DNA from: Bacteroidota bacterium
GTDB taxonomy: Bacteria > Bacteroidota > Ignavibacteria > Kryptoniales > JAKASW01
Direction of reading: 5' to 3'
DNA: 64,000 nt
Assembly: GCA_023480735.1 (NCBI GenBank)
Contig: JAMCXB010000027.1
Coordinates: 62,001-126,000, forward strand
Under the pieces are notes generated by a model. It ran no database searches, had not been told where the DNA came from, and saw only the letters and a program-made list of their open reading frames with translations. Of this stretch, positions 1 through 64,000 are shown piece by piece. The position numbers and the translations under genes were made by a program. Numbering within the stretch: the first letter of the stretch is position 1; the number at the start of each line of letters is the position of its first letter.

Positions 1-654
1 ATTGGCGCTTCCCAACTTCAACGGGCCCGTGAAATCAGCCCTGGCTTCCGCGTCGACTCTCGCATAGAGTTTCTCACCCAGCTGCGTGTCCAGTATTGCA
101 TCCACCTTAAACCCAAGACCCTGACATGAATAATTAGCCGTTTGGTCGGAATATGGAGTCGTAGTATTGAGACCGCCGAAATGATATCCCACTCCGCCGC
201 CAAATTGGATGTAGTAACCTTCACCGGCCACGACTCTCCTCAACATGATGGTCGGAAGGTAATACGAAAAATCAATCTGTTGTGAACCGAGTGTGCTGCC
301 GGTCGATACTGTCTTAGTGATATACCCGTATTCCAGGGCAATCGCCCAATCGCGAGAGATGAAATATTCACCGACCGCGACGAATTGAATTGCACTCTGG
401 TAAGATCCGAGCGGCATCGCACCCGGCGCGGCGAAATTCAGATACTTGCTAAGAGAAGGTGAGTTGAAGTATTCAAGCCCCAATCCGGCAGTCGCAGAAA
501 AAGGCTGCGCCGCCGCATTCCGGAAAGAGAAAAGCGAAATGAAAAGGACGACGACGGCCCAACCGGGTACAGACAATTCAGCTTCTCTAACGCGAACATT
601 TTCAGGCATGCGCGTTAATATTCCCAAGTTCACTTTGTGAAAGAGATCTCTCAT
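1..654 (-). CDS. Outer-membrane beta-barrel protein, C-terminus off the window
   Basis: This frame was read directly from the minus strand and stays open to the left edge, giving 218 residues. The start at 654 shares its A with the TGA of the upstream dehydrogenase gene (TGATG), which indicates translational coupling. A second in-frame ATG at 609 would leave a more typical signal peptide. A hydrophobic stretch (WAVVVLFISLFSF) ends in an alanine-rich cleavage-like site before QPFSATAGLGLEYF. The mature part alternates aromatic and polar residues, as in short outer-membrane barrels (FGGGVGYHFGG, IALEYGY). Barrel identity is inferred from this pattern; the exact family is unknown. Confidence 0.7.
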   Translation of the reverse strand, partial: MRDLFHKVNLGILTRMPENVRVREAELSVPGWAVVVLFISLFSFRNAAAQPFSATAGLGLEYFNSPSLSKYLNFAAPGAMPLGSYQSAIQFVAVGEYFISRDWAIALEYGYITKTVSTGSTLGSQQIDFSYYLPTIMLRRVVAGEGYYIQFGGGVGYHFGGLNTTTPYSDQTANYSCQGLGFKVDAILDTQLGEKLYARVDAEARADFTGPLKLGSAN

Positions 655-2849
655 CAAAATGACACCGGCTCACCGACAGACAGGGAAGTCAGAATTTTGA
701 AAGTTGTGAGTGTAGTGTTGATGAGTTCATCGAACGCGATCAGCGGGCGCCTGTCGGAGCTCAACGCTCGGATATAAAGGCTTATCTCGTTTGATATACC
801 CTTATCTAACCTGCCGGTGCCAATTTTCTTTTCAGCACCGTTCTTATAAAGATAAAGATGCTGGAAGTTATCGAGCACCGCAGACTGTCTACCCGAGGAG
901 ACCTCTACGCGTTCTTTCGGCAGGGCTGAATCTCCGTTCGCGAGGTAAGTAATCACCCCCAGGGAACCGTTTTTCATTCGCAGGCTGATATTCACGTTAT
1001 CGTTGTTGGTAATTGCAGAGCTATTCGCGGTAATTGACTCCGCAAATACCTTCTCAACTTGGGAGCCGGTCATGTACTGGATAAAATCTATGAAATGACA
1101 GACCTCCCCGACGATTCTGCCACCGCCCTCGACCGGGTCCTGAGTCCAGTGATTCTTAGGTAAGTATCCTGCATTGACTCGATAGTTCACGACCAGCGGC
1201 TCGGCGGATTGCCCGAAGAATTTCTTTAATTCCAGCGTCAGCGGAGCGAATCGGCGGTTGAACCCGACCATGAGTAACGGAGCGTCCTTTTCGTCACTGG
1301 CTTTATAAAAATCTTCGATCGACGCCAGTTCTTCCTCGTTCAGGGCCAGGGGTTTTTCGACGAAGACATTCTTCCCGGATTTGATTGCATCCACCACAAG
1401 AGATGCGTGCATATTGTGCCGCGTTGCGATGAACACGGTACCTATATCGTCGTTCGAGAAGACGTCATTGGCAACAGTCGTCACTGATCTGAATCCGAAC
1501 TGATTCTGGGCGGTTTTCGCGGTCACGCCGGAAGCCGTACAGACGGTGTTAAGAACGACTTCAGGGATTGCCTTCAGACTCGGGATCAAATTTCCCTGGG
1601 CAAAGCTTCCGGCGCCCACAAAACCAATAGTAAGCGGATTTTTCTTGAAGGCATCCCCCTTCGGACCGGAATAGCCGCTATCTCTCGCCTTGTCGGTAAC
1701 AGGCCTAGCCTTCAACTCTTCGGCTGCCTTCTCATACTCCAGAATAATCCCAACGTACTTCTCCGTTTTCTTCCCGCTAATCAGCCTGTAAGCCTGAGCA
1801 GCCTGGTCGATGGAGAAGCGATGCGTTGTCAGACTCCTTACATCTATCTTCTTCTCGCCGAGAAGGTGGACAAACTCTTTCATATTCCGGTTTTCTGTCC
1901 AACGAACGTACCCAATAGGGTAATCGTTTCCGCGTTCTTCGTAATTCGGATCGTATCTACCCGGTCCGTAGGATCGGGACAATTTGAACTCGAGTTCTTT
2001 CATGTAATACGGCGGACGCGGCATGTTCATCCCTGTGGCACCTATCATAACAATTCGCGACCTGTCTCTTGCCATCTCCCCCGCGAGGGCTACGGGATCG
2101 CTCGATCTGGTAGCAGCGGCAATAATAACAGCGTCTGCACCATAACCTTCGGTGAAGGAGAGGACCAGAGAGTTCACATCGGAGGAACGTTTGCACGCCT
2201 CATCGGCGCCAAGCTTCTTTGCCAATTCGACATTTTCTGGATCGACGTCGACTCCGAACACGCGACACCCATTTGCCCTCAGTATCTGGACCGCCAGGAG
2301 ACCGACAAGACCGAGCCCTATCACGACGACTTTTTCGCCCAGAGTAGGGTGCGTTTGTCTTACCCCTTGCATTGCAATTGCGCCGAGAGTCGCGTATGCG
2401 GCGTCGTCAAGCCCGACAGATGGCGGAAGTTTGACTGCGAGATTCTTCGGCACAAAAACGACATCTGCATGGACGGCGTAACCTGCACCCGCACAGGCAA
2501 CCATGTCGCCGGCCTTAAACTCAGAGACACTCGGATCGACCGCAAGCACAACGCCCGATGTACTGTAACCAAGCGGTTTCAGTGAACTCAGTTTGGACAT
2601 TACTTTCTTATATGTAGGTAGGAAACCGTTTTGCTTGATTTCCTGCAAGACTTTCCTGACATCATCCGGACGGGAGCGGGCTTTCTGCAGCATGCTCATC
2701 TTTCCCAAATCCACCGAACTCTTCTCAGTGCCGGCACTTATCAATGAGAAGTAATTCTTGACGAGAATACCGCCTGCTTTCATTGCCGGCGCCGGGAGAT
2801 TTTCCACCTTTATCTCTCCGGTCTTCATGTTTTGAACGACTTGTTTCAT
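654..2849 (-). CDS. Bi-domain oxidoreductase: MDR dehydrogenase fused to Gfo/Idh/MocA
   Basis: A 731-residue fusion. Residues 1-370 form a medium-chain, alcohol-dehydrogenase-like domain with the nucleotide-binding motif GLGLVG at 178-183. No structural-zinc cysteine cluster is visible. Residues 406-731 form a Gfo/Idh/MocA domain with a second Rossmann motif (GAGSFAQG, 412-419) and the family signature EKP at 498-500. Proteins with this two-domain layout are known, often near sugar or cell-surface genes; their substrates are mostly unestablished. The gene starts 8 bases after the lutC stop and overlaps the barrel gene by one base, so it appears to belong to the lut transcript. Assignment to two dehydrogenase folds is firm; the substrate is unknown. 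Confidence 0.88.
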   Translation of the reverse strand: MKQVVQNMKTGEIKVENLPAPAMKAGGILVKNYFSLISAGTEKSSVDLGKMSMLQKARSRPDDVRKVLQEIKQNGFLPTYKKVMSKLSSLKPLGYSTSGVVLAVDPSVSEFKAGDMVACAGAGYAVHADVVFVPKNLAVKLPPSVGLDDAAYATLGAIAMQGVRQTHPTLGEKVVVIGLGLVGLLAVQILRANGCRVFGVDVDPENVELAKKLGADEACKRSSDVNSLVLSFTEGYGADAVIIAAATRSSDPVALAGEMARDRSRIVMIGATGMNMPRPPYYMKELEFKLSRSYGPGRYDPNYEERGNDYPIGYVRWTENRNMKEFVHLLGEKKIDVRSLTTHRFSIDQAAQAYRLISGKKTEKYVGIILEYEKAAEELKARPVTDKARDSGYSGPKGDAFKKNPLTIGFVGAGSFAQGNLIPSLKAIPEVVLNTVCTASGVTAKTAQNQFGFRSVTTVANDVFSNDDIGTVFIATRHNMHASLVVDAIKSGKNVFVEKPLALNEEELASIEDFYKASDEKDAPLLMVGFNRRFAPLTLELKKFFGQSAEPLVVNYRVNAGYLPKNHWTQDPVEGGGRIVGEVCHFIDFIQYMTGSQVEKVFAESITANSSAITNNDNVNISLRMKNGSLGVITYLANGDSALPKERVEVSSGRQSAVLDNFQHLYLYKNGAEKKIGTGRLDKGISNEISLYIRALSSDRRPLIAFDELINTTLTTFKILTSLSVGEPVSF

Positions 2850-2857
2850 CAGCCCCC

Positions 2858-3511
2858 TTACTCCTTATGGAAAATCACATAAACTTCCTTTGGTCCATGA
2901 ACACCTGTCACCAATTCTTTTTCGATATCAGCCGTACGGCTAGGGCCCGTAACAAGAAAAAGGTTGCTCCCCCCGGCATCGCGGAACTTCTCTGTAAATA
3001 GCTCGTCCAGCGAGGCGATCAGTCGGGCAGGCTCTGTGATAACAAACAGTCTTGTCGCGAGAGCTGCCGGCAGACGCATGTTGTTTCGAAGAACAATCGT
3101 CCCAGTCTCCGCTATGCATGCGGCGCAGGGCAGTATCGCCGAGCCGAACGCCGCAACGTCGCGCTTATCATAACCATTTTCGAAGTCGGTAGACAGCTTG
3201 TAGGCTCTTGTGCTCTTCAGTTCGGAAAGAGCGCGATCATACTTTTCCCTGATCTCATCATACAGGAAGACGCCGGCATCATCAGTGATATGTTCCAACA
3301 GGAAGTCAGAGATACCCTGATAGTCGCTGAAGACATACGCCTCTCCACCCAGTTTGACCAATTCGTCGCTGAACTTCTCGAAGCGCATTTGAAAATCTGC
3401 GAAGAGTGGTGTATTGAGCGGAGACCTGCCATCTCTCTCGGTATCAGAATGTTGATCTTTTCTTAAGCCACGCCTGATCGCAGCAAAAATTTTCTCCCTG
3501 TCGTCTTCCAT
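2858..3511 (-). CDS. lutC: Lactate utilization protein C (LUD domain)
   Basis: LutC works with LutA and LutB to oxidise L-lactate to pyruvate. The frame extends 78 bases further upstream into lutB, but the start at 3511 (MEDDREKIFAAIRRGL) is preferred because it sits in a TGATG overlap with the lutB stop and gives 218 residues, close to the usual size. The LUD-type core is visible in the stretch with the CIAETGTIVLRNN segment, followed by a conserved C-terminal part (LVTGPSRTADIE, KEVYVIFHKE). It is the third gene of a lutA-lutB-lutC run. Confidence 0.9.
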   Translation of the reverse strand: MEDDREKIFAAIRRGLRKDQHSDTERDGRSPLNTPLFADFQMRFEKFSDELVKLGGEAYVFSDYQGISDFLLEHITDDAGVFLYDEIREKYDRALSELKSTRAYKLSTDFENGYDKRDVAAFGSAILPCAACIAETGTIVLRNNMRLPAALATRLFVITEPARLIASLDELFTEKFRDAGGSNLFLVTGPSRTADIEKELVTGVHGPKEVYVIFHKE

Positions 3512-4893
3512 CAATTGAGCTTCCCGGATTTGTACATTTCCCTGAAAGATTGAGAAGGAAACTCGGGGAGATCCCGGTAATCCGTCCATTGCTTCATCAT
3601 TCGTCTAACGAGAGCTGACTTGGAGAACATGCGCGCAAACCTTCCCATCATTCGGTAGCGGCCCGGCCTCAGCATCGTTTTCCTGTAGTTTTTGAATAGA
3701 AATCTTTCAATTCTGGATTTTTTGGCCGCAACGATCTCGTTCCGGAGCGACAGCAGCTGATGATGAATCTCAATCCCGACCGGACACACCTCCGTGCAAT
3801 TACCGCAAAGGGAAGAGGCAAACGGCAGATCGGGGGCATTCTTTTCTCCAAAATACATCGGCGTCACCAGCGAACCGATCGGGCCAGGGTACACAGAACC
3901 ATAGGCGTGACCTCCGATGTTCCGATAAACCGGGCAAACATTCAGGCATGCTCCGCATCGAATGCAGTTAAGTACTTCCTGATGCTCCGTGCCGAGGAGG
4001 CTGCTTCTACCATTGTCCACGAGAACTATATGTACCTCTCGAGGACCATCTTTTTCTTCCTCTCTCCTGGGTCCGCGGAGGACAGAAACATAACTTGTCA
4101 ACTTCTGGCCGGTGCTGCTGCGAGCGAGAAGTCTCATAAAGATTCGCAGGTCGGAGAACTTCGGAATGACCTTTTCTATGCCCGTGACTACCACGTGAAT
4201 ATCGGTCGATGAAGTCGACAGCCTTGCATTACCTTCGTTTTCCACTATGACCGCATCGCCGGTCTCGGCGATCAGGAAATTGGCACCTGAAATCCCCATG
4301 TTGGCTGATAGGAATTTCTCTCGCAGCACTCTTCTCGCTTCAGCAGTCAGGAACTTTGGATCATTGTTCATCTCGGTTCCAATCTTATCATGGAAGAGTT
4401 GTGCAATTTCCGTCCGAGACTTATGTATGGCCGGTGTAGTTATGTGGGAAGGTTTCTCTTTAGCCAGCTGCACGATGTACTCCCCGAGGTCGGTTTCGAC
4501 AGTCTCGATCCCTTTCCCTGAAAGGAATGGGACTAATTCAATTTCCTCGGTTACCATCGACTTGGATTTAACGATGAGGTTGACGTTGTTTTTCATGGCA
4601 ACGTCAAGAACATAAGCCCGTGCCTTCTCGGGGGTCTCCGCATAGAAAATCTTGCAGCCATTTTCCCGAGCATGGTCTTCAAATTGCGACAGAAGTTGGT
4701 TGAGGTGGGAAACCGACTCCTCGCGTATCATCTTTGCCTGCTTCCGCAAAAATTCGAAGTCGACTTCCTTGAAAGACTCCCCGCGACTGTCCACGGCCTG
4801 AAGTGTGGCTTTGCTGAGATTCGCACGAAGCTGGTCGTTGACGATTTGCTTCTTGTAAAGCTCTTTGAAATGTCTGGCTTCTATTTCGGTCAT
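3511..4893 (-). CDS. lutB: Lactate utilization iron-sulfur protein B
   Basis: A 460-residue LutB: an N-terminal LUD-like region (about 1-300) followed by a ferredoxin-like double-cluster region. Cluster 1 ligands are C310, C313, C316 and C320 (CIRCGACLNVCP). A second set is C363, C366 and C370 (CGNCTEVCP). The family carries electrons from lactate oxidation together with LutA. The start at 4893 overlaps the lutA stop by four bases (ATGA), and the end overlaps the lutC start, so the three proteins are probably made in a fixed ratio. The length matches the family. Confidence 0.93.
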   Translation of the reverse strand: MTEIEARHFKELYKKQIVNDQLRANLSKATLQAVDSRGESFKEVDFEFLRKQAKMIREESVSHLNQLLSQFEDHARENGCKIFYAETPEKARAYVLDVAMKNNVNLIVKSKSMVTEEIELVPFLSGKGIETVETDLGEYIVQLAKEKPSHITTPAIHKSRTEIAQLFHDKIGTEMNNDPKFLTAEARRVLREKFLSANMGISGANFLIAETGDAVIVENEGNARLSTSSTDIHVVVTGIEKVIPKFSDLRIFMRLLARSSTGQKLTSYVSVLRGPRREEEKDGPREVHIVLVDNGRSSLLGTEHQEVLNCIRCGACLNVCPVYRNIGGHAYGSVYPGPIGSLVTPMYFGEKNAPDLPFASSLCGNCTEVCPVGIEIHHQLLSLRNEIVAAKKSRIERFLFKNYRKTMLRPGRYRMMGRFARMFSKSALVRRMMKQWTDYRDLPEFPSQSFREMYKSGKLN

Positions 4894-5681
4894 GAGATGC
4901 TTTCCGCCATTATTTCGGCGATGTGTGCAAACCGTTGATTAAATCCTTCCCGCTTAGCCCGGCCCTGCAGATGCATTAAGCAGCTTGTGTCCGTCGACAC
5001 AAGAATGTCTGCCTTAGTCTGACTGAAGTTTTTCAGCTTTTCATCTGCCATTGCAACCGATATTTCAGGGAACTTGACCGAAAACGTCCCGCCGAATCCA
5101 CAGCAGACCTCATTGTACGGGAGTTCGACAAGCTTCAGTCCATCGATTCTTCTGAGGATATTCCTCGGCCCATCTTTTATTCCAAGCTCTCTGAGACCAT
5201 GACACGAATCGTGGAATGATACAATTGCATTCAGTTTGCCGCTGAATTTCTCGACGCCCACAACATTATTTATAAATTCTGTCAACTCAAAAGTCCGGGT
5301 CGCAAACTCTGCTGCGACTTGACTATACCGTTGATCGGTCTCAAGGAGTCCCGGATAGAAGTTTCGTATCATTGCAACGCATGATCCCGAAGGACCGACT
5401 GCATAATCGCGCTTGAGGTCAAATTCACTCTCGGTTTTTCCCAGGCTCGTTGAGTAATGATTCCTGGTAGGACTGTTGGGCATGAAGGAATTTATCTGAT
5501 GCATCGCCATCAGTCGCGCCTCATCAAAGTAACCCGAGTTGTAAGCAGGTTGACCGCAGCAGGTCTGATCACCAGGGAACAAGACCTCGCAGCCGAGATG
5601 CTGAAGCACTTTTAAAGTGCTCACGGCAACGTTAGGGAAAAGCTGATCGACGAAACATGGGACAAAGAGAAAAACGCGCAT
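4890..5681 (-). CDS. lutA: Lactate utilization protein A, CCG-domain oxidoreductase subunit
   Basis: A 263-residue protein with the duplicated cysteine-rich CCG domains of LutA/GlpC/HdrB-type subunits: CCG at 41-43, SGSC at 98-101, CH at 160-161 and CCGFGG at 193-198. In this family these ligands hold an unusual iron-sulfur cluster. The chain has a stretch around 68-90, between the first CCG and SGSC, that looks like an insertion compared with the usual roughly 240-residue LutA. There is no Shine-Dalgarno sequence before the ATG, and a good promoter lies only 12 bases upstream, so the message may be leaderless. First gene of the lut operon, divergent from dnaK. Confidence 0.9.
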   Translation of the reverse strand: MRVFLFVPCFVDQLFPNVAVSTLKVLQHLGCEVLFPGDQTCCGQPAYNSGYFDEARLMAMHQINSFMPNSPTRNHYSTSLGKTESEFDLKRDYAVGPSGSCVAMIRNFYPGLLETDQRYSQVAAEFATRTFELTEFINNVVGVEKFSGKLNAIVSFHDSCHGLRELGIKDGPRNILRRIDGLKLVELPYNEVCCGFGGTFSVKFPEISVAMADEKLKNFSQTKADILVSTDTSCLMHLQGRAKREGFNQRFAHIAEIMAESIS

Positions 5682-5693
5682 TTTAGTTGAAAA

Positions 5694-5722
5694 AATATAA
5701 ACCCGATTGAGGGAAAATTCAA
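5694..5722 (-). promoter_or_regulatory. Predicted sigma70-type promoter of lutA
   Basis: Read on the minus strand: a -35 box TTGAAT (5722-5717), a 17-base spacer and a -10 box TATATT (5699-5694). The lutA ATG begins 12 bases after the -10 box, so transcription would start within about 5-6 bases of the start codon. Confidence 0.6.
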
Positions 5723-6080
5723 TTTAGATTCGCTTGAAAAAGAAGAATGTTCATTTCTTGCATGAAGACTGCCTGGCTCCACTCAAACTGCTGTGAATCT
5801 TCGCGACAGATACCCATCTATCTTCGATTCTACGCGGAAATCTGCTGTGCAGATTGACTCTGTAAAGATTACAGGAACAAGCGGCCTCGTGTTTTGCCGG
5901 TATGCACCGATCACCAATAGTGCCAATCCTGTCGCCTCTGCCAATCTGGCAGCGTTTTGTAACGAATTGACAAAAGAGAAACTGGAAATTATTCCCAATC
6001 AATGTAAATCGCCTGTAAACCGCCTCCTTTTCGCGGCATAGCGATTGCAGGTTTCAAGAAAGTAATGAAAAGAAACAATC
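5723..6080. other. Divergent intergenic region lutA/dnaK, no gene recognised
   Basis: Together with the flanking promoter bases this is a gap of 420 bases. Open frames of 70-83 codons exist on both strands over the same bases, but none has a convincing ribosome site or recognisable protein. No CIRCE inverted repeat (TTAGCACTC/GAGTGCTAA) was seen. The region probably only carries promoter and leader sequence for dnaK and lutA. Confidence 0.5.
5967..5995 (+). promoter_or_regulatory. Candidate promoter upstream of dnaK
   Basis: A perfect -35 hexamer TTGACA at 5967-5972 is followed after 17 bases by TATTCC (5990-5995), a weak -10 match. The dnaK start lies about 106 bases downstream. Plausible but weak. 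Confidence 0.3.
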
Positions 6081-6101
6081 TAAGTAAAGGAGAGATATGA
6101 A

Positions 6102-8021
6102 ATGGGAAAAATTATTGGAATTGATCTAGGCACTACTAATTCTTGCGTGGCAGTGATGGAAGGGAACACGCCAACTGTCATAGCCAATTCCGAGGGAGCG
6201 CGAACGACTCCATCGGTAGTAGCACAATCGAAGACAGGCGAGTGGCTCGTCGGAGCACCGGCGAAACGCCAGGCGATAACGAATCCGACAAATACCGTCT
6301 CGTCGATCAAGAGGTTCATGGGCCGTTTTTACAACGAGGTTACCGAAGAAATGTCTCGTGTTCCATACAAGGTAGTGCGCGGACCCAACGATTCGGCACG
6401 TGTTGAAATGGGAGGGAGACAATATTCTCCGCCCGAAATCAGTGCGATGATTCTGCAGAAGATGAAGCAAACCGCTGAGGACTACCTTGGCGAGAAAATA
6501 ACCGAGGCGGTGGTCACCGTCCCGGCTTACTTTAACGATGCACAGCGCCAGGCGACGAAAGAAGCGGGCGAGATTGCCGGGTTGAACGTCCGGAGAATCA
6601 TAAACGAACCTACTGCTGCTGCCCTTGCATATGGGCTGGATAAGAAGAACAGGAATTTGAAAGTCGCCGTTTACGATCTGGGTGGAGGAACCTTCGACAT
6701 TTCCATCCTGGAGCTCGGAGAAGGCGTGTTCGAAGTCAAATCGACGAATGGTGACACACATCTTGGTGGTGACGATTTTGACATGAAGATAATGGACTTC
6801 ATCGCTGATGAGTTTAACAGGAATGAGAGGATCGATTTGAGAAAAGATCCGATGGCGCTGCAGAGACTTAAGGAGGCGGCTGAAAAGGCGAAGATGGAGC
6901 TTTCTTCACAGCTTCAGACCGAGGTCAACCTCCCCTTCATCACTGCAACTGCCGACGGGCCCAAACATCTTAACCTTGTTCTGACGCGCGCCAAACTCGA
7001 ACAGCTTGTGGACGACCTGGTCCAAAGAACCGTTCTGCCAGTTAGAAAAGCCCTGGAAGATGCCAAGCTAACGCCGTCGGAGATCGACGAGGTTATTCTC
7101 GTTGGCGGCATGACAAGAATGCCGAAGGTTCAGGAAGTAGTAAAGAGTTTCTTTAACAGAGAGCCGCACAAAGGAGTGAATCCGGACGAAGTAGTAGCGG
7201 TCGGCGCAAGCATACAGGGCGCGGTCCTGACCGGTGATATCAAAGACGTACTTCTTCTCGATGTCACTCCGCTGTCGCTCGGTATCGAGACGCTGGGCGG
7301 AGTCATGACGGCACTTATTCCGGCTAACACGACTATCCCAACCCGAAAGAGCGAGATATTCTCCACTGCGGCTGACAACCAGACCTCAGTCGAGATCCAT
7401 GTGCTCCAGGGTGAACGGCCGATGGCGCTGGACAATCGAACTCTGGGAAGGTTTATTCTTGATGGTCTTCCGCCAGCCCCGCGAGGGATACCTCAAATCG
7501 AAGTAACTTTTGACATTGATGCCAACGGCATTCTTCATGTATCTGCCAAAGATAAGGCAACCTCTAAGGAACAGAGCATCCGGATTACTTCGTCGAGCGG
7601 TTTGAGCCGGGAGGAAATTGAGCGTATGAAGAAAACCGCAGAGGAACACGCCGCGGAAGATAAGAGCAGGCGTGAAGAGGTCGAAACCAGGAACCAAGCC
7701 GACAATCTGGTTTTCCAGAGCAGGAAGCAGCTTCAAGAATTCGGCGACAAGATACCAGCCGATAAGAAGAAACCTCTTGAGGATGCCATCCAGAAGCTCG
7801 AAACATCCGCAAAGACGGCATCGATTGCCGAGCTGAAGTCTGAAATTGAAGCCTTGAACAAGGTCTGGAGTGAAGCTGCAACGTACATGTATCAGCAGCA
7901 GGCACAATCCTCGGCACAAGGCGAGGCGCAGAACGGCGGCGGACAACAAGGCCAGGCTGAAACCAAGGGAACTGCAGAGAATGCAGACTACGAGATAATC
8001 GATGATAAGGACAAGAAGTAG
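6102..8021 (+). CDS. dnaK: Hsp70 chaperone DnaK
   Basis: A 639-residue Hsp70. The ATPase domain opens with [16 protein letters not shown] and carries the phosphate loop DLGGGTFD and the adenosine-site segment VGGMTRMP. The substrate-binding domain follows at about 390-510, then a helical lid and a low-complexity Gln/Gly tail ending EIIDDKDKK. The start is fixed by AGGAGAG at 6088-6094, seven bases before ATG 6102. An out-of-frame ATG lies at 6096. No grpE or dnaJ is adjacent; clpB follows after 110 bases, so the pair probably forms a disaggregation module expressed under stress. Confidence 0.98.
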
Positions 8022-8030
8022 ATAGCATGA

Positions 8031-8066
8031 GGCGGTCGTCCAGAAACGATCTTTTGGATGACCGCC
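8031..8066 (+). terminator. Hairpin between dnaK and clpB
   Basis: An 11-base stem (8031-8041 with 8056-8066, one G-T pair) around a 14-base loop, just after the dnaK stop. The following bases are T-rich but interrupted, so it may be an attenuator or message-stabilising stem rather than a full terminator. Confidence 0.5.
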
Positions 8067-8131
8067 GTGTTGTATTTGTTCGAAAGGATATGCAGTGTTG
8101 GGAAGTCCTTTGAACGGAGAGGAATAATGAA

Positions 8132-10777
8132 ATGAACTTAAACAAACTCACAATAAAAGCTCAAGAAGCATTGGAAGGCGCGCAGTCGATCGCATCCGAG
8201 CACTTGAACCAAGCGATCGAACCTGAACATCTGCTCCTGGCGCTGTTACGGGACGAAGAAGGCGTTCCCGCTTCCATACTTAAGAAGGCAGGCGTTAATG
8301 TAGATTACGTCCGTGTAAAAGCTGAAGAAGCCGTAAAGAAGTTCCCGACCCTTTCAGGAGGAAGCGGGACTGTCAATAGTTATCTGTCTCAACCTCTTGC
8401 TAAGGTATTAGACATAGCAGAGAAAGAGGCGACCGGAATGCGGGACGAGTTCGTAAGCACGGAACATTTGTTTATCGGGCTTATCAGCGATAAGAATACA
8501 GATTCTTACAGGATTCTTACGTCGCAAGGGGTTACGCGCGATCTCGTTCTGAAAGCTCTCAAGGAAATTAGGGGCTCCCAGCGGGTCGTCGACCAAAGTC
8601 CTGAAGAGAAGTATCAGTCCTTGCAAAAATTCGGAAGGGATCTGACCGATCTTGCAAGAAAAGGGAAACTCGATCCTGTAATCGGACGCGACGATGAAAT
8701 AAGACGGGTACTTCAGGTTCTTGCGAGACGCACGAAGAATAATCCGGTCCTCATCGGAGATCCGGGCGTCGGAAAGACCGCAGTTGTGGAAGGGATCGCC
8801 AGAAGAATCGCAAGCGGAGATGTTCCAGACGGACTTAAGTCGAAGAGGATCGTCGAACTCGACATGGGAGGTCTTGTCGCAGGCACGTCTTACCGCGGAC
8901 AATTTGAAGACAGGCTGAAGTCGATCATCAAGGAGGTAGTCGAGTCAAACGGAGAAATAATCCTCTTCATGGACGAACTCCACACTCTCGTAGGCGCCGG
9001 CGCTGCACAGGGTTCGGTAGATGCATCGAACATGCTGAAGCCCGCACTTGCCCGCGGAGAATTGAGGGCAATCGGTGCCACGACAGTAAACGAGTACCGG
9101 AAGTACATCGAAAAGGACCCGGCACTCGAAAGAAGATTTCAGCCGATCATGATAGATGAACCGACGGTTGATGATACAATCTCTATCCTCCGCGGCTTAA
9201 AGGAGCGGTATGAAGTCCATCACGGTGTGAGGATCACCGACGGCGCGATTGTAGCGGCAGCACAGCTGAGCAACAGATACATTACGGACAGATTCCTACC
9301 TGATAAAGCGATCGATCTAATAGATGAAGCGGCTTCGAAGTTGAGAATCGAAATGGATTCTTTGCCGGAGGAACTCGACGAAGTCGAAAGGAAAATAAAG
9401 CAGCTGGAGATAGAAAAGGAGGCCATTCGACGCGAAAAAGACGAAGAATCCCAGAAGCGGTTATTTATTGTCGAACAGGAGCTGGCCGATCTCCGTGAGC
9501 AAAGTGCAAAGCTCAGGGCTCACTGGCAAATCGAGAAAGAGCTAATTCAATCGATACAGAAATCGAAGGAAGATATTGAGCGATTGAAAGTAGAAGCCGA
9601 CAAGGCTGAACGTGAAGGGGACCTCGGCAAGGTTGCCGAGATTCGATATGGCCGGATCAGCACGCTTGAAAAGAAGATGAAAGAATTGACAGCGCGTCTC
9701 GCTGAAGCCCAGCACAGCAGGAAGATGTTGAAGGAAGAAGTCGAGTCGGAGGAGATCGCCGAAATTGTGTCCCGCTGGACCGGGATACCGGTTTCAAGAA
9801 TGTTGGAGAGCGAGAGAAGCAAACTTCTCCACATTGAGGAAAAGATACACGAACGAATGGTCGACCAGGAGGAAGCAGTATCTGCTGTCGCAAACGCGGT
9901 TCGGCGCGCAAGGGCAGGATTGCAGGATGAGAAACGACCCATCGGTTCGTTCATTTTTATTGGCTCAACCGGGGTCGGAAAAACTGAGCTTGCTCGCGCA
10001 CTGGCGGAGACTCTGTTTGACGATGAAGAAGCAATGGTGCGCATCGACATGTCTGAATACACCGAAAAATTTTCGGTCTCAAGACTGATGGGCGCTCCTC
10101 CCGGATACGTAGGGTACGAGGAAGGCGGACAGCTTACCGAGGCGGTCCGGCGGAAACCGTATTCTGTAGTATTGCTCGATGAGATAGAGAAAGCCCATCC
10201 GGAAGTCTTCAATGTATTGCTTCAGGTTCTTGACGAAGGAAGATTGACAGACAGCAAAGGTCGCACGGTCAATTTCAAGAATACGATAATAATCATGACG
10301 TCGAACCTTGGTTCTCAATTGGTCCAGAAAAAGATTGAAACTACTACGGAACGAAACCGCACAGAAATGATGGAAGACCTGCGCTCAGAATTATTCAATC
10401 TCCTTAAGCAAACGATCAAGCCGGAATTCCTGAACCGGATCGACGAGATCATTGTGTTCAAACCGCTGACACGAAAGGAAATTCAGAGTATCGTAGAGCT
10501 GCAGCTCCGGAATATTGTATTAAGAACCAGGGACAGCAACAACATAAGGCTCGATATTACCGAGAGGGCTAAGCTATTCCTTGCAGACGCCGGTTACGAC
10601 CCTACTTATGGCGCACGCCCGCTTAAGAGAACTATACAAAAGTACATTTCAAATCCGCTCGCCGAAAAAATTCTTGCAGGCGAGTTCGAGCCGGGTGACA
10701 TGGTAGAAGTTGACATACCTGAGTCTGGTCGGCTTGAGTTTACCAAGTCATACCTAAAAGGTGAAGTAGCTAGATAA
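8132..10777 (+). CDS. clpB: Protein disaggregase ClpB (Hsp100)
   Basis: An 881-residue class I AAA+ disaggregase that works with DnaK on aggregated protein. It has an N-terminal Clp repeat domain (1-145), NBD1 with Walker A GDPGVGKT at 209-216, a long middle coiled-coil insertion (roughly 400-530) that separates ClpB from ClpA and ClpX, and NBD2 with Walker A GSTGVGKT at 611-618. The ribosome site GGAGAGG (8116-8122) lies 9 bases before ATG 8132. A minimal overlapping ATG-AAA-TGA begins at 8127, and its stop shares bases with the clpB start. Length and order are normal for the family. Confidence 0.98.
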
Positions 10778-10796
10778 CGATTCGCATATCTCTCCA

Positions 10797-10835
10797 GGGG
10801 CCCGTTTCATGAAAATGGACGGGCCTTTGATTTTT
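10797..10835 (+). terminator. Rho-independent terminator after clpB
   Basis: A GC-rich seven-base stem (10799-10805 with 10819-10825) is followed directly by a T-rich run, TTTGATTTTT (10826-10835). It closes the dnaK-clpB unit. Confidence 0.88.
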
Positions 10836-10982
10836 CCGGCTCGTTACCTGATCGAGGGTACAGCTGTTCTGGCGCTCGAAACACCTAATTTGCGGTCCCG
10901 CAACTTCACTCTCGCTTTGCGGTAAACCTGAATCTCGAATTCCCATCCAGAAACCTTGCATTCTTGAATAAAAATCGGCATT

Positions 10983-11582
10983 TTGATTAAAAAAGTGACT
11001 AGAAAAGCAGACCTCAACCGCGAAACCAAAGAGACCCAAATTTCCTGCTCAGTAATGCTTGACGGAACAGGCAAGTACGAGGTTTCCACGGGAATCAGAT
11101 TCTTAGACCACATGGTAGAGCTTTTTTCAAAACACAGCCTCATAGACGTGAGACTGAAGGCAAAAGGCGACCTCGATGTCGACGACCACCACACCGTTGA
11201 AGACGTTGCAATCGTAATGGGCAAATGCATTGACAAAGCTCTCGGCGATAAGTCCGGCATAAATCGATACGGGTTGGCTTTCGTTCCAATGGACGAAGCG
11301 ATGGCCAGATGCGCAATCGATTTATCGGGCCGGAGCTACTGTGTTTTCAATGCCGAGTTTAGCCGAGCCAAAGTCAACGATCTGTCAACAGAGATGATAG
11401 AGCATTTCTTCAGGTCCATTTCGGAGAACCTGAAAGCAAATGTTCACGTCGAGTTGCTTTACGGGAAGAATAATCACCATCGGAGCGAGGCGATTTTCAA
11501 GTCCTTCGCTTTGGCGTTGCGCGAGGCGGTCTCATTGAATCCGCGCATTGTCGGTATCCAGTCAACGAAAGGGAAGCTATAG
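10983..11582 (+). CDS. hisB: Imidazoleglycerol-phosphate dehydratase
   Basis: A 199-residue, single-function HisB dehydratase (no phosphatase domain). It converts imidazole-glycerol phosphate to imidazole-acetol phosphate in histidine synthesis. Both metal-binding signatures are present: DDHHTVED with H69/H70, and NNHHRSEA with H166/H167. The likely start is TTG at 10983; an ATT codon directly before it and the lack of a clear ribosome site leave the exact start uncertain. First gene of a compact plus-strand run; hisG, hisD and hisC are not in the window. Confidence 0.93.
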   Translation: MIKKVTRKADLNRETKETQISCSVMLDGTGKYEVSTGIRFLDHMVELFSKHSLIDVRLKAKGDLDVDDHHTVEDVAIVMGKCIDKALGDKSGINRYGLAFVPMDEAMARCAIDLSGRSYCVFNAEFSRAKVNDLSTEMIEHFFRSISENLKANVHVELLYGKNNHHRSEAIFKSFALALREAVSLNPRIVGIQSTKGKL

Positions 11583-11583
11583 A

Positions 11584-12417
11584 ATGTTACACGACAAGAC
11601 AATTGGTGTCATAGGAGCCGGTCATATAGGAAACGCCGTGATAGGCGGAATGTTGCGAGCGAAATTAACTTCACCCAAAAACATATTTGTGTCGAGGAAG
11701 AACAGCGAAAATCTCGAAGAACTTTCCAAGACCTTCGGAGTACATGCAACGACAGACAACAAGAAAGTAGCCAGGTCAGCCAAGATTCTCGTCATCGCCG
11801 TGAAACCTATGAACGCGAAAGAGGTATTGAGCGACATTAAAGAAGTAATTGAACCATCTCATCTGATAATAAGCGTGATGGCGGGCATACGGACTTCGTT
11901 TATAAATTCATTCCTGGAAGTATCTTGTCCGGTCATACGATCAATGCCTAATACTCCTGTGCTCGTAGACGCAGGTGCGACGGCGATCAGTAAGGGAAGC
12001 TTTGCCAACGATGAGCATTTGAAAATTGCCCACACAATTTTCAAGTCGGTGGGTACGGTGGAGGTGGTGCCGGAGAGTCTGCTCGACGCGGTCACGGGAC
12101 TCAGCGGCAGCGGACCCGCCTATATTTACATGGTAATCGAGGCGATGACGGACGGCGGCGTCAAGATGGGAATCCCGAGACAGATTGCTTTCCGTCTTGC
12201 GGCACAGACCGTCTTCGGCGCGTCCAAGCTCGTCATAGAAACCGGAAAACATCCGGCAATCCTGAAGGACGAAGTTACGACTCCGGGAGGCACTGCAATC
12301 GCCGCAGTACACGAGTTGGAAACCCACGGCCTGAGGACGATGCTGATTAATGCAGTGTCCACAGCCACTGTGAGAAGCAAGGAACTAAGCAAAATCATCG
12401 AAGAGAATGACAACTAA
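11584..12417 (+). CDS. proC: Pyrroline-5-carboxylate reductase
   Basis: A 277-residue ProC, which reduces pyrroline-5-carboxylate to proline with NAD(P)H. The Rossmann motif GVIGAGHIGNAVIGG is at the N-terminus, and the C-terminal dimerisation region carries the family signature (LSGSGPAY, EVTTPGGTAIAAVHELE). ATG 11584 follows the hisB stop by one base; an open frame 36 bases further upstream lies inside hisB and was not used. The end overlaps hisH by 11 bases. A proline gene inside a histidine run suggests shared transcription, not a histidine role. Confidence 0.95.
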   Translation: MLHDKTIGVIGAGHIGNAVIGGMLRAKLTSPKNIFVSRKNSENLEELSKTFGVHATTDNKKVARSAKILVIAVKPMNAKEVLSDIKEVIEPSHLIISVMAGIRTSFINSFLEVSCPVIRSMPNTPVLVDAGATAISKGSFANDEHLKIAHTIFKSVGTVEVVPESLLDAVTGLSGSGPAYIYMVIEAMTDGGVKMGIPRQIAFRLAAQTVFGASKLVIETGKHPAILKDEVTTPGGTAIAAVHELETHGLRTMLINAVSTATVRSKELSKIIEENDN

Positions 12418-13015
12418 GAAAGTAACGGTCGTCGATTATCGCACGAGCAATTTGCTGTCGATAGTGAAGGCTTTGCAGAAAGTCGGAGCTGACGTTCAAT
12501 TGACTCGGGATGCTTCAGATATCGGGAAGGCTGACAAGCTGGTTCTTCCGGGCGTCGGTTCGTTCGGCGCCGCGATGAGAAACATAAATAGCTTCGGAAT
12601 AAAACAGTCACTCATAGACTTCGGCAAGAGCGGCCGGCCGCTTATCGGGATTTGTTTGGGGATGCAACTGCTTTTCAATGTCAGCTTCGAGCTCGGCATT
12701 AACGACGGCCTGGGACTCGTGCCGGGCGAGGTCGTAGCATTCAATTCTACCGTCAAGGTCCCCCACATGGGATGGAATCAGGTAGAGTTTCAGAAGAAAT
12801 CGAGGCTGTTCGATGAGCTGCCCGACGGTCAATACGCTTATTTTGTCCATTCCTATTATGTAAAGACAGACGACGAATGTGTCTCCGGGAAAACTGACTA
12901 TGGCTTAAGATTCCCGTCGATAATCGAACGTGAAAATATATTCGGCATTCAGTTCCATCCCGAAAAGAGCCAGACTTTTGGACTGAAGATTCTGGAAAAC
13001 TTCTTGAGAGTGTAA
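12407..13015 (+). CDS. hisH: Imidazole glycerol phosphate synthase, glutaminase subunit
   Basis: A 202-residue class I glutamine amidotransferase. The nucleophile is C83 in GICLGMQLLF, and the His-Glu pair lies in the C-terminal FHPEKS motif. It supplies ammonia to HisF. The start overlaps the end of proC by 11 bases, and hisA begins immediately after its stop. Length is normal. Confidence 0.96.
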   Translation: MTTKKVTVVDYRTSNLLSIVKALQKVGADVQLTRDASDIGKADKLVLPGVGSFGAAMRNINSFGIKQSLIDFGKSGRPLIGICLGMQLLFNVSFELGINDGLGLVPGEVVAFNSTVKVPHMGWNQVEFQKKSRLFDELPDGQYAYFVHSYYVKTDDECVSGKTDYGLRFPSIIERENIFGIQFHPEKSQTFGLKILENFLRV

Positions 13016-13780
13016 ATGATTTTAGTAATACCCGCAATAGATTTGCGACAGGGCAAATGTGTACGGCTGATAAAAGGCGAAGCCGGTACCGAAAAGATAT
13101 ACTCAGACGATCCCGTGAAGATGGCGATAATCTGGCGTGGAGAAAATTTCAAGGCGCTCCACGTTGTAGACCTGGACGGCGCCTTCGAGGGCAAACCGAA
13201 AAACCTGCAGGCCTTGAAGTCGATCGTAGATGCGGTCGATATACCGGTTGAATTCGGCGGAGGCCTCAGGACTTATGAAGACGTCGAGCAAGCCATCAGT
13301 ACGGGCATTTACCGTGTCATTATCGGAACTGCCGCGGTCAATGACGAGGATCTCCTCCTCAAGCTTCTTAGAGACTTCGGAGCGCGCAGAATTGTCGTCG
13401 GAATCGACATGCTGGACGGAATTGTCCGGATAAAAGGATGGAAGGACTCCAGCGGGATCTCTTCCATTGAGCTCGGTAAGAAGTTGAAAACGAGCGGAGT
13501 CGCTCGCGTGATTTACACCGACATCTCACGAGACGGCACGCTGAAGGGAATCAATGCAGAGGCGATGAGAGAGTTTGCCGTTCAGACTGGTCTCCGCGTT
13601 ACGGCCTCCGGCGGTGTGTCTTCATATCAGGACTTACTGAAGCTCCAGGAGCTTGAATCTGTCGGAGTAGACTCCGTCGTAGTAGGGAAGGCGCTGTATG
13701 AAAACAAATTTCCCTGCGTGGAGCTCTGGCGGATGAATGAGAAGTCACTCGACGATCTCGGCCCCACGAGGCGAAGTTAA
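13016..13780 (+). CDS. hisA: Phosphoribosylformimino-AICAR-phosphate isomerase HisA
   Basis: A 254-residue (beta/alpha)8 barrel that catalyses the Amadori isomerisation of ProFAR to PRFAR. The two catalytic aspartates are visible as D9 (PAIDLRQGKCVRL) and D131 (GIDMLDG). The half-barrel symmetry shared with HisF can be seen in the phosphate-binding GG segments (FGGGLRT, TASGGVSS). The ATG directly follows the hisH stop, and the stop directly precedes the hisF ATG. Confidence 0.96.
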   Translation: MILVIPAIDLRQGKCVRLIKGEAGTEKIYSDDPVKMAIIWRGENFKALHVVDLDGAFEGKPKNLQALKSIVDAVDIPVEFGGGLRTYEDVEQAISTGIYRVIIGTAAVNDEDLLLKLLRDFGARRIVVGIDMLDGIVRIKGWKDSSGISSIELGKKLKTSGVARVIYTDISRDGTLKGINAEAMREFAVQTGLRVTASGGVSSYQDLLKLQELESVGVDSVVVGKALYENKFPCVELWRMNEKSLDDLGPTRRS

Positions 13781-14611
13781 ATGTTGGCTAAGCGAATAAT
13801 ACCATGCCTCGACGTAAATGCCGGCAGGGTAGTCAAGGGCGTGAATTTTGTCAACCTGACGGATGCCGGAGATCCGGTGGAGTCGGCAAGATTCTATGAG
13901 CGCGAAGGGGCTGACGAGATAGTCTTTCTGGATATAACAGCAAGCGTCGACAACAGGTCTACGATGCTGAACGTCGTCAGGAAAACGGCCGAGAGTATAT
14001 TCCTCCCTTTTACAGTCGGCGGCGGAATTAGAACCGTTGACGACATGAGAAACATTCTCTCAAACGGAGCGGACAAAGTCAGTCTTAACACCGCAGCTGT
14101 GTTAAATCCGGGATTGATATCTTCCGGCGCGGCGGAATTCGGCGTCCAATGCATAGTTGTAGCGATCGACGCGAAGAGGACGACTGATGGTCGCAAAGGC
14201 GGTGTTATGACCCTCCCTGCCGAAATCGAAGAACTCAGAATATCTCCTCCGGAATCTGCAGCCACTTACGAGGTCTATATTAACGGCGGACGAAAACCTA
14301 CCGGTATTGACGTGGTGAAGTGGGCAAAATACGCCGCCGCTCAAGGGGCAGGAGAAATTCTGTTGACGAGCATCGACAAAGACGGAACCAATAGCGGCTA
14401 CGATGTGGATCTTCTGCGCAAAGTCACGGGGGCAGTGAATGTGCCGGTAATTGCAAGCGGAGGTGCCGGAACAATGGAACACTTTTACGAGGCTATCAAC
14501 GACGGTGGGGCAGACGCCGTCCTCGCCGCGTCGGTGTTTCATTTCGGAAAATTCAAGATTGCGGAAGTCAAAGAGTACTTATCTAAGAAAAATATTGCAG
14601 TGAGGTTATGA
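13781..14611 (+). CDS. hisF: Imidazole glycerol phosphate synthase, cyclase subunit, with an insertion
   Basis: A 276-residue HisF barrel. Catalytic aspartates are D11 ([12 protein letters not shown]) and D130 (VAIDAKR). The C-terminal half has the usual [15 protein letters not shown] and [11 protein letters not shown] motifs. The chain is about 20 residues longer than the usual 250-255. The extra sequence is around residues 141-163, between AIDAKR and the [13 protein letters not shown] segment, where the family normally has a short loop. The frame is intact, so it looks like a real insertion near the HisH-facing side. It overlaps hisI by four bases (ATGA). Confidence 0.95.
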
Positions 14612-15012
14612 AAAACATAGACGAGATCATCGGCAAACTGAAATTCGATGAAAAAGGGCTGGTAACTGCCGTTGCCCAGGACCATGAAACAGGCGAAATA
14701 CTCATGCTTGCATTTATGAATGCAGAAAGCCTGCGTAAAACGGTTGAGACCGGACAGGCAGTCTATTGGAGCAGGTCGCGTCAAAAGCTCTGGCACAAGG
14801 GAGAAGAATCCGGAAACGTCCAGAACGTGAAGGACATTTACCTGGACTGCGATGGCGATGCTCTGGTTCTGAAGATCGAACAGGTCGGCGGCGCGGCATG
14901 TCATACCGGACACCGCACATGCTTTTATAGGAAACTTCAAGACGGAGAACTCGTCGAAGTCGATTCGCCCGTCTTTGATCCTGACAAAGTATACAAGCAT
15001 AAAGGTGCATGA
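14608..15012 (+). CDS. hisI: Phosphoribosyl-AMP cyclohydrolase
   Basis: A 134-residue HisI carrying only the cyclohydrolase domain; the HisE pyrophosphohydrolase part is absent and would have to be encoded elsewhere. Metal-binding features are visible: LDCDGDAL (aspartates) and [12 protein letters not shown] (cysteines and histidine). [14 protein letters not shown] is the typical substrate-binding stretch. Its four-base overlaps with hisF and purE indicate coupling. Confidence 0.95.
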
Positions 15013-15476
15013 TGGCAAAACCAAAAGTAGCTCTCCTGATCGGAAGCAAATCCGACGAAGCTTCAATGTCTGAGGCGTTTCCTTATTTGGATTACTTCGG
15101 AATCTCCCATGAGCTTCACATTCTGAGTGCACATCGCAACCCGAAAGAGACTGCGGAATTCGCAGAGAGTGCCGAGAAGAACGGATACAGCCTGATAATT
15201 GCCGGCGCGGGTATGGCAGCACATCTCCCAGGAGTCGTAGCGAGCCTTACGACACTGCCGGTGATAGGCGTTCCGTTCAGCGGGTCGGAATTGTCTGGAG
15301 TCGATGCACTGTACTCGATCGTTCAGATGCCTCCCGGGATTCCAGTTGCTACGGTTGCAATTGGGAAAGCAGGAGCAAAGAACTCGGCGGTTCTTGCAGC
15401 GGAGATCATCGGCCTCTCGAACAACGGAGTCAAAGAAAAGCTTCGTCAATTCAGAGCCATGGGTTCCAAGCTTTGA
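15009..15476 (+). CDS. purE: N5-carboxyaminoimidazole ribonucleotide mutase
   Basis: A 155-residue PurE of purine synthesis. Signature stretches are GSKSDEASM, the SAHR histidine loop and [14 protein letters not shown]. Translation may start at ATG 15009 or the adjacent ATG 15012. No purK follows. It lies between hisI and a PfkB kinase; purine and histidine pathways share AICAR, so the location has metabolic sense. Confidence 0.95.
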
Positions 15477-16375
15477 GAGTTCTGGTTATAGGTGAGCCGT
15501 GTATCGACGTTATCCATAAAGCGGATGGCAAAGTCTATAACGAACACGGCGGAATCACCTACTCCGTGGTTGCCGGAGCGCTCCTTGATGATGGAGTCGA
15601 AGTCATCCCCGTAATCGGCCTGCATCACGACGACGCACCATACTTCAAACATCTCCTTGAGCAGCTGAAGCCCGCAAACCTCTCAGGCATTTACAGCGTC
15701 GACCTTCCGACACGGCGCGTTAATCTGTTCTATGAGGACGAGAACGACAGGTGGGAATGTTCCACTCAACCCATCCAGCCGACTCCGTTTGAGAAGATTG
15801 CGCCGTTTCTCCCCGCAGAGGGAATCCATCTCAATTTAATCAGCGGAAGCGATATTGAACTGAAGACGCTGCAGAGAATTCGCACGACGGCTCCGGAAGC
15901 GCACATTCACCTCGATCTGCACAACATCGTAATGCAGCTCTTGCCCGACAGCAAACGGGTCCGGGCACCGCGCAAGGACTATCTCGAATGGTGCAAGTAC
16001 GCCGACACGGTTCAGTTAAATGAAGACGAGGCAAATGTTATCGATGCTTCGACAAATGAGAGGCATACTCTGGCAGAGAAGGTGCTTGAAACCGGCGCCA
16101 AAGCGTTAATTGTTACTCTTGCAGAAAAAGGGTTCATTCTCTTTGAAAAGAGCGAAGGGAAAATCATAGAACTGTTTTTCCCGCCTAAGGAAACTAACGT
16201 TGTCGATCCTACGGGCAGCGGTGATGTGCTCGGTGCAGCGTTCCTGCATGCAATAGTGCGGGGGAAAGATTACAGGGATGCCGCTGAGCTGGGAGCTGAA
16301 ATGGCCGCGAAAAAAGTTGCTGTGGCGGGGCCGGGAGGACTGCTGAGATGGAGGAACACAATAGACCATGCCTAA
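15473..16375 (+). CDS. PfkB-family sugar kinase
   Basis: A 300-residue ribokinase/PfkB-fold kinase. The C-terminal signature reads DPTGSGD at 245-251, with D251 the expected catalytic base. The start is a TTG whose last bases overlap the purE stop (TTGA), which fits the overlap style of this region. The N-terminus [15 protein letters not shown] matches PfkB-type starts. The substrate is not evident; the sugar-nucleotide reductase that follows suggests a sugar role but does not define it. Confidence 0.88.
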   Translation: MRVLVIGEPCIDVIHKADGKVYNEHGGITYSVVAGALLDDGVEVIPVIGLHHDDAPYFKHLLEQLKPANLSGIYSVDLPTRRVNLFYEDENDRWECSTQPIQPTPFEKIAPFLPAEGIHLNLISGSDIELKTLQRIRTTAPEAHIHLDLHNIVMQLLPDSKRVRAPRKDYLEWCKYADTVQLNEDEANVIDASTNERHTLAEKVLETGAKALIVTLAEKGFILFEKSEGKIIELFFPPKETNVVDPTGSGDVLGAAFLHAIVRGKDYRDAAELGAEMAAKKVAVAGPGGLLRWRNTIDHA

Positions 16376-17285
16376 GGAACGGATACTCATTACAGGCGCA
16401 AAGGGGCTGCTTGGACAGAAACTTGTCGAGGTGTTTAGGAGAGAATCAGAGTACGAGATATATTCCTGCGACCTGAACGGGAGGGACGAGGGATCCTTAT
16501 CACTCGATATCACCGACCATCAGAAAGTCGTAGAAGTTGTAGGCTCTATCAAACCCTCGGTCATAATTAATGCCGCGGCTTATACAAACGTAGATAAGGC
16601 AGAAGTTGAGCGGGAGTCGGCCTACAAGATAAACGCAACTGCAGTAGGTTATCTGGCAGAAGCAGCCAATATTTTCGGCGCTAAGCTGGTACACGTCTCA
16701 ACCGACTACGTGTTTGACGGAATAAAAGGACATTATACGGAAGATTCAAAACCTGAACCCATCAACTACTACGGTAAAACGAAACTTGCAGGTGAGAACC
16801 TTCTGATTGCCAAGGTGACCGACTATGTGATCTTGAGGACCCAGGTCCTGTATGGTTTTGCCCCCGGAGTGAAAACGAACTTCGTACTCTGGGCTGTCGA
16901 GAAACTCTCAAAAAAAGAGAGCGTACGGGTAGTTGATGATCAGGTGGGAAATCCGACGTTAGCCGATGAGCTGGCATTTGCGGCTCTTAAAGTATGCCAG
17001 CGGAATGCCACGGGCCTTTTCCATGTATCCGGCTTTGAAACGGTCTCAAGGTATGAGTTTGTACGTCAGATTGCCGAAGTATTCAGTCTGGATGTCTCAT
17101 TAGTAACACCGATCAAATCGGAAGAACTGAGCCAGTCCGCGAAGCGTCCGAAGAACTCGAGTTTTATTTGCCTGAAGGCTCAGACGAAGCTCGGCATAAC
17201 TATGCCGTCCATCAAGGACTCACTATCACGCATGAAGCGGCAAATGAAAACATCAGGTGCGGTCCAACAATCAACAAAAAGATAA
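16368..17285 (+). CDS. dTDP-4-dehydrorhamnose reductase-like protein (RmlD family)
   Basis: A 305-residue extended short-chain dehydrogenase. The cofactor motif TGAKGLLGQ is at residues 8-16, STDYVFDG is in the middle, and the catalytic YxxxK sits in YYGKTKLAGE near 133-138. This pattern matches RmlD, which makes dTDP-L-rhamnose, but the rest of the rml set is absent and related family members reduce other substrates. It overlaps the kinase by 8 bases. Confidence 0.85.
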   Translation: MPKERILITGAKGLLGQKLVEVFRRESEYEIYSCDLNGRDEGSLSLDITDHQKVVEVVGSIKPSVIINAAAYTNVDKAEVERESAYKINATAVGYLAEAANIFGAKLVHVSTDYVFDGIKGHYTEDSKPEPINYYGKTKLAGENLLIAKVTDYVILRTQVLYGFAPGVKTNFVLWAVEKLSKKESVRVVDDQVGNPTLADELAFAALKVCQRNATGLFHVSGFETVSRYEFVRQIAEVFSLDVSLVTPIKSEELSQSAKRPKNSSFICLKAQTKLGITMPSIKDSLSRMKRQMKTSGAVQQSTKR

Positions 17286-17297
17286 TAGCGAGACAAA

Positions 17298-18584
17298 ATG
17301 CTTGACCTAAAATTCATCAGGGAAAACCCTCAGCTGGTAAGAGACGCGATTCGTCACAAGAGAGAGGCCGACCGTCTGGATGAAATCCTTAGACTCGATT
17401 CCGACAGGAAAGAGCTGCTGCAAAAATCCGAGTTGATAAAAAGCGAAAGAAACAGGATCGCTGATGAGGTTGCAAAACTAAAGCGTCAGGGCAAGGACAC
17501 TTCCGAACTCATATCTGAGGGAAAGGCTAAGGGAGACGACCAAAAGGCTTTCGAAGAAAGCCTGAAAGAAGTTGGCGACAAGCTTAACAAGCTTCTTCTT
17601 TATGTGCCTAATGTTCCTCATTCTTCAGTGCCGGTTGGAAGCAGTTCTGATGATAATGTTGAAACAAAGCAGTGGGGTGAAGTTCGCGCGGCGAAGGATT
17701 TCGACTTCAAGCTGCTTGATCATATGGCCCTCGGGGAAAAGACGGGCATATTGGATTTCGGTAGAGGAAGTAAGATTACCGGTGCAGGATTTCCGGTTTA
17801 CGTAGGAAAAGGTGCTGCGCTGGAGAGGGCCCTGATAAACTTTATGCTCGATTTACATGTTACTAAACATGGATACACAGAGATCTTTCCGCCGTTTGTA
17901 GTGAACGAGGCTTCGATGCGCGGTACCGGTCAGCTTCCCAAAATGGCGGAGGACATGTATCATTGCGAAGTGGACAATTTATACCTAGTCCCGACGGCAG
18001 AGGTACCTGTAACAAACATGCGCCGGGATGAAATACTGCCTGTGGAGCAACTGCCCACTAAGTATGCAGCATATTCCGCGTGTTTTAGAAGGGAGGCGGG
18101 TAGCTGGGGCAAGGAATCCCGCGGGTTCTTGAGGGTTCATCAGTTTAACAAAGTCGAGCTGGTAAAATTTGTGAAACCGGAAGATTCATACGAAGAACTT
18201 GAGAAATTGGTTGGTGACGTTGAGGAGGTGTTACAGCTTCTGAACATACCGTACAGGGTAATGCTGCTTTGCACCGGGGACTTGAGCTTTTCAGCCGCGA
18301 AGTGCTACGACATAGAAGTGTTCGCGCCCGCGACCGAGGCCCGGAACGGCTGGCTGGAAGCTTCAAGCTGCTCGAATTTCGAAAGCTTCCAGGCGCGCAG
18401 AGCAAATATCAGATTTAAAAGGGATCCGAAGTCCAAACCTGAATTCGTACACACACTCAACGGATCAGGACTCGCGACTTCGAGACTGATGGTTGCCCTT
18501 CTTGAGAATTACCAAACACCAGAGGGCAAGATTATTGTCCCGAAAATTCTCCAAAAGTACACTGGATTCACGACAATTGATTGA
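17298..18584 (+). CDS. serS: Seryl-tRNA synthetase
   Basis: A 428-residue class II synthetase. Residues 1-110 form the long antiparallel coiled coil that grips tRNA-Ser. The catalytic domain shows class II motif 2 ([23 protein letters not shown]) and motif 3 near the C-terminus ([18 protein letters not shown]). The start [18 protein letters not shown] is typical for SerRS. It lies three bases before an ABC exporter gene. Confidence 0.98.
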
Positions 18585-18587
18585 CCG

Positions 18588-20333
18588 ATGAATCACTTAC
18601 GACGACTGGGCCCGTATCTCAAGAAGTACAAGAGAGCTCTCTTTATTGGACTGCTCTCCGTTGCGCTTTCGAATTTGTTTGCGATGTTCATTCCATTGAT
18701 TATCGGAAGCTCCATCAATCAGCTGAAGCAATCCGTATCGTCCTGGAAGCTCCTTGAAGACGCGGCGCTCGTTTTGAGCACGACTTTTCTCAGCGGGTTT
18801 TTCAGCTTCATGACCCGGCAGACCATCATTGTTACCTCGCGTCGAATCGAGTATGACCTGCGAAACAACTTCTATTCCCACATTCAAAGGTTGTCGCATT
18901 CATTCTTCCTGAACACCCCGACCGGCGATTTGATGGCACACGCAACGAACGATATCTCGGCGGTGAGAAACGTGCTCGGACCGGGCATCATGTACAGTCT
19001 CGATACCGTTACCGGCTTCATAATGATTGTAGCTATAATGTTCTCGATTGACGTTCGACTCACCCTTTATTCCCTTATTCCGCTCCCGTTCGTCTCTGCC
19101 GGCGTCTATTATATCGGGAGAATGGTTAACCGGTATTTTGAAGGGGTGCAGGAGCAGTACAGTGTCCTGACCGCCCGTGCGCAGGAGAGCATTGCGGGAA
19201 TCAGGGTAGTCCGCTCCTACGTTCGGGAAGATCATGAGATCAGCCAATTCAGGGAGATGAGCCAGGATTATCTCAGCAGGAACCTGAAGCTTGCACAAAT
19301 TCAGTCGGTGCTCTGGCCGCTGATGGGAATACTGACGGGCGGTGCCACCGTAATTGTCTTATGGCGGGGCGGTTTCGACGTGATAAAGAACTCGATCTCA
19401 CTGGGAACGATGGTGTCGTTCCTGATTTACCTCGGTATGCTTACATGGCCACTGATAGCCTTCGGCTGGGTTGTGAATATCTTTCAGCGCGGAGCGGCGT
19501 CGATGGGAAGGCTCAACAAAATATTCGATACGCTTCCGGAGATAAAGGACGACGATGAGACTGATCAAACGATACGTGAACTAGAGGGAAGAATTTCTTT
19601 CCGCAACGTCTCCTTCAAATTTCCATCCAAAGAAGAATACGCACTCCGGAACATTAACCTGGAAGTAGATAGAGGAATGACGCTGGCAATAGTCGGAAGA
19701 ACAGGCACGGGTAAATCTACCATCGTCAATCTAATTCCGCGGCTTTTTGACTGCACCTCCGGTGAAATCCTGATTGACGGTCATCCAATAAAGGATATTC
19801 CTATCGATGTTCTCAGGCGAAGCATCGGCTATGTTCAGCAAGAGACCTTCCTTTTCTCGGACACTATTTCGAACAACATCGCCTATGGTGTAGAAATTGC
19901 CAAACCGGAGGAAATCGAATGGGCTGCAAGCATATCGCAGATCAGAAAGGATGTTGAATCGTTCCCGCGCGGTTTCGACACAATGGTCGGCGAACGAGGT
20001 ATAACTCTTTCCGGTGGACAGAAGCAGAGGGTAGGAATTGCAAGGGCAATCATAAGAAAGCCGAATATACTTATTCTCGATGAAGCCCTCTCCGCGGTCG
20101 ACACGTATACCGAAGAGGAAATCCTCCAGGGGCTGAAAGCAGTCATGAAAGAACGCACTAGCATAATAATAAGCCACCGAATTTCCACGGTCAAAAATGC
20201 TGACTCAATAGTCGTTCTTGATGACGGTGCAATAACGGAAGTCGGAACTCACGACGAGCTTGTTCTCAAAGGCGGAATATATGCCGACCTTTACAACAGG
20301 CAACTTCTCGAAGAAGAACTGCAGAGGATGTAA
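18588..20333 (+). CDS. ABC exporter half-transporter, canonical signature half
   Basis: A 581-residue membrane-ATPase fusion of the MsbA/BmrC type. The N-terminal 310 residues hold six predicted transmembrane helices. The ATPase has Walker A GRTGTGKST at 370-378, signature LSGGQKQR near 474 and Walker B ILILDEALSAVD with the catalytic glutamate present. The LSAVD form resembles one half of heterodimeric exporters. The probable partner is the second ABC gene at 21347, separated by one dehydrogenase gene. The exported substrate is unknown. Confidence 0.92.
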   Translation: MNHLRRLGPYLKKYKRALFIGLLSVALSNLFAMFIPLIIGSSINQLKQSVSSWKLLEDAALVLSTTFLSGFFSFMTRQTIIVTSRRIEYDLRNNFYSHIQRLSHSFFLNTPTGDLMAHATNDISAVRNVLGPGIMYSLDTVTGFIMIVAIMFSIDVRLTLYSLIPLPFVSAGVYYIGRMVNRYFEGVQEQYSVLTARAQESIAGIRVVRSYVREDHEISQFREMSQDYLSRNLKLAQIQSVLWPLMGILTGGATVIVLWRGGFDVIKNSISLGTMVSFLIYLGMLTWPLIAFGWVVNIFQRGAASMGRLNKIFDTLPEIKDDDETDQTIRELEGRISFRNVSFKFPSKEEYALRNINLEVDRGMTLAIVGRTGTGKSTIVNLIPRLFDCTSGEILIDGHPIKDIPIDVLRRSIGYVQQETFLFSDTISNNIAYGVEIAKPEEIEWAASISQIRKDVESFPRGFDTMVGERGITLSGGQKQRVGIARAIIRKPNILILDEALSAVDTYTEEEILQGLKAVMKERTSIIISHRISTVKNADSIVVLDDGAITEVGTHDELVLKGGIYADLYNRQLLEEELQRM

Positions 20334-20340
20334 TCTCCGT

Positions 20341-21345
20341 ATGCTGAAGATAAACTTTTACGAAGTTACGAATGCCGACAGGAGATTTATCAACAAGAAT
20401 CTCAGGGGACATTTCAAGCTCAGTTTTTTTTCAGAGCCCCTGACTGATGAGAATTTGAAAACAGCCAATGACGCGGATATAGTATCGGTGTTCATCTATT
20501 CTGTGCTGGACAGGTCAAACCTGTCTAAACTTAAAAGGCTGAAATGCATCGCCACCCGCAGCACGGGATTCAACCACATCGATTTGAAATTTGCATCCGG
20601 CAGGAAGATAACGGTTTGTAACGTCCCGTTTTACGGTGAGAACACTGTCGCAGAACATACTTTCGGATTGATTCTGGCCCTGTCGAGGAATATACATAAG
20701 GCATACGTACGGACAGTGAGAAACAATTTCTCGCCCGACGGCCTGGAAGGCTGGGATATAAAAGGAAAGACCCTCGGCGTGATCGGTGCGGGATCCATAG
20801 GCTCTCACGTCATAAAGATCGCAAAAGGGTTCGGCATGAATGTTCTGGCGTTCGACATGCATGAGAATCATTTCCTTGCCGAAGTACTGGGGTTCAATTA
20901 TGTCCCCCTTGATAACCTGCTGAAGAATTCCGACATCATCACGCTACATTGTCCGTATAATAAGGCAACGCATCATCTCATAAACATGGGTAATGTAAAC
21001 CGCATAAAACGGGGTACCTTGTTCATCAATACGGCGCGGGCTACTATAATCGAACCGGCCGCGCTCCATTATGCGCTTGAAGCGGGCATCTTTGGAGGGG
21101 CAGGCCTTGACGTCTTTGAAGGGGAAGACCTGGTAAAAGAAGAGAACCAGATGCTCACGAGGAACGTATCGATCGAGCACCTGAAGGCGGTATTGGAAAA
21201 GAATATTCTGATGAACAAAGAGAACGTAATAATTACCCCGCACATTGCCTTTGACAGCGTGGAGGCAGTGGAGAGAATTTTGACGACCACCGTCGACAAC
21301 ATCATCGCCTATTCAAAGAAGGCACCGACCAACATCGTGAACTAA
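20341..21345 (+). CDS. D-2-hydroxyacid dehydrogenase, D-lactate dehydrogenase-like
   Basis: A 334-residue NAD-dependent D-2-hydroxyacid dehydrogenase. The Rossmann motif GVIGAGSIGS is near residue 147. The catalytic arginine lies in INTARA, and the catalytic histidine in ITPHIAFDS near the C-terminus. DVFEGED is typical of D-lactate-type members. ATG 20341 is seven bases after the ABC stop; a longer frame beginning inside the ABC gene was rejected. The gene lies between two ABC halves and ends one base before the second. A pyruvate/D-lactate role is inferred, not shown. Confidence 0.88.
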   Translation: MLKINFYEVTNADRRFINKNLRGHFKLSFFSEPLTDENLKTANDADIVSVFIYSVLDRSNLSKLKRLKCIATRSTGFNHIDLKFASGRKITVCNVPFYGENTVAEHTFGLILALSRNIHKAYVRTVRNNFSPDGLEGWDIKGKTLGVIGAGSIGSHVIKIAKGFGMNVLAFDMHENHFLAEVLGFNYVPLDNLLKNSDIITLHCPYNKATHHLINMGNVNRIKRGTLFINTARATIIEPAALHYALEAGIFGGAGLDVFEGEDLVKEENQMLTRNVSIEHLKAVLEKNILMNKENVIITPHIAFDSVEAVERILTTTVDNIIAYSKKAPTNIVN

Positions 21346-21346
21346 G

Positions 21347-23185
21347 ATGGCAGTAGAGATACACGAAGAAGAAATATTGGGTAAGGCATACGATGCGAGG
21401 CTGATGCGCAGACTCTTGCATTACCTCAAACCGTATTGGCTCCAGGTCATATTTGCCGTACTGATCACTATCGTTTATGCGGGCATGGGACCGCTGCGGC
21501 CCTATCTTACGAAGATTGCGATCGACAGCTACATAGAAAAAGGAAATACAGCAGGTCTCTTTAACATCATCCTGATACTTTTCGCCGTAATAACCGTGCA
21601 GGCGTTTCTTAGATACGGATCAAGTTACCTGACGCAGTGGATCGGGCAGAAAACGATATTCGACGTTCGCATGCAGATATTTGGCCACTTGCAGAAACTT
21701 GGAGTGAAATATTTCGACAAAAACCCGGTGGGCAGACTGGTTACGAGAGTCACGAATGACGTGGAAGCTCTGAACGACCTGTTTTCTTCTGGCATAGTGA
21801 TGGCCTTCGGCGACATCTTCACGATCGTGTGGATACTTTCGTTTATGTTCAGCCTCAGCGTCAAGCTGGCCCTGGTGACTCTTACGGTTCTGCCGATACT
21901 CGTATACATCACTCTGCTCTTCAGGAAAAGGGTTCGCTCATCCTACCGGCAGATTCGTGTGTTGATAGCCCGCATCAACGCATTCCTACAGGAACACATT
22001 TCCGGTGTGATAGTAGACCAGATATACAATCGCGAGAGAAGGGCATTCCGGAATTTCGATGAAGTCAATGGAAAACTTCAGGATGCGAACATTAAGTCGG
22101 TTTTTTATTATGCCCTCTTCTATCCGGCGGTCGAGCTGACAAGCGCCATTGCAGTCGGTCTGATTATCTGGTTTGGCGGAAGTCACCTGGTTCCTGAGGA
22201 ATTCGTGCGTCTCCACGGAGGCATATCGCTCGGAATACTGATCGCCTTCCTGCAATACACCGAACAGTTTTTCACACCGATAAGAGACCTCTCTGAAAAG
22301 TATAATATTCTTCAGACGGCTATGGCCTCGTCCGAAAGGATATTCAGGGTCATTGATGATAAGACGATTGTGCCGGACGTAAAAGATCCGATAGACGCCC
22401 CGGAGGTGAAGGGAAAGATCGAGTTCAAGAATGTGTGGTTTGCTTATGACGATGAGAACTATGTTCTAAGGGACGTGTCATTCACGGGTAATCCAGGCGA
22501 GACGATAGCTATAGTCGGCGCAACCGGCGCTGGCAAGACTTCCATTGTGAATCTATTGATGAGATTCTATGACGTGAATAAAGGCGGAGTCTTCATAGAC
22601 GGTGTCAATGTTAAAGACCTCTCGAGTGCTCAGCTGAGGAAGAACATAGCGATCGTAATGCAGGATGTCTTCCTCTTCTCGGGGAGCGTTCACTACAATA
22701 TCTCTCTGGGAAACGAAGATGTGCCTCTCGAAAAAGTGTGGGAAGCCGCAGGGCTGGTCGGAGCAGACGATTTTATCGACCGCCTGCCTAACCTGTACAA
22801 CGAGGATGTTAAGGAACGCGGTGCTGCGCTCTCTGTCGGCCAAAAGCAGCTGATATCTTTTGCGCGCGCGCTGGCACACAATCCGAAGATTCTTATACTT
22901 GACGAGGCCACTGCCAATATAGACACTGAGACCGAGGAGCTCATCCAGAAAGCAACATTGAATTTGCTTAGAGGACGGACAAGCATAGTGATAGCTCACA
23001 GGCTATCTACGATACAGCACGCGTCCAAGATCATAGTATTACACAAAGGTGAAATTCGGGAGCAGGGAACGCACCAGGAGCTTGTGGCTCTGGGCGGAAT
23101 CTATTACAGGCTTTATCAACTTCAATACAAGGATCAGGAGCGTCTGGCAAAGAAACGCCAGCGCGCCGAAACACTGGGTGATTAA
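21347..23185 (+). CDS. ABC exporter half-transporter with divergent LSVGQ signature
   Basis: A 612-residue BmrD/YheH-like half: six predicted membrane helices, then an ATPase with Walker A GATGAGKTS near 391, signature LSVGQ at 495-499 instead of LSGGQ, and Walker B ILILDEATANID with the glutamate kept. A divergent signature in one half is a known trait of heterodimeric ABC exporters with one weak ATP site. This supports pairing with the half at 18588. Confidence 0.92.
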   Translation: MAVEIHEEEILGKAYDARLMRRLLHYLKPYWLQVIFAVLITIVYAGMGPLRPYLTKIAIDSYIEKGNTAGLFNIILILFAVITVQAFLRYGSSYLTQWIGQKTIFDVRMQIFGHLQKLGVKYFDKNPVGRLVTRVTNDVEALNDLFSSGIVMAFGDIFTIVWILSFMFSLSVKLALVTLTVLPILVYITLLFRKRVRSSYRQIRVLIARINAFLQEHISGVIVDQIYNRERRAFRNFDEVNGKLQDANIKSVFYYALFYPAVELTSAIAVGLIIWFGGSHLVPEEFVRLHGGISLGILIAFLQYTEQFFTPIRDLSEKYNILQTAMASSERIFRVIDDKTIVPDVKDPIDAPEVKGKIEFKNVWFAYDDENYVLRDVSFTGNPGETIAIVGATGAGKTSIVNLLMRFYDVNKGGVFIDGVNVKDLSSAQLRKNIAIVMQDVFLFSGSVHYNISLGNEDVPLEKVWEAAGLVGADDFIDRLPNLYNEDVKERGAALSVGQKQLISFARALAHNPKILILDEATANIDTETEELIQKATLNLLRGRTSIVIAHRLSTIQHASKIIVLHKGEIREQGTHQELVALGGIYYRLYQLQYKDQERLAKKRQRAETLGD

Positions 23186-23289
23186 ACCACAGCCGCGGTC
23201 ATTGCGGCACGTTGTCTCTGCCGTGCTGGACGATCCCATGCCGGCAGCAAAAAACTGATTACCGCGCTAACAAAATTAACGGAGGTATC

Positions 23290-24303
23290 ATGTCAGACAA
23301 GATCCAGCTCATGACGCTTGGGCATCACATCCATGAAGGGGAACGCGCGCATCCCGAGGCGACCGGGGATTTCAGCGGACTGCTGAGCGACCTGGCGATC
23401 GCCGTGAAGCTTATTTGGAGAGAAGTAAGCAAGGCAGGACTGATAGACATACTGGGGACAACTCACAAACAGAATTCCAGCGGCGACAAGGTCAGGAAGC
23501 TCGATGAATTCGCCGATGAGACAATTTACAAGGCGATGCAGCACGGCGGCCATCTCTGCGCGATGGCATCCGAAGAGAACGAAGGGTTGCTGGAAATCCC
23601 CTCGAAATATCCGGTCGGCAAATACGCACTTGTCTACGACCCTCTTGACGGTTCGTCCAACATAGACGCAAACGTATCCATCGGAAGCATATTCGGGATC
23701 TACCGGCGTGTTGCTCCATCGGGGACGGGATCTCTCGAAGATTGCCTGCAGCCAGGATACAAACAGGTTGCTGCCGCTTACACCATATATGGATCGAGCA
23801 CGATATTCGTATATTGCACCGGCAATGGGGTCCATGGTTTTACACTCGACCCGTCCGTCGGAGAGTTCCTGCTTTCCCATGAAAATATGCTCACACCCAG
23901 CCAGGGAAGGATATACAGCGTGAACGAGGGGAATTCCTCTAAATGGGGAGAAGGGATGAGGAACTATCTCGAGTTTCTGAAGAGTGACGACGAGCCGAAC
24001 GGGCGCCCGTATAGTTCCCGCTACATTGGATCGCTGGTAGCCGACTTCCATCGTAATCTCCTTTACGGCGGAATCTTCATGTACCCTTCCGACAGTCTGC
24101 ATCCTGAGGGCAAGCTCCGACTTTTGTATGAAGCGTCTCCTCTCGCGTTTATTATTGAGCACGCCGGCGGCAGAGCCAGCGACGGCTCGCGCAGAATTCT
24201 CGATATCGTGCCTACTTCGCTGCACCAGAAGACACCACTGTTCATCGGATCCGAGAAAGACGTCAGAACGGCGGAGGAGTTCCTGCAAAAAGGAGGTGAC
24301 TGA
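23290..24303 (+). CDS. fbp: Fructose-1,6-bisphosphatase, class I
   Basis: A 337-residue class I FBPase, the irreversible gluconeogenic step from fructose-1,6-bisphosphate to fructose-6-phosphate. The metal-site signature DPLDGSSNIDANVSIG starts near residue 117, and the AMP/substrate regions are present (YGSSTIFVY, SRYIGSLVADFHRNLLYGG). ATG 23290 is chosen because GGAGG stands just before it; the longer upstream frame lacks a ribosome site. It fits a cell that can grow on lactate through lutABC and gluconeogenesis. Confidence 0.97.
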   Translation: MSDKIQLMTLGHHIHEGERAHPEATGDFSGLLSDLAIAVKLIWREVSKAGLIDILGTTHKQNSSGDKVRKLDEFADETIYKAMQHGGHLCAMASEENEGLLEIPSKYPVGKYALVYDPLDGSSNIDANVSIGSIFGIYRRVAPSGTGSLEDCLQPGYKQVAAAYTIYGSSTIFVYCTGNGVHGFTLDPSVGEFLLSHENMLTPSQGRIYSVNEGNSSKWGEGMRNYLEFLKSDDEPNGRPYSSRYIGSLVADFHRNLLYGGIFMYPSDSLHPEGKLRLLYEASPLAFIIEHAGGRASDGSRRILDIVPTSLHQKTPLFIGSEKDVRTAEEFLQKGGD

Positions 24304-24528
24304 GACCATCTCCATCGTCACACTTCGTCAGAAAACTTGCTTCTACTCGGCTGCCTCGATGCAGAGCCAACAACGTGCACCGGATATACATTAGAAGGCT
24401 TAATTGATTGTCGCAGTTGGTCCAGGCGGCACATTTTTCAGTTCCATACCCATTCTGTCTGCCGTTCGACGGTTTTTCATCCAGATTCAATTCGCTATAT
24501 TGCACTTCAACGAAATGAAAGGACCACC

Positions 24529-26220
24529 ATGCGACCATTGGCTAAAGGTTTATTAATACTAATTATTTCTGCCGGCACATCCTTTTCACAAATTTCCGTC
24601 CTGAAGCCGGCGTTCGGCACTCACGGAATGGTGTCGACTTCAGATTCCATCGCAACCGCTGTCGGGGTGCAAATCCTGAAAGAAGGCGGCAATGCCGTCG
24701 ACGCGGCTGTAGCGGTCGGTTTCACACTTGCCGTGACGTATCCTCAGGCTGGGAACCTCGGCGGCGGCGGGTACTACATAATTCATCTCAAAGATGGAAA
24801 GAACTATGCGATCGACGCGCGCGAAACCGCGCCAGCTGCCGCCAGCCGCAATATGTATCTCGACGCTGCAGGAAACGTCATCCCAGGAAAGAGTCTCATC
24901 GGAGGGCTTTCAGTCGGCGTACCGGGAAATGTTGACGGCCTCCTGACGGCAGAAAAGAGATTTGGAAAACTCCCGATCGAGAAAGTGATGGAGCCAGCAA
25001 TTGAGCTTGCACAAAAGGGTTTCATCGTAGATGGCCGGCTTCAGGAAGTCTTTCATCATGCCGAGAAAGAGCTGAAGAGGTTTCATTCCACAATGAAGTA
25101 CTTCTCCAGGAACGGCGAGATCTACAGACAAGGGGAGAGGCTGGTACAGAAGGATTTGGCGAACGTACTCCTCAAAATCGAGAAGGGAGGGAGAGACGGT
25201 TTTTACAAAGGAGAAATCGCGGAGATGATCGCCAAGGAAGATCAAGCTACTGGCGGAGTGATCACTGTAAAGGACGTTGAGGGCTATCATGCCGTAGTAA
25301 AAGAGCCGCTCATGGTGACGTATCATGGTTACGAGGTAATGAGCATGCCCCCCTCGAGTTCCGGCGGAGTTTGCCTGGCAGAGATGCTCAACATACTCGA
25401 GCATTTTGACCTGCGGAAATACGGTTATGGCGCTTCACAGACTCTTCATTATGAAATCGAGGCGATGAGGCACGCTTTTGCTGACCGCGACAAGTACCTC
25501 GGGGATCTCTCATTCGTATCTGTGCCCATGAAGCGACTTCTTTCCAAGGCTTATGCTGATACAATTGCCAGGGAAATTGACCCGTTCAGCGCGACTCCCA
25601 GCATTGATATTTACCCGGAACTTATTCACCCCCCTCACGAAGGAACTCACACAACGCACTACTCGATAATCGACAATGAAGGAAATGCCGTCAGCGTGAC
25701 CACTACCCTGAACAGCTACTTCGGCTCAATGGTCGTAGTAAATGGAGGCGGTTTTTTCCTGAACAATGAAATGGATGACTTCAGCGCGAAGCCGGGAACG
25801 CCGAACCAGTTTGGAGCGATCGGCGCAGAAGCGAACTCGATACAACCTGGGAAAAGGATGCTCAGTTCAATGACGCCTACGATGGTGCTGAAAGACGGAA
25901 AGCCATTTTTGATTCTTGGCTCGCCGGGAGGGACGACAATCATCAATGCGGTCCTGGAAGTAATCCTAAACGTAATCGATTTTCATATGCCGCTTGCCCG
26001 TGCGGAAATGGCACCGAGAATTCATCACCAGTGGGTGCCGGACGTGGTTTACTACGAGCCGGGTGCTCTTGTCTATGACGTAAAGCAGAGCTTGATCTCA
26101 CGCGGATACAGATTGGTCCCCAGAGAGGCGATAGGCGAAGTGCAGACAATTCTGGTGACACCAAGTGGCTATGAGGGCGTTGCCGACCCACGCGGTCCGG
26201 GCGATGCCGAGGGCTACTAA
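24529..26220 (+). CDS. ggt: Gamma-glutamyltransferase, periplasmic
   Basis: A 563-residue Ntn-hydrolase precursor that cleaves gamma-glutamyl bonds such as those of glutathione. ATG 24529 follows a GAAAGGA ribosome site and begins a signal peptide (hydrophobic LLILIISAG, cleavage near SFSQ). The self-processing site is TTHYS, with T375 as the new N-terminal catalytic threonine of the small subunit. The family glycine motif GSPGGTTI is present. The 225-base gap before it holds no gene that I recognise. Confidence 0.96.
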   Translation: MRPLAKGLLILIISAGTSFSQISVLKPAFGTHGMVSTSDSIATAVGVQILKEGGNAVDAAVAVGFTLAVTYPQAGNLGGGGYYIIHLKDGKNYAIDARETAPAAASRNMYLDAAGNVIPGKSLIGGLSVGVPGNVDGLLTAEKRFGKLPIEKVMEPAIELAQKGFIVDGRLQEVFHHAEKELKRFHSTMKYFSRNGEIYRQGERLVQKDLANVLLKIEKGGRDGFYKGEIAEMIAKEDQATGGVITVKDVEGYHAVVKEPLMVTYHGYEVMSMPPSSSGGVCLAEMLNILEHFDLRKYGYGASQTLHYEIEAMRHAFADRDKYLGDLSFVSVPMKRLLSKAYADTIAREIDPFSATPSIDIYPELIHPPHEGTHTTHYSIIDNEGNAVSVTTTLNSYFGSMVVVNGGGFFLNNEMDDFSAKPGTPNQFGAIGAEANSIQPGKRMLSSMTPTMVLKDGKPFLILGSPGGTTIINAVLEVILNVIDFHMPLARAEMAPRIHHQWVPDVVYYEPGALVYDVKQSLISRGYRLVPREAIGEVQTILVTPSGYEGVADPRGPGDAEGY

Positions 26221-26243
26221 TGCCCGATAATCCGTAATTTTCG

Positions 26244-26275
26244 ACAAGTCCATGGCTCTTAGTCTATGGACTTGT
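26244..26275 (+). terminator. Perfect hairpin after ggt
   Basis: A perfect ten-base stem (26244-26253 with 26266-26275) around a 12-base loop, 23 bases after the ggt stop. No strong T-run follows, so its action as a terminator is probable but not certain. Confidence 0.55.
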
Positions 26276-26377
26276 TGAACTTCATAATACCTTCCCACCC
26301 GGCAAAGACCATTGTTGCAGGCTTCTCCTTATTTGTCGGCATACTTTGTACTCCGTACTTTCAGATGACCTGACACT

Positions 26378-26635
26378 GGGTCTGCGACAAAAATGTAATT
26401 GTATGAAACACATAGGAACATAGGGCGCGTAAGAAATGAATTTATGTGTTCTAATGTGCCTATGTGGTTAAACTATTGCTTTTTACAAATTTGTCGCACA
26501 GTAACCCCTCACTTATGGTTTCTCGCCAAGCCGCATACGAGCTCGCAAAGCGAACCGCTCGTCAACATTTCTTTGCGTTCTTGGCGCCTTTGCGAGAGAA
26601 ATAACCCTTTCAGTGAGGCATTACGTCGCACACCC
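26378..26635. mobile_element. MITE-like element B, interrupted by element A
   Basis: The ends are imperfect inverted repeats of 21 bases (18 of 21 matching): left 26378-26398, starting GGGTCTGCGACAAA; right 26483-26500 plus 26633-26635. A perfect 9-base direct repeat CCTGACACT flanks it (26369-26377 and 26636-26644). An inner inverted repeat (26406-26421 with 26454-26469) makes it almost fully palindromic. Without the inserted copy of element A and its duplicated target, the element is 126 bases and cannot code for a transposase. The parent transposon family is not identified. Confidence 0.8.
26501..26624. mobile_element. MITE-like element A, copy 1, inserted in element B
   Basis: A 124-base element with GTAA...TTAC ends. 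The terminal 13 bases match in inverted orientation at 11 positions (GTAACCCCTCACT against GTAATGCCTCACT), and the pairing continues inward. It is flanked by a perfect 8-base duplication, GTCGCACA (26493-26500 and 26625-26632), which lies in the right terminal repeat of element B. It differs from copy 3 at three positions. GTAA ends plus 8-base duplications are known traits of the IS66 family, so it is probably an IS66-mobilised non-autonomous element. Confidence 0.88.
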
Positions 26636-26644
26636 CCTGACACT

Positions 26645-26869
26645 TGCACTTTGGCAGGACGCACTATAAATTAGCTGTCGCATTAGGGTAAATAGGGCTT
26701 CCGTAGTACCACGTCCTTATTCATAGACTTCGGAAAGATTCTCTCCAAGTGATGTGCATGCCGCTCAAGATCCAACTATCAACGTAGCGACGCCAATTCT
26801 TCTTGACTGAATCACCCCTCAATTTTAGAGGGCAACCGAGTTTGCCAATACCCCTGGGATTGAGAACCC
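26645..26869. other. Gene-free stretch before lptG
   Basis: These 225 bases between element B and the end of lptG show no convincing open frame. The only structure seen is a five-base stem (CCCTC/GAGGG) near 26815-26831, which could be part of the 3' end of lptG. The whole gap 26221-26869 contains the ggt hairpin, the nested elements and this remainder. Confidence 0.5.
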
Positions 26870-27955
26870 CTATCGCGCTACCTTGGCCGTGTTATACAGG
26901 GCCGCGGCAAAAAAAACGATGTTTGCGAGCCATGCTGTCAGCAGCGGCTCAACAATTCCATCATAACCGAGAACCTGACTTATCTTGATGACAAGGAGAT
27001 AAATGAATGCAATCAGGATGCTTATCCCGAATTCAAGCGCGAGCCCGCTTCTCTTCTTTCGTGCCGACAGCGGTACGCCAAAGAGGACCACTATTATAGT
27101 TGCGAAAGGAAACGAGACCTTGGAATAGTAGTCTACCTCATAACGGGCCACATCATTGCCGCTTCGCCTCTGCAATTCAATAAAACGTTTGAGTTGATCA
27201 AAATTCATGTCGTTGGGATTGAGTTCTTTCTGCGCCAAGTCCGCAGGCTTAAACGTGATCTCTTTAAGTGTCAAAGACGGGAACACCTCGAAGGTCTGCT
27301 TAGTGCCGTCAAAAGTTCGCTCGATGACATTTTTCAATACCCATACATGCTGCATCGGATAGTACGTCATCATCTGGGCATCGTATCTCTTAACCAGATA
27401 AGTCCGGTTTGTGTCCGCAAAATCCTGCACCGAGATCTTCGTCGCCGTATTCGTTACGTCATCAAAGTAACCTATTGAAACGACACGGTTCCGTCCATCC
27501 AGCATGAAAATGTTGTACTTCCACCACCCCTCCCGATGTTCTTGAAGATAGACCTTCTCAATCCTGAACTTCTCGTGATTAGCCATGGGTACAATCCACT
27601 CGTTGAAATAGATCATGATTCCACAGATGATCGCAGACACCAGGAGAAAGGGGAGAAGCAGTCTGTAGATATTTATACCTGAGGATTTTATGATTATTAT
27701 CTCGTTTTGATTAGACATCCTTCCGGCTGTAAAAAGACAGGCGAGAAGAACCGCAACCGGCGTAATCAGTTTCAATATCTCCGGAGTAAAAACCAGATAG
27801 TATCTCGCTATGAGAAGGAGTCCGACGCCGTGGTCGAGAAAGTCGCTGAGGTGCTCCATGACGTCCACGAGAATGAAGATTGCAGCGAAAACCAGCAGCG
27901 CAAAGAGGATTACGCTTACAAACTGTCTGATTATATAAATATCGAGCTTCTTCAG
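26870..27955 (-). CDS. lptG: LptG-like LPS export permease (YjgP/YjgQ family)
   Basis: The second permease of the LptBFG lipopolysaccharide exporter. Predicted topology is three N-terminal membrane helices, a large periplasmic domain and three C-terminal helices, as in the family. There is no in-frame ATG near the end of lptF. The preferred start is CTG at 27955, overlapping the lptF stop (CTGA) with GAGG eight bases upstream, giving 361 residues beginning with (L/M)KKLDIYIIRQF, the usual LptG start pattern. Alternatives are GTG at 28000 or ATG at 28111. Start uncertain; family call firm. Confidence 0.88.
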   Translation of the reverse strand: MKKLDIYIIRQFVSVILFALLVFAAIFILVDVMEHLSDFLDHGVGLLLIARYYLVFTPEILKLITPVAVLLACLFTAGRMSNQNEIIIIKSSGINIYRLLLPFLLVSAIICGIMIYFNEWIVPMANHEKFRIEKVYLQEHREGWWKYNIFMLDGRNRVVSIGYFDDVTNTATKISVQDFADTNRTYLVKRYDAQMMTYYPMQHVWVLKNVIERTFDGTKQTFEVFPSLTLKEITFKPADLAQKELNPNDMNFDQLKRFIELQRRSGNDVARYEVDYYSKVSFPFATIIVVLFGVPLSARKKRSGLALEFGISILIAFIYLLVIKISQVLGYDGIVEPLLTAWLANIVFFAAALYNTAKVAR

Positions 27956-29358
27956 CGTTCCCGCCTCGATATTTCGTCGAGCGTCTCTTCGGACACCCAC
28001 TTCTTCGGGAGGAATCTCATTAGGTTGTCCCAGTTTATGATCACTGCTTCCTTCGATGTCTTGTACGTGAGAATGAGTCCCAAGCCACCCAGGACGATGT
28101 TTGCAAGCCACATGGCCATGAATGGGCTCAGGAGTTCGCGGTCCGCCAGTTTCTCACCGGCAATAAGGAACGCCCAATAAATAAGGAAAAAGAAGAGGCT
28201 CAAACCGGCCGACACGCCGAAGTTACCACGCCGGGTCATCATCCCAAGCGGAGCACCCAGGAAAACAAATACTATGGCCGCAAATGGAATGGAGTATTTC
28301 TTTTGAATCTCCACCCTGTATGCGTAGATCTCCCGCTCTGTGGTATTAATGCTCGCAAGTATTCCTTTGGCAATACCAAGAGCAGATGAAATATTCGCTC
28401 CAGCCTGCTCAAAAATCCTGGCCGAATCCCCGGCAGCCGAAATCAAAAAACGGTTTGGAGAAGGCAAAATGAGATTCTTCACGTTGCCATTCATGTAACC
28501 GTTCAACTCTGTCTGAAAAATTCCTGTTGTTTTCCTCAACCCCTTGACAATGCTCCGCATTGAGTCCGCACTCAGTTCCCGGTCGCCTCGCGAGAATGCG
28601 CTCTGCGACGACTCCTCGAACGAGAATCCCTCTGCACTAAGAACGATTTGTTGGTGTTGAAATCTCATTCTTTGGTATACGCTCGGCTGGCTGTTGTCGT
28701 ACTCGTCCACCTCGCCATCATAAAGGAGCATTACTATATGCTTCATATCAGGAGAGAATCCAACTTTGCCTCGTTCGGCGGTAATGGTTGTAAACTTCTG
28801 CGGATTTGAGAAGTCGAAGATTGTAACGCCGTAAAGTTCCGTCGAGTTAGGCACGGTTTTTCTGACAAGGATAGCGTGGCCTTCAATCTCCTGTGAGAAC
28901 TGGCCCGGCTCAATAGTAAAGGTCGGTTTTTTTCGCCTTATGTCTATCATTATCGTCTTGGCTCTGTGATTGGCGTCAGGCAGAACGTCGTTGTCGAAAA
29001 GGACGAGCAGATAGAAAACTCCAATCGAAGCGACGAGAACGGGTAGCATCATCCGGATGAGGCTAATTCCGGACCCTTTTATCGCGGTGACTTCATTATA
29101 TGAAGACAACCCCCCAAATGCCATGAGGACAGCGACGAGTACCGACATCGGAACGGCCAGAACGATAATCCATGCCAGATTATACACAATGAGTTGGACT
29201 ATCACTCCCAAACCAAGGCCCTTACCGACAATTTGGTCCATCGACTGCATCAGAAATTGCAGAAGGAATATGAAAGTGATGGTAACCATCGAGAAGATGA
29301 AGGGACCTATATGCCTTTTCAATATGTAGAGCGACAGCCTCACTTTGAAATATAGCAC
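27952..29358 (-). CDS. lptF: LptF-like LPS export permease (YjgP/YjgQ family)
   Basis: A 468-residue permease with the same layout as LptG: membrane helices around 12-35, 55-80 and 100-120, a soluble domain, then three C-terminal helices. It is about 100 residues longer than E. coli LptF, mainly in the soluble part (about 130-340), where residues around 215-280 are rich in Ser and Gln. The start is GTG at 29358. Adjacent to lptG; the ATPase lptB is not in the window. Which of the two genes is F or G rests on order only. Confidence 0.88.
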   Translation of the reverse strand: MLYFKVRLSLYILKRHIGPFIFSMVTITFIFLLQFLMQSMDQIVGKGLGLGVIVQLIVYNLAWIIVLAVPMSVLVAVLMAFGGLSSYNEVTAIKGSGISLIRMMLPVLVASIGVFYLLVLFDNDVLPDANHRAKTIMIDIRRKKPTFTIEPGQFSQEIEGHAILVRKTVPNSTELYGVTIFDFSNPQKFTTITAERGKVGFSPDMKHIVMLLYDGEVDEYDNSQPSVYQRMRFQHQQIVLSAEGFSFEESSQSAFSRGDRELSADSMRSIVKGLRKTTGIFQTELNGYMNGNVKNLILPSPNRFLISAAGDSARIFEQAGANISSALGIAKGILASINTTEREIYAYRVEIQKKYSIPFAAIVFVFLGAPLGMMTRRGNFGVSAGLSLFFFLIYWAFLIAGEKLADRELLSPFMAMWLANIVLGGLGLILTYKTSKEAVIINWDNLMRFLPKKWVSEETLDEISRRER

Positions 29359-29403
29359 GCGATTGCGGTGTACTCAAAGCGAATCGATTTACTCGCGGAG
29401 AAT

Positions 29404-29431
29404 TTGACGCTTTCCAATGAGATATTATATT
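29404..29431 (+). promoter_or_regulatory. Predicted promoter of the symporter gene
   Basis: A -35 box TTGACG (29404-29409), a 16-base spacer and a -10 box TATATT (29426-29431), in the divergent gap between lptF and the symporter. The leader to ATG 29560 would be about 120 bases and ends in GGAGG. Confidence 0.5.
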
Positions 29432-29559
29432 TACGTGAAATGATACTTCCGCTTTCCGCAGGGTACCGATGACAATTGATATCAGAAGTACGGATAACGA
29501 GATCGAGTTCGCATTCATAGAAGCCCCACAAACATGTTTTCCAACACAATGGAGGTAAT

Positions 29560-31203
29560 ATGACACCGGTCATCTCGATGAACTTTATCGATTACACCAT
29601 TTTGGCTGCTTATGTCATAATAACGATTGCCGTTGGCTACGCTCTTAAGAAGTACATGATAACAAGCGAAGACTTCTTCCTCTCCGGGCGGTCTCTTCCG
29701 AGTTGGATAACGAGCCTGGCCTTCTTGTCGGCAAACCTCGGCGCGCTGGAGGTGATAGGAATGGTCGCTAACTCGGCAAAATACGGGATCCTGACCGTCC
29801 ACTTTTACTGGATCGGCGCAATTCCGGCAATGATCTTCCTTGGAATCTTCATGATGCCGTTCTACTACGGCAGCAGAGTAAGAAGTGTGCCGGAATACCT
29901 GAAGCTGAGGTACAACGAGGCAACGCGCGGGTTAAACGCTTTGTCGTTTGCGATAATGACCCTCCTGATGAGCGGAATAAGCATGTATGCAATGGCGCTT
30001 CTATTTGAACTCATGCTGGGATGGACGTTGACATCGAGTATTCTACTCTCGGCAATCGTGGTATTGATTTACGTCTTCTTTGGCGGGCTCTCGTCATCCA
30101 TTTACAACGAGGTGATACAGTTCTTCCTGATATGGCTCGGACTCCTGCCCGTAGTCTACATAGGCCTGCATGCCGTCGGCGGTTTCGAGGGGCTGGTACA
30201 AAGAATCCCGCCTTCGTTTCTGCACGCGTGGCAGCACATGGGCTCGGCAACTGATAATCCGATGGGAGTAGACTGGATGGGGGTTGTGCTTGGACTAGGT
30301 TTTGTACTTTCGTTCGGCTACTGGACCACCGACTTCCTGGTCGTGCAGAGAGCGATGGCATCTGAGAACCTTGCAGCCGCCAGGAGAACTCCGCTTATAG
30401 CCTCCTTCCCGAAAATGCTTGTTCCGATTATTGTAGTTATCCCCGGTCTTCTTGCTGTGGCTCTGTTACCCCAATTTAAAGTCGCCACGGGAGCTCTCGG
30501 ACAGGGAGGGGCTACGCCTGATTACAACTCGGCCCTTATCTTGATGTTTGCACACTACCTGCCGAATGGCATCCTGGGACTCGCTATCACTGGGCTGCTG
30601 GCAAGTTTCATGTCTGGGATGGCAGGGAACGTGACCGCGTTCAATACAGTCTGGACTTATGACATATACGGAAGTTACATAAAGAGGAACATGCCCGACA
30701 ATCACTATCTGAAAATGGGAAAGTATGCGACGATCTTCGGGGTACTCTTCAGCATTGGCACGGCGTACATCGTCAGGTCATTCCCGAACCTGATGGACTA
30801 CATGCAACTCATATTCACTTTCTTCAACGCTCCGCTATTCGCCACTTTCCTTCTTGGTATGTTCTGGAAGAAGGCGACGCCGTGGGGCGGATTCTTCGGT
30901 TTGCTGAGCGGAATACTGGCCGCCGCATTCCACTACTTTGTGCTCTATCGACCGGGAATCATCCATTATCCGAGTGAGATGGCTGCGAACTTCTATCAGG
31001 CGTGGTGGGCATGGTGCACTGATTTCGTGGTGACGATAGTGGTAAGCTTTTTTACGGCGAAGAAAGAGGAGGCTGCATTGACCGGATTAGTCTACGGTCT
31101 GACGCCAAAGCCTCATTCAGGCGAGACCTTGTTCCGCAAACCGGAGTTCTGGGCGATAGTGTCGCTTGTCATAATGGTCGTTCTGAATATCATCTTCTGG
31201 TAA
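29560..31203 (+). CDS. Sodium/solute symporter (SSS family)
   Basis: A 547-residue membrane protein with about 13-14 hydrophobic helices. The N-terminal pattern IAVGYALKKYMITSEDFFLSGRSLPSW, the segment RVRSVPEYLKLRYNE and the central GYWTTDFLVVQRAMAS are characteristic of SGLT-like sodium symporters. The transported solute cannot be read from the sequence; sugars are common for this subgroup. GGAGG sits before ATG 29560. The small membrane protein that follows after 16 bases probably belongs to the same message. Confidence 0.92.
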   Translation: MTPVISMNFIDYTILAAYVIITIAVGYALKKYMITSEDFFLSGRSLPSWITSLAFLSANLGALEVIGMVANSAKYGILTVHFYWIGAIPAMIFLGIFMMPFYYGSRVRSVPEYLKLRYNEATRGLNALSFAIMTLLMSGISMYAMALLFELMLGWTLTSSILLSAIVVLIYVFFGGLSSSIYNEVIQFFLIWLGLLPVVYIGLHAVGGFEGLVQRIPPSFLHAWQHMGSATDNPMGVDWMGVVLGLGFVLSFGYWTTDFLVVQRAMASENLAAARRTPLIASFPKMLVPIIVVIPGLLAVALLPQFKVATGALGQGGATPDYNSALILMFAHYLPNGILGLAITGLLASFMSGMAGNVTAFNTVWTYDIYGSYIKRNMPDNHYLKMGKYATIFGVLFSIGTAYIVRSFPNLMDYMQLIFTFFNAPLFATFLLGMFWKKATPWGGFFGLLSGILAAAFHYFVLYRPGIIHYPSEMAANFYQAWWAWCTDFVVTIVVSFFTAKKEEAALTGLVYGLTPKPHSGETLFRKPEFWAIVSLVIMVVLNIIFW

Positions 31204-31219
31204 GGAAAGGAGAAGAGAA

Positions 31220-31447
31220 ATGGAATCATCTCAAGGACGCAAGCATCTTTTTGACCTGAAAATTCCACTCGGAAGTCTGCTCGGCTTCTACGGAATACTT
31301 CTGCTTTTCTACGGTCTGTTCGGGCCGGCCTCCGTATATAAGAAGTCATTTAACCTTAACGTGGATCTTATCTGGGGGATTTTAATGCTTGTTATTGGGT
31401 CCTCTTTCCTGGCAGCTTCCTACTTTGGAAGAAGCGTGAAGAAATAA
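31220..31447 (+). CDS. Small two-helix membrane protein
   Basis: A 75-residue protein with two hydrophobic segments (GSLLGFYGILLLFYGLFG and LIWGILMLVIGSSFLAASYF). It begins 16 bases after the symporter stop with an AGGAGAAG ribosome site. No family was recognised. Its position suggests an accessory subunit of the symporter, which is inference. Confidence 0.7.
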   Translation: MESSQGRKHLFDLKIPLGSLLGFYGILLLFYGLFGPASVYKKSFNLNVDLIWGILMLVIGSSFLAASYFGRSVKK

Positions 31448-31452
31448 TACCG

Positions 31453-31470
31453 TCGCTCCGTATAGAGCGA
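31453..31470 (+). terminator. Short hairpin after the symporter unit
   Basis: A six-base stem TCGCTC/GAGCGA with a six-base loop, just after the small membrane protein. It is weak and has no clean T-run. Confidence 0.3.
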
Positions 31471-31588
31471 TTAACTGTCTTTCCATTTGCCGGGGTCCAT
31501 AACCGGATTCGATAGATGGCGGAAGACCTGGAGTACATTTCATTCTCGTAAGAACCTTTTACTGGCAATTTTCCGGAGGAAAACAAAG

Positions 31589-34500
31589 ATGAACCGTTTG
31601 CTAGCCGCATTGTCGCTCTTGTTCGCTCTCAACATCTCTTACGCCCTTCAAAGTCGTCCGGACAACGACGGCTACTGGCAGCAATATGTTCACTACACGA
31701 TAAACGCCACCTTAATCGACAGCATTCACACAATCCTCGGTAGTGAAACGCTCTATTACAAGAATAACTCGCCTGACAGCCTGCATAAGGTTTACATCAG
31801 GCTGTACTGGAATCTCTTCAGCAAACACAGTTATGGATACAAGCAGGCGATGCGACAGAGACGGTACGGACTCCTTACGACCGGTAATATGACAATGAAC
31901 CAGTGCGCTCTTATTGTGGATGGGAAGAAGATCCCGCTGAAGTTCAACGTCGATAACACACTCGCCGAGGTTCTTCTCCCGAATCCGCTTGAAAGTGACT
32001 CAGCAGTGACATTCTACATCACATGGACGGGGAAGGTTCCCAAGGGGAGTGACAGGGCAGGTTATGTCGGTGAGGACTACGACATAGCACAGTGGTATCC
32101 TCAAGTTGCTGTCTACGACAAATACGGTTGGGACACAGACCAGTATATGGACCGCGGCGAATTCTATGACGATTACGGGACATTCGACGTTAATATCACC
32201 CTCCCGAGAAAATTCATCATCGGACACACCGGCGTTCTCCTGAACCCGAAAGATGTTCTGCCCGACAGCGTAATCGAAAGGCTGAAGGAGTCAGAGTCCC
32301 ACAAGGAGACCTTTCACATTGCCGACTTCTCCAACCGCGTACTTACACCGGCAGATAATCAGATGGTAACCTGGAGATTTCATGAAGACACCGTCAGAGA
32401 CTTTGCGTGGTCGGCAGATCCGTATTTTATCTGGGACGTCGCACACTGGCACGGCATCGCGATTCATGCCTTGTACTTTCGCAACAGGGCAAAATACTGG
32501 AGTGAATCGGCGAAGATGGGGCGGCACGCAATCAAGTTCTTTTCCAAACATCTCGGCATGTATGCGTACAAACAGGTTTACATAGTCCAGGGGCCGGAGT
32601 ACGGCGGGATGGAGTACCCCGGCGTCGTGTTCATAGGGCACCTCGGAGCGGAGAACGATCACAAGCTGGGAAGGACTACTATGCACGAGCTCGGTCATCA
32701 GTGGTATCCAATGATGATAGGGAGCAACGAGACGAGATTCGGATTTCAGGATGAAGGATTCAACACGTTTAATACCACACTCGCACTGGAATCATATTAC
32801 GGACGGTACAATAACAGCTACGTGTGGACAAAATGGTATCAGAAACTTCTGGATTTCCCCAACACCGACGAACGCGCCGAACGGCTTGCAGACTACCTTT
32901 ACCTGGCACATACCGGATATGAAGAACCGGTCATGAACCATCCGGACCATTTTGCGGAACCGCTGCTCCAGGATATTTCTATTTACGCAAAGACGACCGA
33001 CGTGATGTTCATGCTGAGGCACGTACTCGGTGACTCTCTTTTCTGGAAAGTAATGCTCGCATACTACAACCAATACAAGTTCAAACATGTCTATCCTGAG
33101 GATTTCTTCAACCTCGCCGAGAAGGTCAGCGGCCGGAGTGATCTAAGATGGTTCTTCACAGAATGGCTTGATCGTACTTACACCTGCGACTACGGAATAA
33201 AATCGGTTTCCTCCAGGATAGTACAGACTGATTCGGGCAGAGTATTCGACGATAGAATCACAATCAGCCGGCATGGACAAATAGTGATGCCGCTTGATGT
33301 GCACTTATATCTTGACAACGGTTCGGATTACGTCCTGAATACACCTGTCGTTGATTGGCAGAGCGGCGAGGTTCGAAGGACTTACCAGGTATATACGAAA
33401 TCCAGGGTCAGCAGCGCCGATATTAACCCCGGGCAGCAGATTGCCGACATAAATAGGTTGAACAACACGTGGCCGCTGCCGAAGGTTGATCTGAGATTCG
33501 ACAACACCATGGTCAACTTCTACCCGAACGATGCTTATTTGTTTCAGTGGCGGCCCAGTTTGTGGTACAATACCGTTGATGGGGTGAAATACGGAATCCG
33601 GCTCTCAGGTAGTTATCTCGGTTACCTGCATGATTTCCGCGCGGGGTTATGGTATGGGACACACCTGAAAAACGCCGAGTTCGACTACAGCTTCGAGTAT
33701 GACAACCAGGCGTCTTCTGTGAATCGGGAATTCTATCCGAGTACTTCGACACCATTTGTCTCAAGATATCCGCGTCTGTTACTGCGCGCCGAGCGGCTTG
33801 ATGGAATAGACTTCTACTCACTAGGGATCTCCAAGGTATTAGCCGCTCATTACAGCTATCCACCTTATCATATGTTAAGCTTCTCGATTAACAGCACGAT
33901 GGCGGAAAGGACAGACTTTCTGCCGGACCCAGCCACATGGGTTCTAAAGCGGCGAATGGATTTTGTTAAGGCTCAATATAGCTACCGGAATTTCTGGCAG
34001 AATTTTGAAGTCGATTTCAAGGCATCTTACGACGCATCTCTCCCGTTCTTCAATTCGGATGTCTTCAATTATTCGAAACGTTCGCTTGAATTGACGTCAT
34101 ATTGCACTATCCTGGGGAACACGTTAGCGCTGCGTCTCTACGATGGGCGTTCTTCGGGAAATGTTCCGCCGATGACGCAATTCTACCTCGCTCAGGGAAA
34201 TCCGTTAGAGGTATTCCTAAACCCGCTAGTGCGCAGCGTGGGTACTTTGCCGCTTCAGGTCCTGCAGTACTCACGCGTTGCCGGCGGCGGAGACGTACGC
34301 GCCTACGATGAATTCATAGCGGGGGATAAGATTGACGCAGGAAATCTTGAAATACGATTTGCCTCATTGATACCTTTTGTGTCGCCCGAACAAACGCCCC
34401 TTCTGGGACCGGCGCTCTCTTACTTCAGCACCAACCTCTTCTATGATGCGGCGTTCCTAGGCAACCAGCGTGAAAACATCGAAAACAGCGCTCATTTCTA

Positions 34501-34702
34501 CTACGACGCCGGAATAGGAATTGTATTTGATATTCAGGACTTCTATAAGCTATTTTTCAACGAAGGCACATCATTGTTCAACACTGTAAATATGTCGCAG
34601 GTACGGTTTGACATGCCGCTGTATGTAAACAAGCCGGCTGCTGCCGGAAGTGCCGGCAAATTTGAATTCAGATGGAGGCTATCATACACGACGGCTTTTT
34701 AA
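31589..34702 (+). CDS. M1-family metallopeptidase fused to a C-terminal Omp85-like barrel
   Basis: 1,037 residues. ATG 31589 follows GGAGG and starts a signal peptide (LLAALSLLFALNISYA). The M1 catalytic zinc site is complete: H366, E367 and H370 in HELGH, then E389 in DEGFN, exactly 18 residues later. GGMEYPG near 339 corresponds to the GxMEN substrate loop. After about residue 640, beta-rich sequence runs to an aromatic end (RLSYTTAF). Within it, GGGDVRAY near 900 resembles the Omp85 loop motif VRGY, and GIGIVFD...VRFDMPL resembles the last strands of BamA/FhaC-type barrels. The peptidase call is firm; the barrel is inferred. Confidence 0.85.
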   Translation: MNRLLAALSLLFALNISYALQSRPDNDGYWQQYVHYTINATLIDSIHTILGSETLYYKNNSPDSLHKVYIRLYWNLFSKHSYGYKQAMRQRRYGLLTTGNMTMNQCALIVDGKKIPLKFNVDNTLAEVLLPNPLESDSAVTFYITWTGKVPKGSDRAGYVGEDYDIAQWYPQVAVYDKYGWDTDQYMDRGEFYDDYGTFDVNITLPRKFIIGHTGVLLNPKDVLPDSVIERLKESESHKETFHIADFSNRVLTPADNQMVTWRFHEDTVRDFAWSADPYFIWDVAHWHGIAIHALYFRNRAKYWSESAKMGRHAIKFFSKHLGMYAYKQVYIVQGPEYGGMEYPGVVFIGHLGAENDHKLGRTTMHELGHQWYPMMIGSNETRFGFQDEGFNTFNTTLALESYYGRYNNSYVWTKWYQKLLDFPNTDERAERLADYLYLAHTGYEEPVMNHPDHFAEPLLQDISIYAKTTDVMFMLRHVLGDSLFWKVMLAYYNQYKFKHVYPEDFFNLAEKVSGRSDLRWFFTEWLDRTYTCDYGIKSVSSRIVQTDSGRVFDDRITISRHGQIVMPLDVHLYLDNGSDYVLNTPVVDWQSGEVRRTYQVYTKSRVSSADINPGQQIADINRLNNTWPLPKVDLRFDNTMVNFYPNDAYLFQWRPSLWYNTVDGVKYGIRLSGSYLGYLHDFRAGLWYGTHLKNAEFDYSFEYDNQASSVNREFYPSTSTPFVSRYPRLLLRAERLDGIDFYSLGISKVLAAHYSYPPYHMLSFSINSTMAERTDFLPDPATWVLKRRMDFVKAQYSYRNFWQNFEVDFKASYDASLPFFNSDVFNYSKRSLELTSYCTILGNTLALRLYDGRSSGNVPPMTQFYLAQGNPLEVFLNPLVRSVGTLPLQVLQYSRVAGGGDVRAYDEFIAGDKIDAGNLEIRFASLIPFVSPEQTPLLGPALSYFSTNLFYDAAFLGNQRENIENSAHFYYDAGIGIVFDIQDFYKLFFNEGTSLFNTVNMSQVRFDMPLYVNKPAAAGSAGKFEFRWRLSYTTAF

Positions 34703-34730
34703 GAACCAATACCGCTGTTAGGAGGGTTAG

Positions 34731-36539
34731 ATGGGCACAGCTGTAGAGTTTAACACTTTGACGGAGATGTTTGCCAGACTCTGCAAGAAGTACTCAGGTA
34801 CCGGGAGAGAGGTGTACAGGTATAAACTCGAAGGGAAGTATGTAGGCATAACTTACGACGAGTTTTGCTCGAAGGTTGAGCTATTTGCACATGGGCTTAA
34901 CTCGCTCGGATTAAAGCGGGGGGAGAAAATTGCCATTCTTTCCGAGAACAGGCCGGAGTGGCCCGTAACCGACTTAGCATCTCTGGCAATTGGAGCGATC
35001 GACGTACCGATTTTCCCGACACTCACCGCAAAGCAAATCGAATACATACTCGACAACGGAGACGTTTCATTCGTTGTCGTGTCGAACACTTTCCAGCTCA
35101 ACAAGATCTTGCGGATTCAGGGAGACGTGAAAACCCTTCGGCAAATCATAATGATGAACCCCAAAGAGAATCTGAAGGATAGATCAGTCATCGATTTTTC
35201 TGAAGTCTACGATCTGGGAAGAAAGAGTCGAGACAGACACCGGGACCAATTCACCAAATGGCTTGCAGAATCGAAGCCGGAAGATATTGCGACTATAATA
35301 TATACAAGCGGCACAACCGGTGAACCGAAAGGGGTTCTCCTGACCCACGGCAACTTCGCCTCGAACATAAAGGGAGCGCTCGATCACATATCTATTACAG
35401 ATGGGGACACGCTCCTTTCATTTCTCCCCATCTCCCACAGCTTTGAGAGAATGGCAGGTTACTACACCGCGCTTTCGGCGGGTGCCAGCGTATCTTACGC
35501 TGAGAGCATTGAGACGGTGGCTCAGAACCTGATGGAAGTCAGGCCGACCCTCGTCACTACCGTTCCACGGCTTTTCGAGCGGATCCACGCAACCATTTTG
35601 AAAAACATAGAGTCCAGCTCAACGACAAAGAAAAAGATCTTCTACTGGGCGATTTCCGTGGGAAGAGAGTACGTCGCGGCAAAAAAGAGAGGGATGGTGG
35701 GCCCGCTGTTGCGGTCCGAATATCTCTTAGCCGACAAATTAGTTCTCTCTAAGCTTAAGGAGAGGACAGGAGGTAGAATAAAATTTTTCGTTAGCGGCGG
35801 CGCCGCATTATCACGCGAGCTTGGAGAATTTTTTGAGGCCGTGGGAATCATGATCATTGAGGGTTACGGGATGACGGAATGCTCTCCCGTGATTTCGGCA
35901 AACAGAGTCGATGATTATAAGTTCGGTACGGTCGGTAAGCCGCTGCGCAACGTCCAGGTTAAGATTGATGACGACGGCGAAATACTTACGCGCGGACCCC
36001 ATGTCATGACCGGTTATTACAAAGACAAGGAAGCGACGAGGGAAGCGATCGACAAAGATGGGTGGCTACACACGGGCGATATCGGACATTTCGATACGGA
36101 TGGGTTTATTGTTATTACGGACAGAAAGAAGCACCTGTTCGTCAACTCCGGAGGCAAAAACATCGCGCCTCAGCCTATTGAGAATTTGCTGCAACAGAGC
36201 AAGTTTGTGGACCAAATTGTTCTCATCGGCGACAAGAGGAGATTTAATACGGCGCTAATAGTCCCGGATTTCGAGTACTTGAGAGAGTTTGCTAAGGAAC
36301 ATCGTCTCAAATATGAAAGCGAAGAAGAATTGATGAACAATGACAAGATATCAGACGCCATTAAGAAGGACATTGATCTTCTGCAGAAGGACCTGGCGAA
36401 GTATGAACAGGTCAGAAGATTCAGGCTCCTGAATACTCCATTTACCATCGAAAACGGCCTCCTCACCCCGACTTTGAAAATCAAGCGGAAGATAGTGGAG
36501 CAGAAGTATGTAAACCTAATCGACTCAATGTACAACTGA
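34731..36539 (+). CDS. Long-chain acyl-CoA synthetase (AMP-forming)
   Basis: A 602-residue ANL-superfamily ligase that activates fatty acids through an acyl-adenylate. The AMP-binding loop YTSGTTGEPKG starts near residue 193. GYGMTECSP and WLHTGDIG follow in the right order, and a C-terminal lysine-containing LTPTLKIKRK is present. Membrane-active long-chain synthetases are the nearest group by length. The gene follows the peptidase after 28 bases with a GGAGG site and is 10 bases before argD. Confidence 0.93.
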   Translation: MGTAVEFNTLTEMFARLCKKYSGTGREVYRYKLEGKYVGITYDEFCSKVELFAHGLNSLGLKRGEKIAILSENRPEWPVTDLASLAIGAIDVPIFPTLTAKQIEYILDNGDVSFVVVSNTFQLNKILRIQGDVKTLRQIIMMNPKENLKDRSVIDFSEVYDLGRKSRDRHRDQFTKWLAESKPEDIATIIYTSGTTGEPKGVLLTHGNFASNIKGALDHISITDGDTLLSFLPISHSFERMAGYYTALSAGASVSYAESIETVAQNLMEVRPTLVTTVPRLFERIHATILKNIESSSTTKKKIFYWAISVGREYVAAKKRGMVGPLLRSEYLLADKLVLSKLKERTGGRIKFFVSGGAALSRELGEFFEAVGIMIIEGYGMTECSPVISANRVDDYKFGTVGKPLRNVQVKIDDDGEILTRGPHVMTGYYKDKEATREAIDKDGWLHTGDIGHFDTDGFIVITDRKKHLFVNSGGKNIAPQPIENLLQQSKFVDQIVLIGDKRRFNTALIVPDFEYLREFAKEHRLKYESEEELMNNDKISDAIKKDIDLLQKDLAKYEQVRRFRLLNTPFTIENGLLTPTLKIKRKIVEQKYVNLIDSMYN

Positions 36540-36549
36540 CGGAGAAAAA

Positions 36550-37764
36550 ATGAATTTGCACGATAAAGAGAAGCAGTTTCTATTACAGACTTACAAGCGC
36601 CTTCCCATCGAAGTCGATCATGCGGACGGCGTTTACATTTACGGTAAGGACGGAAAGCGATACCTTGACTTCTTGGGCGGCATCGCGGTGAATGCACTGG
36701 GTTACAATAACGCCCGCGTAAAGGCCGCAATCATGGCACAGGTGAACCGATATCTGCATATGTCCAACATGTTTTATATGGATGCGCAGGTTGATTTAGC
36801 GGAAATGCTGTGCGGGTTATCCGGTTACTCCAAAGTCTTTCTGACGAATTCCGGAACCGAAGCAATTGAGGGTGCGATTAAGATTGCGCGAAAATGGGGC
36901 AGCAAAGAGAAAAAGACGAAGTTATTTGCCTTGAGTAATTCATTTCATGGAAGGACTTTCGGAGCCCTTTCATTGACGGACCGGCCGAAGTACCGGCAGG
37001 GCTTCGAGCCTTTTCTGCCGGATGTGGATCACATTACGTTCAACAGCGTGGAGGAGCTTCAGAGGAAAATTGACGCAAACACTGCGGGCGTGTTCATCGA
37101 GTTCATCCAGGGTGAAGGAGGCGTAAATGTCGTATCGGAAGAATTCGTGCGCGAGCTGTATTCATTGAAGCGTAAACACAGATTCCTTGTCGTAGCGGAT
37201 GAGATTCAGGCAGGAATCTATCGCACCGGAAAACTCTTTTCTTTCGAACATTACGGCGTTCACCCGGACCTTGTCACAGTTGCGAAGCCAATAGGAGGAG
37301 GGCTGCCGCTTGGAGGCACACTTGTCGACGCTTCGCTCGAGCAGGTTCTCGAATACGGAACTCACGGGACAACATTTGGAGGCAATCCCGTTTCGTGTGC
37401 CGCCGGACTGGCAACCCTGAAGGAGCTTTCGGAGAAACACATCGACCAACACGTTACCAAAATCGGGAATTACTTCCGGCAGAGACTGCTGGAAGTCAAG
37501 TCCAGACATGACAGCCTTGTGTCGGAGGTCCGGGGACTCGGCCTGATGATCGGCGTGGAGTTCAAGACCGAGTGCGGCGAGATCGTAAACCGCCTAATGG
37601 GTAACGGCATCCTGGCAAATTGCACAAACGGAAACGTCATAAGGCTTCTTCCACCGTTAATAATCGAACAGGAACATGTCGACATATTCGTAGATGTTCT
37701 CGAGAAGACTGTGCAGGCGACCTTTCCTGACGCGCCGGTGAAAGAGAAAAGCCTGCAGAATTAG
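36550..37764 (+). CDS. argD: Class III aminotransferase, acetylornithine transaminase-like
   Basis: A 404-residue PLP enzyme. The cofactor lysine is K246 in VAKPIGGGLPLGG. FLTNSGTEAIEGAIKIARKW and SFHGRTFGALS are diagnostic for the ArgD/acetylornithine group. Close relatives use other omega-amino acids, so substrate identity is moderate. No other arginine genes are adjacent. Confidence 0.85.
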   Translation: MNLHDKEKQFLLQTYKRLPIEVDHADGVYIYGKDGKRYLDFLGGIAVNALGYNNARVKAAIMAQVNRYLHMSNMFYMDAQVDLAEMLCGLSGYSKVFLTNSGTEAIEGAIKIARKWGSKEKKTKLFALSNSFHGRTFGALSLTDRPKYRQGFEPFLPDVDHITFNSVEELQRKIDANTAGVFIEFIQGEGGVNVVSEEFVRELYSLKRKHRFLVVADEIQAGIYRTGKLFSFEHYGVHPDLVTVAKPIGGGLPLGGTLVDASLEQVLEYGTHGTTFGGNPVSCAAGLATLKELSEKHIDQHVTKIGNYFRQRLLEVKSRHDSLVSEVRGLGLMIGVEFKTECGEIVNRLMGNGILANCTNGNVIRLLPPLIIEQEHVDIFVDVLEKTVQATFPDAPVKEKSLQN

Positions 37765-37876
37765 AGTTTCTCGGTAGAATGTCTGATATTAATACTTGTA
37801 TCAAACGAGAGGGCCTAGTTAAAGAGCACAATGTAATCGAACCTTCAACCATAACTAATTGGGAGGAGCCATTAGA

Positions 37877-38251
37877 ATGGGAACCCAGCAGCTATTGTTG
37901 CTAGTGCTTGTGGCCGTCGTCGTGGCGATAGGAATATCCCTTGCAATAACATACTTCAAATCAAACCAGCAAGACGTGGAGATAAACGAAGTCATAAATG
38001 AATTGAACCATGTCGCGGCATCAGCCCAGGGATGGTACAGGAAACCGAAGGAAATGGCCGGAGGAGGTTCTTCTTTCACCGGTTTCACTCTACAGTCTAT
38101 CGCTCAGCCTGACTCGAATGATATTGCGAAATACTCCGTCGTCTCAGCAGCCAGTGATCTTCTCCAGCTCCAGGCAGTCGGATTTCTTGAATTCACCATC
38201 AGTGTGAATGTTTACCCTGACTCAATAGGACCTTACGACATAGTGAAATGA
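37877..38251 (+). CDS. Small single-span membrane protein coupled to tnaA
   Basis: A 124-residue protein beginning with a strong N-terminal hydrophobic helix (LLLLVLVAVVVAIGIS), then a soluble part containing AQGWYRKPKEM and a Gly/Ser-rich turn. The shape resembles type IV pilin-like or pseudopilin proteins, but the prepilin peptidase motif with Glu at +5 is missing. ATG 37877 follows GGAGGAG. Its stop overlaps the tnaA start by four bases (ATGA). No function can be assigned. Confidence 0.75.
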   Translation: MGTQQLLLLVLVAVVVAIGISLAITYFKSNQQDVEINEVINELNHVAASAQGWYRKPKEMAGGGSSFTGFTLQSIAQPDSNDIAKYSVVSAASDLLQLQAVGFLEFTISVNVYPDSIGPYDIVK

Positions 38252-39642
38252 GCCCTACGATTATCGAGCCTTTCAAGATCAAGTCCGTCGAACCGATAAA
38301 TTTCACGACTCGCGAGTATCGCCAGCTGGCCATCGAGGCGGCATATTACAATCTGTTCTTACTCAAAGCAGATGACGTCCTGATTGACTTTCTGACAGAT
38401 TCCGGAACGGCGGCAATGAGCTCTAAGCAGTGGGCGGCAATCATGGACGGCGACGAGTCCTACGCCGGGTCGCGCAGCTTCTTCAAGTTCGAGGAAAGGG
38501 TGAAGGACATAACCGGGCTGAGCTACATAATCCCGACCCACCAGGGAAGGGCAGCAGAGAAGATTCTATTTACGGTTGTGGGCGGTCCCGGCAAGGTAAT
38601 ACCGAACAATACTCACTTTGATACTACGCGTGCCAACGTAGAGTTTTCCGGTTCAAGTGCAGTTGATCTTCCGATTCCGTCGGCGCTCGAGACAGGCGAG
38701 TATGCTCCCTTCAAGGGCGACATGGACCTGAACAAGCTCGAAGATTTGATAAGAGAGGTAGGCAGAGATAATATCCCTCTCTGCATGCTTACCGTAACAA
38801 ACAACTCGGTCGGAGGGCAGCCCGTCAGCATGAAGAACATCAGGGAAGCCAAGGCCCTGTTGAGCAAACACGAGATTCCTTTGTTCCTCGATGCATGCCG
38901 CTTCGCTGAGAATGCCTTTTTCATAAAACTGCGCGAACCGGGATACGAGAACACGAGCGTGAAGGATATTGCCCGTGAAATGTTCAGCTACGCGGATGGC
39001 TGCACCATGAGCGCCAAAAAGGACGCCTTGGTAAACATAGGCGGATTCCTTGCGCTAAACGACGGCTCACTTGCCGAGAAAGCCCGGAGCCTGCTCATAA
39101 TGACAGAAGGGTTTCCGACTTATGGCGGGCTGGCCGGACGCGATCTCGATGCAATGGCACAAGGCCTCGATGAGGTTCTCGATGAGAATTATCTCAAGTA
39201 CCGCATAAGGTCGATCGAATATTTCGGAGAGAAGCTGCAGAATTCCGGCGTCCCGGTTCTCGTTCCGACGGGAGGCCACGCAGTTTTTCTGGATGCGAAG
39301 AAGTTCCTTCCACACGTCCCCCCGGATGCATTTCCGGGTCAGGCTATTTCGGTTGAGTTTTATCTCGAGGGAGGCATTCGCAGCGTGGAGATAGGCTCTG
39401 TCATGTTTGGAAAGGAGATCGACGGCCGGTTCATGCCTGCACAGCTCGAGCTGGTTCGGCTCGCCGTGCCGAGGAGAGTCTATACACAGAGTCACATTGA
39501 CTTTGCGGCGGAGGCGATAATCGACGTGTTCAAGCGGAGAGACCGGGTTCCGGGCTATAAGATGACTTATGCTCCACAATACCTTCGCCATTTCACCGCG
39601 CATTTTGAGCCGATGAGCATTGAGAGGAACCGATCTATATGA
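38248..39642 (+). CDS. tnaA: Tryptophanase
   Basis: A 464-residue PLP beta-eliminating lyase that splits tryptophan to indole, pyruvate and ammonia. The PLP lysine is K257 in MSAKKDAL. Two positions separate it from tyrosine phenol-lyase. I382 replaces the phenol-lyase arginine (Arg381 in the SMER motif) and matches the VEIG of tryptophanase. H448 in LRHFTA replaces Phe448 and matches the tryptophanase histidine. EGFPTYGGL and YTQSH also match tryptophanase. No tnaC-like leader peptide or tnaB permease was seen; the gene is translationally coupled to a small membrane protein instead. Confidence 0.88.
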   Translation: MSPTIIEPFKIKSVEPINFTTREYRQLAIEAAYYNLFLLKADDVLIDFLTDSGTAAMSSKQWAAIMDGDESYAGSRSFFKFEERVKDITGLSYIIPTHQGRAAEKILFTVVGGPGKVIPNNTHFDTTRANVEFSGSSAVDLPIPSALETGEYAPFKGDMDLNKLEDLIREVGRDNIPLCMLTVTNNSVGGQPVSMKNIREAKALLSKHEIPLFLDACRFAENAFFIKLREPGYENTSVKDIAREMFSYADGCTMSAKKDALVNIGGFLALNDGSLAEKARSLLIMTEGFPTYGGLAGRDLDAMAQGLDEVLDENYLKYRIRSIEYFGEKLQNSGVPVLVPTGGHAVFLDAKKFLPHVPPDAFPGQAISVEFYLEGGIRSVEIGSVMFGKEIDGRFMPAQLELVRLAVPRRVYTQSHIDFAAEAIIDVFKRRDRVPGYKMTYAPQYLRHFTAHFEPMSIERNRSI

Positions 39643-39693
39643 TGGTACCCCTGAAGACGAGTCATTACACACCCATGTCGGCTTGGGGGTGCA

Positions 39694-40401
39694 GTGACTT
39701 TGCCTAATTGTCCCGTCTGCAACACGGAAAATCTGGACTTTTCAATTCGATGCATTTCTTGCGGGAGCTTCCTTCAACAGAACGTTAAAACACTCGATCT
39801 CTTTTCTACTATATACAACATTTGGCGCAATCCGGTCTTCACGCTTCGAAGGATTATTCTGGCGGAACACAAGAATTACACCGTCCTAATTGCCGCTCTG
39901 GAGGCGATTGGGCTCAGCTTCCTTTCGCTGTTCATAGTAAAGGCGGCAGATATCTATTCGCTTGAGCTCTGGAGAATTATCGCTGCCGGCACAGGATTGG
40001 GAATCGTTGTTTTCCTTCCTGCGATTTACCTTTTTCTGATTCTCAGCTATTTGATTCTGCGTCCCGGCAAAAGAGGTGTCACACTCAAGGGATTCATTTC
40101 CGGAACCGTGTACAGCATGCATCCGCTTGCTTTCGGTACAGCGGTTTTTCTCCCGGCAGATGTAGCAGTCTTTGGCCCATACATCTTCTCAAACAATCCG
40201 TCCCCGCAGGTGATAAATCCGCTTCCTTTTTATTTTCTTGGTTTTCTGGATTTAGCAGCCGTCGTTGCATCGGTTGTTTTCATGACGCGTTTGGTTCACA
40301 TTATGTTTGGGACGAAAATCCGGGCGACGCTTTTAAGCGCGGTGTTCCTGTGCGTCTTCGCTGCCGCACTTGAGGTAGCGAAGCAGTTGTTGTTGAAGTA
40401 A
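39694..40401 (+). CDS. Zinc-ribbon plus Yip1-like membrane protein
   Basis: A 235-residue protein starting at GTG 39694 (TTG 39700 is an alternative). A four-cysteine zinc ribbon (CPVCN and CISCG, near residues 5-27) is followed by four to five hydrophobic helices in a Yip1-type arrangement (LPAIYLFLILSYLIL, LAFGTAVFLPADVAVFG). Function unknown. It lies between tnaA and nanE with short gaps. Confidence 0.75.
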   Translation: MTLPNCPVCNTENLDFSIRCISCGSFLQQNVKTLDLFSTIYNIWRNPVFTLRRIILAEHKNYTVLIAALEAIGLSFLSLFIVKAADIYSLELWRIIAAGTGLGIVVFLPAIYLFLILSYLILRPGKRGVTLKGFISGTVYSMHPLAFGTAVFLPADVAVFGPYIFSNNPSPQVINPLPFYFLGFLDLAAVVASVVFMTRLVHIMFGTKIRATLLSAVFLCVFAAALEVAKQLLLK

Positions 40402-40443
40402 TTAAGAATCTCCATTCTAAAAAAGGAATAAAGTCACGAAAGA

Positions 40444-41169
40444 ATGATGGAATATCTTAACTCTATAGCAAACGTGAAGAACGGGTTGATAGTGTCGTGC
40501 CAGTTTGACGCTGACGATCCGTTCAATCACCCCGATTATGTTTCGCTCTTTGCACTGTCCGCGCAGATGGGAGGAGCGGCCGGGATTCGCACCGAAGGGA
40601 AGCAGAATATAGCGGCTGTGAAATCGAAAGTGAATCTTCCCGTGATCGGCCTTATTCAGTCCACTTATCCTGACGGTTCTGTGCTGATTACAGGCGATCT
40701 CAAGGACGTGGACGAAATAATCCAGGCCGGCGCCGATATGGTTGCACTCGACGCGACGGAACGAATCAGACCGAACGGATTGACGGGATTCGAGTTCCTG
40801 CGCCGTGTACGAGTCGACCACCCGGGAACGCTGCTGTTGGCAGATGTCTCCACCTTCGAAGAAGGGGTTCAGGCAGCGGAGCTAGGCGCCGATCTGGTCT
40901 CCACTACACTATCCGGCTACACACCGGCGACTGCACAGAAGAGAAGTGCAGGAGTGGATTTTGATCTTATCGAACGGCTTTCCAGCTCGCTGGTTGTCCC
41001 CGTCATTGCTGAAGGAAGAATACTGCTTCCACGCGAGGCAGCGCATGTTTTTGAGCTCGGAGCCTATGCGGTCGTCGTAGGTGCGGCAATCACCAGACCG
41101 ACGGTAATTACTCAGATGTTTGTCCACGAGATTCAACTTGGTTTTAGAGGCAATGAGAAGAAAGATTAA
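40444..41169 (+). CDS. nanE: N-acetylmannosamine-6-phosphate 2-epimerase
   Basis: A 241-residue (beta/alpha)8 barrel of the NanE family, which interconverts ManNAc-6-P and GlcNAc-6-P. Typical stretches are GLIVSCQ at the start, GIRTEG, LPVIGL, ADMVALDAT, LLADVST and VIAEGRI. No other sialic acid genes are close, so it may serve amino-sugar recycling. The last bases overlap the start of the next gene by 17. Confidence 0.92.
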   Translation: MMEYLNSIANVKNGLIVSCQFDADDPFNHPDYVSLFALSAQMGGAAGIRTEGKQNIAAVKSKVNLPVIGLIQSTYPDGSVLITGDLKDVDEIIQAGADMVALDATERIRPNGLTGFEFLRRVRVDHPGTLLLADVSTFEEGVQAAELGADLVSTTLSGYTPATAQKRSAGVDFDLIERLSSSLVVPVIAEGRILLPREAAHVFELGAYAVVVGAAITRPTVITQMFVHEIQLGFRGNEKKD

Positions 41170-42166
41170 GGTAATTCAATTCGGACTCGGACAAATCGGG
41201 ATAAGCATGGTAAGGACACTCCTCAAGCACGACGAACGCTTTGAGGTTGTTGGCTGTATCGACAGTGCACCCGACAAAGTCCGGAAGGATATCGGAGAAT
41301 TCCTTGAGCCGAAAAGCATTTACAATTTGGCCGTCGTCGATTCCATTGATTCGCTGAAACGGAGGCGAGCCGACATTGTCATTCATTCGGCAGTCTCATT
41401 TCTCCCCGAGGCGGCCGAACAGATCCGGTCGTTGGTCGAGAAAGGCTACAACATAATTACCACTGCGGAGGAAATGTTCTTCCTCCGCCAGCGCGATTCG
41501 AAGCTGTTTAGGAGCCTGGACAACCTCGCCAAGAGAAGACACGTGCGGGTGCTCGCCACCGGAGTGAATCCCGGCTTCGTCATGGATAGCTTAATTCTTA
41601 TGTTCACGGCGCCGTGCTTGTCGATCTCCACAATCAGAGCGGAGCGGATGGTTAACTTGAGTCACCGTCGCCTTGCACTGCAAAGGAAGCTGGGTGTCGG
41701 ACTGACAGCACAGGAATTCCTCGAGCAGGTCGAAAATGGTCGATTCGGCCATATAGGCCTCACGGATTCTGCCGAATTCGTGTCGCATTATCTCGGTATC
41801 AAGTATGATAATATTCGCTCATCGATACAGCCGGTCGTCGCGGACCACGATTACCACGGGGACGAGGTGTTCGTAGCAATGAATCACGTGCTCGGTGTGC
41901 GTCAGGAAGTCGTCGTTGAGAAAGGATCGCAGGCGGTCCTATCCCTGCGATTGACCATGAGAATAGACGCCTCGATCGAATATGACGCTGTCTTTGTAGA
42001 TGGCGATCCTCCTGTAAACGTGGTAATCAATAACGGCATCATGGGGGACACTGCGACAGTTGGTCTTGTATTGAACCAGATCGAGAATCTTCTCGAAACG
42101 GCGCCGGGCTTTCATGATATGGCAGATATGAGAATCCCGCGTTTTGTTCTTGACCGTTTTTCATGA
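41153..42166 (+). CDS. DapB-like NAD(P)-dependent dehydrogenase (2,4-diaminopentanoate dehydrogenase type)
   Basis: A 337-residue protein with a dihydrodipicolinate-reductase-like Rossmann domain (VIQFGLGQIGISMVRTLL near the N-terminus) but a much longer C-terminal half than true DapB (about 250-270). The size and fold order fit the 2,4-diaminopentanoate dehydrogenase-like group of amine dehydrogenases. ATG 41153 lies inside the end of nanE. The substrate is not known; lysine synthesis seems unlikely from the length. Confidence 0.75.
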   Translation: MRRKIKVIQFGLGQIGISMVRTLLKHDERFEVVGCIDSAPDKVRKDIGEFLEPKSIYNLAVVDSIDSLKRRRADIVIHSAVSFLPEAAEQIRSLVEKGYNIITTAEEMFFLRQRDSKLFRSLDNLAKRRHVRVLATGVNPGFVMDSLILMFTAPCLSISTIRAERMVNLSHRRLALQRKLGVGLTAQEFLEQVENGRFGHIGLTDSAEFVSHYLGIKYDNIRSSIQPVVADHDYHGDEVFVAMNHVLGVRQEVVVEKGSQAVLSLRLTMRIDASIEYDAVFVDGDPPVNVVINNGIMGDTATVGLVLNQIENLLETAPGFHDMADMRIPRFVLDRFS

Positions 42167-42273
42167 TGAGAGCACCGTTTGAAAATTCAATCCCGGCGGC
42201 AGCGACGTGAGTCATAAGAAGGGGGTTAGCGAAGCGGGGTGAGAGGGAATAGAATAAGAAGGGAATTCTGCAA

Positions 42274-43536
42274 GTGAAGTCTCGATATGGGCTCTACTTT
42301 CTGTTGATGTCTGCATACGCTGTAATTGTATCGGTTTGGCTTCATGCGTCTTCTTTTACCTCGCCGGGGTTTGTAGCCTTTCTCTGCTTCTCCACAGTAA
42401 TCGTATCGGCCTTAATCATGAGCTGGGCCGCCGAGGCTGCCGAGTTCAGCATAAGCCAGGGGCTTGCCGTTGCCATCGTAGCATTGCTCCAGGTTATCCC
42501 TGAGTTTATGGTTGAAGCGGTAATAGCCTGGAGGAAAGATGTCGATCTCATGATGGCAAATTTCACCGGCTCCAACCGCCTTTTGATGGGCGTTGGGTGG
42601 CCCTTGATTTTCGTCACCGCGTACATCTACTCGAGGATAAGGAAGAAAGAGAAACTCGATGCCATCTATCTTCGTCCGGAGAACATCGTGGAGGTCGCCG
42701 CTTTGTTCATCGCCTCTCTCTATTTCATAGTCGTGTTGTTGAAGCGCGACCTGCAAATTTACGACGGAATATTTCTCGGAATAATCTTTGTCGGCTATAT
42801 GTACATCCTTCGAGTGCTCCCCGAGGAATCGGACGAAAAGAAGGAAGACCTGCTGTCGATGCCGCGTTCTCTCGTGGATGTTGATGACGGCAGGAAACGC
42901 GGACTCCTCCTGGTCGCGCTATTTGCAGTCGGTGGATTGACAATGTGGGCGGTTGCAGACCCGTTCCTGGACAGCATGAAGGAAGTCGCCGCAGCAGCGG
43001 GCATAAGCGTGTTTGTCTTCGTCCAATGGGTCGCCCCGTTTCTTTCTGAATTCCCCGAGAAGGTCACCGCATTTTACTGGGCACGGACCATCCGTCTCGC
43101 ACCCATGGCTTTGCTGAACATGATAAGCAGCAAAGTGAACCAGTGGACGCTCCTCGTTTCGATGATCCCGATTGTCTATTCCTTTTCAATGGGCAGGGTA
43201 TCGACGATTCCACTCGATATTCATCATCGGGAAGAAATACTTCTTTCAATGATGATGACTTTTTACGGATGTTCTACTCTCGCGAAGTTGAAGTTCACAC
43301 GTGAAAACGCTATAATTTTATTTGTGTTGTGGCTTGCGCAGTTTCTCTATCCGGTGAATTTTACGTTTATGCCTCAGCTCCCGTTCGTGGGTAATAATTC
43401 GAGGCTGATAACGTCTGCACTTTTCGGCATTCTCACGATTCTTGAGGTTGCAAGGCACCGGAAAGAATTCCACATTGTATCCGGAGTGAGGGAAACTGTT
43501 CGTTTAGCTAAATCGAGGACTAAACCGGCTGAGTAA
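42274..43536 (+). CDS. Sodium/calcium exchanger-like membrane protein (CaCA superfamily)
   Basis: A 420-residue membrane protein with two homologous repeats. The first alpha repeat contains IPEFMVEAVIAW (near 75-86) and ANFTGSNRLL. The second contains APFLSEFPEKVTAF near 253-266 and NMISSKVNQWTLL. The paired acidic/Gly-Ser-Asn motifs are the ion-binding core of cation/calcium exchangers. The start is GTG 42274. The transported cation is not determined. Confidence 0.82.
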   Translation: MKSRYGLYFLLMSAYAVIVSVWLHASSFTSPGFVAFLCFSTVIVSALIMSWAAEAAEFSISQGLAVAIVALLQVIPEFMVEAVIAWRKDVDLMMANFTGSNRLLMGVGWPLIFVTAYIYSRIRKKEKLDAIYLRPENIVEVAALFIASLYFIVVLLKRDLQIYDGIFLGIIFVGYMYILRVLPEESDEKKEDLLSMPRSLVDVDDGRKRGLLLVALFAVGGLTMWAVADPFLDSMKEVAAAAGISVFVFVQWVAPFLSEFPEKVTAFYWARTIRLAPMALLNMISSKVNQWTLLVSMIPIVYSFSMGRVSTIPLDIHHREEILLSMMMTFYGCSTLAKLKFTRENAIILFVLWLAQFLYPVNFTFMPQLPFVGNNSRLITSALFGILTILEVARHRKEFHIVSGVRETVRLAKSRTKPAE

Positions 43537-43540
43537 TCCC

Positions 43541-44440
43541 ATGAGACCTGTCGGCGAGCGGGTTGTTAAGTTTATCGTGAATCCGGTATCCGGGAACGGT
43601 CGGACACGCAGGCTTTTGCCTCATCTCATCCGGCTCGCCAAGAGACTGGGCATTGAATTCGACCTTCAGCTCACTCAAGCACCCGAACACGCGACTGAAT
43701 TAGCATGCAACGACTCGGGCGAATTCGACGTAGTCGTCGCAGTTGGGGGAGACGGTACGGTAAACGAAGTCGCTGCGGGGGCAATCCGGTCTCAAAAGGC
43801 CATGGGTGTTGTTCCGGCAGGTACCGGAAATGACTTTGTTCGTTCATTGGGAAGACTCAAGCATCTGCATGACTATGTCCATAGAGCCGTTGCCGGAAGG
43901 GCCAAGATGATTGATGTCGGCTCAATCCAGGTAAACGGGAAGGACATGCTATTTGTGAACGGCGTAGGCGTAGGTTTCGATGCCGAGGTGGCGAGAGAAA
44001 GCATGAGCGTCACAAAACTCAGGGGACTCGCCAGGTATTTTTATGCCGTAATCAAGACACTCTCCAAATACAATGCTTCAGAGATGCAGATCGAGATGGA
44101 CGGCGAAATCATCAGCCAAAAGACTTTTCTTGTCGCAATAGGAAACGGAATATCTGCCGGCGGAGGATTCCTGCTCACGCCGAACGCGGCGCTTGACGAC
44201 GGTTTTCTCGACACCTGTATGGTTTCCGACGTTTCGTTTTCACGGGTTCTGCAAGTGATACCAAGCGTTCTCAGAGGAACCCACGCGAAGCACAAGGAGG
44301 TTTCGATGAACAGGGCAAAGAGAATACAGATCGAGAGCGAGATCCCGGTAGCTCTTCACCGAGACGGTGAAATTCCTCCGGACAAAGCGACGAGAATTGA
44401 GATTGAAGTGCGTCCCAAAACACTGAAAATAATGTCATAG
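43541..44440 (+). CDS. Diacylglycerol/lipid kinase of the YegS-DagK family
   Basis: A 299-residue lipid kinase with the nucleotide signature VGGDGTVNEVAAG near 68-80 and the preceding FIVNPVSGNGRT phosphate-binding stretch. GTGNDFVRSLG follows in the usual place. Members phosphorylate diacylglycerol or related lipids at the inner membrane. It starts four bases after the exchanger and is 65 bases before the Rieske gene. Confidence 0.92.
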   Translation: MRPVGERVVKFIVNPVSGNGRTRRLLPHLIRLAKRLGIEFDLQLTQAPEHATELACNDSGEFDVVVAVGGDGTVNEVAAGAIRSQKAMGVVPAGTGNDFVRSLGRLKHLHDYVHRAVAGRAKMIDVGSIQVNGKDMLFVNGVGVGFDAEVARESMSVTKLRGLARYFYAVIKTLSKYNASEMQIEMDGEIISQKTFLVAIGNGISAGGGFLLTPNAALDDGFLDTCMVSDVSFSRVLQVIPSVLRGTHAKHKEVSMNRAKRIQIESEIPVALHRDGEIPPDKATRIEIEVRPKTLKIMS

Positions 44441-44505
44441 AATCTGGCCGATGAATTTTGAAGAAGCGGAACAACGGACAGCCGCTTTCGTGTTAAAAGC
44501 ATAGT

Positions 44506-44946
44506 ATGGCATCAACGAGAAGACAATTCCTGAACCGGATTCTTGGCGGGGGTATAACTGCCATTATGGCATATATTATTTATCCCGTACTCAAGTTTCT
44601 TGACCCGCCGTCTATAAGTTCTGGCGAGCGGAGTAAAGCCTTCGTCGCCACGACCGAGGAGATGTCCTTGAACTCCGCGAAGTTTTTCAGGTTACTAGAT
44701 CGGGCAGCGGTCCTTGTGCGGCTCCCGAACGGAAATTATAAGTCCCTTTCGGCGAAATGCACGGACCTCGGCTGCACAGTCTCCTTCAGACCGGCCGGAG
44801 ATTACTTCCACTGCAACTGCCACGGGAGTGAATTCAGCATAAACGGCAGAGTGCTGAGAGGCCCGGCGGCTCGGCCGCTTGAGGAATACGACGTATCAGT
44901 TGTAGGGGACAAGATATACGTTTCAGCGCCGGTGAAATCGGTTTGA
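44506..44946 (+). CDS. Rieske iron-sulfur protein with Asp in place of a cluster-ligand His
   Basis: A 146-residue Rieske protein with an N-terminal tail-like helix (GGGITAIMAYIIYPVLKFL) after Arg-Arg, as in Tat-exported and membrane-anchored subunits of bc/b6f complexes. Box 1 reads CTDLGC (C85 to C90) and box 2 CNCHGSEF. In the family box 1 is CTHxGC, where the first Cys and the His ligate the 2Fe-2S cluster. Here that His is Asp (GAC). Both disulfide cysteines and the box 2 His are kept. The stop overlaps the cytochrome b start (TTGA). A single C-to-G sequencing error could also explain it. Confidence 0.92.
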   Translation: MASTRRQFLNRILGGGITAIMAYIIYPVLKFLDPPSISSGERSKAFVATTEEMSLNSAKFFRLLDRAAVLVRLPNGNYKSLSAKCTDLGCTVSFRPAGDYFHCNCHGSEFSINGRVLRGPAARPLEEYDVSVVGDKIYVSAPVKSV

Positions 44947-45998
44947 GGGCGATGAAACACAGAACAGCTCGGTTTCTCGAAGAACGGATAAACCTTGGAC
45001 CGGTTCGCGATTGGATTCGCCGGAAGGCAGTGCCGGAACATAAATATTCCGTATGGTATTACTTCGGAGGCCTCGCGCTGTTTCTCATCGTCGTGCAGAT
45101 AATCACCGGGATATTACTCGCTTTCTACTATTCTCCCACCCCATCTAAGGCAAACGAATCCGTGAGATTCATAATGGAGAAGGTCAGATATGGCTGGTTG
45201 ATAAGATCAATCCATTTCTGGGGAGCCAACTTCCTGATTGCTGTGGTGCTGGTTCATATGTTCTCCACATATTTCATGAAAGCCTATCGGAAACCCCGCG
45301 AGGTGATGTGGGTGCTCGGGTCACTGATATTGGGACTGCTTCTCGGATTCGCGTTTACGGGATACCTCCTGCCATGGACGACATTGTCTTACTTCGCCAC
45401 AAAAATCGGGGTAAATACGCCGCGCGTGCTGCCACTTATCGGCAACTATCTGTCAAGGATTATGATGGGCGGATCTGACGTCGGCGCGGCTACGCTGCAA
45501 AGAATGTTCACTCTGCATACGGTTGTCCTGCCTCTCCTTGCGCTGACTCTCATCATCCTGCATGTGCTCCTAAGCCAGGTCTTTGGCTCTAGTGTGCCCC
45601 TTTCCCAGTCGAATTACGACAAGCAGATGAGATTCTTTCCGGATTACCTGCTAAGGGATGCAGCAGTGTGGACTGTCGGTTTGGCGATCCTTCTGACGTT
45701 TGCAACGGTGTTCCCTGCAAGTTTAAGTGCAAAAGTCAATCCTCTTCAACCGGCTCCGGCAGGGACAAAACCGATGTGGTATTTTCTGTTCATGTACCAA
45801 AGTCTCCGAATGTATTCGAGAACGGCTGCTATCGGAAGCATCGCACTCGGCGCCCTCGTATGGATGGCCGTCCCTTTTCTTGACCGTAAGTCCGCAAAAG
45901 GGAAAAAGAGCACATTCTTCACGCTTTTTGGTCTCGCTTTACTGATTTACCTGGTTTCAATGACAGTCTTTGCCGATATCAGCATGAAGATTCACTGA
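44943..45998 (+). CDS. Cytochrome b of a bc/b6f-type complex, PMWY variant
   Basis: 351 residues from TTG 44943 (ATG 44952 is an alternative), with eight hydrophobic helices that fuse the b6 and subunit IV parts. Haem ligands are the His pairs in HFWGANFLIAVVLVH (13 between) and HTVVLPLLALTLIILH (14 between); the second spacing is the b6f type. The quinol-site motif that is PEWY in most complexes reads PMWY at 277-280. The b6f haem cn cysteine position is Leu. It works with the Rieske gene upstream; no cytochrome c1 or f gene is adjacent. Confidence 0.93.
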   Translation: MRAMKHRTARFLEERINLGPVRDWIRRKAVPEHKYSVWYYFGGLALFLIVVQIITGILLAFYYSPTPSKANESVRFIMEKVRYGWLIRSIHFWGANFLIAVVLVHMFSTYFMKAYRKPREVMWVLGSLILGLLLGFAFTGYLLPWTTLSYFATKIGVNTPRVLPLIGNYLSRIMMGGSDVGAATLQRMFTLHTVVLPLLALTLIILHVLLSQVFGSSVPLSQSNYDKQMRFFPDYLLRDAAVWTVGLAILLTFATVFPASLSAKVNPLQPAPAGTKPMWYFLFMYQSLRMYSRTAAIGSIALGALVWMAVPFLDRKSAKGKKSTFFTLFGLALLIYLVSMTVFADISMKIH

Positions 45999-46207
45999 TG
46001 CCGCTCTTACTAATTCAAGCTGCCGTCCAGGATTCATCGGCAATCAAGATACCATCGTTTACCGACCGGTTGAACTTCGCACTCCCAATTATTGTGATAC
46101 TCCTGATCGTCACGTTCTTTCTCCTATTGAAATCCTATTCGATGAATAACGCATCCACTCCTGGCGGCCACACGGAAACAAAGAGGGGTAAGAATACGGT
46201 CAAGTAG
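45998..46207 (+). CDS. Small single-span membrane protein after cytochrome b
   Basis: A 69-residue protein whose ATG shares a base with the cytochrome b stop (TGATG). A single hydrophobic helix (ALPIIVILLIVTFFLLL) is preceded by a short outside segment and followed by a polar tail ending KRGKNTVK. Translational coupling suggests a small subunit of the Rieske/cytochrome b complex. No family was recognised. Confidence 0.68.
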   Translation: MPLLLIQAAVQDSSAIKIPSFTDRLNFALPIIVILLIVTFFLLLKSYSMNNASTPGGHTETKRGKNTVK

Positions 46208-46247
46208 ATACGATGGGTGCGCAAACCTGGGTTGAGAAGAATAGGAT

Positions 46248-46359
46248 GTAACCCCACACTTATGGTTTCTCGCCAAGCCGCAAAGCGAACCGCTCGTCAA
46301 CATTTCTTTGCGTTCTTGGCGCCTTTGCGAGAGAAATAACCCTTTCAGTGAGGCATTAC
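46248..46359. mobile_element. MITE-like element A, copy 2
   Basis: A 112-base copy, identical to the others apart from single-base changes near the left end and loss of 12 bases (between two GCA triplets), which removes one arm of an inner stem. It is flanked by a perfect 9-base duplication GAATAGGAT (46239-46247 and 46360-46368). It stands between the cytochrome b unit and folB, 62 bases before the folB ATG. Confidence 0.88.
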
Positions 46360-46421
46360 GAATAGGATTCGCTCAAATCCTTGAAAAGTTTTCGCCGCCG
46401 TTCTATATTTACAAAAAGCCG

Positions 46422-46790
46422 ATGAAAGATCAATGTATCCGCCTCAATAACGCCACGTTCTATGCGTACCATGGTGTGCTGACAAATGAGCAGGTTTCCG
46501 GTGGAAAGTTCGAAGTCGATGTTGAGATGTTCGGAGACTTTTCCCGGGCAGCCCAAAGTGACCGCCTGAAGGAGACCGTAGATTACCAGAAGGTATATCG
46601 ATCGATTAAGGAATTGGTCATCGAAAAGAGGTTCTATTTGATTGAATCCCTGGGAACGCAAATAGCCGAGAGCATACTCAACAATTTTTCGCTGCTGAAC
46701 CGTGTGGTGGTCAGAGTCAGAAAGCACACACCTCAGGTGGGGGGCGTTGTCGACTTTGTTGAATTTGAAACTGAGAGGGTTCGTGTCTAG
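46422..46790 (+). CDS. folB: Dihydroneopterin aldolase
   Basis: A 122-residue FolB, which makes 6-hydroxymethyl-dihydropterin in folate synthesis. Typical stretches are AYHGVLTNEQVSGGKFEVDV at the start and VETVDYQKVY-like and RVRKHTPQVGG segments. The frame is open further upstream, but that extension is encoded by element A copy 2 and is an artefact; ATG 46422 (MKDQCIRLNNATFYAYHG) gives the normal length. It overlaps folK by 8 bases. Confidence 0.93.
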   Translation: MKDQCIRLNNATFYAYHGVLTNEQVSGGKFEVDVEMFGDFSRAAQSDRLKETVDYQKVYRSIKELVIEKRFYLIESLGTQIAESILNNFSLLNRVVVRVRKHTPQVGGVVDFVEFETERVRV

Positions 46791-47313
46791 TAGTTCGGCG
46801 TCGGAAGAGACGGAAGCCTACCTCTTACTCGGATCAAACATCGGCGACAGGATCGGATACCTTAAAAAGTCAGTCAGTTCAATATCCGCTTTGTCCCGAT
46901 CTCGACGGGTCGAATTGTCAGCGGTCTATGAAAGCGAGCCGGTCGGCTACACGGACCAGCCGAAGTTTTTAAATCTCGCCGCCGTCATCTCAACCCCAAT
47001 CAACGCCCATGAGTTATTGTTTAGGCTTAAAGATATTGAGAGAACTATGGGACGGATACCCAGAGAACGATGGAGAGAACGCGAGATAGATATAGACATT
47101 ATCTTCTATGGCGGATCCCAAATCAATACTGACGACCTGACCGTTCCACATCCCAGAGCCCACCTCCGGCGATTTGTGCTGCTCCCTCTATATGAGATTG
47201 CACCCGGGTTCATACATCCATCTTTTAATAAGACCGTGAAGCAGCTTCTCGATGAATGCGAGGATCGCTCGGAAGTCGCACGCTTCGAGACTCTTTCGGT
47301 ATTGCAAAAATGA
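46783..47313 (+). CDS. folK: 2-amino-4-hydroxy-6-hydroxymethyldihydropteridine pyrophosphokinase
   Basis: A 176-residue HPPK, the step after FolB. YLLLGSNIGDR near the start and the signature RERWREREIDIDIIFYG followed by VPHPRAHLRRFVLLPL are diagnostic. The start is GTG 46783 within the end of folB; a longer ATG frame from 46702 reads through folB and was rejected. The stop overlaps the kinase gene start (ATGA). Confidence 0.94.
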   Translation: MSSSSASEETEAYLLLGSNIGDRIGYLKKSVSSISALSRSRRVELSAVYESEPVGYTDQPKFLNLAAVISTPINAHELLFRLKDIERTMGRIPRERWREREIDIDIIFYGGSQINTDDLTVPHPRAHLRRFVLLPLYEIAPGFIHPSFNKTVKQLLDECEDRSEVARFETLSVLQK

Positions 47314-47972
47314 ATATGGAAGTCGACAACTATACTACGGAATTCAAACACATAGCCATTGAAGGCGTAATAGGCGCCGGAAAAACCAGCCTGACACTGA
47401 AGCTCTCAAAGTTTCTCAACGCGAAACCCGTATTCGAGCAGTTTGAGGAAAATCCCTTTCTGGATAAGTTCTACGACGATATCCAGCATTACGCGTTCCA
47501 GACCCAGATTTTCTTCCTTCTCAGCAGATATAGGCAGCAGCAGCAAATGACGCAGATGGACATTTTTGAACAGATGATAATCAGCGACTACATGTTTGAG
47601 AAGGATAAGATATTTGCCTATTTGAATTTGCAGGACGATGAACTGCGGCTGTACGAAAACCTTGTGAGTCTCCTCGAGAAATCGGTTCCCAAACCCGATC
47701 TTGTCGTATATTTACAATGCAACGTTGATCGCCTGATGGCAAACATAAAGAAGCGCGGCAGAAAATTTGAAAGAAGCATTTCCAAAGAATACATACAGAG
47801 CTTGAACGAGGCTTACAATTATTTCTTCTTCCGCTATAAATCTTCTCCTCTTTTGATAGTGAACGCCGATCAAATCGACTTTGTGAACGACGAAAACGAC
47901 TTCAACAAACTGGCGGCAGAAATATTGAAGCCCCGGAAGGTCGCAGAGTACTATAACCCGATATTAAAGTAA
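47310..47972 (+). CDS. Deoxynucleoside kinase
   Basis: A 220-residue P-loop kinase with GVIGAGKTSL at about 20-29 and the dNK-type pattern FEENPFLDKFY and the lid segment KKRGRKFE. It phosphorylates deoxynucleosides such as deoxyadenosine or deoxyguanosine; specificity is not clear. ATG 47310 overlaps the folK stop. Placement after folB-folK is common in Bacteroidota-like genomes. Confidence 0.9.
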   Translation: MNMEVDNYTTEFKHIAIEGVIGAGKTSLTLKLSKFLNAKPVFEQFEENPFLDKFYDDIQHYAFQTQIFFLLSRYRQQQQMTQMDIFEQMIISDYMFEKDKIFAYLNLQDDELRLYENLVSLLEKSVPKPDLVVYLQCNVDRLMANIKKRGRKFERSISKEYIQSLNEAYNYFFFRYKSSPLLIVNADQIDFVNDENDFNKLAAEILKPRKVAEYYNPILK

Positions 47973-48169
47973 TGTTCGAATTCTTAAGCTGGCTGATATT
48001 TTTATACGTCGTTTACTTGGTCATCAAAGGCCTTATCCGGAATGCTGTGCATAGGGGAATCAGAGACTATGAGTCCCATAGAGAGGCCCAGAAGAGGAAG
48101 CAAAACGAAGTGAAGATAGACCGTGACAAGATCGAAGACGCCCACTACGAAGAGCTCAAGAAGAAGTAG
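47972..48169 (+). CDS. Small membrane-anchored protein, DUF4834-like
   Basis: 65 residues: an N-terminal hydrophobic helix (FLSWLIFLYVVYLVIKGLI) and a charged helical tail (Lys/Glu/Arg rich). Its ATG shares a base with the stop of the kinase gene. The size and layout resemble DUF4834-type proteins. Function unknown. Confidence 0.65.
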   Translation: MFEFLSWLIFLYVVYLVIKGLIRNAVHRGIRDYESHREAQKRKQNEVKIDRDKIEDAHYEELKKK

Positions 48170-48175
48170 GAGCAG

Positions 48176-49315
48176 TTGTTGAAAGGCACGCCCGGGAGCA
48201 ACGGCCGCGGGAGATTCCTGGAACGGCTGGCCAAGAAAACAGCTGGATTCCTCCTCGCAAAGATATCCTCCCCACGTCACAGAAACTGGCACGGTGTCGA
48301 GGCGGCAGGCCCGATAAAGAAGATTATCGTGATAAGGCAGCACAACCAGTTCGGCGACGTTCTGTGTACTGTGCCCCTCTTGAGATCTCTTCAGTCCAAA
48401 TACGCTCCGGACGAACTCACCGTTGTCGTTTCTCCCCAGAATATCGATGCCTTGGCTGGATCCAGGTACGCAAATACTCTATTGAATTACGACAAGCTGT
48501 CCTTCTACAGAAAGCCATCGTTGTTCCTGGAGTTTGTCAGGAACTTGCGGAGAGGATACGACCTGCTCCTTGTGCCTTCAAACGTCTCCATTTCTTTGAC
48601 GAACGATCTGATCGCTTTCTTTGTCAAAGCAAAGACCAAGATCGGACCCCGTTCGCTCGAAAGCAAACCTAACGAGACCAGCTCAGTTTACGACATTGCA
48701 GTAGATTTGCGCTGGGAGGAGAAAATTGCCCACCAGTCTTTCAGGAACATGAAAGTCGCCGAACCGCTGGGGATCTCCCGTGACGACGACAGCGGTGAAC
48801 TGGAATACCAGGTTGACGCCGCAACGTCGGCTGAAGTTGCCGCCTTCATTGCCAGGGTGTCAGGCAAATCTGGAAGAAGAGTTGCCCTGCATGCAGGCGC
48901 CGGTAAAGTGCCGAATCGCTGGAATGTAGTTAACTTCGCCAGGTTATCCGAACTGCTGCATGACGAATTGGGGGCGGAGGTTTTTCTGACAGAAGGCCCG
49001 ATGGACCATGATGTAATCGAGCACCTGATAAACCTCGTCAAGGTGCCCTTTGTCCGCGTCAGGAACAAGACAGTCTCATTCATCGCCGCTCTTCTCAAGG
49101 AGATGGACTTGGTAGTCACTAATGATACAGGTGTTATGCATTTGTCGGCAGCAGTCGGAACCCCGACGCTTTCGCTGTTCGGTCCGACCGATCCTCTTCA
49201 ATGGGCCCCGCTTGGAAAGAGACACAGGTTTATTCTTGGAAAGAGCGGTGATATTAACACCATAGATGTCAACAAGACATTTGGAATGGTAAAGAAAGTG
49301 CTTCAAAGAAATTAG
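48176..49315 (+). CDS. Glycosyltransferase family 9 (heptosyltransferase-like)
   Basis: A 379-residue GT9 transferase. KKIIVIRQHNQFGDVLCTVPLLRSL near 43-67 and TNDTGVMHLSAAVGTPTLSLFGPTDPLQW in the C-terminal half are the family hallmarks. Such enzymes add heptose or other sugars to the lipopolysaccharide core. TTG 48176 or 48179 is the start. No neighbouring waa gene; the lpt genes elsewhere in the window fit an LPS-bearing outer membrane. Confidence 0.9.
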   Translation: MLKGTPGSNGRGRFLERLAKKTAGFLLAKISSPRHRNWHGVEAAGPIKKIIVIRQHNQFGDVLCTVPLLRSLQSKYAPDELTVVVSPQNIDALAGSRYANTLLNYDKLSFYRKPSLFLEFVRNLRRGYDLLLVPSNVSISLTNDLIAFFVKAKTKIGPRSLESKPNETSSVYDIAVDLRWEEKIAHQSFRNMKVAEPLGISRDDDSGELEYQVDAATSAEVAAFIARVSGKSGRRVALHAGAGKVPNRWNVVNFARLSELLHDELGAEVFLTEGPMDHDVIEHLINLVKVPFVRVRNKTVSFIAALLKEMDLVVTNDTGVMHLSAAVGTPTLSLFGPTDPLQWAPLGKRHRFILGKSGDINTIDVNKTFGMVKKVLQRN

Positions 49316-49322
49316 GAAATAG

Positions 49323-51119
49323 ATGGATTTCTTCTACAAAATAAAAGACTGGTTACTCGAACGACTCTCAAAAGTTGAATTCTCCCAGGAACCGATCCAC
49401 CTTCTCCTCGCGATTCTAACAGGAGTTGCGGCAGGATTGGGGGCTATTCTGTTTTACAGGATGATCCAGCTAGTGGAGCATTTGATGTTCAGCAGCCCCG
49501 CCGGACTTTTCGGGGTCTCGAATCTGGTCGACTTGCAAGGCTGGGAAAGGTTTGTAATAATACCGATAATACCGGCCATCGGCGGATTGATAGTCGGTTA
49601 CATAGCAATAAAGTTTGCGCCCGATTCATCCGGTGAAGGGGTCCCGATGGTGATTGAGAATGTCGCGAAGAAGGGCGGCATACTGAACCCCTTCCTGGCT
49701 ATTACTAAACTAATCACGAGTGCTGTCTCTATCGGAAGCGGCGGTGCAGGGGGACGGGAAGGACCCGTCATAGCCATCGGTGGAGCGATAGGCTCAAGCG
49801 TCGGTCAAGTGTTCAGGCTGAACGAAGAACAGATGAAATCTCTCGTTGGATGTGGTGCCGCAGCGGGTCTTGCCGCCGTTTTCAATGCCCCAATTGGCGG
49901 GGCCCTTTTCGCTATGGAGGTCGTCATCGGCAGCCTGAATATGCAGACTTTCTCGCCGATTATCATAAGCTCGGTCTTCGGCACCTTCATATCGCGAAGT
50001 ATTCTTGGCAACAGGCCGGTCTTTGTGATCCCCACTTTCTCAATGACCAGCGGCTACGAATTAATATTTTATGTGGTCCTGGGGTTATTTGCCGGACTCG
50101 TCGGGGTCTTCTTCGTAAAGATCTTCTACGCGACAGAAGAATTCTTCGCAAGTAAGAAGTTCCCGATAAAGAGCAAACTGTTGAAACCGGCTATCGGAGG
50201 ATTGATCGTCGGGATCATTGGAATATATTTTCCTGAAGTATTCGGATACACCTATCGGGGACTCGATGCTTCTCTCTACAGCAGGGACTCGTTCCTCCTC
50301 CTGACCGCTTTACTCTTGATGAAGCCGATAGCGACTTCCGCCACGCTGGGCAGCGGAGGTTCTGGTGGAACACTGGCGCCGTCACTCTTCATCGGCGCTA
50401 TGGCAGGAGGTGCCTTCGGGAGCATTTTGAATATGGTTGTTCCGGGGATTGTGGCCCCGCCGGGCGCATACGCGCTCGTCGGAATGGCTGCTGTTACAAG
50501 CTCGGTCGTACAGGCACCCCTGGCCTCCGCAATTCTCGTGTTCGAGATGACCGACAAATACGAAACTATCTTGCCTATCTTGCTGGCTGTAGTTGCTGCT
50601 ACATACATATCGAAGAAATTCATGAATGGCTCAATCTACACGATCAGCCTCAAGATGAAAGGGGAAGATCTTGATGTTTACGGCAGAGACATCAACATTC
50701 TGAAGACACTCAAGGTTAAAGACGTCATGAGGCCACAGCTTGTTGCTGCGTCTGAATCTACCAGACTTTCCGACCTAATTGAAATGGTTCCGGAGAGTAA
50801 CGCCACAGTGTTCCCCGTCATAAGACATGATGGTACGTTATCCGGGACAATCTCCTATGGAGAGATTAGGCAGGTATTGACCGATGAATCCGTGAAAGAC
50901 TTGCTGAGCATCCTGGTTGTAAAAGATATTTTGAATCCCACCAAACTAAATGTGCTTGAGGAAGAAGACCTTTCTACGGCAATGAAACTGATGCTCGATG
51001 CCGGTGTCCAATCGGTACCCGTCGTGAGACAAGGCAACCAGCTGACCGGTATGCTGCATTTGAACGACGCCATGCTATCTTATGAGAAAAAATTGCTGTT
51101 AGAGGATGTGAACACCTGA
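49323..51119 (+). CDS. ClC-type chloride channel/transporter with CBS domains
   Basis: A 598-residue ClC protein. The membrane domain shows GSGGAGGREGPV, holding the gating glutamate in GREGP, and GSGGSGGTLAPSLF. Two CBS domains follow from about residue 460 to the end (KVKDVMRPQLVAAS, VKDILNPTKLNVLEEEDL), probably a nucleotide or dimer regulatory unit. Whether it is a channel or a proton-coupled antiporter cannot be decided here. The stop overlaps the next start (TGATG). Confidence 0.94.
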   Translation: MDFFYKIKDWLLERLSKVEFSQEPIHLLLAILTGVAAGLGAILFYRMIQLVEHLMFSSPAGLFGVSNLVDLQGWERFVIIPIIPAIGGLIVGYIAIKFAPDSSGEGVPMVIENVAKKGGILNPFLAITKLITSAVSIGSGGAGGREGPVIAIGGAIGSSVGQVFRLNEEQMKSLVGCGAAAGLAAVFNAPIGGALFAMEVVIGSLNMQTFSPIIISSVFGTFISRSILGNRPVFVIPTFSMTSGYELIFYVVLGLFAGLVGVFFVKIFYATEEFFASKKFPIKSKLLKPAIGGLIVGIIGIYFPEVFGYTYRGLDASLYSRDSFLLLTALLLMKPIATSATLGSGGSGGTLAPSLFIGAMAGGAFGSILNMVVPGIVAPPGAYALVGMAAVTSSVVQAPLASAILVFEMTDKYETILPILLAVVAATYISKKFMNGSIYTISLKMKGEDLDVYGRDINILKTLKVKDVMRPQLVAASESTRLSDLIEMVPESNATVFPVIRHDGTLSGTISYGEIRQVLTDESVKDLLSILVVKDILNPTKLNVLEEEDLSTAMKLMLDAGVQSVPVVRQGNQLTGMLHLNDAMLSYEKKLLLEDVNT

Positions 51120-51922
51120 TGTTATCAAACGCAGAAATAAAGAGCCTTTCCGAGCTCAAAGACAAAAAGGGCAGGGAAGCACACAAGAAGTTCCTGATAG
51201 AAGGAAAACGTGCTTTGCTCGAAGCACTGAGCGGAAATGCAAACATATCCCGGATAATCGTCAGCCTTGGAAGTAACCCCAGTAAGTTTGCGGACATCTT
51301 TTTGGCAGCCGAGGAAAAAGGGATAACAATCGAAGAAGTCCCCGTCGCAAAGTTCAATAAATTGTCTTCCACTGAAACGAGCCAGGGGATTATAGCAATA
51401 GCCGGCGTTCGCAATCTCACTTCAGATGACCTGATTGCGGAAATACGTTCGAAGCGGTCGGCAACTGTTCTACTTCTCGACAGGATATCCGATCCGGGAA
51501 ATCTCGGCACGATACTAAGGTCCGCCGCCTGGTTCGGTGTGGACGGTGTGGTTATTGCCGGAGGGAGCGTTGACGCTTACAACCCAAAGGTGGTCAGATC
51601 GGCGATGTCGGCAATTTGCCAGCTTAACGTCTTGCAGGATGTCGCGCTTGTAGATGAAATCACACGACTCAAAGCGCTAGGTTTTGCAGTCGTTGCTTCC
51701 ACGCAGGAAGCGGCGTTGAGCTATGCTGATTTTGCCTACCCGAAGAGAGCCGCTATTGTTTTCGGGGCCGAAGCGACGGGCATTTCTTCCGAAGTGCTGA
51801 AACTCTGTGAGACACAGATTGCGATCCCGCGGGCTGGAAAGATGGAGTCGCTAAATGTCGGAGTCGCGGCTTCGATTGTACTAGCAGAGATAATGCGGCA
51901 AAAGTCTATGGGCAGAAGGTGA
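51119..51922 (+). CDS. TrmH-family RNA 2'-O-methyltransferase
   Basis: A 267-residue SPOUT methyltransferase with an N-terminal L30e-like substrate domain (FLIEGKRALLEAL) and the three SpoU motifs: LDRISDPGNLGTILRSA, IVFGAEATGIS and IPRAGKMESLNVGVAASIVLAE. The target RNA (23S rRNA or tRNA) is not clear. Start coupled to the ClC stop. Confidence 0.94.
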   Translation: MLSNAEIKSLSELKDKKGREAHKKFLIEGKRALLEALSGNANISRIIVSLGSNPSKFADIFLAAEEKGITIEEVPVAKFNKLSSTETSQGIIAIAGVRNLTSDDLIAEIRSKRSATVLLLDRISDPGNLGTILRSAAWFGVDGVVIAGGSVDAYNPKVVRSAMSAICQLNVLQDVALVDEITRLKALGFAVVASTQEAALSYADFAYPKRAAIVFGAEATGISSEVLKLCETQIAIPRAGKMESLNVGVAASIVLAEIMRQKSMGRR

Positions 51923-52122
51923 AAGGTGATAGGTAAAGGGCAAGAAGGGGAAGCAGGAAGTCGTGAACGGGGCAATTGAAAGTCAAAGGTCAAAAGGCAA
52001 GAATCAAAAAGAAAAGATAGCATAGTAAAGCTGACAATCTCTTGAAATTGAGACGGCAGTCATTTACAATCGTTTTGAGTTTGGGGAACGGCTTACACGG
52101 TACTTAAATCAGGAGAACCAAA

Positions 52123-52773
52123 ATGAAACGCATAGAATGGTTAGTCATACTCATGATAATCGGCTTCGTAAGCGTCACCAACGCATGGAGCCAATCACTC
52201 GGAATCACCGGCGGCGTAAACATAGCCAGCTTTAACGGCATCAAGAACGCATCAACGAAGAACGGCATGATAATCGGTGGATTCATCAATTATGGATTCA
52301 TAGGCGGGGTTTCGCTTCAGCCGGAGGTCTTGTTCTCAGTGAAGGGGGCTTCGGCAACGGTAAGCCCGGATAACGGCTCGATCCTGGGGCAGTTGCCGGA
52401 ACATTACAGCTGGACTCTCAACTACATCGAAGTACCAATTCTCCTGAAGATGGATGTTCTCGATGTCCCTATCCTTCCAGTCAACGTCGACATATTTGCC
52501 GGTCCCGATTTTGCTTTCAACGTTGGTTCAAAGTACGAGACTACTTTTGGAGGCGTCACCACAACGACCGACGGGTCAGGGGAGACACACCCATTCGACT
52601 TCAATATCGCGGTTGGCGGCGGGCCGAATATTAACCTCGGTACTGTCAATATCGGGGCGGAGGTAAGATACACGTTCGGCACCGGCCCAGTCTTCAAGAA
52701 CTCCTTGCCGACAAAGCCGTTCGCCGATGTCAAGAACGGGACATGGTCAATCATGGCAAGCTTGGGGTTCTGA
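52123..52773 (+). CDS. PorT-like outer-membrane beta-barrel protein
   Basis: 216 residues with a signal peptide (WLVILMIIGFVSVTNAWSQ) and a Bacteroidota-type barrel of the OMP_b-brl/PorT style: GITGGVNIASFNG after the signal, then alternating strands (INYGFIGGVSLQPEVLFS, LNYIEVPILLKMD) and a terminal strand SIMASLGF. AGGAG lies before ATG 52123. The 200 bases upstream are purine-rich and carry no gene. Function unknown. Confidence 0.85.
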   Translation: MKRIEWLVILMIIGFVSVTNAWSQSLGITGGVNIASFNGIKNASTKNGMIIGGFINYGFIGGVSLQPEVLFSVKGASATVSPDNGSILGQLPEHYSWTLNYIEVPILLKMDVLDVPILPVNVDIFAGPDFAFNVGSKYETTFGGVTTTTDGSGETHPFDFNIAVGGGPNINLGTVNIGAEVRYTFGTGPVFKNSLPTKPFADVKNGTWSIMASLGF

Positions 52774-52829
52774 AGGCCGTCGTCAATTCGCCTTCTCAGC
52801 AATTAGGCGCCAACTAAGAATCGCCTGCG

Positions 52830-52858
52830 ACACTCTGCCTGATTCGCAGGCAGAGTGT
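52830..52858 (+). terminator. Perfect 12-base hairpin downstream of the barrel gene
   Basis: Two perfect 12-base arms (52830-52841 with 52847-52858) around a five-base loop, 57 bases after the stop at 52773. The T-rich tail is short. A transcription terminator is likely. Confidence 0.7.
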
Positions 52859-53007
52859 TGTCATATTTGGTTCTCCCCTCAGCCAGGTTTTGCGGGGCGC
52901 GAGCACGTAGGCCTGAGTACCTGGGAGCATGCGGAGGCTCGATCTGGCGATATTTTCCCCTGGTTTATCCTTCCTATCTTAATTTTCCACAAGAGCTGGA
53001 TTCGGCT

Positions 53008-53040
53008 GCCGGTGAATTTACGGCGGGCGCCGTCACCGGC
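53008..53040. repeat. GC-rich bipartite palindrome
   Basis: An outer seven-base arm pair (53008-53014 with 53034-53040) and an inner five-base pair (53020-53024 with 53029-53033), with a five-base bulge on one side. No gene lies here; the role is unknown. Confidence 0.5.
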
Positions 53041-53299
53041 CTGGAATATCCGCTGGAATCTCGCGATTGAAACGATGACAAAATGAACAAGATTAGCCAG
53101 GTGGATAATAGTAGTCTCTGTCTCCCCTACTAATTGAAAAGGAGAGCGTTTTAAGTAGTAGCCGAATGGCATGGGGTTTGACCACTTATTCAGTGCATAG
53201 GTACTGATTTCGGATAATCTGGCCGTAAGAAAAGGAGATCGGTATCTTAAGAAGTCGCCAGAACCAGAATGAGATAAAAACCAGAGGTGATTCATAAGG
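53041..53299. other. Leader region before glf, no gene recognised
   Basis: With 52774-53040 this makes a 526-base gap. Two frames of 60-120 codons cross its left part but have no ribosome site or family resemblance. It probably holds the promoter of the glf unit; I could not pick a convincing one. Confidence 0.4.
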
Positions 53300-54418
53300 A
53301 TGTATGATTGGCTTGTAGTAGGCTGCGGTTTCACAGGGGCAACTCTAGCGGAGAGAATTGCCACCCAGCTTGGCGAACGAGTGCTTATAATTGACAAACG
53401 GGGCCACATTGGCGGGAACGCGTACGATTACCTGGACGAATCCGGCATACGGTTGAGCAAGTATGGCGCGCACATTTTTCACACGTACTCTGAAAAGGTC
53501 TGGAACTATGTTAACCAATTTGCGGATTTCAATGATTACATCCATCGAGTCGATGCGTGGGTAAGCGGAAGGTACTTCGCTATGCCGCTCAACCTCGAAA
53601 CGGTCAACTCTTTTTTTGACACTAATTTGACATCGGAGAGTCTACAACAGTTCCTGTACAAGAAACGGGTTCCGATTGAGTATCCGAAGAATGCCGAGGA
53701 AGCGGTTCTCAGCAAGGTCGGCTGGGAACTGTATGATGCGTTCTACAGAAGCTACACAAAGAAGCAATGGGGGATAGATGCGCGAGATCTCGACGCATCG
53801 GTAACATTGCGACTGCCAATTAGAATGGACAGCGACAAGAGGTACTTCTCGGATCCATGGCAGGGAATTCCGGTGAACGGTTATACCTCGTTGTTCGAGA
53901 GAATGCTCCGACATAAGAACATAGACTTGTTGCTGGATGCGAACTACCGCGAGATCGCCTCCCTCGTGAAATTCAAGAGAATGATATATACGGGCAACAT
54001 AGACAGTTTCTTCGACTTTGAGCACGGAAAGCTGTCATACCGCAGCCTTAAATTTGAGCACATGGGTTATGATACCGAATATTTTCAGCATGTAGGTGTC
54101 GTGAACTACCCAAATGACTTTGACTTTACCAGAATAGTCGAGCACAAACATTTGTACAAACAGAGACACGAAAAAACTGCAGTAAGCCGGGAATACCCTT
54201 GCTGGAATGAAGAAGAGCCGTATTACCCAATCCCATCGACCCAAAGTCAACAGTTGTATCGAAAATATGAAGAGGCCGCTAACAAGCTGAGAAATGTTTA
54301 TTTCTGCGGCAGGCTCGGCACATATAGATATTACAACATGGACCAGTGCGTGGCACAGGCTCTCCATCTCTTCGAGACGCAAGTATCGAAGAGGGAAAAA
54401 GTAACCGTTGTTGGCTAG
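53300..54418 (+). CDS. glf: UDP-galactopyranose mutase
   Basis: A 372-residue flavoenzyme that converts UDP-galactopyranose to UDP-galactofuranose. The FAD-binding motif VVGCGFTGATLAERI is followed by IIDKRGHIGGNAYD and YGAHIFHT, the family hallmarks. YYPIPSTQSQQLYRKY and the C-terminal GRLGTYRYYNMDQCV also match. It lies 20 bases before the giant glycosyltransferase gene, which points to galactofuranose as one substrate of that system (inference). Confidence 0.96.
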   Translation: MYDWLVVGCGFTGATLAERIATQLGERVLIIDKRGHIGGNAYDYLDESGIRLSKYGAHIFHTYSEKVWNYVNQFADFNDYIHRVDAWVSGRYFAMPLNLETVNSFFDTNLTSESLQQFLYKKRVPIEYPKNAEEAVLSKVGWELYDAFYRSYTKKQWGIDARDLDASVTLRLPIRMDSDKRYFSDPWQGIPVNGYTSLFERMLRHKNIDLLLDANYREIASLVKFKRMIYTGNIDSFFDFEHGKLSYRSLKFEHMGYDTEYFQHVGVVNYPNDFDFTRIVEHKHLYKQRHEKTAVSREYPCWNEEEPYYPIPSTQSQQLYRKYEEAANKLRNVYFCGRLGTYRYYNMDQCVAQALHLFETQVSKREKVTVVG

Positions 54419-54438
54419 CTAATAAACCCAAGGACGTC

Positions 54439-57400
54439 ATGGAACAGAAAATCTTAAGCCGGGACATCAATGATTTCCACAGCTACCTGAGATGGAATTC
54501 GATTCAAAAGCACATCGACACAGACGTCTCGACTCTTGACATAGACTGCAATGTTGGAACAATGACGCTTGAGATCGCAAAAACGACATCGAAGCCGGTG
54601 GTCGGGATAGACGTCAATCCGTCCGTGATCACGAAAGCCAGAAAGAGAGCAGAGGAACAACAGGTACCAAACTGCACATTCCTGGCCGCCAGTGCCATGG
54701 CCATTCCATTCGATAACGGGTCTTTCGGGCAAATTGTTGTGGCTGATGCTCTGGAGCACACTGAGGATGATTCCGCTATAATCCGTGAGTGTTTCAGACT
54801 CCTGAAACCGAATGGTAAGCTTATAGTGAATGTGCCGCGGCCAAACTATTCCGCACTCTTTAACAAGGCATGGATTAAACGCATCGGACACCTAAGAGAT
54901 GGATACGAACTCCGTGATATCAAAAAACTGACAGCCGGGCTGTTTGACGTACAAGGCTTTGATTTCAATTCGAGAGCGAAAAAGGAACTGGACAATTTTT
55001 ACAATAAGGGTCTGCAGATATTAACAGATGAGATCATCAGAAGCGCAATCTCTGGAGAAGAAGACTTATCGGAGGATCCCTTCGGCATAACCATTTCGTT
55101 GATCAAGAAAGCCAAGGCACAGGCGAAGAATCGTTCTCTCCGCGTCCTACACGTCGGATGGGGCCATCCGCCGAATCTGTCTGCAGGTCCGATATACTAT
55201 CTGCATAACCTGTGTATGCAGCAGCAGCTGGATAATATGGAAGTTGCGTGTTTCGTCGCGGGGGAGTCGTCAAACACCGAAAACAGGGCGCCTTTCCTCT
55301 CCGCTTCTACATTCGATGGGGTTCAGTATTTCATGGTGCAGAACAGGCCGGCTCATTATTTCGATTGGTCTAACCCTGACCGGGAGACAGAGAATCATGA
55401 AATAGACGTCCTGTTCGACAAGATGCTTCATGACTGGCGGCCGGATGTCGTTCATTTCCACAATCTTATCGGTCTTTCGATGTCTTTGCCAATTATGGCA
55501 AAGAAGTTCGGGGCCGCGACGATACTGTCCGCACACAACTATTGGATGATTTGCACCAGGGATGATCTTTTCGCGCCAAACGAAGAAGTGTGCGGCGGTC
55601 CGAAAGACGGTTCAAGGTGCGCCTCGTGCGTAGGGAACGCAGACAGGGTTACAGATTTTATTTACCGGACCTCGAAATCAAAGGAAGTGCTTGCCAACTT
55701 TTGTGACAGGATCCTTGCCGTTTCAGAGAGAGTCGGTCAGCTGTTCAAGGACTTCGGCGTTCCTGATAACAAGGTCCTTACTCAGCATATTGGTTCCGTC
55801 GCGGCAGAAGAAATATGGAACCGTGTCGGACAGCATCGGAGCAAACATCAGTCGATAAAAACTCCCATCAAGTTTGCGTACTTCGGAACTCTATCAGTAA
55901 GAAAGGGGAGCCACTTAATACTCGAAGCTGCAAGATACCTGAAGGAATATGACGGACAGTTTGTTATTGAAATCTACGGCGGCGGTGAGCCGCAGAGCTA
56001 CAGGAAAAGGTTGGATTCGCTTCTGAATGAAGACCCTTTTCTGCAAAAGGTCATCAAGTTCAAAGGCGGGTACTGGCAACAGCAAATGCCGGAGCTCCTG
56101 GCAGCAATAGATCTGGCAATTATTCCACCGCTCTGGGAAGACAACGGACCTCAGACGGTAATGGAAGTCCTGAGCGGCGGAGTCCCGATCATCGGCGCAC
56201 GAATCGGCGGCGTACCCGATTTTGTAATAGACAACGTTAACGGGCTGCTTTTTAAAGCCGGAGATGAATCCGACCTGGCTTCCGCGATGAAAAGAGTTCT
56301 GGACGATCCGCATTTGATCACGAAATTCAGAAAGAATATCCTCGTCCCCGTAACAATGGATGAGCACCGCGAGCAGCTCCGCAAGGAATATGAAAGGCTT
56401 CTTACGCAAAAAGAAGCTACTGAAAAAGGCACCCATAAGAAGATTGAAGAGATCTATTCGGATTCGCAACGGATGATACAGGCAAACGACTTCGATGGAG
56501 CAATGCAAAGGCTTGAGGAACTGTTATCGTTGTCGCCCATACATGTGGATGCTCACAACGACCTGGCTGTAATTTACGATTTAAAGGGCGACGTCAAGAA
56601 GGCGAAACAACATATTGAACTCGCGGTCTACCTGAACGAAACTGATCTGGTTGCCAAGAAGAATCTGGCGATTATTTTATTCCGCACGGGCGAAACTGAC
56701 AGGAGCCTGGACATCTACAAGGAGTTGATGACGACAGGCATTCTTGATATTGAAACTTTTTTGGATGCAGCACGGCAATGCCGTAATCTCAACAGGCTTG
56801 AAGACTCGAGGGCTTTCTACAGACACGTTCAGAAACTTGATCCAAATAATTCCGCGGCCGCTGCCGGGATTGCAGAGCTTGATACGGCATCGAAGAGCGT
56901 TAGAACATCTACTGATGAACTCTACAGAATGTCCCGGGATTTTATGTCAGCCGGAAAGAATGAGGAAGCCGCAAAGGCCCTTGAACACGTGTTGTCGATT
57001 GATCCAAAGAACGCAAAAGCCCTAAACGATCTTGCGCTTCTATATTCGATCGGAGGAAAAGTAGATACCTCAATTGCCCTATTCAATAGACTTCTTCAAA
57101 TGGAGCCTGCGAACGTGGTTGCCGGAAAGAATCTAGGAAGCGCATACCTCAGGGCACATAGAATCGAAGACGCTCTCAGTTCATATTACTGTGTCCTGAG
57201 GATTTCGCCGAAGGATCCTGAAACACTGCTTGCGATCGGAGATATTTGTATGGCCTTGGGCAAGACTGAGGAAGCCGTCGTTTTTTACCGTGATGTACTG
57301 GACTCGGACCCGCAGAACTCCGCTGCAGCCAAGAAGCTTGCGGCTATTCAACAAGGTCATTCGACATCCAAGAATAAGACGTCCTCCGACCAAACAGGCA

Positions 57401-60400
57401 GTAAGTCTGCCACGAAGGTACTTTATGATAGTGCACAGGCTTTCATCGGTGAGAAGAAATACGAGGAGGCGAGGGGGGCGCTCAGGAGTGCATTGGAAAT
57501 CGAACCGGACAATCCCTCATATTTGAACGACCTTGCCGTCACAGATATCCTAACCAACCGGCTGAGTGAAGCCGTCGTTTTGCTAAAGAAGGTTCTTGAC
57601 GCAGATCCCCAGAACAAGGCGGCACGGGAAAACATAGCCGCAGTACAAAACGCACTTTCGTCCGCAAAAAAGAATCAATTTGAAAGAATAGTGTGCCCCT
57701 ACTGTGGCACCGACGATGCCGTGCCGTTCAGGAAATCAGCAGACATAGTCAAGTGTAATAAATGCGATACAGTGTACCTCCGCACAAGGATGACCGAGCA
57801 GGGCATGAGAGATGTTTATCAGACATATGCCGACGAGAGCTCACAAGTAAGCCTGCCGAAAAGTGCTGAAGAAGTGGAGAAGAGCAATCTTAGAAGGGAT
57901 TACTTGATGGAGGAGATTACCTCCCTAGTAACGAAAAGGGGAATCTTCCTCGATGTCGGCTGTGCGTGGGGAGCCTTTCTAGATAACGCGAGATCCCGCG
58001 GATTTAAGACAAGGGGAATAGAGATCACCCGGAAGACGGCTGAGTATGCAGCAAAATCTCTTGGCCTGGACGTAACCTCCGAACAGTTCGTCGACACGCC
58101 ATTTGACAGGGAGTCGGTCTCCGTCATATCAATGGTCCATGTTCTCGAGCACCTTCCTGCTCCCAAGGCGGCACTCGCAAAGGCTTTCGACATACTGGAA
58201 CCGGGCGGGCTGTTTGCCGGCATAGTACCTAATATCGAATCACTCAGTTCAACTGTCTTGAAGGACCGTTGGGAGTGGCTCGATCCGCTCCATCATTATG
58301 TGCATTATTCACCATCGTCTCTACGCCAACACCTTGAGCAGGCCGGATTTATCGTGGAGAGGATGTACACGACATCGGGAGACTGCAACCGTGAATCCTT
58401 GAAGAACGTGATAGACTCCGCCTACTCTCCTCAGACCGAAAGAGAATTCGGTGATGTTTTAAAGGCGGTTGAAAAGGGCGGATACGGGGAGGAAATCAGA
58501 TTCTTTGCCCGGAAGCCGGGAAACGGTCAATCCGCCCCGCAGCCGGCGCTCCTTTCATCTGAACTGCTGCAGGATAACTTGTACGTGCGCCGCTTCGATT
58601 CACTTGACGATTACAGAAACTTTGTTTCCTCCGGGGATCCTGTCCTCCAGTCTGCCAAAGAATCCGGCAAGACGCGACTAAAAAATGGCGAAAGCTATCA
58701 CGTAAATGGCTATTGCTGGGTGTGTAAAAAGCCGTCCCGATTTCTCGTCGATACGATGTATACTTCACTTGCGGATGAGCAAGGCGTCAGCCCGAATTGG
58801 AGGGAGCGGCTGACATGTGTCCAATGCGGAAACAACAGCCGGATGCGTGCGTTCATACAGTTTGTTGAGGCGACGATGGGGGTCTCCAGAGAGTCGAAGA
58901 TATACCTGACCGAACAAGTTACTTCCGTGTTTAAGTATTTCAGCCGCAATTATCGAGGGGCAATCGGCAGCGAGTTCCTAGCTTCAGATGTCCCCCTCAG
59001 CCAGAAGGATAAGAGAGGCATCAGGAATGAAAATCTTACTCAATTGACTTTTGCAGACAAAGAATTTGATTTTGTTTTTTCATTGGAAGTACTGGAACAC
59101 GTACCGGACGTTGAATCGGCTCTTCGCGAAGTCTTGAGAGTATTGAAACCGGGCGGTAAGTTTGTCTTCACGGTGCCCTTTCTCAACGATTCTGAGAAGA
59201 CCGTCGTCAGGGCGAGGGTTGAAGACGGCGCCGTCAAACATATCCTTCCGCCCGAATATCATGGAGATCCGATCCGCGATCAAGGGAGCCTCTGTTACCG
59301 TCATTTCGGGTGGGATATAATAGATGATCTGAAGAGACTCGGTTACGGCGATGCAGCCATATTCCTTGTACACTCGCATAACTACGGTTACGTGGGATTT
59401 CCTCATGTGATTCTTGTAGCACAGAAGGAAGGCAAACTTGCCTTTCCCGAAAATATTGGGATGATTGACCAACCGGAAGAGAACTATATGATGCCGAACG
59501 AGAAGAAACATCTTGGCGGATTACCGAATGTCGCCGCTGCCTCAATTAACGAACTCTACGAAAAGTCGCAGACGTTCATATCAGCCGGAAAGAACGACGA
59601 GGCCATTAATGTCCTTCAAGAGATACTTTCGTTAGATCCGGTCAATCAAAAGGCCTTGAACGATCTAGCCGTCCTATATTCACTCAAGGGAAGGTTGTCA
59701 GAATCGATAGCCCTGCTGAACCGTCTTCTCCAAATTGAACCTGCGAATGCAATTGCCGGCAAGAATCTTGGCAGTCTTTATCTCAGGGCGAACAAAGTGG
59801 AGAATGCGCTTAATTCGTACTACCAGGTCTTACAGAGTTCGCCGAATGATACGGACGCGCTCCTGGCAATCGCTGACATCTGTCTGGCCCTCGGCAAAAC
59901 AAAGGAAGCTGTCACGTTCTATCAGAAGGTGCTCAATACAGATCCTCAGAATGTTCAGGCAACAAGCAGGCTTGTGGTAATTCAACAGGACTTCCTGGAT
60001 AAACTGAACAATTCGGGCATTCCGGCGGACATTGCGGATACTAAAACGACCGGACCCACAGTTTCACTCTCGAAGGAAGAAGAGCATCGTATACGTATAG
60101 GTTCACCATTACCAGGAGCTGCGGACGGGATTGCCGACTGGGGTGAGTTCACCGTGAAGGAGCTTTATGACAAGGCCCAACTCCTTATAGGCGAGGGCAA
60201 GTACGAGGAAGCAAAGGAGACGCTTAAGCGCGCACTGGAAATTGAACCGAACGATTCTTCATGCTTGAACGATCTCGCGGTACTGTGCTCCATAAGCAAG
60301 CAAAACAACACGGCAATTGAACTTCTGCGTAGACTCCTGGAACTGGAACCGATCAACTCAGTCGGAAGAAAAAACCTTGGCAATCTATATTTGCAGGAGA

Positions 60401-63400
60401 ATAATCTTGAAGAGGGATTAAGGACATACTCCGAGGTACTGAAGACTGTCCCAAACGACGTTGAATCGCTCCTGACAATTGCAAGGATCTGCCTTGCACT
60501 CAACAAACCAGAAGATGCGAATCTATTCTTCGGCAAAGTACTGACGACGACGCAGGACCCAGAACTGCTAAGACAGACCTTGTTGGAACTTGAGAAGATA
60601 GAGTTTAATCAATCTCAAGATGCATCCAGAATGCTAACTTCAAGCTTGCCTGCCGACTCGGGCGGAAGAAATGCCAACGGAGACCGCCCATTGCCTTTGG
60701 TTTCGATAATTCTGCTAGTTTATAACAAGTTGGGCTTCTCCAAGAGATGTATCGAGTCCATACTCGCAACGGTGAATTACAGCAATTACGAGATAGTGGT
60801 AACTGATAATGCCTCGACAGACGGGACTTACGAGTACATGAGCGAGTTGGCAAATCGTCTTGAGAAAGTAAGGTACGTACGGAACGATAGCAATCTGGGT
60901 TTCGTCGGCGGGTGTAACACCGGCGTTGCAAACGCGAGGGGCGAGTATGTGATTCTCTTAAACAATGACACGATCGTCAACAAAGGCTGGCTCGAGTCGC
61001 TTGTAGAGTTTGCGATGAAGACACCAGATTGCGGAGCCGTCGGGTCGAAGCTTATTTATCCAGATGGAAGGCTTCAGGAAGCCGGCGGAATAATCTTCTC
61101 CGACGGTAACGGCTGGAACTACGGAAGGGGGATGAGCCCTTACGATCCGAAATACAATTTCGTCCGAGAAGTCGATTACATATCCGGCGCTTCCCTGATG
61201 GTCCGAAAGGATTTGTGGGACGAGATTGGAGGACTCGATGATCGCTTTTCACCTGCCTATTTCGAAGATTCCGATCTTTGTTTTGAAGTAAGGAAACATG
61301 GTTACAAGGTCTATTACGAACCTAAGAGCTCAATCATCCATTTCGAAGGTACCACCAACGGTACGGATGTCAACACCGGAAGGAAGAGATATCAGATCAT
61401 CAACAGGCCGAAATTCGTGGAGAAGTGGGAAAAAGAACTCTCGGAACATTATCCGAACGATCCGCGAATCGTAGAAAAAGCATCATCCCGCGGGATCATC
61501 GGGAGGATATTTGTCACGGACCCGTCCCTTCCAATGTTCGATAGGGCCGCCGGTTCACTCCATTTGTTCAACATCCTTAAAGCACTTAGGGCGTTGAAAT
61601 ACCATGTGACCTTCGTAGCGGGAAACTGGAGCAACAAAGAATACTATAAGCCTTTACTGGAAGAACTGGGAATCGAAACGTATGCCGGAGACCCCGATAT
61701 GATGGCTTTCCTGGGACTCAGTGCTCCATACAAGAAGATCGACTACGCAAGACTATTTGAGGAAAGAGAGTTTGACTACGCCATCGTTGACTTCTGGTAC
61801 CATGCGGAGTACTATGTACCTTTTATAAGGAAGTATTCCTCTAAGACTACCATCATTATCGATACGGAAGATGTTCATTTCGTCCGGGAAATAAGAGAGG
61901 CAAAGGTCAAGGGGAATCGGGAATTAGAAAAATTGGCAATTGAGAATAAGAAGAGAGAGCTCGCAGTCTATAAAAAAGCCGACAGGATTTGGGCAGTAAC
62001 CGAAGAAGACAAAAAGGCGTTAAAGAAGGAAAACCTCCATGTCCCTGTTGATATTCGACCGGTAATTCATGAATTGCCTCTCGTTAAAAATGGTTTTGAC
62101 GATAGAAGCGGAATATTGTTCGTAGGAAATTTCAACCACCGTCCCAATATCGATGCGATCGAGTTCTTCTCCAAAGAAGTGTTTCCTATTGTCGCAAAAT
62201 CTCTTCCCGGCGTAACTTTGAATGTAGTGGGAAACAATCCCGGTGAAAAAGTGCGTACCCTGGCATCTGACAATATACTCATCAGGGGATACGTTCGGGA
62301 CCTCTCGCAGTACTACGGCAACTGCAGAGTGTGCGTGGCACCCCTTCGATATGGAGCAGGACTTAAGGGTAAGGTGGTTGAGGCACTTTCGTACGGCGTT
62401 CCAATGGTAACTACGTCTATCGGAATCGAAGGAATGGGTCTGCACGATCGATCAGAAGTAATGGTAGCAGACGATCCCAACGAGATGGCCGACAAGATAG
62501 TCCAAGTGTATTCAAATAAGGAAGTTTGGGAGCAGATCTCGGCCCGCGGAAGGGCAGCCATGGAGAAAACCTGGTCATTCGATGCCGGTAAGAAAAGCCT
62601 GGAGGAACTTCTGCTGCTTCCTGAAAAGCATGAGATGGAGAATGAGCAAAAGCTCACTTCAATAGTCATTCTGACTTACAACCAGCTTGATTACACGAAG
62701 ATCACCATAGACAGCCTACGCAGGCATACAAAAAGCCCTTATGAGATTATAGTGGTGGATAACGCTTCTTCCGATGGAACGGTGGAATACCTCAAGGCAC
62801 AGAAAGATATACGTGCGATATTCAACGAAGAGAATCTTGGGTTCCCGGCCGGATGCAATCAGGGAATTGAGATAGCCAAAGGCGACTATATTGTCCTGCT
62901 CAACAATGACGTTGTCGTGACAAACGATTGGCTTGAAGGGCTGATAGAATGTTCTGAAGCAGATACGAGAGTCGGCATCGTAGGTCCTATGACAAACTGG
63001 ATAAGCGGCTTCCAGCTGGAAAAGAACATTTCGTACAAAAAGGTGAGTCAGATGCCCGCCTTTGCCGGTAAGTACCGCCGGAAGAATAGGAAGAGATGGA
63101 TTGAGGTACCAAGGATCGCCGGCTTCTGCATGCTGATCAAACGGGAAGTTGTTGAAAAGATAGGCGGACTGGATACGATATTCGGCATCGGCAACTGCGA
63201 GGATGACGACTTCTGTTTGCGGTCGAAGCTGGCCGGGTTCAAAGTGGCGCTCGCGGGGGATGTGTTTATCCATCATTTCGGAAGTAAGAGTTTCAGCCAG
63301 AGAGGAATCGATACCTATCTTGATGTCGTCAGTTCGAAGGAAAAGATATTCCAGGAGAAGTGGGGAATCACGCCTTCGGAATGGTGGCGAGACGGAAAAA

Positions 63401-63474
63401 GTATAACAAAGACATCGAAGCTCTTCATTCCCGTTACAGGGGTTGAACCAGTCCCTGTGCCGGTTCAACCGTAA
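54439..63474 (+). CDS. Giant multi-domain glycosyltransferase/methyltransferase, 3,011 residues
   Basis: ATG 54439 follows AAGGA. Domain order (approximate residues): methyltransferase 1 with LDIDCNVGT at 33 (1-229); GT4 transferase (232-659); TPR array (667-1078); zinc ribbon CPYCG/CNKC plus methyltransferase 2 with FLDVGCAWG (1085-1362); methyltransferase 3 with CWVC/CVQCG cysteines and EVLEHVPDVESAL (1382-1671); TPR array (1703-2056); GT2 with LLNND, D2177 (2084-2334); a second GT4 (2355-2733); a second GT2 with LLNND, D2824 (2738-2984). No signal peptide; probably cytoplasmic. One uninterrupted frame. Single modules are well known; this combination on one chain is what stands out. Product unknown. 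Confidence 0.93.
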   Translation: MEQKILSRDINDFHSYLRWNSIQKHIDTDVSTLDIDCNVGTMTLEIAKTTSKPVVGIDVNPSVITKARKRAEEQQVPNCTFLAASAMAIPFDNGSFGQIVVADALEHTEDDSAIIRECFRLLKPNGKLIVNVPRPNYSALFNKAWIKRIGHLRDGYELRDIKKLTAGLFDVQGFDFNSRAKKELDNFYNKGLQILTDEIIRSAISGEEDLSEDPFGITISLIKKAKAQAKNRSLRVLHVGWGHPPNLSAGPIYYLHNLCMQQQLDNMEVACFVAGESSNTENRAPFLSASTFDGVQYFMVQNRPAHYFDWSNPDRETENHEIDVLFDKMLHDWRPDVVHFHNLIGLSMSLPIMAKKFGAATILSAHNYWMICTRDDLFAPNEEVCGGPKDGSRCASCVGNADRVTDFIYRTSKSKEVLANFCDRILAVSERVGQLFKDFGVPDNKVLTQHIGSVAAEEIWNRVGQHRSKHQSIKTPIKFAYFGTLSVRKGSHLILEAARYLKEYDGQFVIEIYGGGEPQSYRKRLDSLLNEDPFLQKVIKFKGGYWQQQMPELLAAIDLAIIPPLWEDNGPQTVMEVLSGGVPIIGARIGGVPDFVIDNVNGLLFKAGDESDLASAMKRVLDDPHLITKFRKNILVPVTMDEHREQLRKEYERLLTQKEATEKGTHKKIEEIYSDSQRMIQANDFDGAMQRLEELLSLSPIHVDAHNDLAVIYDLKGDVKKAKQHIELAVYLNETDLVAKKNLAIILFRTGETDRSLDIYKELMTTGILDIETFLDAARQCRNLNRLEDSRAFYRHVQKLDPNNSAAAAGIAELDTASKSVRTSTDELYRMSRDFMSAGKNEEAAKALEHVLSIDPKNAKALNDLALLYSIGGKVDTSIALFNRLLQMEPANVVAGKNLGSAYLRAHRIEDALSSYYCVLRISPKDPETLLAIGDICMALGKTEEAVVFYRDVLDSDPQNSAAAKKLAAIQQGHSTSKNKTSSDQTGSKSATKVLYDSAQAFIGEKKYEEARGALRSALEIEPDNPSYLNDLAVTDILTNRLSEAVVLLKKVLDADPQNKAARENIAAVQNALSSAKKNQFERIVCPYCGTDDAVPFRKSADIVKCNKCDTVYLRTRMTEQGMRDVYQTYADESSQVSLPKSAEEVEKSNLRRDYLMEEITSLVTKRGIFLDVGCAWGAFLDNARSRGFKTRGIEITRKTAEYAAKSLGLDVTSEQFVDTPFDRESVSVISMVHVLEHLPAPKAALAKAFDILEPGGLFAGIVPNIESLSSTVLKDRWEWLDPLHHYVHYSPSSLRQHLEQAGFIVERMYTTSGDCNRESLKNVIDSAYSPQTEREFGDVLKAVEKGGYGEEIRFFARKPGNGQSAPQPALLSSELLQDNLYVRRFDSLDDYRNFVSSGDPVLQSAKESGKTRLKNGESYHVNGYCWVCKKPSRFLVDTMYTSLADEQGVSPNWRERLTCVQCGNNSRMRAFIQFVEATMGVSRESKIYLTEQVTSVFKYFSRNYRGAIGSEFLASDVPLSQKDKRGIRNENLTQLTFADKEFDFVFSLEVLEHVPDVESALREVLRVLKPGGKFVFTVPFLNDSEKTVVRARVEDGAVKHILPPEYHGDPIRDQGSLCYRHFGWDIIDDLKRLGYGDAAIFLVHSHNYGYVGFPHVILVAQKEGKLAFPENIGMIDQPEENYMMPNEKKHLGGLPNVAAASINELYEKSQTFISAGKNDEAINVLQEILSLDPVNQKALNDLAVLYSLKGRLSESIALLNRLLQIEPANAIAGKNLGSLYLRANKVENALNSYYQVLQSSPNDTDALLAIADICLALGKTKEAVTFYQKVLNTDPQNVQATSRLVVIQQDFLDKLNNSGIPADIADTKTTGPTVSLSKEEEHRIRIGSPLPGAADGIADWGEFTVKELYDKAQLLIGEGKYEEAKETLKRALEIEPNDSSCLNDLAVLCSISKQNNTAIELLRRLLELEPINSVGRKNLGNLYLQENNLEEGLRTYSEVLKTVPNDVESLLTIARICLALNKPEDANLFFGKVLTTTQDPELLRQTLLELEKIEFNQSQDASRMLTSSLPADSGGRNANGDRPLPLVSIILLVYNKLGFSKRCIESILATVNYSNYEIVVTDNASTDGTYEYMSELANRLEKVRYVRNDSNLGFVGGCNTGVANARGEYVILLNNDTIVNKGWLESLVEFAMKTPDCGAVGSKLIYPDGRLQEAGGIIFSDGNGWNYGRGMSPYDPKYNFVREVDYISGASLMVRKDLWDEIGGLDDRFSPAYFEDSDLCFEVRKHGYKVYYEPKSSIIHFEGTTNGTDVNTGRKRYQIINRPKFVEKWEKELSEHYPNDPRIVEKASSRGIIGRIFVTDPSLPMFDRAAGSLHLFNILKALRALKYHVTFVAGNWSNKEYYKPLLEELGIETYAGDPDMMAFLGLSAPYKKIDYARLFEEREFDYAIVDFWYHAEYYVPFIRKYSSKTTIIIDTEDVHFVREIREAKVKGNRELEKLAIENKKRELAVYKKADRIWAVTEEDKKALKKENLHVPVDIRPVIHELPLVKNGFDDRSGILFVGNFNHRPNIDAIEFFSKEVFPIVAKSLPGVTLNVVGNNPGEKVRTLASDNILIRGYVRDLSQYYGNCRVCVAPLRYGAGLKGKVVEALSYGVPMVTTSIGIEGMGLHDRSEVMVADDPNEMADKIVQVYSNKEVWEQISARGRAAMEKTWSFDAGKKSLEELLLLPEKHEMENEQKLTSIVILTYNQLDYTKITIDSLRRHTKSPYEIIVVDNASSDGTVEYLKAQKDIRAIFNEENLGFPAGCNQGIEIAKGDYIVLLNNDVVVTNDWLEGLIECSEADTRVGIVGPMTNWISGFQLEKNISYKKVSQMPAFAGKYRRKNRKRWIEVPRIAGFCMLIKREVVEKIGGLDTIFGIGNCEDDDFCLRSKLAGFKVALAGDVFIHHFGSKSFSQRGIDTYLDVVSSKEKIFQEKWGITPSEWWRDGKSITKTSKLFIPVTGVEPVPVPVQP
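56917..57354 (+). repeat. TPR segment copy A inside the giant gene
   Basis: 146 residues (827-972) that align without gaps to 59551-59988, with 92 of 146 identical residues by direct comparison. It begins ELYRMS and ends AAIQQ. Confidence 0.9.
59551..59988 (+). repeat. TPR segment copy B inside the giant gene
   Basis: Residues 1705-1850, the gap-free partner of the segment at 56917-57354. A third, more diverged copy starts at 60160 with ELYDKAQ. Confidence 0.9.
63441..63470 (+). terminator. Hairpin overlapping the end of the giant gene
   Basis: A perfect nine-base stem (63441-63449 with 63462-63470) with a 12-base loop lies inside the last coding bases, just before the TAA at 63472. There is no T-run. 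It may end or protect the long message, or may only reflect the Val-Pro repeat it encodes. Confidence 0.4.
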
Positions 63475-63513
63475 CGACGTCATAGGATACGGCTGGGAAC
63501 GGCAGCTCTTACA

Positions 63514-63637
63514 GTACCCCCACACTTATGGTTTCTCGCCAAGCCGCATATGAGCTCGCAAAGCGAACCGCTCGTCAACATTTCTTTGCGTTCTTGGCGC
63601 CTTTGCGAGAGAAATAACCCTTTCAGTGAGGCATTAC
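63514..63637. mobile_element. MITE-like element A, copy 3
   Basis: A full 124-base copy, flanked by a perfect 8-base duplication CTCTTACA (63506-63513 and 63638-63645). Compared with copy 1 it has three changes; one turns a pair of the inner stem into a G-T/G-U type pair. It lies between the giant gene and prfB, 68 bases before the prfB start. Confidence 0.88.
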
Positions 63638-63705
63638 CTCTTACATCTATAAGCAATTGTCTATCTTATGATCCTCAATTAAATTATATCCAAAAAGGTA
63701 TAAGA

Positions 63706-64000
63706 ATGTTCGAACCACAGAAGCAAAAGGCCGCCGATTTGAGAACAAGGATCGACAATCTTCGGAGGTTTCTTTGACGTTGACGGGAAAAAGGAAGCAA
63801 TAGAAAAGCTTCACCAAAAGACCCTGGCACCGGAATTTTGGGACGATAACCGGGCTGCCCAGCAAGTAATGGGGGAATTAAACGACATTAAGATTTGGGT
63901 GGATGAATGGGAAGAAGCAGCCAAGAATACGGAAGACGCGAGCGCATTCATTGAGCTAGCTGAAGAGTCGGGCAATGACTCCCATACCGGCGATGTGGAT
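63706..64000 (+). CDS. prfB: Peptide chain release factor 2, N-terminal part
   Basis: Release factor RF2, which reads UGA and UAA stops. Frame 0 runs from ATG 63706 for 23 codons to an in-frame TGA (63775-63777). Reading then continues in the +1 frame from 63776, giving DVDGKKEAIEKLHQ and the RF2-typical PEFWDD, and runs off the right edge. The coding parts are 63706-63774 and 63776-64000. This is the classic autoregulated frameshift and not a broken gene. AAAAAGG at 63692-63698 is the ribosome site. Confidence 0.96.
63764..63778 (+). promoter_or_regulatory. Programmed +1 frameshift site of prfB
   Basis: GGAGG (63764-63768), a three-base spacer, then CTT TGA C. The layout matches the known RF2 frameshift signal: an internal Shine-Dalgarno sequence three bases before the slippery CTT and a UGA stop that RF2 itself reads, so low RF2 favours frameshifting. 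Confidence 0.95.

Follow-up and report, generated by a model that had tools for sequence, protein, structure and literature searches.

Nested MITEs of two families upstream of a predicted promoter in a Bacteroidota genome

Structure and order of the nested insertions

Why does one short mobile element lie inside the terminal repeat of another, 3 bp before its right end? This question is raised by the ggt-lptF intergenic region of the window, by which we mean the whole stretch of 64,000 nucleotides that was analyzed. The genome searched was the 2.81-Mb, 72-contig and 90%-complete draft that holds the window.

Based on a base-by-base check, the outer element, B, is flanked by a perfect 9-bp target duplication, CCTGACACT, at 26369-26377 and 26636-26644. 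The first 123 bp of B (GGGTCTGCGACAAA...GTCGCACA) are located at 26378-26500 and the last 3 bp (CCC) at 26633-26635, both on the plus strand, giving 126 bp in total with terminal repeats that match in 18 of 21 positions. B forms a long hairpin, with folding that is far stronger than that of shuffled sequence (z = -7.8). The inner element, A, is 124 bp long (GTAACCCCTCAC...GTGAGGCATTAC; 26501-26624, plus strand) and has an 8-bp target duplication, GTCGCACA, of which the left copy (26493-26500) lies inside the right terminal repeat of B and the right copy is found at 26625-26632. The original prediction, that a palindromic element of 126 bases with 21-base ends and a 9-bp flanking repeat is restored by removing A and one repeat, was correct to the base. 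As the duplication of A consists of the terminal repeat of B, and the duplication of B stands intact outside A, the sequence places B first and A second, in the order originally proposed. The same order was seen from copies of B that occur elsewhere without A, and from the orthologous ggt-lptF locus of a same-genus relative (G002), which carries neither element and in which the flanks align on both sides, with the exact junction blurred by intergenic divergence. Facing the insertions is a predicted promoter (26644-26672, plus strand), with TTG at 26644-26646, a spacer of 20 nt and TAAATT at 26667-26672.

Copies and families of the two elements

At least 12 full-length copies of B were found in this genome, among them copies on contigs C47, C38, C35, C56, C45, C25, C70, C52, C4, C53 and C39. 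Most of them are flanked by 9-bp direct repeats of their own (AAGCTCACT, CCAGGTCAG, GTGTCCCCT, GTTTCGCGG, GATTCCCGG and others), and the closest copy, on C47, is 99% identical, has no A inside and carries the duplication AAGCTCACT. A second MITE type of about 149 bp, with the ends of B and a different interior, was seen on C5 and C45. Group II introns (Rfam RF00029 at L081, L082 and L086) were observed within the hairpin arms of B at CCTATG^TG; the loci concerned are L081, L082, L086 and L044-L048, at the ends of contigs C29, C30, C68, C65, C38, C15, C50 and C72. Matching 9-bp duplications of B paired the contig ends C30 and C15 (GGTTACCAC), C29 and C38 (GGAGTCGAG), and C68 and C72 (CTAGATGTT).

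The original prediction had left the family of B unnamed and suggested looking for a transposase gene bounded by the same ends. A scan for these ends found both of them around a broken ISKra4 transposase (NF033572) at C1:59607-60658 (1052 bp). When named genomes were searched with the C1 protein fragment, full ISKra4 elements of 1.83-1.86 kb were discovered in Thermodesulfobacteriota and deltaproteobacterial MAGs, together with a shorter element of 1.55 kb in Smithella; among all of these, one carries a perfect 9-bp duplication. The full ISKra4 proteins scored 336 bits against NF033572 (cut-off 205), and 14-bp ends identical to those of B (GGGTCTGCGACAAA...TTTGTCGCACACCC) are present on L178, L179, L182, L184, L190 and C1. 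As identical ends are carried by full ISKra4 elements with NF033572 proteins, B is on sequence grounds an ISKra4-family MITE, and it shares with this family the terminal repeats starting with GGG and the 9-bp target duplication. The draft holds a degenerate ISKra4 transposase and no intact gene was found in it, while the search across the genus genomes gave fragments only. The first ORF of an ISKra4-type element (L079:880-1302) has a match to Pfam DUF6788 (PF20586), and the DUF6788 family may accordingly provide an accessory or N-terminal protein to ISKra4 elements.

For A, about 54 right ends were counted in this genome, and the MITEs of this type are 104-125 bp long. Two more copies are in the window, at 46248-46359 and 63514-63637, each followed by TTG-N20-TAnnTT with the usual spacing to the right end. 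The ends of A begin with GTAA (GTAACCCC.../GTAATGCC...), and perfect direct repeats, 8 or 9 bp long but mostly 8, flank A at 54 of the 67 distinct sites examined here and in relatives. ISDge4, a member of the IS66 family, has similar GTAA ends and an 8-bp duplication (PMC12898284). In the relative G009, IS66 transposase remnants, none of them intact, adjoin the end GTAACCGCTCAGTTACGG, which agrees with the left end of A in 15 of 18 bases and with the right end in 11 of 18, and a lone IS66-type end without a transposase is located on C51 of this genome. An IS66 transposase gene (PF03050) was found neither in the 90%-complete draft nor in G002, and therefore the assignment of A to the IS66 family is probable only. 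Among the genus genomes, fragments in G009 were recovered but no intact IS66 gene, and no gene-bearing element with GTAA ends was found in this genome (G000) or in G002. The intact transposases are probably missing from the draft because repeats were collapsed in the assembly.

Alternatively, A could be unrelated to IS66 and belong to ISLre2 or another Mutator-like lineage that targets promoters. Published promoter homing does concern the p-MULT families TnGBS, ISLre2 and ISKra4 (PMC3942029), and the missing IS66 transposase in this genome and G002 would fit such an origin. However, it is hard to combine with the ends beside the IS66 remnants of G009, which are so close to the left end of A, with the likeness of the GTAA ends and 8-bp repeat to ISDge4, and with the IS66-type ends following the same promoter spacing as A (see below), and we consider it unlikely. 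A is thus probably an IS66-family MITE, and the proposal that two different transposon families had acted at this spot is borne out, one being ISKra4 and the other probably IS66.

Promoter spacing and the probable cause of nesting

Alignment of the A sites revealed TTG 20-21 nt from the right end of A and TAnnTT 23 nt later; among the 45 sites with TTG at that place, the frequencies of T and A at 23-24 nt downstream were 0.89 and 0.91. The Bacteroidota sigma-ABfr promoter has TTTG near -33 and TAnnTTTG at -7 (PMC7366714), and the motif beside the right ends of A and B is, as predicted from its bases, this -33/-7 promoter. Using a strict motif (TTG-N19..21-TA..T) and dinucleotide shuffles as the control, we found it in 28 of 72 right flanks of A at offset 19-22 (0.31 in shuffles) and in 10 of 62 left flanks (0.33), and with the same spacing in 9 of 29 IS66-type ends from relatives (0.15), less than half of all sites having the motif and some sites being common to relatives by descent, so that the counts are not all independent. 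With the same reservations, the motif was present at 18 of 43 right ends of B and ISKra4 elements at offset 15-19 (0.32 in shuffles), 13 of these at exactly 17, and at 5 of 36 left ends (0.14). ORF starts were slightly commoner downstream of the right ends of A (25/44) than of the left ends (16/39), which was not used as evidence. In the window, TTG begins at position 20 from the right end of A, on the mode for A, and at position 9 from that of B, where the end of B is 8 bp from TTG and off its usual 16 bp. These spacings suggest that both A and B insert at a set distance upstream of promoters.

Just past the predicted -7 box, about 35 nt within 26675-26735 of the window (TCGCATTAGGGTAA..AGGGCT.CCGTAGTACCAC) are kept in G002 between convergent ends and may possibly be a small RNA. 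Rfam gave only sub-threshold chance matches over the insertion region including this part, and no folding beyond chance was detected in the 150 nt downstream of the predicted promoter.

A is located at one end of B in six copies of B in this genome (C21, C35, C45, C6, C70 and C52) and in two copies of G002, and in the nests the right end of A points towards the promoter. The distance from the end of B to TTG is 8 bp in C21, 10 in C70, 16 in C35 and C45, 17 in C6 and 16 in C4 of G002, and the corresponding offsets of A from the end of B are -3, -1, +5, +5, +5 and +4. Each of the six nested pairs that have both target duplications shows A at an offset equal to the distance from B to TTG minus 11 or 12; the nest on C52 was left out of this test, its A duplication being absent and the nest likely recombinant. 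As the offset is the one predicted by the distance to the promoter, it argues for a shared landing slot and against chance or attraction to B, and with high probability the nesting is explained by a common slot upstream of one promoter.

On the C52 nest itself (L276; G000 C52:1-900), an apparent right end of A (GTGAGGTATTAC) was observed to the left of B and an A without target duplication to its right, an arrangement that is probably due to recombination between copies of A. Separately, the nests on C70 (L012) and on C26 of G002 (L258) are one shared insertion, with 97% identity over 915 bp against about 82% between the two genomes at the ggt locus, and strong constraint, recent transfer or a binning error are possible reasons.

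Some insertion sequences enter the ends of other transposons, for example IS5075/IS4321 into Tn21-type ends, and the nests share with these the position of one element inside the terminal repeat of another. A might similarly be attracted to the terminal repeat of B, with the promoters being incidental. Six copies of B with A at an end, where random placement would give about 0.01 as estimated from copy numbers, agree with such an attraction, as does the inner ACAAATTTGT at the right end of B, which provides a mirrored TTG half-site at the +5 insertions. However, the offset of A from B varies from -3 to +5 while A keeps a constant distance from the TTG of the promoter, A takes either end of B, whichever faces the promoter, and most copies of A lie away from B ends and yet keep to the same spacing. 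The position of A, in contrast to the IS5075/IS4321 type, thus tracks the promoter and not the end of B, and attraction to B is very unlikely; the inner TTTG half-site of B as the director of A was rejected on the same tracking. A palindrome that arose by chance, or a repeat that does not move (a REP or a terminator, for instance), would account for a strong intergenic hairpin but hardly for the many unrelated sites with perfect target duplications, for transposase-bearing relatives with identical ends or for the empty site. The original prediction had named a lack of further copies and of an empty site as what would make chance plausible; other copies of B and the empty site in G002 were both found, and this reading is refuted for all practical purposes.

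Proposed events and comparison with known systems

Taken together, we are highly confident in an account in which B was moved by ISKra4 and A then probably by IS66, both measured from one promoter. B, being non-autonomous, would owe its movement to an ISKra4 transposase acting in trans. Such an enzyme duplicates 9 bp of the target and favors sites about 16 bp upstream of sigma-A-type promoters, and B would have been placed between ggt and lptF, a short way upstream of the predicted rightward promoter. Later, A, probably mobilized by an IS66-family transposase, would have targeted the same promoter by its own ruler: the 8 bp that it duplicates stop about 11-12 bp short of the -33 TTG, which puts its right end 19-21 bp before TTG, and by then this position lay inside the right terminal repeat of B. 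By analogy with TnGBS and ISKra4, the transposases may read the promoter DNA or bound RNA polymerase, and the promoter, judging from its motif, would be active.

Nested MITEs would in this way be explained without chance or attraction between elements. The chances are about even that the IS66 lineage and its MITEs independently gained a promoter homing in fixed orientation like that of ISKra4 and TnGBS, perhaps by contacting RNA polymerase, and that unrelated families compete for one upstream slot, stack there in an order that can be predicted and remodel the sequence upstream of dozens of promoters. Promoter-tied target choice has been described as an atypical trait of a few Mutator-like transposases. 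Homing of an apparently IS66-related family to the same promoter, at almost the same distance, suggests that promoters or the RNA polymerase bound to them were adopted convergently as a sign of a safe place to land. In an uncultured genus of Bacteroidota, the MITE ends could also serve as natural markers of where promoters lie.

Like the ISBst12-like elements of the IS66 family, such as ISDge4 (PMC12898284), A has ends starting with GTAA and 8-bp direct repeats, and its left end agrees in 15 of 18 bases with ends beside IS66 transposase remnants in the genus. It differs from the family in being a MITE of 104-125 bp and in its fixed-distance promoter homing, for which no report on IS66 was found in the literature searched and which is new here for the IS66-like A. 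For ISKra4 (p-MULT 4, Mutator-like DDE) promoter homing was already known from several members, with sites 13-17 bp upstream of -35 boxes and use of both orientations if the ends are nearly symmetric (Guerillot et al. 2014, PMC3942029). B resembles this family in its GGGT ends, 9-bp direct repeats and identical 14-bp ends, in insertion about 16 bp upstream of the -35/-33 box and in the use of both orientations with near-symmetric ends, whereas B is a 126-bp MITE without a gene and the promoters of its host belong to the TTG/TAnnTTTG type of Bacteroidota. TnGBS and ISLre2 (p-MULT 3) belong to another transposase group with other ends and are comparable to A and B in target choice alone, as they insert in a set orientation 15-17 bp upstream of sigma-A promoters.
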